A DNA stretch of 21,765 bases from a virus, in the IMG/VR virus record IMGVR_UViG_3300010885_034048, positions 1 through 21,765 of that record. One strand, written 5' to 3'. A program made the translations under genes and the position numbers. Shown one piece after another: positions 1 through 21,765 of the stretch. The notes under the pieces are model-generated. The model had not been told where the DNA came from. It made no database searches and saw only the letters and a list, made by a program, of their open reading frames with translations. Every line of letters starts with the position of its first letter. Position 1 is the stretch's first letter.

Positions 1-986
1 TATTTATCATCCGTAAATGAATATAAAGTTTGGTCTTCCGATATTACATCGACTTTCAATGAACCGGGCTTAATACCTTCTCCTATATAGTTATTTGGAA
101 TTGATACTACTATTGCAGTATCTCCTAAATATCTTTCTTTTGTATCTGGAGAAGTATCATACACATTTGTTTTTTTACCACTTCTTAAGAATGGGTTATC
201 TTCATTATCTTTATAGAATTGAGCTCGTAATTGATGCCAAAGTGTATCTTTTGTAAATTCAATATCTCGTATATCTTGTACACATCTAATACTATACGCA
301 TCATTAATATATCCCGTACTATTTACATCAAATGTAGAACCATCATCTATATTTACCATATCAGCTGTGGTAGGACCGCCAATACCATTTATTTGCGTAG
401 ATGCCCAAAATTTAGCGGTATATCCAAGTTCGGCAAATTCTTGTACACCTGAATCGTAATATCCATCGGGCTTAACATTAAATCCAGTTGTATTAGTACC
501 CTGACCGTTCCCACCAATCCAAAGAGATGTTGATCTTAAACTAGATACTGTTAAATTGTTAGATATTACATAATCATATAATAATTTCCATTCGGATTTC
601 TTTGGTATATGCCAACCCAATGGGGCCAATCCCCTCGGATCGTTTACCGCATACCAGTTATAGAGTTTACCATACACAGGCCCATTAGCAGAACTTCCAA
701 GGTAATAACACCACGCCCCAGAAGTTGTAGTGGATAAATCTCCAGTATCACTTACTTGTGGTATTGGATCTCCATTTCTATAATGAGTTACATCAAGGTT
801 TTTATTCATCCAAGTTTGTGTACCAATTTCTACACTACCATACTGAAATAAATCATACGCAGGTACATCCACACTAGCCGATGCTATTAGTATATCAATC
901 TCACTTGAACTTTCATTAAATGCCCACTCCTTATATGCTTTGAATGGCCTTATTTGTATATCTGACGGTGGTATCTGTTTTAACAT
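1..986 (-). CDS. Phage tail/baseplate structural protein with a nested FISUMP domain (3' end cut by window edge)
   Basis: An open frame runs without a stop from ATG at 986-984 to the left edge, giving 328 codons; the C-terminus lies outside the window. Residues 1-48 (MLKQIPPSDIQIRPFKAYKE at the start) look like a phage structural N-terminus. Residues about 50-237 match the Fibrobacter succinogenes major paralogous domain (FISUMP, TIGR02145): IGTQTWMNKNLDV at 54-66, YGKLYNWYAV at 105-114, GWHIPKKSEW at 124-133, FWAST at 193-197, and the closing YSIRCVQD at 231-238. After it comes LWHQLRAQFYKDNEDNPF (249-266) and a phage-like remainder, so the domain is nested. FISUMP is, from family knowledge, related to the formylglycine-generating-enzyme/C-type-lectin-like fold and common in surface proteins of Bacteroidota and Fibrobacterota. 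A role in receptor or glycan contact is inference. No Shine-Dalgarno precedes the start. The gene lies just downstream of a terminator, so it may have its own promoter. Confidence 0.85.
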   Translation of the reverse strand, partial: MLKQIPPSDIQIRPFKAYKEWAFNESSSEIDILIASASVDVPAYDLFQYGSVEIGTQTWMNKNLDVTHYRNGDPIPQVSDTGDLSTTTSGAWCYYLGSSANGPVYGKLYNWYAVNDPRGLAPLGWHIPKKSEWKLLYDYVISNNLTVSSLRSTSLWIGGNGQGTNTTGFNVKPDGYYDSGVQEFAELGYTAKFWASTQINGIGGPTTADMVNIDDGSTFDVNSTGYINDAYSIRCVQDIRDIEFTKDTLWHQLRAQFYKDNEDNPFLRSGKKTNVYDTSPDTKERYLGDTAIVVSIPNNYIGEGIKPGSLKVDVISEDQTLYSFTDDK

Positions 987-991
987 ATTAC

Positions 992-1001
992 TTATAAATA
1001 T
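992..1001 (-). promoter_or_regulatory. Candidate late-promoter-like motif (ATATTTATAA)
   Basis: On the minus strand this reads ATATTTATAA and lies in the 25 bases between the terminator at 1012-1036 and the start codon at 986. The same core occurs in the gaps upstream of the genes starting at 2997, 9945 and 17425. If the terminator works, the FISUMP gene needs a start signal here, and this is the only motif I see. It ends only 5 bases before the ATG, which is very close for a promoter, so a role in translation initiation is also possible. Confidence 0.3.
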
Positions 1002-1011
1002 CCGTTTAACT

Positions 1012-1036
1012 AAAAACCCACCAATCAAGGTGGGTT
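1012..1036 (-). terminator. Rho-independent terminator after the 415-residue structural gene
   Basis: On the minus strand AACCCACC, a six-base loop TTGATT, then GGTGGGTT form a perfect 8-bp stem (1029-1036 with 1015-1022). The stem runs directly into a T run (TTTTTA, 1016-1011). It lies 22 bases past the stop codon of the gene ending at 1059 and points the same way. This is the only clear GC-rich hairpin with a T tract that I found between genes, so it probably marks a real transcription unit boundary. Confidence 0.88.
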
Positions 1037-1058
1037 AATATATATTGGTTATTATTTT

Positions 1059-2306
1059 TTAGAAATCTAATTTAACTTTGATTGCAATCTCCTTATCAAA
1101 TGTTTTTTCAATAGGTCTACTTGTCTTTGCAATTGCTAATAATTCATGTGCATCATCATACAAGCCAACCGATGTAATATAAACATGTGGGTCTCTTTCA
1201 AACATAGCCTGATAGAATTGTCCCGTTGAACCGGTTACAAATGATGGGTTATTTGAGTAGTTGTATTCTCTATTATTTGCTCTAATGAAATAATGTGAAG
1301 TAGAAACATTTTCAGTTCTTCTTGCTAAAAAAGTATCACCACCTGCGATAGCTCTTAATAGTGCTACAGATCCAGATTTAACTCCATTATTTTGATGATA
1401 TATACCAAGTGCGGATTTATCAGCCGGTTGTAACACACCCTCAACAGATGCAGATAATGCGTTTGGATTTAGTAATATCACACCCATATCAGGATAGAAT
1501 AATCCAAAACCTTGTTTATTTGAAGCAGTATATGTGTTTATAGTAGAAGTTGTTGAACTACCTATATTTAACGAACCACTAACCATATTATAAACACGAC
1601 CTGCAGTTGTAACGGCCTCAGTCGTTCCACCACTATCATCAATTAGAGTTACAATACCTTTTGAACCCGATAGGGTTAGTGAAATATTTCCTGGATCCAT
1701 TCTCTCTTTGTATCTGGCACGATTAACATTGATTGCGTAGAAACTTGTCATATTATATCCAGCCGATGTTGATCCTGAATATACACTAAAATATCCATCC
1801 GATTGATTTAGTAGTATGTTACGGTATTGATAATATATGGCTTGTGTTTGTAATTGAGTTTTATCATCTTGTGCCAAGGTTGGTGCACCATAACCGGTTG
1901 CATCACCATAAGCAATCGCAAATTGAACTTCAGCAGAATCATCCGTTTCTGGAGAAGTTTTGTTATATACTTCTAAATAATATTTACCACTGTTTGATGA
2001 TTGTTGAGCTGATGATGTAAAGGTTTGTGCGATATCAAGAGAGCCAGTATCACCACTCCAAATACCAGCGGTTACAACTTGTGTTCTATTTGTAATAATA
2101 TCATTTGGTCCAAACTTTTTATAAACACCATTACTTACAGTTGATACATTTGAACTAAGCTGGTCACCTTGTCCTAAAAATTTATTTACGGTAGCTACCA
2201 GTTCATTCGTATCAATCGGAGTACCGGCCGTATTTGCTACATCTGCTAAATATTTTGATAGGTTACTTGCTAAAAGTGCTCCCCTATTATCTCTAATTAC
2301 TGCCAT
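1059..2306 (-). CDS. Phage virion structural protein (tail/baseplate), 415 residues
   Basis: Starts MAVIRDNRGALLASNLSKYL and is rich in Ser, Thr, Gly and Asn with alternating polar/hydrophobic stretches, as expected of a beta-rich virion protein. The C-terminus (residues about 372-415) contains YITSVGLYDDAHELLAIAKT and ends in IAIKVKLDF. From memory, this ending resembles unnamed structural proteins of T4-like marine myoviruses; I could not confirm it by search. No signal peptide, membrane segment or enzymatic motif is visible. It follows the 222-residue gene by 22 bases and is followed by a strong terminator, so it is the last gene of its transcription unit. The leader is A/T-rich without a Shine-Dalgarno. 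The exact virion position (baseplate edge or fibre connector) cannot be assigned from sequence alone. Confidence 0.75.
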   Translation of the reverse strand: MAVIRDNRGALLASNLSKYLADVANTAGTPIDTNELVATVNKFLGQGDQLSSNVSTVSNGVYKKFGPNDIITNRTQVVTAGIWSGDTGSLDIAQTFTSSAQQSSNSGKYYLEVYNKTSPETDDSAEVQFAIAYGDATGYGAPTLAQDDKTQLQTQAIYYQYRNILLNQSDGYFSVYSGSTSAGYNMTSFYAINVNRARYKERMDPGNISLTLSGSKGIVTLIDDSGGTTEAVTTAGRVYNMVSGSLNIGSSTTSTINTYTASNKQGFGLFYPDMGVILLNPNALSASVEGVLQPADKSALGIYHQNNGVKSGSVALLRAIAGGDTFLARRTENVSTSHYFIRANNREYNYSNNPSFVTGSTGQFYQAMFERDPHVYITSVGLYDDAHELLAIAKTSRPIEKTFDKEIAIKVKLDF

Positions 2307-2328
2307 TTTATATTATTTTATTATTTTT

Positions 2329-2997
2329 TTATTTAGTAAATAATGTTTGCTCACCACGTGTACTTATACGGTCACTTTTAACATAGTTTATAGTAATAGG
2401 AATAGTTTGAGAACCACCCGTTTCGTTACCATATACAGTTAATGTTGTTTTAAGTGTTTGTGTTAATGATGGATTAGGTATGAAAGTAAATCTCAATCCC
2501 TTTGCAATAGTAGCCGTTGCTGATACATCATCTCCAACGAATACGGGAACAGTTCCAACATCTGCACTAATTCCTTCACCAATAAGATCACCTGCGTTTT
2601 TATTGGCGAGAATAATAGTATATCCTAAACTTCTATTACCTGCTGGTGAAGTAGTTGGTGATAATGTAATCTCACCACTCTTTTGATTGGCAACAATACT
2701 TGGTACACCAAATTCAACAACTGGAATACGTGTTGTGTTTTTTGGTAGTGTTACCAATTTGTATTTCATTACCTGAGTTTCATCGGGTGTAGCTTCCAAT
2801 ACAGGCATATTTTTAATTGCTACATCATAATAAGCCGATCCCAAAGGATGTGCGGGCTCATACAAAGCATAATCAATTTCATCATCTGCTAATGCGAATT
2901 GAGTTATATTCAATCCCATACCAGCTGCCATTTTTTCTCTACCTTTTTTAGTAAGAATTGCATCTACTGTCAATTCTACATTACTTAAATATCCCAT
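2329..2997 (-). CDS. Probable phage structural protein, 222 residues
   Basis: Starts MGYLSNVELTVDAILTKKGR followed by EKMAAG and an ITQFALADDEIDYALY segment at residues about 31-46. I associate this kind of N-terminus with small structural proteins of T4-like phages of marine origin, but I cannot name a characterised homologue. Residues about 150-207 (VFVGDDVSATATI, TLTVYG, TIPITINYV) look like a beta-sandwich, possibly Ig-like. It lies between the 2299-residue tail protein and the 415-residue structural protein and reads the same way. A 16-base motif lies 16 bases before its ATG, which may let it be transcribed separately from the very long gene upstream. Function beyond virion structure is not known. 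Confidence 0.7.
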   Translation of the reverse strand: MGYLSNVELTVDAILTKKGREKMAAGMGLNITQFALADDEIDYALYEPAHPLGSAYYDVAIKNMPVLEATPDETQVMKYKLVTLPKNTTRIPVVEFGVPSIVANQKSGEITLSPTTSPAGNRSLGYTIILANKNAGDLIGEGISADVGTVPVFVGDDVSATATIAKGLRFTFIPNPSLTQTLKTTLTVYGNETGGSQTIPITINYVKSDRISTRGEQTLFTK

Positions 2998-3013
2998 AGT
3001 ATTATATTATTCG

Positions 3014-3029
3014 TTTGTTAATAAATATA
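3014..3029 (-). promoter_or_regulatory. Candidate late promoter motif (TATATTTATTAACAAA)
   Basis: The minus strand reads TATATTTATTAACAAA, ending 16 bases upstream of the ATG at 2997. The identical 16-mer occurs at 17442-17457 with the same 16-base spacing to its own ATG. A gp55-like late sigma factor is encoded in the window, so a late promoter is a reasonable guess. The element matches the T4 late box TATAAATA only partly (TATTTATT), so this is inference. A TTTTTTAAAAAA palindrome lies just upstream, without a GC-rich stem. Confidence 0.4.
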
Positions 3030-3045
3030 GTTTTTTAAAAAATTA

Positions 3046-6000
3046 TTACTCTACTTCTAAAATAGGTTCACTAATATCACGTCCTGCTCTATTTACTTTC
3101 AATGCATTTGGATTTGTTAAGAATGTTTCAACTGGCGGTGCACCATCTAAAGTTGTTGCCGCAGTATTTTTACAACCATTATAATATGAATTTCTCATAC
3201 CTACAGATAAATCACTTGTAAATTTATTATGACTTGGTAGGTAACCATTTACAGGTTTAAATACAACAGGTAAGCCATCACCATTTGTTGTTGTTACTGG
3301 GTTTCTTAACACCGAATAATCATTTCCAACACTTCCTTGATTCGCATTGAATAATATAGAAGGGTAGGATTCCGCACTACTTCTTGCATCCTGAATTGTG
3401 GCCAGTCCATCATCATACCAATTACTTGTAAATACGCTACCACTAATATCTCTACCATATGTAAAATTCCAAGTATTTTGAAGTGGTGGGTTACTATTTG
3501 CAGCAGTAGCGCTTGTTGGGCTAGTAGATGCTTTTACAATACGAAATCCATCATACCTATTAACAAGATCTGCATTTAATTGAATTGCTATGTCTATTCT
3601 ATATGCTGATCCTCCTGAACCTGGATCCGTATAAGATGCATATCCGTAATCTTTTGAATAAACTTTGTATGTATCATTTCCCCATTTAAAGTTCACAAAT
3701 GGGTATATTCTATATTCGTGTAGGTATGATCCAAATGCATAATTACCACTATTGAAAACACCGGTAGCAGTCGCATATTGAACAATGTTATCAACAGTTG
3801 GATATTTTTTAATTGATAAAGTAGTTTCATCGTAAAAAGATGAAGTCATTACTAATCCATTTCTTGAATCACCTTCACCATTTACACTTGTATTATATTT
3901 CTCAATGGTTCTTTGTTTAGTTTCGGTTACAAGATATACTGCTATTCTTTCTTTTACTAAATTTTTATCTTTATCGTAATATGTTCTTATAGCAGAACCA
4001 CTATCCGAACACAATCCAAATCCTATATCTTCAATAATAGATTGTCCCACCATTTTTGGAGTATTATCAATTTCTCTGATAACCGTTCCTTTTCCAATCT
4101 CACTTTTTATTTCAGTATTGTATAATTCAATTTCCGAAGATACATCAATTATGTTTACATTTACATTTGAATCATAACTATTATTTTCAGCTGTAATGGT
4201 TTCTACATAGGTTATTGTTGCATCTTGTTGTAAATTTTCCGAAGTAATACTTTCAATATATGTTATTAAGCCTTCTTCTTGATAATTTTCAGAATTAACA
4301 ACTTCATCATAAACTATAACACCTTCTTTCTGTAAATTTTCCGAAGCAATTTTTTCTTCATAAATGATAAGTCCTTCTTTTTGAAAATTTTCCGATGCAA
4401 CTTCAAATTCAATATGAATAGTATCATTCGGGTCTACTGAATCAGCTTGTGGTTTGGTGTGCTTAACTTTACTTCTCTCCAAAAAGTGAGGTTCAATCAA
4501 TAAACCAACAGCAGCATGTGCTCTAGCCGGTAGCATTTTTTTAATATCGGTAAATAAAGCCTTTTCATAAAGCTTTATCATGTTTATATAATTGTATATA
4601 TCCCTACCATGTATTCTTTTAAAATAATATTTTCTTATATTTTCTAATTCGCTATAACTATCGGAATAATTGTAAGAAGGATTACCAATATAATCATCTA
4701 AATTCTTTCCACCAAATGTTTTCGCAATATCCATATTCAATTCTTTTGTAGGAGAAAAGAATAATCCAACTCTATTTGAATCGGTTGGAGATTGGTCGTA
4801 TGTTTTAGTTGTAGAACGATTATCCGGTGACAAATGTGCTACTAATGATTGGCTTTCAAAACGAACTTTATTTGTAGAGTATCGAGATGCTCCTAAATCA
4901 GGCATATCCAATACTACAGTCCTTTCAATCTGACTGAACTGATATGGATAATCTAATATATTTGTAAAACCAATTGCCGATGCCGAATATGTTTGCCCCG
5001 TAACTTCCCACGGACCGCTTGTATATATCGTTGAACCGCTTGTAATTGATACTAATCCATCTTCTAAATCATTTCTTACAATACTTGATGAATAGTATAT
5101 ATTCGGTGCAACATTGACTAGTAATGGTTTTTCGTATAAATTTTTAGCATATTCAAAATCCAATCTTAAGTGTAAGTCTGTCGTTGATGACGATGCATGG
5201 TTGCCATTCACCATTTCTGGAAACTCACAATGCTGTTTAAATATACTAGAATCGGTAAATGGATTATTCCACATACGAATTTCATCAATACTACCACTAA
5301 ATCCTTTACTACCACTTCCTATGTACATATAGCTTCCTGAGTTCCAGGAAAAATTGGGATTTGAGTAGTTTACATATGCGGTATCTGATGTATTAAATAT
5401 TTCTCTATCTTTTGAATATTGTATTAAGTTTAGCTCTAATTGGCACCCCTGAGCATAGGAATCAGGACTGGTTACTTGTAAATTTATTCCAAAATATCTA
5501 CCATTGAATAGTGGGGCAATAGAGGATGTGAGATAAGCTATATTATCACTTTGCTTAATAAACTTAACACTACCATAATCACTACCAATTGCTCCGCTAA
5601 TATCCAATCTCCAATGGCTTGCTGATATAATTGTATAATCACCGCTTGTAGCTGGATTTAAGAATATTTCAATATTTTTTGGTTTATTGATTACATAACT
5701 TGTAGATTTTATTGCATTCCATGGAATTTTAATTGCCGTTTTTGAGTTCATTTCAACGGCATTCGTTATATTATCCATTATCAACCTACCCTTCGGCGCG
5801 CCGGTTTCTGGATCTTCATCAACTTCTGGTCCTCCAAATTCAACTATGGATAAATTTGATGCAGGAATACCATAGCAAGCCATAATGGCATATATACCAC
5901 GACGTGTGCCCTTATGTTTTAGTAGATATGGTAAGTTATTTATTATACGTCTCCAAACCTCTTTACTTCTTTCCTTTGCAGGTTTTTCTTCAACTTTATT

Positions 6001-9000
6001 ACCCTCTTTATCTAACCCAAATGCGTACATCCAAAGGTCTTCATCGCTACCAAGATTAATACCTTCCCAGCTAAATGATTTTAATGTATCAAATAATAAT
6101 TTATCAGGAATACCACCCTTTGCCTTATATCCAAATCCTCTAGACCTTTCAATTGCTTTGGTAAAAAAGTATATATTATCAAAGTGATGTCCAATCATAG
6201 CAAAGAAAAGTAAATAAGTATCATTTTCTTCGTTTGCAAGAATATATTGTGGTACATTGTTTATTAAATAATTGGAATTATTTACATCATAATAAGTTGC
6301 TTCATTTATTAAATTATTATACCATTGTGTAACAACCGATTCGGTTGATTTATATAATTTTGTAGTATTTGCTTTACGATATATTTTATTAGAAGGACTA
6401 CTTAAACTTCCCCAAGTTGTAGAATTTACTGGTATGGTTAATTCCTTATCATAGAATATACGATAATTGTAAACAGTAATAGGGTCTCCTGGAATGAAAT
6501 ATCTTTTTACATAAAATATATCATTTAATCTTGAAATAGTTGCACCATCTATTATAATACCATCGCCATCTTTCAAATCGGGATCTCCAACGATACCATC
6601 ATCTATAAGAATATATGCGCCAACTCCTGAAATCATTAATAAATCTTGAACAAAAAAATCGCCGATAGTATCATTGATTGATGAACTTACTTTACTCTTT
6701 ATCTTATCAGCTTTATCGTAATATCCAGGCCAAGTTAAAGATGACGTTGTAGCTGTTGTATATTTATCGGAATGGTTATATAGGAATTTCTCAAATCCAT
6801 CAAATCCTTGTATAAGTTGATTTTTCTTTGTTGTTTGTCTTTCAATCTCCTGTTGAGTTGCAACCGATCCAGTTTGACTTCCCGATGAAGCATTTTGTAT
6901 AAGAGTATCGTAATTTTCTATTAATTGAATTTTATAAACAAAGTTATCAACACGTTCTTTAGCTGAACTAAAGTGTACAAAATTTTCCCAAAGAAGCGTT
7001 CCACTACCACTTTCTATATCACCGGATGCATATTCTATATTTAAATCTTCAGTATCTATTATTGAACCACTTAAATATTGTTTAATTAAATCATTACTAT
7101 TTGTAGAATCTAATAATATACTATCTAGCGATTCAAATTGAGTAGAATGTCCTTTTACAAAATCAAAGTCAATATGAAAATTGGGCCCTTTGATTGGCGG
7201 GCATTCTAATTGTTCTTCATCATTTAAGATTACAGTTTCAATTAGCGGGTTAGTCATTAACTTCGTAACCCAAAAAGTAGAATTTACTTGTACTTCATTT
7301 GGTAATGGTGTATATAATTTTAATATTACCGATTTTACTTCATTTGTAACTATTTCATTACCAAATTCATCTTTTGATTTTTCTGATAAAGTCCAATTAT
7401 CTTCTTCAAATGTTGATACTAATACTTGTTCATCGTTACCAAAATTAGCCAAATGGGTTAAATACTTACTTTCCTTTTCTGGTTCTGTGAATGATAATTT
7501 ATCTATAAAAGCATCATATATTGATTTTCTTATTATAGTTTCATCAATTTGTAAACCAGGATAAAAAACAGTAGTCGTAGTTTCATACTCATTTCCAACT
7601 AAAACGTGTTCACCGGCCGTATTATATGGTTTAAATACAAGTGTTATTTGTTTATTGCCATTCCAAGTTGGATAACGCTTTGATAAATCCTTTATGTTTA
7701 ATTTGAAAGAACCATTATTTTTTAATGCTTTGTATAACGATATACGTGTCTTATCTTTAGCTAATAAATCAACATCAACTGCAGTTGCCGCAAATGAATT
7801 ATAACTTATATTAAAGTCAATATCTCCATCGGAAAATGATGGTATATCTATTGAATTTGGAAAAATAATTTCAGTAATACTTGGGAAATCATTTACTGCT
7901 ATAAAGTTTATTACAACATCATATTTATCTCCCGTACCATATTTGTTACTATATGGAACTAATGAAATTCTTTTCTGACCATATAATCCACCAAAATCTT
8001 TTTTAAAACTAAATGGTACAAAATTACTACTTGATTTTAATTTATCAACATTTATTCTAAAATGATTTTGATTACTCAAATATACATCAACATAGTCGGC
8101 ATCAATACCATCAAATAATACATTAAATGCTTTATCATTATCGGAATCCTTTACCTGAATATCATATCTATTATTCGGTAATTTTAATTCTGGCTTTTTT
8201 TCGTGTATTACTTTTTCAAACACAACGGCAACAGCAATACCACTACCAAATGTTGCTCCAGGAATAGACCAACCTGATTTAGTTTTAGTCCACTTTGCAA
8301 AATCAATTACTGCATTATTTTTATAAACTGCCGTTGGAGTATAATATATATCTTTTATAACATAATCACCTGGTACATTTTTTGAATCAATATCAAAATA
8401 AACATTTGATTCTTTTAATGTTTTTAATGATATTAACTTTCCATTTGTATTATTATTTGCTAAATTTAAATTTAATACTCCTGAATCAATTTCGGTTTTA
8501 CTACCTATACTTTCAATAGACCATTTTAAATTTAGCTTATCTCCAAGTTCTGGAAAGTTAGAACCAAATGATATTTCATAATTAATTTTATCATCAGCTG
8601 GGACTATATCAACTTTAACACATTTTCCATTTACTAATTTATATCCTGGCTCACATATAATTGGAAGACATTTTCCATCTTTACCACGCGTATATCCCTC
8701 TTGACATATTGGTAAACATTGTTCGCCAACTCGCTCTGTTCCTGCTCCACATTGGATTGGTTGTGGTTTTTCAAATACAAAAGTTAATGAAGCAATCATA
8801 TTATATATTGCCAACCCATCCATTGCCCAACTTTGAGTATTCTTAACATAATGTCCACCTGTTCCATTTGAATAGTATTCCGTAACTTTAAGCCAAGTTA
8901 TATTATTACCCTGAATACCCGATTGTGCAACAAAGTAATTCATAGCCTTTAGGCCGGTGGTTTCGGCGGTGAATGTTGCCGTATTATCATATAATTTATG

Positions 9001-9945
9001 TATTGTATCTCCACTTGCATTTTGCTTATAACTAGCACCCACTCCTAATAAAGTTCTGTTTGCTAATGCTACTTTTCCTGTTTGAGTCGGACCATATTCT
9101 ACATAAAAATTTGTAGATTTATTATCAGATGTATTTAATATAAGAGCTGATTGCACCACATTATCTTTTGGTGGAATAGGTATATTATTATCTACAGTAT
9201 GCTGTGTTTGTAATTCTCTACAAGTGTTATTATCTTTATTCCAAGTACCACCACGAGATTCACATGCTAACTGCTCTTTTGTAGGTAGTTGTGGTGATGG
9301 TGATTTAATTTTTGGTTTTGAAAATCTAAAACTTAAATTGGCTGTAGCAGGATTTTGTGATATTGGCATTTCATCAACATAAACATAGTCTCCTGTTGAT
9401 TCTTGGTATTCGTATTCTTTTACAAGTACTACTTCTTGATACTTTGCTGTAGCACTGGATTTTACCTTTGCGGTTGATACATCGTATCTTTCTATTGATA
9501 CAACATATTTGTTCAAAGATTGCATACCAGTAATAGTTGCAGTATAAGCCTTTGCAGATCCAAAATTTAAATATGTCCAATTACTTAATGTTACATTAGC
9601 TCCTGACCCAACCGGCTTACCGGCTTCACTAAATGACGCAATTGAAGTATCTGCTGAAATTAAATTAATTTTAATATTTCCAGTTGGAATATTAGCCGGT
9701 ACATATGGTGTATTTATTGGAGTTGTATTTTTTGGAGGCGCTTGCTGTGGAACCGGTGGTATATTTGACGTGGAACTTGTAGAACCGCCACCACCACCGC
9801 CGGCACCACCAGAATCACCATCACCGGTTGTTCCTAATTGCGTGGTCCGAATCCCCGTACCACCCATCGGTCCATCACCGGTTGATCCATTATTTATTTC
9901 CGGTTGACTTGTAGGACCTGTTTGATTTATGAGAGATCTCGCCAT
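3046..9945 (-). CDS. Giant mosaic baseplate/tail protein with gp7/P2 gpI-like, LamG-like and repeat regions, 2299 residues
   Basis: Order of parts: Gly/Ser/Pro-rich N-terminus (1-90); three related beta-rich domains (about 90-215, 255-395, 452-590) separated by Cys-rich linkers (C228-C242; six Cys from 399 to 442); further beta-rich segments (about 600-800); a long middle region; a wedge-like segment around 1328-1373 (NNLPYLLKHKGTRRGIYAIM, then ACYGIP); a LamG-like fold (about 1410-1600, FSGSIDEIRMW at 1549-1559); five 17-residue tandem repeats (1851-1935); and a C-terminal region ending SEPILEVE. The wedge-like segment recalls the P2 gpI/T4 gp7 family, whose genes normally follow gp25 (gpW) and gp6 (gpJ); those two lie upstream here. 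No signal peptide or membrane segment is evident. It probably sits at the baseplate periphery and contributes to host contact. Family assignment of the wedge segment is from memory and moderate in certainty; the rest is descriptive. Confidence 0.85.
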   Translation of the reverse strand: MARSLINQTGPTSQPEINNGSTGDGPMGGTGIRTTQLGTTGDGDSGGAGGGGGGSTSSTSNIPPVPQQAPPKNTTPINTPYVPANIPTGNIKINLISADTSIASFSEAGKPVGSGANVTLSNWTYLNFGSAKAYTATITGMQSLNKYVVSIERYDVSTAKVKSSATAKYQEVVLVKEYEYQESTGDYVYVDEMPISQNPATANLSFRFSKPKIKSPSPQLPTKEQLACESRGGTWNKDNNTCRELQTQHTVDNNIPIPPKDNVVQSALILNTSDNKSTNFYVEYGPTQTGKVALANRTLLGVGASYKQNASGDTIHKLYDNTATFTAETTGLKAMNYFVAQSGIQGNNITWLKVTEYYSNGTGGHYVKNTQSWAMDGLAIYNMIASLTFVFEKPQPIQCGAGTERVGEQCLPICQEGYTRGKDGKCLPIICEPGYKLVNGKCVKVDIVPADDKINYEISFGSNFPELGDKLNLKWSIESIGSKTEIDSGVLNLNLANNNTNGKLISLKTLKESNVYFDIDSKNVPGDYVIKDIYYTPTAVYKNNAVIDFAKWTKTKSGWSIPGATFGSGIAVAVVFEKVIHEKKPELKLPNNRYDIQVKDSDNDKAFNVLFDGIDADYVDVYLSNQNHFRINVDKLKSSSNFVPFSFKKDFGGLYGQKRISLVPYSNKYGTGDKYDVVINFIAVNDFPSITEIIFPNSIDIPSFSDGDIDFNISYNSFAATAVDVDLLAKDKTRISLYKALKNNGSFKLNIKDLSKRYPTWNGNKQITLVFKPYNTAGEHVLVGNEYETTTTVFYPGLQIDETIIRKSIYDAFIDKLSFTEPEKESKYLTHLANFGNDEQVLVSTFEEDNWTLSEKSKDEFGNEIVTNEVKSVILKLYTPLPNEVQVNSTFWVTKLMTNPLIETVILNDEEQLECPPIKGPNFHIDFDFVKGHSTQFESLDSILLDSTNSNDLIKQYLSGSIIDTEDLNIEYASGDIESGSGTLLWENFVHFSSAKERVDNFVYKIQLIENYDTLIQNASSGSQTGSVATQQEIERQTTKKNQLIQGFDGFEKFLYNHSDKYTTATTSSLTWPGYYDKADKIKSKVSSSINDTIGDFFVQDLLMISGVGAYILIDDGIVGDPDLKDGDGIIIDGATISRLNDIFYVKRYFIPGDPITVYNYRIFYDKELTIPVNSTTWGSLSSPSNKIYRKANTTKLYKSTESVVTQWYNNLINEATYYDVNNSNYLINNVPQYILANEENDTYLLFFAMIGHHFDNIYFFTKAIERSRGFGYKAKGGIPDKLLFDTLKSFSWEGINLGSDEDLWMYAFGLDKEGNKVEEKPAKERSKEVWRRIINNLPYLLKHKGTRRGIYAIMACYGIPASNLSIVEFGGPEVDEDPETGAPKGRLIMDNITNAVEMNSKTAIKIPWNAIKSTSYVINKPKNIEIFLNPATSGDYTIISASHWRLDISGAIGSDYGSVKFIKQSDNIAYLTSSIAPLFNGRYFGINLQVTSPDSYAQGCQLELNLIQYSKDREIFNTSDTAYVNYSNPNFSWNSGSYMYIGSGSKGFSGSIDEIRMWNNPFTDSSIFKQHCEFPEMVNGNHASSSTTDLHLRLDFEYAKNLYEKPLLVNVAPNIYYSSSIVRNDLEDGLVSITSGSTIYTSGPWEVTGQTYSASAIGFTNILDYPYQFSQIERTVVLDMPDLGASRYSTNKVRFESQSLVAHLSPDNRSTTKTYDQSPTDSNRVGLFFSPTKELNMDIAKTFGGKNLDDYIGNPSYNYSDSYSELENIRKYYFKRIHGRDIYNYINMIKLYEKALFTDIKKMLPARAHAAVGLLIEPHFLERSKVKHTKPQADSVDPNDTIHIEFEVASENFQKEGLIIYEEKIASENLQKEGVIVYDEVVNSENYQEEGLITYIESITSENLQQDATITYVETITAENNSYDSNVNVNIIDVSSEIELYNTEIKSEIGKGTVIREIDNTPKMVGQSIIEDIGFGLCSDSGSAIRTYYDKDKNLVKERIAVYLVTETKQRTIEKYNTSVNGEGDSRNGLVMTSSFYDETTLSIKKYPTVDNIVQYATATGVFNSGNYAFGSYLHEYRIYPFVNFKWGNDTYKVYSKDYGYASYTDPGSGGSAYRIDIAIQLNADLVNRYDGFRIVKASTSPTSATAANSNPPLQNTWNFTYGRDISGSVFTSNWYDDGLATIQDARSSAESYPSILFNANQGSVGNDYSVLRNPVTTTNGDGLPVVFKPVNGYLPSHNKFTSDLSVGMRNSYYNGCKNTAATTLDGAPPVETFLTNPNALKVNRAGRDISEPILEVE
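4141..4395 (-). repeat. Five in-frame 51-bp (17-residue) tandem repeats in the 2299-residue protein
   Basis: The conserved block (plus strand, such as ttttccgaagcaat) recurs at exact 51-base steps, with the matching C at 4392, 4341, 4290, 4239 and 4188. The protein units are SENFQKEGLIIYEEKIA, SENLQKEGVIVYDEVVN, SENYQEEGLITYIESIT, SENLQQDATITYVETIT and a diverged AENNSYDSNVNVNIIDV. The pattern is SENxQxExxIxYxExIx, with alternating hydrophobic residues suggesting stacked beta strands. A degenerate sixth unit may follow. Copies are diverged at the DNA level, so this is an old protein repeat and not a slippage tract. Confidence 0.92.
5146..5718 (-). other. LamG/concanavalin-A-like lectin domain within the 2299-residue protein
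   Basis: Residues about 1410-1600 show the usual LamG layout: strands around IEIFLNP and WRLDISG, SYMYIGSGSKGFSGSIDEIR with the diagnostic G-x-I-D-E-I/V-R-x-W signature at about 1550-1559, and a late strand LHLRLDFEY. From family knowledge such jelly-roll domains bind glycans or serve as spacers in phage tail proteins. Boundaries are approximate. Confidence 0.75.
8131..9678 (-). other. Three related beta-rich domains alternating with cysteine-rich linkers
   Basis: Residues about 90-605 of the 2299-residue protein hold three similar units. Each ends in a strand followed by a charged turn: LSFRFSKPKIK (about 203-213), LTFVFEKPQPIQC (about 387-399) and VAVVFEKVIHEKKPEL (third). The first is followed by CESRGGTWNKDNNTC (C228-C242). 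The second is followed by a six-Cys stretch (399, 410, 414, 426, 431, 442) with CQEGYTRGKDGKC and CEPGYKLVNGKC modules that look EGF-like. The units appear to be an internal duplication; homology between them is judged by eye. Confidence 0.6.
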
Positions 9946-9952
9946 TAATTAC

Positions 9953-9968
9953 TTTTGTTATAAATATT
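9953..9968 (-). promoter_or_regulatory. Variant of the ATATTTAT(T)AAC motif upstream of the 2299-residue gene
   Basis: The minus strand reads AATATTTATAACAAAA, ending 7 bases before the ATG at 9945. It matches the motif at 3014-3029 and 17442-17457 apart from one missing T. It lies in the 37-base gap after the Hint-protein gene. Short spacing to the start makes a promoter less certain than at the other two sites. Confidence 0.3.
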
Positions 9969-9982
9969 TGGGATTTAATTTA

Positions 9983-12214
9983 TTAATCACGACTGGTTGA
10001 AACTCTATTAGGGCCGCCACCCGTTGAACCACCTCTAACAGGCATTCCACCATATTGAGTTGCACTTTCGGGGTCATATATTGTACTACCTCCGCCGCCA
10101 GAAGTACTAACTCCGCTTCCAGGTGTACTTGAATCTAATTTATTATGTACCAATATCCCATTAGCATAATAAGTATGGTTTCCTTCAATAGTTAAATTGT
10201 AAGTTTGAATTGGCTCTAATATAATTATAGGGTCGATAGAATGTATTACCACCGTTTCATCGGAAGAGTTTAACACCAAATCGCCATCAACTAATTCAGC
10301 TACTTCCATTTTATGAACCTCTTTTGTTTTTATTGGGTTATATGATGCCCAACCTTTACCCACTACAAATAGAGGGTGATCCGTTGTACATTCTATTGAA
10401 TCGTTATCCAATTCTATTGAAATAATATCGGAACTTATAGGACGAACCAAATCGGTTACTATACCTGCTTCCCGTTGCCCACTTTGCTCATTCCAAGTAA
10501 GAACTTCCATTCCTACTACTACTTCCTCAATTGCTATTTTCGCACCATTTGCGAGCGTTACAATCGTTCCTTCAACAAAGCACCCACCCGTTGTAGTTCT
10601 GGGTGGAGTAGTAGGGGTTCCAGTTGGAGTAGTAGTTGCTGTCTTTGGTGGATTAAACGGACTTGTTGGTAATTTAGGAGGCGTTGGTACTACGTCTGTT
10701 CCATTCAAACCAATTTGCGGCCGTACTATTGGTTGAATAGGTTTTGGTTCTATATCTGGTAATTTTGGTAATGAATTTGTTTGAACATCAACTATGGAAC
10801 ACTCTACATTTTTCATAATGCTATACTCCGATACAGTAAGTTGTGGTGCAGATACCCTAGCCGATACATTAAATATAGATGGTTTTACAGAACTAACATC
10901 GGTTAAACCTGCTGATATAGTATCTATTTTAGCACATAGTTTAGCAGTTGCTCCGGGAGATAATTGTTTTGTAACGGTTGAATTAGCGGAATTAGTATAT
11001 GTAAATAATATTGTTTTAGTTGCTGAATTATTTTTTACACTATATTCATAATATGGTGAATCCGGTACTTTTGGTGTTTGTATTTTTGGAGGTGGTGTTA
11101 TTACTATCGGCTCTTGCTTTGGAGATGTATCAGCATGAACCACCTCAACCATAGGAGTTACATATTTGGGATCATCAAACTTAATATCAACCTTATCAGG
11201 CTGATATACATTTCGTTTAATATCGGTTATTGTGGCAAAGTTTTCCATATTATTTTTACTTTGCTTTGCCAATTCAACTATTTTAAATTCGGTTGCAACA
11301 CCATGTGTATCTATTGAACGTCTTTTTAAATAAGATGAATTAAAATTTATACATTCAAATAATATATGTTCAATTTCAGCAATTATTGGTTTAAAATCAT
11401 ATTGCTCATAATCATCAAATCGTATTTCGGATGGTTTTCCAAAATTTGATTCATTTATATTATAATATTTATTTGTTAAATAATAACCAACGGCAACCTT
11501 AAAATCTTCATAAATTCTATTTCTAAAATTATTAAATTGACTTATACCAAAATCTTTAGCTAAAATACTAAAAAATTCTTTACTAAATTTTGTTTCCAAA
11601 TAGGAATTAACTGTATCATTAAATGAATTTTGAAATGATGTCAGATTATTTAATATAGCTCTCTTATAATATTTAAAATCTTTATTTAAGTTTTTAAATT
11701 TTTCAAAACCAGATTCATTTAATTCATTTATTTTCTGGTCTTTTGTTTTTAATGGTACTATTCTAATTTCTTGCCTTGTAGCTGATATTTCCTGAATCCA
11801 TGCTCTATTTTGCACATCATCACTTCCTATACGGTTACGTGTGAAATTAATATTAACTTTTAAAATACCATTTGAAAATCCTAAATGTTTTAATAGTTTT
11901 TCAATATTAATTGCCAATTCTTGTGTAGCAACCGCCCCACCCAAAGCAACATTTGGTTTAGAAATATTATATAGGTAGTTTTTTATATCAACGGATTTTA
12001 TATAAGCAACATTATTACCATTTGCATGCGGTAATAAATTATTATTAATATCGTATACAGAAACCTCCATGACATCATGCTTGCCTTCGCCAAAATCGGT
12101 TTCTTCAATTTCATTTTTTGTTACAATAAATAAATCTTTTTGACCAATGTATTGCCCTTGATTTTCTTTATCATTACTGATTGAATCAAAGTTTTGATAT
12201 TTTTTTATACTCAT
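9983..12214 (-). CDS. Baseplate/tail-associated protein with an intein-like Hint domain, 743 residues
   Basis: Parts in order: an N-terminal mixed alpha/beta region (1 to about 345; includes ISATRQEIRIVPLK around 145-158); a beta-sandwich-like domain (about 385-475); a Pro/Thr-rich linker (about 481-543); a Hint domain from Cys545 to Asn691; and a 52-residue Gly/Ser-rich tail. The Hint domain begins CFVEGTIVTLANGAKI, has a block B TTDHPLF with T610 and H613, and ends ANGILVHN (His690-Asn691). The next residue is Lys692, not Cys, Ser or Thr, so protein splicing is not expected; N-terminal or Asn-dependent cleavage, as in type-B bacterial intein-like domains, is. No homing endonuclease is present. 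It sits between a coiled-coil protein and the 2299-residue tail protein, so the domain probably processes or attaches a virion component (inference). The N-terminal region resembles unnamed structural proteins of marine myoviruses, from memory. Confidence 0.85.
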   Translation of the reverse strand: MSIKKYQNFDSISNDKENQGQYIGQKDLFIVTKNEIEETDFGEGKHDVMEVSVYDINNNLLPHANGNNVAYIKSVDIKNYLYNISKPNVALGGAVATQELAINIEKLLKHLGFSNGILKVNINFTRNRIGSDDVQNRAWIQEISATRQEIRIVPLKTKDQKINELNESGFEKFKNLNKDFKYYKRAILNNLTSFQNSFNDTVNSYLETKFSKEFFSILAKDFGISQFNNFRNRIYEDFKVAVGYYLTNKYYNINESNFGKPSEIRFDDYEQYDFKPIIAEIEHILFECINFNSSYLKRRSIDTHGVATEFKIVELAKQSKNNMENFATITDIKRNVYQPDKVDIKFDDPKYVTPMVEVVHADTSPKQEPIVITPPPKIQTPKVPDSPYYEYSVKNNSATKTILFTYTNSANSTVTKQLSPGATAKLCAKIDTISAGLTDVSSVKPSIFNVSARVSAPQLTVSEYSIMKNVECSIVDVQTNSLPKLPDIEPKPIQPIVRPQIGLNGTDVVPTPPKLPTSPFNPPKTATTTPTGTPTTPPRTTTGGCFVEGTIVTLANGAKIAIEEVVVGMEVLTWNEQSGQREAGIVTDLVRPISSDIISIELDNDSIECTTDHPLFVVGKGWASYNPIKTKEVHKMEVAELVDGDLVLNSSDETVVIHSIDPIIILEPIQTYNLTIEGNHTYYANGILVHNKLDSSTPGSGVSTSGGGGSTIYDPESATQYGGMPVRGGSTGGGPNRVSTSRD
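10142..10582 (-). other. Hint (intein-like / BIL-type) autoprocessing domain
   Basis: Encodes residues 545-691 of the 743-residue protein. The nucleophile Cys545 follows Gly-Gly, block B carries T610-x-x-H613, and the C-terminal block ends in His690-Asn691. All residues needed for an N-S acyl shift and for Asn cyclisation are present, while the +1 residue is Lys. At 147 residues it is the size of a mini-intein or bacterial intein-like domain. Confidence 0.88.
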
Positions 12215-12236
12215 TTACTTATATTTTTAAAATAAT

Positions 12237-13376
12237 TTAGAATGGTCCTTTCCAAAGTCTAGTATCCCATAGTTTTTCCGCAGTTGTACCATCCTGCTTT
12301 TTAACAACAACTTTAAATCCACCCTTTGTATCATAGCAAGTAGCTCCGGTTGGAGATGGGTGCTTACCGCCGCCTTGCTTTGAATCCAAATTTCCAGTAG
12401 TGCCATTTGGCTTTATAAGCATTTTTACATTTTTAGTTTGACTTCCTGGAATAGTAAATGTAGTTTCCGCAAATCCAAGCCATCCTATTTTTTCAAGAGA
12501 AACCAGCGATACTTCAACTGGAATTATATCTTGATTTTGAATTATAATTTCCTCACCATTTTGCCATCTAGTCCCACCATTATCATAATTAATATTACCG
12601 TCTATTGGAAATCCACTTTGTACACGCTTCTCTTTAAATTTAACAATAACAGTACCACCAACAACTTCTGCACCCGCTTGTAATGCAACCGATTGAACTG
12701 AATTTTGTATAGTTTGTGCTTGCTGTACAGACCCAAGCTGTGCTTGAAGTCCTTCTGTTATTGAATTTAAAGAATCAACTTGTTTTATTAAACCTTCTAA
12801 TTGAGATTTCAACCCCACATTTTGAGCTTGTAGAGAACCTCTTAAAATCGACTCTTCAACTGATTTTTGAATAGCACTTTGTATTTGTTTTGAAAAATCA
12901 TCAATCGTTTGTTTGAGTGAGTTTATCTGATTAACCAATACATCGTTTGTTTGTTCAATATTTATTTTGTTATTAACTTCGGTTTGAACTTGCGATTGTA
13001 GAGTATTTATTTGCGAATTTAAAGCATCAGCCTTTGCTGTTAGCTCTTCTATTTGCGTATTTAGTAATTTATTTTGAGCAACTTGCTCATCATACAATTC
13101 TTTTGGTAATAGGTTTTGAACGCCAGTTGGAATTTGTGGTTTTAATTCTTTAACCGTAACATCAATTGCTTTTATTATTTCTTTTTGGTCTATCTTTGGC
13201 TTATTCAATGATTTGAATAATAAAGATGATGCTGCATTATTTTCATCTACAACTGTAACTCCGTATTCGTTTCTAGCCATAGCGGCAGATCCGGATATTT
13301 TTAAAATATTTTCTAAATCATTGCTTTTAGCTTCTTGTAATTTCTGAGCTATAGCTTCTAATGATGTTATTGGCAT
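12237..13376 (-). CDS. Coiled-coil structural protein, 379 residues
   Basis: Not recognised by family. Residues 1-90 are largely helical. Residues about 91-228 form a long, Gln/Asn-rich heptad-type coiled coil (segments such as LLNTQIEELTAKADALNSQI and LKSQLEGLIKQVDSLNSI), which should give a trimeric or dimeric rod. Residues about 235-379 form a beta-rich C-terminal domain with GGTVIVKFKEKRVQSG, a Gly-rich loop GGGKHPSP, one Cys (347) and the ending DTRLWKGPF. The layout of N-terminal anchor, rod and distal beta domain recalls a short fibre or whisker. Its place between gp6 and the giant tail protein supports a baseplate-attached structural role, but this is inference. It starts 2 bases after the stop of the DNRLRE gene and lacks a Shine-Dalgarno. 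Confidence 0.75.
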   Translation of the reverse strand: MPITSLEAIAQKLQEAKSNDLENILKISGSAAMARNEYGVTVVDENNAASSLLFKSLNKPKIDQKEIIKAIDVTVKELKPQIPTGVQNLLPKELYDEQVAQNKLLNTQIEELTAKADALNSQINTLQSQVQTEVNNKINIEQTNDVLVNQINSLKQTIDDFSKQIQSAIQKSVEESILRGSLQAQNVGLKSQLEGLIKQVDSLNSITEGLQAQLGSVQQAQTIQNSVQSVALQAGAEVVGGTVIVKFKEKRVQSGFPIDGNINYDNGGTRWQNGEEIIIQNQDIIPVEVSLVSLEKIGWLGFAETTFTIPGSQTKNVKMLIKPNGTTGNLDSKQGGGKHPSPTGATCYDTKGGFKVVVKKQDGTTAEKLWDTRLWKGPF

Positions 13377-13378
13377 AA

Positions 13379-14461
13379 TTATACTATTTCAAATATTAAC
13401 TTATCATCTATAATAGTTGAGATACCATTTTCAACTATTTTTAATTTTATTTTATAATTTCTATTAATTGATAATGTACTTAAATCTAAATTAAAGTAAT
13501 TACTAGTCGAATCACAACTTACCTTTGTATAATCTCCAAATGGAAATATAACTACACCAGAAACATAATCCTCTAATTGATAGTAAGTAGTTACAGGTAA
13601 ATATTTTGATTGGTCGTATTCAAATGTAGTTCCAAACGATTTCAATGGATATGCATCTCTGCCTTTTAATCTTATTTTGATTATTGAATCCTTTGGATAT
13701 TTTGATTTAATGTTAGTCGGTATTATCTTATAACCATCCTCAGCAGAACCACTAACTGGCTGTAAACTACCTGTTTGAAAAACAGTATCATTCCAAACTA
13801 TTTCTAATTTAGGTTCGTATATTGTATTGGTTTCTTTTGAATAAAATTTTAATATACCATAATCAAAACTATCTTCTTCCTTTTCAAATGAATGACGTAG
13901 TATAAATCCATTATCTGGTAAAGAACCACTAACCCACAACTTAACTATGGATGACACATCCATTCTAATATCATCATTAGCATAATCAAATGTTTGATTA
14001 GCCTGTGATGCTGTGTACCAAGTCCCACCCTTCGCATCTGCAGAACCCGTTGTACCCACGCCATAAATAGCTGTTCCTGCACTAGCTCCTGGCTGCCAAT
14101 AGTTTATACCATCTCGATATGCCCAACTTACACCATCATTATTAATATTATCAAATTTAGTACCAGTACCCATTATCCAACTTTGAGATACCGCATTTGC
14201 ATATATTGTATATTGAAGTGGAATGCCCTCCGATTTGGTAGCTTTTAAAGTTAAAAATGCTGAAAAGCTTTTACTAACCTCTCCAGTATATATGGATTGA
14301 GATATTGAAGTGGAATCAAATTTTATTAAACTTCTATAAATATCTTTACGATTTGCATAGTATGTTTTTCCAATTTCTATAACTTCATCTCTCCCAGCAT
14401 TTTGAGCGGGGCTTTGTAAATAAACAGAAGCATCATATAATGCGGAATATAGTTTTATCAT
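13379..14461 (-). CDS. DNRLRE/CBM96-like domain protein in the baseplate operon, 360 residues
   Basis: Residues about 1-225 follow the DNRLRE (CBM96-type) pattern. An initial ASVYLQSPAQNAGRDEVIEI is followed by IYRSLIKFD at 41-49 and FLTLKAT at 69-75. Next come GVSWAYRDG (110-118) with INYWQPGASAGTA (119-131), and the hallmark MDVSSIVKLWVSG (167-179) and NGFILR (184-189). It closes with LKFYSKET and PKLEIVW. In known proteins this domain is a beta-sandwich in extracellular or glycan-associated proteins. Residues about 230-360 form a second beta-rich region without a recognised family. The ATG overlaps the gp6 stop codon (ATGA, 14458-14461), so it is translationally coupled to gp6 and is probably a virion protein. 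No catalytic motif is evident. Confidence 0.82.
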   Translation of the reverse strand: MIKLYSALYDASVYLQSPAQNAGRDEVIEIGKTYYANRKDIYRSLIKFDSTSISQSIYTGEVSKSFSAFLTLKATKSEGIPLQYTIYANAVSQSWIMGTGTKFDNINNDGVSWAYRDGINYWQPGASAGTAIYGVGTTGSADAKGGTWYTASQANQTFDYANDDIRMDVSSIVKLWVSGSLPDNGFILRHSFEKEEDSFDYGILKFYSKETNTIYEPKLEIVWNDTVFQTGSLQPVSGSAEDGYKIIPTNIKSKYPKDSIIKIRLKGRDAYPLKSFGTTFEYDQSKYLPVTTYYQLEDYVSGVVIFPFGDYTKVSCDSTSNYFNLDLSTLSINRNYKIKLKIVENGISTIIDDKLIFEIV

Positions 14462-16479
14462 AGTGCACGTCCTTTTATGTCTTTATTAGGATATTTTAAT
14501 TCAAATACACAAGGGTCTAATGATGGGTATATTATTTTTCCTTGTGTAGCTTTATCTATATTATAACTATTTGGTGAGTAGTTTCCATCTCCTCCACATA
14601 AATTTGATATTTTAACGGAAGGTACACTCATTACACCTTCTATATTTGCTAAAATTAATTCTATTTCGGAAATGTTTATTGGTTTGTTGAAAGTCCAGTT
14701 ATCTATATCAAAGTAACTTTGTATTTCAGTTAAACAATTTGCCAATACCTCTCTTTTATTATAGCTATTGTAGCAAACTATCTCAAAATCAACACCGATA
14801 TTAACTATAAAACCATCTATTATATTTACACCATCAGTTAGAACTCTATACTCTCCTAAATATGTTTTTAAGTTTTCTTTAACAGCTCTATTTGTTAGAG
14901 TTAGTTTTTTATTTGCATCATACGATAATATATAGAGATTAATAGCAAATGGATTATTTAATTCCGATACTGATTTTTTCTTTTGTGTTAGATATTTAAC
15001 CAATTCGGTTTGAATATCCGTCTTACTACTATCTTTTATTTTTTCTACTAAATTTGTAAATTCAGCTATAGCTTTTGGGTTTTTAAGTATAGAATCGGGA
15101 GAATTATTATCCGATTCACCATCGCTTGCAACATACACTTTAGCTATACTACCATATCTTTGTGGCATAGATAAAGAACGAACCGTATAATCTTCTTTGG
15201 TAACTGCACGATTTTGAGAACCAAACATTGCCAAAGCATTTTGACGAATTTCCTCAATCCCTTCAGCACCACGTCCACCAACAGCTGGCTCCAAATTCTC
15301 AACAGCAACCGATTGTTTTATAGTAGCATATAAGCTTGGATTTGTTTGTGATAATATATCTTCATCAAACTCCAATAATCTAATTGTTGTTAAATCTCCA
15401 GAATTTACATTTGAAGCCACACCACCTCCCGTTAAATATTTAATAGTTAAAGTTTTACCGGCCGGCGATATTCCAAATGTATTTGTTTTTAAAAAGTTTG
15501 ATGGGTCAATAGCCGTATGAAGTCTATTGATTGAATTTGCTAATCCTAATCCTAAATTTTTCGTATTAGGTAGTAATATTTCATCATTAAATTTCAAATC
15601 ACCACTACCAAATTGAATATCCATAGTGTTATCCGAATTAACTTTTACCGAAAATCTATGAGGAACTCTCATAATTTCTAAAACATACGGAACCGTATCG
15701 GAAAATGCACTAAAATTACTATTTGATGGCGTATTTCCTTTTTCAATGAATATACTCTCCTGTGCTAAATATGGAACTTCATACCATTTTGTATTAGTAG
15801 CTCCTTCGGTAATTGAAACAATTTGTATAATATCAGTATCAGTAATCGTTGTATATGGGTATTCTATATCGTTTGGTGAGAATGTAACACTTGTTTCCTT
15901 TTCTGTAGCTGATATTGCTTGAACTTTTTTTGTAATCAAATACATATCAGGCTCTCCGGTTGTCAAATTTCTACTATAAACACTTATTTCCCTATCGGTA
16001 TCATTTGCAAAATCAACACCATCCACAGTTCTAAACATTATTGAACTATTAGAAGTCGATGCAACTTGCAATCCATCTTTTATTTTTAAATAGTATGCCG
16101 AGTCTGGAATGTTATTCTGACCTACGCCGGTGGATGGTACTAATTGATATACCGTTAAATTTGTAACAGCAGGTGTAGTTACTTTTGGTTTATATCCCAT
16201 AGCTTGCGCTATTGAAACTACATTTTTCCTCTCCGCAGCACTTAATAATAATGATTCTTTTAATTGTATATCTTGATAATAAGTTAATACATCACCAACA
16301 AAAGATGCCATCTCAATAAACACCATACCAGGAGATGATTCATTGAAATCGGAGTATACATTTGGGAAGTAAGTTTTTGTATATTCTATTAAGTTTCCTC
16401 TTAATTTTTCAAAATCCTTACCAACATAGTTTACTCTTTTATTACTACCCCATGTAGTTTTATTACTTTTTATAGCCAT
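14458..16479 (-). CDS. 6: Baseplate wedge protein gp6-like (baseplate J family)
   Basis: At 673 residues it is close to the length of T4 gp6 (about 660). The N-terminus carries the gp6-typical stretch: DFEKLRGNLIEYTKTYFPNV, FNESSPGMVFIEMASFVGDV, YYQDIQLKESLLLSAAERKN and AQAMGYKP. The middle holds a baseplate-J-like core: GGRGAEGIEEIRQNA near residue 397, then FGSQNRAVTKEDY. The C-terminal region contains INISEIELILANIEGVMSV. In T4, gp6 forms the inter-wedge ring of the baseplate together with gp25 and gp53. The gene follows gp25 by 2 bases, the same order as T4 gp25-gp6 and P2 gpW-gpJ, which strengthens the call. No frameshift or unusual composition was seen. Confidence 0.92.
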   Translation of the reverse strand: MAIKSNKTTWGSNKRVNYVGKDFEKLRGNLIEYTKTYFPNVYSDFNESSPGMVFIEMASFVGDVLTYYQDIQLKESLLLSAAERKNVVSIAQAMGYKPKVTTPAVTNLTVYQLVPSTGVGQNNIPDSAYYLKIKDGLQVASTSNSSIMFRTVDGVDFANDTDREISVYSRNLTTGEPDMYLITKKVQAISATEKETSVTFSPNDIEYPYTTITDTDIIQIVSITEGATNTKWYEVPYLAQESIFIEKGNTPSNSNFSAFSDTVPYVLEIMRVPHRFSVKVNSDNTMDIQFGSGDLKFNDEILLPNTKNLGLGLANSINRLHTAIDPSNFLKTNTFGISPAGKTLTIKYLTGGGVASNVNSGDLTTIRLLEFDEDILSQTNPSLYATIKQSVAVENLEPAVGGRGAEGIEEIRQNALAMFGSQNRAVTKEDYTVRSLSMPQRYGSIAKVYVASDGESDNNSPDSILKNPKAIAEFTNLVEKIKDSSKTDIQTELVKYLTQKKKSVSELNNPFAINLYILSYDANKKLTLTNRAVKENLKTYLGEYRVLTDGVNIIDGFIVNIGVDFEIVCYNSYNKREVLANCLTEIQSYFDIDNWTFNKPINISEIELILANIEGVMSVPSVKISNLCGGDGNYSPNSYNIDKATQGKIIYPSLDPCVFELKYPNKDIKGRAL

Positions 16480-16481
16480 TT

Positions 16482-16919
16482 TTAATTATTTTGTATATTA
16501 AGTGTAACAGTTTCGCCTATACTTGGATTTGATACCAATGAAAAATGTAATTCAACTGTTACAATATGATTATCTATACTTTCATCATCATAATCAACTA
16601 TAATTTCATCTATCGAAATATATGGTAGCCATATTTTAACGGCATCAACTATTGTAGTTTCAATACTATAATCTATTTCCGAATCTATTGGCTCAAATAT
16701 AATTTTCCATATATCACAACCAAAATCTGGCTGATGGACACGTTCACCTTTACGAGTCATTATTAGATTAATCAAATTATCCTTTGCCTGCTGAATTGTG
16801 GTATAATTAACAGCAAACGCACCTCCAGCATTTGAAGCTGCATTTATTTTAATACCTAAAATCTTATAAGCATTTTGTAATAAATCTTGCTTATTAATTT
16901 TACCTAATTCTCTTGCCAT
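16482..16919 (-). CDS. 25: Baseplate wedge protein gp25-like (GPW/gp25 family)
   Basis: A 145-residue protein, slightly longer than T4 gp25 (132). The family core is present: an AKDNLINLIMTRKGERVHQP segment followed by DFGCDIWKIIFEP, equivalent to the conserved R-x-G-E-R / P-x-F-G-x-x-L motif. A C-terminal amphipathic strand pair, IISIDEI-like then IVTVELHF, follows. gp25 joins the wedge to the sheath-side inner baseplate and is related to type VI secretion TssE. It starts 2 bases past the preceding stop and gp6 begins 2 bases after it, so all are one operon. Confidence 0.95.
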   Translation of the reverse strand: MARELGKINKQDLLQNAYKILGIKINAASNAGGAFAVNYTTIQQAKDNLINLIMTRKGERVHQPDFGCDIWKIIFEPIDSEIDYSIETTIVDAVKIWLPYISIDEIIVDYDDESIDNHIVTVELHFSLVSNPSIGETVTLNIQNN

Positions 16920-16921
16920 TT

Positions 16922-17425
16922 TTATTTAAATCTTTTAACTAATTCTCTATAATCACGTGTTAGTGCTTTTGTTAATGCTTCAACGGCCGGATTGTCGGTG
17001 ATTTGTGGTTGTACTTGCATTTCTGGCATATCTATTGAACGATAATCCATTGTTTCCCAATCACCGTCGGTTGTTACTTGTGGTTGTATCATATCTAATA
17101 CACTACCACCGCCCATCATACCACCATCGGCTCTTTGTGCAGATGTAAATGGTGTTGTTGAATTTAATATTTCATTTAACAACGGGTCTTTTACTATTTG
17201 CTTTATAGGTTGCTTTGGTGTATCTACATATTTTTTAGTAGTAGGTACTCTAACCTCCATAGCTTCTGCTAATGATTTTTTTGGTTTACTAATCGCTTCA
17301 GTTTGTTTATTGTTCAAAGTTATATCACCTGATTTTATAAGCTTTATAACTTCTTCCTTTACTTGACGTTTAACTTCACTTTTAACCACTTCCTTAATAA
17401 GCGATACTAAAATGTCTGATTTCAT
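16922..17425 (-). CDS. Unrecognised protein upstream of gp25, 167 residues
   Basis: I do not recognise a family. Residues about 1-35 are a strongly charged amphipathic helix (VKSEVKRQVKEEVIKLIKSG). The middle (40-110) is low in predicted structure, Pro/Lys-rich and then Met/Gly-rich (GGMMGGGSVLDMIQPQ). The C-terminus has PAVEALTKALTRDYRELVKR, likely a helix. Disordered linkers between helices suggest a small assembly or connector protein. It lies between the gp5-like hub region and gp25, so a baseplate or tail-assembly role is likely by context only. The start at 17425 is supported by the motif 16 bases upstream and by the 44-base gap separating it from the preceding gene. Confidence 0.65.
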   Translation of the reverse strand: MKSDILVSLIKEVVKSEVKRQVKEEVIKLIKSGDITLNNKQTEAISKPKKSLAEAMEVRVPTTKKYVDTPKQPIKQIVKDPLLNEILNSTTPFTSAQRADGGMMGGGSVLDMIQPQVTTDGDWETMDYRSIDMPEMQVQPQITDNPAVEALTKALTRDYRELVKRFK

Positions 17426-17441
17426 AAAATTGTTAATTGTA

Positions 17442-17457
17442 TTTGTTAATAAATATA
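17442..17457 (-). promoter_or_regulatory. Candidate late promoter motif (TATATTTATTAACAAA)
   Basis: The same 16 bases as at 3014-3029, again ending 16 bases before an ATG (17425). It lies in a 44-base gap in front of the gp25-gp6 block, a sensible place for a late promoter driving the baseplate wedge genes. Recognition by the encoded gp55-like factor is inference. Confidence 0.4.
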
Positions 17458-17469
17458 AAAAGATATAAT

Positions 17470-18021
17470 TTATCCAGGTACACTATACCCAGACCAACTT
17501 TGTACACATGGAGCAGGAGTGGGTGGCGCACCTGGATATAAAGATATTTCTGTGTGTATTCCGGATGTTGTAAGTAAATGAGATTTGGCGCATGTAATAA
17601 ATTCATCCAACCATATACCAACATTATTACATGGCATATTTGGAATAGGTGACCAACTCCCTGGATTAGTTACAGGTGCAATTATGACAGAAACATTTGC
17701 TATTGTTCCTGGACATGGTATACCGGGCGGTATTGGCATTATCTTAGCTCCAGTCCAATAGGCAACTATTGCCGGTCCACATATATCTATTAATGTTTTT
17801 GTTTTTGATTGTTGTTGCGTATATAATTCGGATATAAGTAATCCTTGCATTGCTGAATTTTGTCCCTGTTGAAGCGGTATACTTGTTACATTGGTTTTCC
17901 CCGCCTTAATGGCTGTGTCGTATGCCATTGTGAGTGCCGCTGCCCAACCTTCCATACTTCTACCATATGTCCAGTTAGACATCACCCCCGTCATTGTTGA
18001 TTTAAATGCACTCCAAGACAT
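17470..18021 (-). CDS. Unrecognised virion-associated protein next to the gp5-like spike, 183 residues
   Basis: No family recognised. The N-terminal part (about 1-75) is helical with aromatic residues (MSWSAFKSTMTGVMSNWTYG, GWAAALTMAYDTAIKAG). The central part (about 78-130) is Pro/Cys-rich (DICGPAIVAYWTGAKIMPIP, then GIPCPG and MPCNN). The C-terminus is Pro-rich (YPGAPPTPAPCVQSWSGYSV). Five Cys are present: 81, 103, 131, 143 and 173 approximately. It starts 4 bases after the gp5-like stop codon, so it is translationally close to the spike gene and may be a hub or spike accessory. PAAR spike-tip motifs were looked for and not seen. Confident as a gene, not as to function. Confidence 0.65.
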   Translation of the reverse strand: MSWSAFKSTMTGVMSNWTYGRSMEGWAAALTMAYDTAIKAGKTNVTSIPLQQGQNSAMQGLLISELYTQQQSKTKTLIDICGPAIVAYWTGAKIMPIPPGIPCPGTIANVSVIIAPVTNPGSWSPIPNMPCNNVGIWLDEFITCAKSHLLTTSGIHTEISLYPGAPPTPAPCVQSWSGYSVPG

Positions 18022-18025
18022 ATTA

Positions 18026-19255
18026 TTATGATTTTGATAAAAAGTTTCTTGCTGAATAAAATACTTTTAATCTACTTCTAATCCCAGTAAATGCGGATGC
18101 ATTGGTTGGGCCGGTTGCAGATGGACCACATGGTGTTAAAAATACTTGCTTATTAATTTCATCAATTAAATCTTCCAATATCTTTTTTAATTCACCAGCT
18201 AGTACCATATTTTGCACTGCGGCACCATCATCACCACTACTACCATCTTTCCCCAAAAATACTTTACCACTGCTATTTGAGTTTAGAAATATTTGCTTAC
18301 CTTGTTTGGTATGTAACGTAATATTATCTTCGTTGTGCATATAAATTTCTTTAAGAGCATCAACTGAAAATCTACCATCCGTTATTATACCAGTATTACT
18401 TTTACCAAATATAATAAACTCTTTAACTTTTGATGATAATAATATTCTATCGGAATTTATAAAAATTTGGTCACCAATTAAATCACTTGAACTTGGATAT
18501 CCCGTAAATCCTACTTTTTCTTTTTTTGTAGTTTCTTTAAAAGGATTTTTTACTTTATTTGATGTTATATAAATTGATGAGCCATCTTTATTAATATCTT
18601 CCTCAATGAGCTCACCAATTTTTTTGCTATCCAAATCTGGATTTTGTTTATTTCTTATAAAGATTGACGGTGATGAAGTTTTCCCATCTTCTGTTAAGAA
18701 AAATTCAGAAAATCTAATGGTATTACCAACACGGCCGCTTATAATAGTATCGCCTTCCTTTGGTTTAAGGAATTTAATTTTATCTTTTACTTCGTATTTT
18801 TTATCTTGTGATTTTTTTGATTGCTGCGAAGCTTCGGTATTATTTGGTGTTCCCGTTTGTTTATTTTCCTTATAATCGGAACTCTTACTACTACTATCGG
18901 ATTTTTCTAAATTTCTTTCACCGGATGATTCCGATGTTTTATAATCTTCTCTAAAATTTGGATATTGGGTTACGCTATATGGTAGCCAAAAGTTTTCATT
19001 TTCATTTTGAATAATCAAAACAGTTTCACCTTGAATCGGGAATGTAAATAAGTTTTTATCTAATGGGAATGCATAGTTTTCTACTAACTTTGGAGCATTT
19101 CTTACAAACTGAATAGCTCCATAAAACCTCGCATCTTTTGAATCAAAATTTTTATTTTTATTATAAAATTTAGTAAAATCAACTGCAGTATCTAATTTTA
19201 GAAAATCTTCGGAAGTTAAAAATACTTTTTTTACTGTTGCTAAAAATGATTCCAT
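18026..19255 (-). CDS. 5: Baseplate hub / central spike protein gp5-like, without lysozyme domain
   Basis: A 409-residue protein against 575 in T4 gp5. Residues about 1-100 fit the gp5/VgrG N-terminal OB-fold (ARFYGAIQFVRNAPK, NLFTFPIQGETVLIIQNEN, FWLPYSVTQYP). Residues about 105-155 are a Ser/Lys/Glu-rich flexible linker. Residues 160-182 carry LKPKEGDTIISGRVGNTIRF, typical of T4-like gp5 proteins of marine phages. Residues about 265-340 show beta-helix-like short repeats (IFINSDRILLSS, ITLHTKQGKQIFLNS, KVFLGKDG), and the C-terminus has GAAVQNMVLAGELKKILEDL and TPCGPSATGPTN. The protein would form the trimeric membrane-piercing needle. The T4 muralytic domain between OB-fold and helix is absent. 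It starts 1 base after the stop of the 134-residue gene. Confidence 0.88.
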   Translation of the reverse strand: MESFLATVKKVFLTSEDFLKLDTAVDFTKFYNKNKNFDSKDARFYGAIQFVRNAPKLVENYAFPLDKNLFTFPIQGETVLIIQNENENFWLPYSVTQYPNFREDYKTSESSGERNLEKSDSSSKSSDYKENKQTGTPNNTEASQQSKKSQDKKYEVKDKIKFLKPKEGDTIISGRVGNTIRFSEFFLTEDGKTSSPSIFIRNKQNPDLDSKKIGELIEEDINKDGSSIYITSNKVKNPFKETTKKEKVGFTGYPSSSDLIGDQIFINSDRILLSSKVKEFIIFGKSNTGIITDGRFSVDALKEIYMHNEDNITLHTKQGKQIFLNSNSSGKVFLGKDGSSGDDGAAVQNMVLAGELKKILEDLIDEINKQVFLTPCGPSATGPTNASAFTGIRSRLKVFYSARNFLSKS

Positions 19256-19256
19256 A

Positions 19257-19661
19257 TTATAATTTCTTTTTTATATCTTCTAATTCAATCTCAATATCGG
19301 TTAATTTCTCTTTATTTTTTTCTTCAACCGCATTAATCGTATCTTCCATATCCATAAGTAATTGATTCTTCTCTGCTTCACTTAACCAACCATCCTCACC
19401 AATACCTTTAGCTTCTGCAGCCGCAAGACGTTGGGCAATCGTTGCAAGTTTAATCAGATGATCATCATTCTTAACGGAAACTTCAATTAGGTCTTTGATA
19501 ATAGGGGCTATAACAGTTGCCTCACCTACATTGCGTATAAGTTTACGCAGGGATTCAATCAGCTCAGAAATGTTTTTCTTTTTATTAAGTTGATTTTCGT
19601 ATATGTCTTTGAATAGGGATGATAGATTTTTACCATCAAATAATTGAAATTCTGACCCCAT
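19257..19661 (-). CDS. Unrecognised helical acidic protein, 134 residues
   Basis: No family recognised. It is almost entirely helical by composition, with segments LSSLFKDIYENQLNKKKNIS, ISELIESLRKLIRNVGEATV, LIKLATIAQRLAAAEAKGIG and LMDMEDTINAVEEKNKEKLT. The C-terminal 40 residues are a charged coiled-coil-like tail ending LEDIKKKL. It ends 1 base before the gp5-like start, so the two are tightly coupled; a chaperone or hub-assembly partner of the spike is one possibility. Another is a transcription accessory factor, since the gp55-like gene is immediately upstream; neither is supported by a motif. The ATG at 19661 lies in an A/T-rich leader after a 42-base gap that has no clear motif. Confidence 0.7.
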   Translation of the reverse strand: MGSEFQLFDGKNLSSLFKDIYENQLNKKKNISELIESLRKLIRNVGEATVIAPIIKDLIEVSVKNDDHLIKLATIAQRLAAAEAKGIGEDGWLSEAEKNQLLMDMEDTINAVEEKNKEKLTDIEIELEDIKKKL

Positions 19662-19703
19662 AAATATAATTTTGTTTGACTATAATTATAAAATAATAGG
19701 ATT

Positions 19704-20393
19704 TTATATTTTTATATCCCCTTCTCTATCAAATTCATTATACAATTCCATTTGCTTGTCTTTCATTTTATTGACAACCTTTGTAATATAATGAGTAGGG
19801 TAGCCGGTCATTTCTCTAATAAGAAGATATAATCCTTTTTTGTTAAAGTTTTCAATATATTCTGCTCTACGGAATAATTCCAAAACAGCATCTGCTATTT
19901 GTAAGTCACGCTTCTTTGCAAAAAATCCTTCTAAATGTACATCCCAATACATTATCATTCTTTGGTTAAATGTACGGTGTTCATCATTACGGACTTCTTC
20001 TCTAAAGTTATTTTCAGTATCCCAACTAGATGGCATTCCAGATATTATATCAGTATCTTTATAACGCTTGTAGTTAGCGTTATTATTAAGGATAAGGTAA
20101 TTTCTAGCTACAATCGTAAAGTACGAAAATGCCTTTCCTTTGCCGTTCTTATACATATGAATCTTCTCAATCATAAAGGCAACAACTTCCGCCATAACAT
20201 CTTGCGGATCATCATCAAAGTATGTGAATTTCCATTTATTGTACACGATTTCAGCCAGCTTATCAAAAGCCGGCTTAATCCTATCTTTATAAATTTTATC
20301 TTTAACTAATTGTTCATTTGTGATATTATACTCTATAATAGCATCTTCTGTATCTTTTGTAAAGTATTGTTTTGAGTTTTTCTTTCTAGGCAT
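19704..20393 (-). CDS. 55: Late-transcription RNA polymerase sigma factor, gp55-like
   Basis: A 229-residue protein (T4 gp55 is 185). Residues about 61-112 resemble the sigma region-2 core of gp55: DDPQDVMAEVVAFMIEKIHM, then KGKAFSYFTIVARNYLILNN and ANYKRYKD. Residues about 184-213 (KKGLYLLIREMTGYPTHYIT followed by KVVNKMKD) look like a helix-turn-helix. In T4, gp55 binds host core polymerase and recognises late promoters of the TATAAATA type with gp33 and the gp45 clamp. Its neighbours downstream are late baseplate genes, which suits the role. The start overlaps the end of the 89-residue gene by 8 bases. Other sigma-70-like group members are possible but less likely given the context. Confidence 0.85.
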   Translation of the reverse strand: MPRKKNSKQYFTKDTEDAIIEYNITNEQLVKDKIYKDRIKPAFDKLAEIVYNKWKFTYFDDDPQDVMAEVVAFMIEKIHMYKNGKGKAFSYFTIVARNYLILNNNANYKRYKDTDIISGMPSSWDTENNFREEVRNDEHRTFNQRMIMYWDVHLEGFFAKKRDLQIADAVLELFRRAEYIENFNKKGLYLLIREMTGYPTHYITKVVNKMKDKQMELYNEFDREGDIKI

Positions 20394-20655
20394 TGGTTTT
20401 GTTTTTTTCTTTAAATCTTTCTATTGTAGATTTAATGTGATAAAATATAGAACCAACGTCATCGTCCTTCTCAAACATTTGTTTAGAGTCTATTACCCTT
20501 AATGCCTCCAGTAATGCTTCGTTTCTATTTAATTCGTCTTGTATAAATTTATCGTTTTCTTCAATTATATCTTCATATCTTTCTACTTTTTTAAGTAAGT
20601 TCCAAGAGGTATAAGCTAATGCGATCGTTATTAATATTAGTATTGCTGTTATCAT
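20386..20655 (-). CDS. Small membrane-anchored protein, 89 residues
   Basis: Residues 1-20 (MITAILILITIALAYTSWNL) form one hydrophobic segment, either a transmembrane anchor or an uncleaved signal. Residues about 22-89 are a charged helix, partly coiled coil (LLKKVERYEDIIEENDKFIQ, then RFKEKNKTNA). No family is recognised. The N-in/C-out orientation cannot be fixed from so short a flank, but Lys-Lys right after the segment favours a cytoplasmic C-terminus. It starts 2 bases after the deformylase stop and overlaps the gp55-like start, so it is co-transcribed with both. The helical tail could bind another protein at the membrane; this is a guess. Confidence 0.72.
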   Translation of the reverse strand: MITAILILITIALAYTSWNLLKKVERYEDIIEENDKFIQDELNRNEALLEALRVIDSKQMFEKDDDVGSIFYHIKSTIERFKEKNKTNA

Positions 20656-20657
20656 AA

Positions 20658-21287
20658 TTAAACTATTTCATATCCTTTTAAATAAAAATCATTTGCTTTT
20701 TTATATTTCACTTCAATAAACTCACCTTCGGGTGATTTCATCATAATCTTTTCATTACGTCCAAATTGGATTTTCTTTTTAACCGTAGTTGAGTATATTC
20801 TATCACGAATCGTAATACCGTCTAAATGGTCAATCTCATGCTGAACTACTGTACACAATAGGGTTTCATCTGAAACTTGTTCTTTATCGCCTGCCATATT
20901 AATTTCAAAATCCAACTCACCCAAATTATCGGTTTGTACTTTTATTTTACTAAAACGAATCGTTCTAATAGGTGATTCCATTGTTTTTGGAATAGATAAG
21001 CATCCCTCATAAAAAATAAATCGTTCATCTGAAGCTTCTTTTATAATTGGGTTTAGTAAAAATAATTGAGTATCTCTAACATTAATAAGACACGCTCTTT
21101 TATTAATACCTAATTGTGTTGCGGCAATTCCCAATCCAGGATATTCCACAATAGCATCTTCTAATGTTTTTTGTATTTCATCAGCTTCCTTTTGAGTAAA
21201 TTCACTTTTAGGAACTGGCGTTTTTAGATATTTACTAAATTCTGGATTAGTAAATCCGCTTTTTGATTTGTCTGTAATTAATTTCAT
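20658..21287 (-). CDS. def: Peptide deformylase
   Basis: Removes the N-formyl group from nascent proteins on the ribosome using a bound metal. All three signature motifs are intact: GLGIAATQ at 51-58 (G-x-G-x-A-A-x-Q), EGCLSIP at 94-100 with the metal ligand Cys96, and QHEIDH at 149-154 with ligands His150 and His154 and catalytic Glu151. The length (209 residues) is slightly above bacterial enzymes (about 170). The extra C-terminal segment, about 165-209, contains KKKIQFGRNEKIMMKSPEGE. Phage-borne deformylases are known from cyanophages and other marine phages, where they may help mature proteins during infection. It starts 9 bases after the UvsE stop and is followed 2 bases later by the membrane protein. 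The enzyme is predicted active. Confidence 0.97.
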   Translation of the reverse strand: MKLITDKSKSGFTNPEFSKYLKTPVPKSEFTQKEADEIQKTLEDAIVEYPGLGIAATQLGINKRACLINVRDTQLFLLNPIIKEASDERFIFYEGCLSIPKTMESPIRTIRFSKIKVQTDNLGELDFEINMAGDKEQVSDETLLCTVVQHEIDHLDGITIRDRIYSTTVKKKIQFGRNEKIMMKSPEGEFIEVKYKKANDFYLKGYEIV

Positions 21288-21296
21288 AATTTGTTT

Positions 21297-21765
21297 TTAA
21301 TTTATAAATGGTAAAATTGCTAATTCCTTTGCTTTTGCTTCAACCATAATATCCACATCCAATTCGTATGTATTTGGGAGTGATGTAATATAATCGGAGT
21401 GAGCTTGCGGTTTAAGTTTGTTATTGTTTTCATGCAATGCTTTTGATTCGGAATAATGTACTACCGGTGTAATATACTTTGGATAAAATGGCCAGGTTGA
21501 TGCCGCTGCGTTCAATGCTTGCTCTTCGGTCCAATCACCTGTATTGAATGTATGGTGATGGTAATCAAATACAATCGGAATACCAATCTTATCATGTAGA
21601 TACATCAAATCTTTTACTGAATACATTGATGCCTTATCATCATTCTCAACTGTAAGCCTGCTTTGAACCGATTTAGAGAGCTTTCCGAAGTTCTCACAAA
21701 ATCTATCCATAGCAGTTTGCTTATCCCCATAAACTCCGTTACAATGAATATTAATCTTATTGTAA
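21297..21765 (-). CDS. uvsE: UV-damage endonuclease UvsE/UvdE (5' end outside window)
   Basis: The frame stays open to the right edge; upstream of the first internal ATG (21710) it reads NIHCNGVYGDKQTAMDRF, so the true start is beyond the window and the ATG is internal. About 156 residues are visible. They hold family hallmarks: GVYGDK, RLTVENDDK (metal-binding Glu and Asp region), IPIVFDYHHHTFN with its Asp-x-His-His cluster, and the C-terminal HSDYITSLP and DVDIMVEAKAKELAIL. UvdE is a TIM-barrel, metal-dependent enzyme that nicks DNA 5' to UV photoproducts and starts alternative excision repair. In a phage it would protect the genome from sunlight damage. It is the first gene seen in the run that leads into deformylase and gp55. 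Confidence 0.95.
   Translation of the reverse strand, partial: YNKINIHCNGVYGDKQTAMDRFCENFGKLSKSVQSRLTVENDDKASMYSVKDLMYLHDKIGIPIVFDYHHHTFNTGDWTEEQALNAAASTWPFYPKYITPVVHYSESKALHENNNKLKPQAHSDYITSLPNTYELDVDIMVEAKAKELAILPFIN

What the first reader, a model, noticed from the sequence alone, without database searches (positions are those of the whole stretch)
10142..10582. Hint (intein-like) autoprocessing domain in a baseplate-operon protein with Lys at the +1 position
Cys545, block B T610-x-x-H613 and terminal His690-Asn691 are all present, with no homing endonuclease and Lys692 after the terminal Asn. From intein chemistry, splicing needs Cys, Ser or Thr there, so cleavage or transfer to another nucleophile is expected. 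A self-cleaving domain between a Pro/Thr linker and a Gly/Ser tail in a virion protein suggests maturation or covalent attachment during tail assembly. I do not know of a characterised example in a baseplate.
Basis: partly seen in the sequence, partly recalled or inferred. Interest (0 to 1): 0.75.

Follow-up and report, generated by a model that had tools for sequence, protein, structure and literature searches.

The report
Intein-like cassette in phage tail proteins
A phage baseplate-region protein carries an intact, probably self-processing intein-like domain set between a glycine pair and a lysine, and the same arrangement recurs in unrelated phage tail proteins, so these phages may cut or chemically weld their own tail proteins without a separate enzyme.

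Summary
Confirmed: the 743-aa ORF (9983-12214, minus) contains a complete 147-aa Hint domain at exactly 10142-10582 (Cys545, T610xxH613, His690-Asn691), with no endonuclease and Lys692 at +1. PT-HINT and intein C-terminal models pass their cut-offs. An AlphaFold model (pLDDT 92) matches BIL2 of Tetrahymena BUBL1 best (TM 0.89; profile E 1e-30). BIL2 is reported to pass the Gly-Gly end of a ubiquitin-like domain to a lysine as an isopeptide.

New here: (1) Of 31 distinct complete relatives of this protein, 29 lack the Hint and all 29 keep a Gly run about 30-60 residues from the C-terminus; the Hint is an optional insert in that tail. (2) The same Hint sits in unrelated phage tail proteins. (3) Scans blind to the +1 residue show lysine is its rule: +1/+2 Lys in 21 of 30 clusters, and all 37 short C-tails hold a Lys, even one-residue tails. 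Phage inteins (1/91) and 13 toxin HINTs (0) lack it.

Best reading: a type-A BIL-like cassette activating Gly544 as a thioester, with a lysine as probable acceptor. Activity and product are untested.

The parts
9983..12214 (-). 743-aa protein: N-terminal core, beta-domain, Pro/Thr linker, Gly-Gly, Hint, Gly/Ser tail
   Evidence: relatives in 45 viral loci
11195..12214 (-). N-terminal core, aa 1-340, conserved family of phage baseplate-region proteins, function unassigned
   Evidence: about 42-55% identity in 29 relatives; AF2 model poor, pLDDT 59
10769..11065 (-). small beta-domain, aa about 384-482, shared with only some relatives
   Evidence: (pLDDT about 90 over aa 390-440)
10589..10768 (-). 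Pro/Thr-rich linker, aa 483-542
   Evidence: sequence; variable
10583..10588 (-). Gly543-Gly544 directly before the catalytic Cys (predicted acyl donor)
   Evidence: sequence; Gly at -1 in 38 of the 51 commonest-residue counts of the class
10142..10582 (-). Hint domain, aa 545-691
10580..10582 (-). Cys545, N-S acyl shift nucleophile
   Evidence: sequence; present in all 50 rows of A2 (partly by selection)
10376..10387 (-). block B T610-x-x-H613
   Evidence: His in all 50 rows, Thr in at least 90%, not a selection criterion
10142..10147 (-). His690-Asn691, C-terminal Asn cyclisation pair
10139..10141 (-). Lys692 at +1, proposed acyl acceptor
   Evidence: Lys kept at +1/+2 in 21 of 30 clusters
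9986..10141 (-). C-extein tail, aa 692-743, Gly/Ser-rich, similar in style to the Gly-run tails of Hint-less relatives

Best explanation
The domain is a catalytically intact type-A-BIL-like Hint cassette inserted in the Gly-rich C-terminal tail of a baseplate-region protein. Cys545 attacks Gly544 (N-S acyl shift, helped by T610/H613) and makes a thioester at the Gly-Gly end. With no Cys/Ser/Thr at +1, the thioester is most likely resolved by an amine, preferentially a lysine side chain of the C-extein (Lys692 in cis, or the same lysine of a neighbouring subunit). Asn691 cyclisation releases the Hint. The product would be the P/T-linker-GG end joined to the Gly/Ser tail through an isopeptide, restoring roughly the tail architecture that Hint-less relatives encode directly. 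Shown here: fold, catalytic residues, insertion site, recurrence in tail proteins, lysine rule. Inferred: activity, lysine as acceptor, cis or trans, timing during tail assembly.
For: Fold and residues. Nearest solved relative by sequence profile and by fold is BIL2 of BUBL1, with RGG before its first residue, reported to form Lys isopeptide bonds without ATP (PMC8616854). Lysine rule: a scan blind to +1 gives, among unique non-C/S/T Hints, K 15 against V, G, I, A one each; K at +1/+2 in 21/30 clusters, P about 8e-12 at 7.5% Lys; all 37 C-tails of 25 aa or less contain Lys, expected 15.6 from the C-termini of 782 ORFs, cluster-level P about 1e-6. Controls: C/S/T inteins 1/91, soil- and water-bacterial polymorphic-toxin HINTs 0/13. 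Purifying selection on the Hint: window against L035 90% aa identity, dN/dS about 0.08, while the core is 58% identical. All 29 distinct Hint-less relatives keep the Gly-run tail, so removal plus ligation would restore a normal tail.
Against: No biochemistry. Lys could serve catalysis, docking or charge instead of accepting the acyl group. For proteins ending HN-K or HN-KK a cis isopeptide would only add one or two lysines, with no obvious benefit. 9 of 30 clusters lack Lys at +1/+2. The tree of these short domains is poorly resolved and one origin of K+1 is not excluded, so part of the signal may be inheritance. The BIL2 acceptor is a lysine of the downstream ubiquitin-like domain, not shown to be at +1 (its +1 is Met in the crystallised construct). 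Model coordinates could not be measured.
Confidence: 0.45

Rival explanations
1. Self-cleavage without ligation: thioester hydrolysis and Asn cyclisation cut both junctions, so the Hint (with or without the tail) is a removable cap that is shed during tail assembly.
For: In characterised type A BILs cleavage products dominate (PMC4031507; PMC7664689). In many relatives the Hint is at the very C-terminus with 1-14 residues after it, so removal is the main visible consequence.
Against: Does not explain why every short tail keeps a Lys. Most relatives of the window protein manage without a cap.
Confidence: 0.28
2. Alpha-amine splicing: Asn691 cyclisation frees the alpha-amine of Lys692, which attacks the thioester to give an ordinary peptide bond Gly544-Lys692.
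For: Mechanism proposed for type A BILs (PMC4031507). Restores a normal linker-GG-tail protein as in Hint-less relatives.
Against: Any +1 residue would do, so it does not explain the lysine rule.
Confidence: 0.12
3. Conjugation in trans: the Gly-Gly thioester is passed to a lysine of another virion or tail-fibre protein, attaching the 743-aa protein covalently.
For: BIL2 is reported to conjugate its upstream domain to other proteins. In Flavobacterium chromosomes small DUF5977-Gly-Hint proteins are coded next to S74 and repeat tail-fibre genes.
Against: No candidate acceptor identified; the lysine pattern lies in the protein's own tail.
Confidence: 0.1
4. A decayed mini-intein tolerated in a flexible tail, with no function.
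For: Optional presence (2 of 31 distinct complete relatives, plus L002 and the window), flexible site, no endonuclease.
Against: Catalytic Cys, block B His and HN kept in distant relatives (C and HN partly by selection); dN/dS about 0.08; recurrence in several unrelated tail families.
Confidence: 0.05

Closest known systems
BIL2 domain of the Tetrahymena thermophila BUBL1 polyubiquitin-like locus (PDB 6y75, 6tmm)
   Same: Best fold match (TM 0.89, 1.6 A) and best profile match (1e-30); Gly-Gly directly before residue 1; no Cys/Ser/Thr at +1; reported lysine isopeptide product
   Different: Eukaryotic, between ubiquitin-like domains; about 25% identity; acceptor lysine is in the downstream ubiquitin-like domain; Zn effect not examined here
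Type A bacterial intein-like (BIL) domains, e.g. C. thermocellum BIL (PDB 2lwy)
   Same: Mini-Hint, Cys1, TxxH, C-terminal His-Asn, no +1 nucleophile, no endonuclease
   Different: Host is a phage baseplate-region protein; Gly run before Cys1 and Lys at +1/+2 are class features not described for BILs in the papers read
Pretoxin HINT (PF07591) of polymorphic toxins
   Same: Pfam model passes its cut-off; autoprocessing Hint near a C-terminus
   Different: 13 sampled toxin HINTs have no Lys at +1/+2 and no poly-Gly before Cys1; no toxin domain follows here
Class 1 mini-inteins (DnaB, gp41-1)
   Same: Fold and catalytic residues
   Different: +1 is Lys; insertion is in a flexible tail, not a conserved active-site motif
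Hedgehog Hog autoprocessing domain (PDB 1at0)
   Same: Fold; N-terminal thioester chemistry
   Different: C-terminal His-Asn present here; no sterol-recognition region tested

Membership tests
Type A BIL domain | Hint fold without homing endonuclease | tested here: met
   147 aa; AF2 and Foldseek
Type A BIL domain | Cys1 and block B TxxH | tested here: met
   C545, T610, H613
Type A BIL domain | C-terminal His-Asn with no Cys/Ser/Thr at +1 | tested here: met
   H690-N691-K692; definition from PMC4031507
Type A BIL domain | Autocleavage with minor splicing | not testable with these tools
   needs expression and mass spectrometry
Class 1 intein | Cys/Ser/Thr at +1 | tested here: not met
   Lys692; also Lys in L001 and L035
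Class 1 intein | Insertion in a conserved site of an essential protein | tested here: not met
   inserted in a variable Gly-rich tail
Polymorphic-toxin PT-HINT | Profile match over the curated cut-off | tested here: met
   34.6 against 27.7 bits
Polymorphic-toxin PT-HINT | Followed by a C-terminal toxin domain in a secreted protein | tested here: not met
   52-aa Gly/Ser tail only
BUBL-type BIL | Ubiquitin-like domain ending in Gly-Gly before the Hint | tested here: inconclusive
   Gly-Gly present; preceded by a Pro/Thr linker, no ubiquitin-like domain found by Pfam
BUBL-type BIL | Lysine isopeptide product | not testable with these tools
   only the lysine pattern was shown

The most novel reading that the evidence does not exclude
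Tailed phages use a mobile Gly-Hint-Lys cassette as an enzyme-free ligase: a ubiquitin-like Gly-Gly end is activated in cis and joined by an isopeptide to a lysine in the tail of the same or a neighbouring baseplate or fibre subunit, cross-linking or finishing the tail.
Probability: 0.33. Interest if true: 0.9.

Novelty: new variant of a known kind. Interest (0 to 1): 0.72.

Why it matters
Inteins and BILs are usually discussed as parasites, toxin processors or signalling domains. A recurring, selected Hint in phage tail and baseplate proteins would add self-processing, perhaps self-ligation, to the ways virions mature. The lysine rule gives a simple, testable question about what resolves the thioester when the +1 nucleophile is missing, and could supply new enzyme-free Gly-to-Lys ligation tools.

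Tried and rejected
AXH (ataxin) was the top Pfam hit by E-value; treated as a fold or sequence cross-match, since intein, BIL and PT-HINT models cover the whole domain with all catalytic residues. Homing: no endonuclease and no room for one. Prediction of aa 1-500 to identify the host protein: pLDDT 59; the BFVD search gave one 46%-identical unannotated phage protein and otherwise weak hits. A Bacteroidota survey with PF07591 gave too few matches for a control, so plasmid-borne toxins of soil and aquatic bacteria were used instead. Isolated phages: matches are mainly true inteins in helicase, terminase and RNR genes, so no cultured phage with the window's cassette was found. The first count of Lys (51 of 63) left out a marine clade with HN-V/A/N; the recount that includes it is. 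Active-site distances could not be measured because model coordinates are not released to the script box.

Full report
Observation. The 743-aa ORF lies at 9983-12214 on the minus strand. Residues 545-691 occupy exactly 10142-10582. Cys545, T610-x-x-H613, His690-Asn691 and Lys692 are as described. PT-HINT (2.7e-8, over cut-off), TIGR01443 (2.8e-7, over cut-off), Intein_splicing (1.4e-6, below cut-off) and PDB BIL chains match. An AlphaFold model from 50 relatives has mean pLDDT 92; the best solved matches are 6y75/6tmm, BIL2 of Tetrahymena BUBL1 (TM 0.89, rmsd 1.6), then 2lwy, then mini-inteins. A profile of the same 50 sequences finds 6y75 at 1e-30.

Surroundings. Upstream genes include a gp6-like baseplate wedge protein and gp25; downstream is a 2299-aa protein. 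The host protein's N-terminal family was found in 45 viral contigs. Of 35 complete copies, 31 distinct, two (L001, L035) carry the Hint, and a third relative (L002) carries it at a contig end; the other 29 lack it, and all 29 have a run of three to eight Gly, beginning about 30-60 residues from the C-terminus, mostly after a Pro-rich linker. The Hint is therefore an optional insert in that tail. Window and L035 Hints are 90% identical while the cores are 58% identical; dS is 0.67 in the Hint against 1.39 in the core and dN/dS in the Hint is about 0.08. This fits later exchange of the Hint as a cassette together with strong purifying selection; with near-saturated dS the exchange part is tentative.

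Recurrence. Hints of the same kind occur in proteins that share nothing else detectable with the window protein: a phiJL001 Gp84-type baseplate hub relative (L212; phrog_2048 9e-48), a DUF4815/phrog_358 protein (L224), a collagen-like fibre (L051), a phrog_788 tail protein (L169). In L103, whose 222- and 415-aa neighbours are homologous to those of the window, the Hint sits in the gene just upstream of them, not in a 743-aa homologue. In Flavobacterium chromosomes small DUF5977-Gly-Hint proteins lie beside S74 and repeat tail-fibre genes.

The lysine rule. A viral scan for the block F/G motif, which does not look at +1, gave unique C 74, S 13, T 2, K 15 and one each of V, G, I, A. A second scan for GGCFV[E/A/D]GT, also blind to +1, gave Lys at +1 or +2 in 19 of 35 listed Hints with a terminal Asn, and Cys/Ser/Thr in one (counted by eye). 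After collecting and deduplicating all non-C/S/T Hints, Lys is at +1 or +2 in 43 of 59 sequences and 21 of 30 clusters at 50% identity; all 37 with a C-extein of 25 residues or less contain at least one Lys, including one- and two-residue tails K, KK and KV. Ordinary C-termini of 782 ORFs would give 15.6 of 37; cluster-level P is about 1e-6. Controls: one of 91 C/S/T inteins and none of 13 polymorphic-toxin HINTs from soil and aquatic bacteria have Lys at +1/+2. Gly is the commonest residue at -1 to -6 in the class (38 rows at -1). The tree is poorly resolved; K+1 needs about five changes, but a single origin is not excluded.

Mechanism. Type A BILs lack the +1 nucleophile; cleavage dominates, but they can splice through the freed amine (PMC4031507). 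BIL2, the closest solved relative, is reported to yield a lysine isopeptide and to dispense its upstream ubiquitin-like domain onto other proteins (PMC8616854, citing Chiarini et al. 2021; the original article was not read). Together with Gly-Gly at the N-junction and Lys in the C-extein, the most economical reading is transfer of the Gly544 acyl group to a lysine amine with release of the Hint by Asn691. That step is inferred, not shown. Plain cleavage (a removable cap) is the main rival.

Novelty. The fold and chemistry are of a known kind (BIL). The setting in phage baseplate and tail proteins, the Gly-run insertion site and the lysine rule were not found in the open-access papers searched; subscription papers, including the original BIL and BUBL articles, were not available.

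Noticed in passing
L142:2225-4531, L132:1169-3328, L106:976-3189: Tandem Hints in one protein, the first ending HN-[FY]K shortly before the second Hint's Cys, which itself ends HN-K or HN-KK at the C-terminus.
   Followed up: partly
L197, L204, L208, L246, L261: A second phage Hint type, GG-CFVEGT with no terminal His-Asn (ends in a SKHG..TDRIEPVY region), Hedgehog-like in having only the N-terminal half of the chemistry; in L054/L197 it follows an HN-K Hint in the same protein.
   Followed up: no
L068:4763-11486 and L066:859-8788: Flavobacterium chromosomal arrays alternating DUF5977-Gly-Hint proteins with S74 or repeat tail-fibre genes.
   Followed up: partly
L056-L065: Marine phage proteins with about 10-15 Gly before CFVEGTP and HN-V/A/N, whose short tails all hold a lysine near the end.
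   Followed up: partly
window 3-1028: Fib_succ_major (PF09603, 1e-38) domain in the last, cut-off ORF, a possible tip or adhesin protein.
   Followed up: no
window 20658-21287: Phage-encoded peptide deformylase (PF01327, 8e-24).
   Followed up: no
L002:9856-9925: The contig end carries an Illumina adapter (AGATCGGAAGAGC at 9856), which truncates its Hint.
   Followed up: yes
window 10142-10582 in Pfam/PDB searches: AXH (ataxin-1/HBP1) models match Hint domains well (Pfam 1.6e-12; profile A2 against ataxin-1 3e-9), a possible real Hint-AXH relationship.
   Followed up: no
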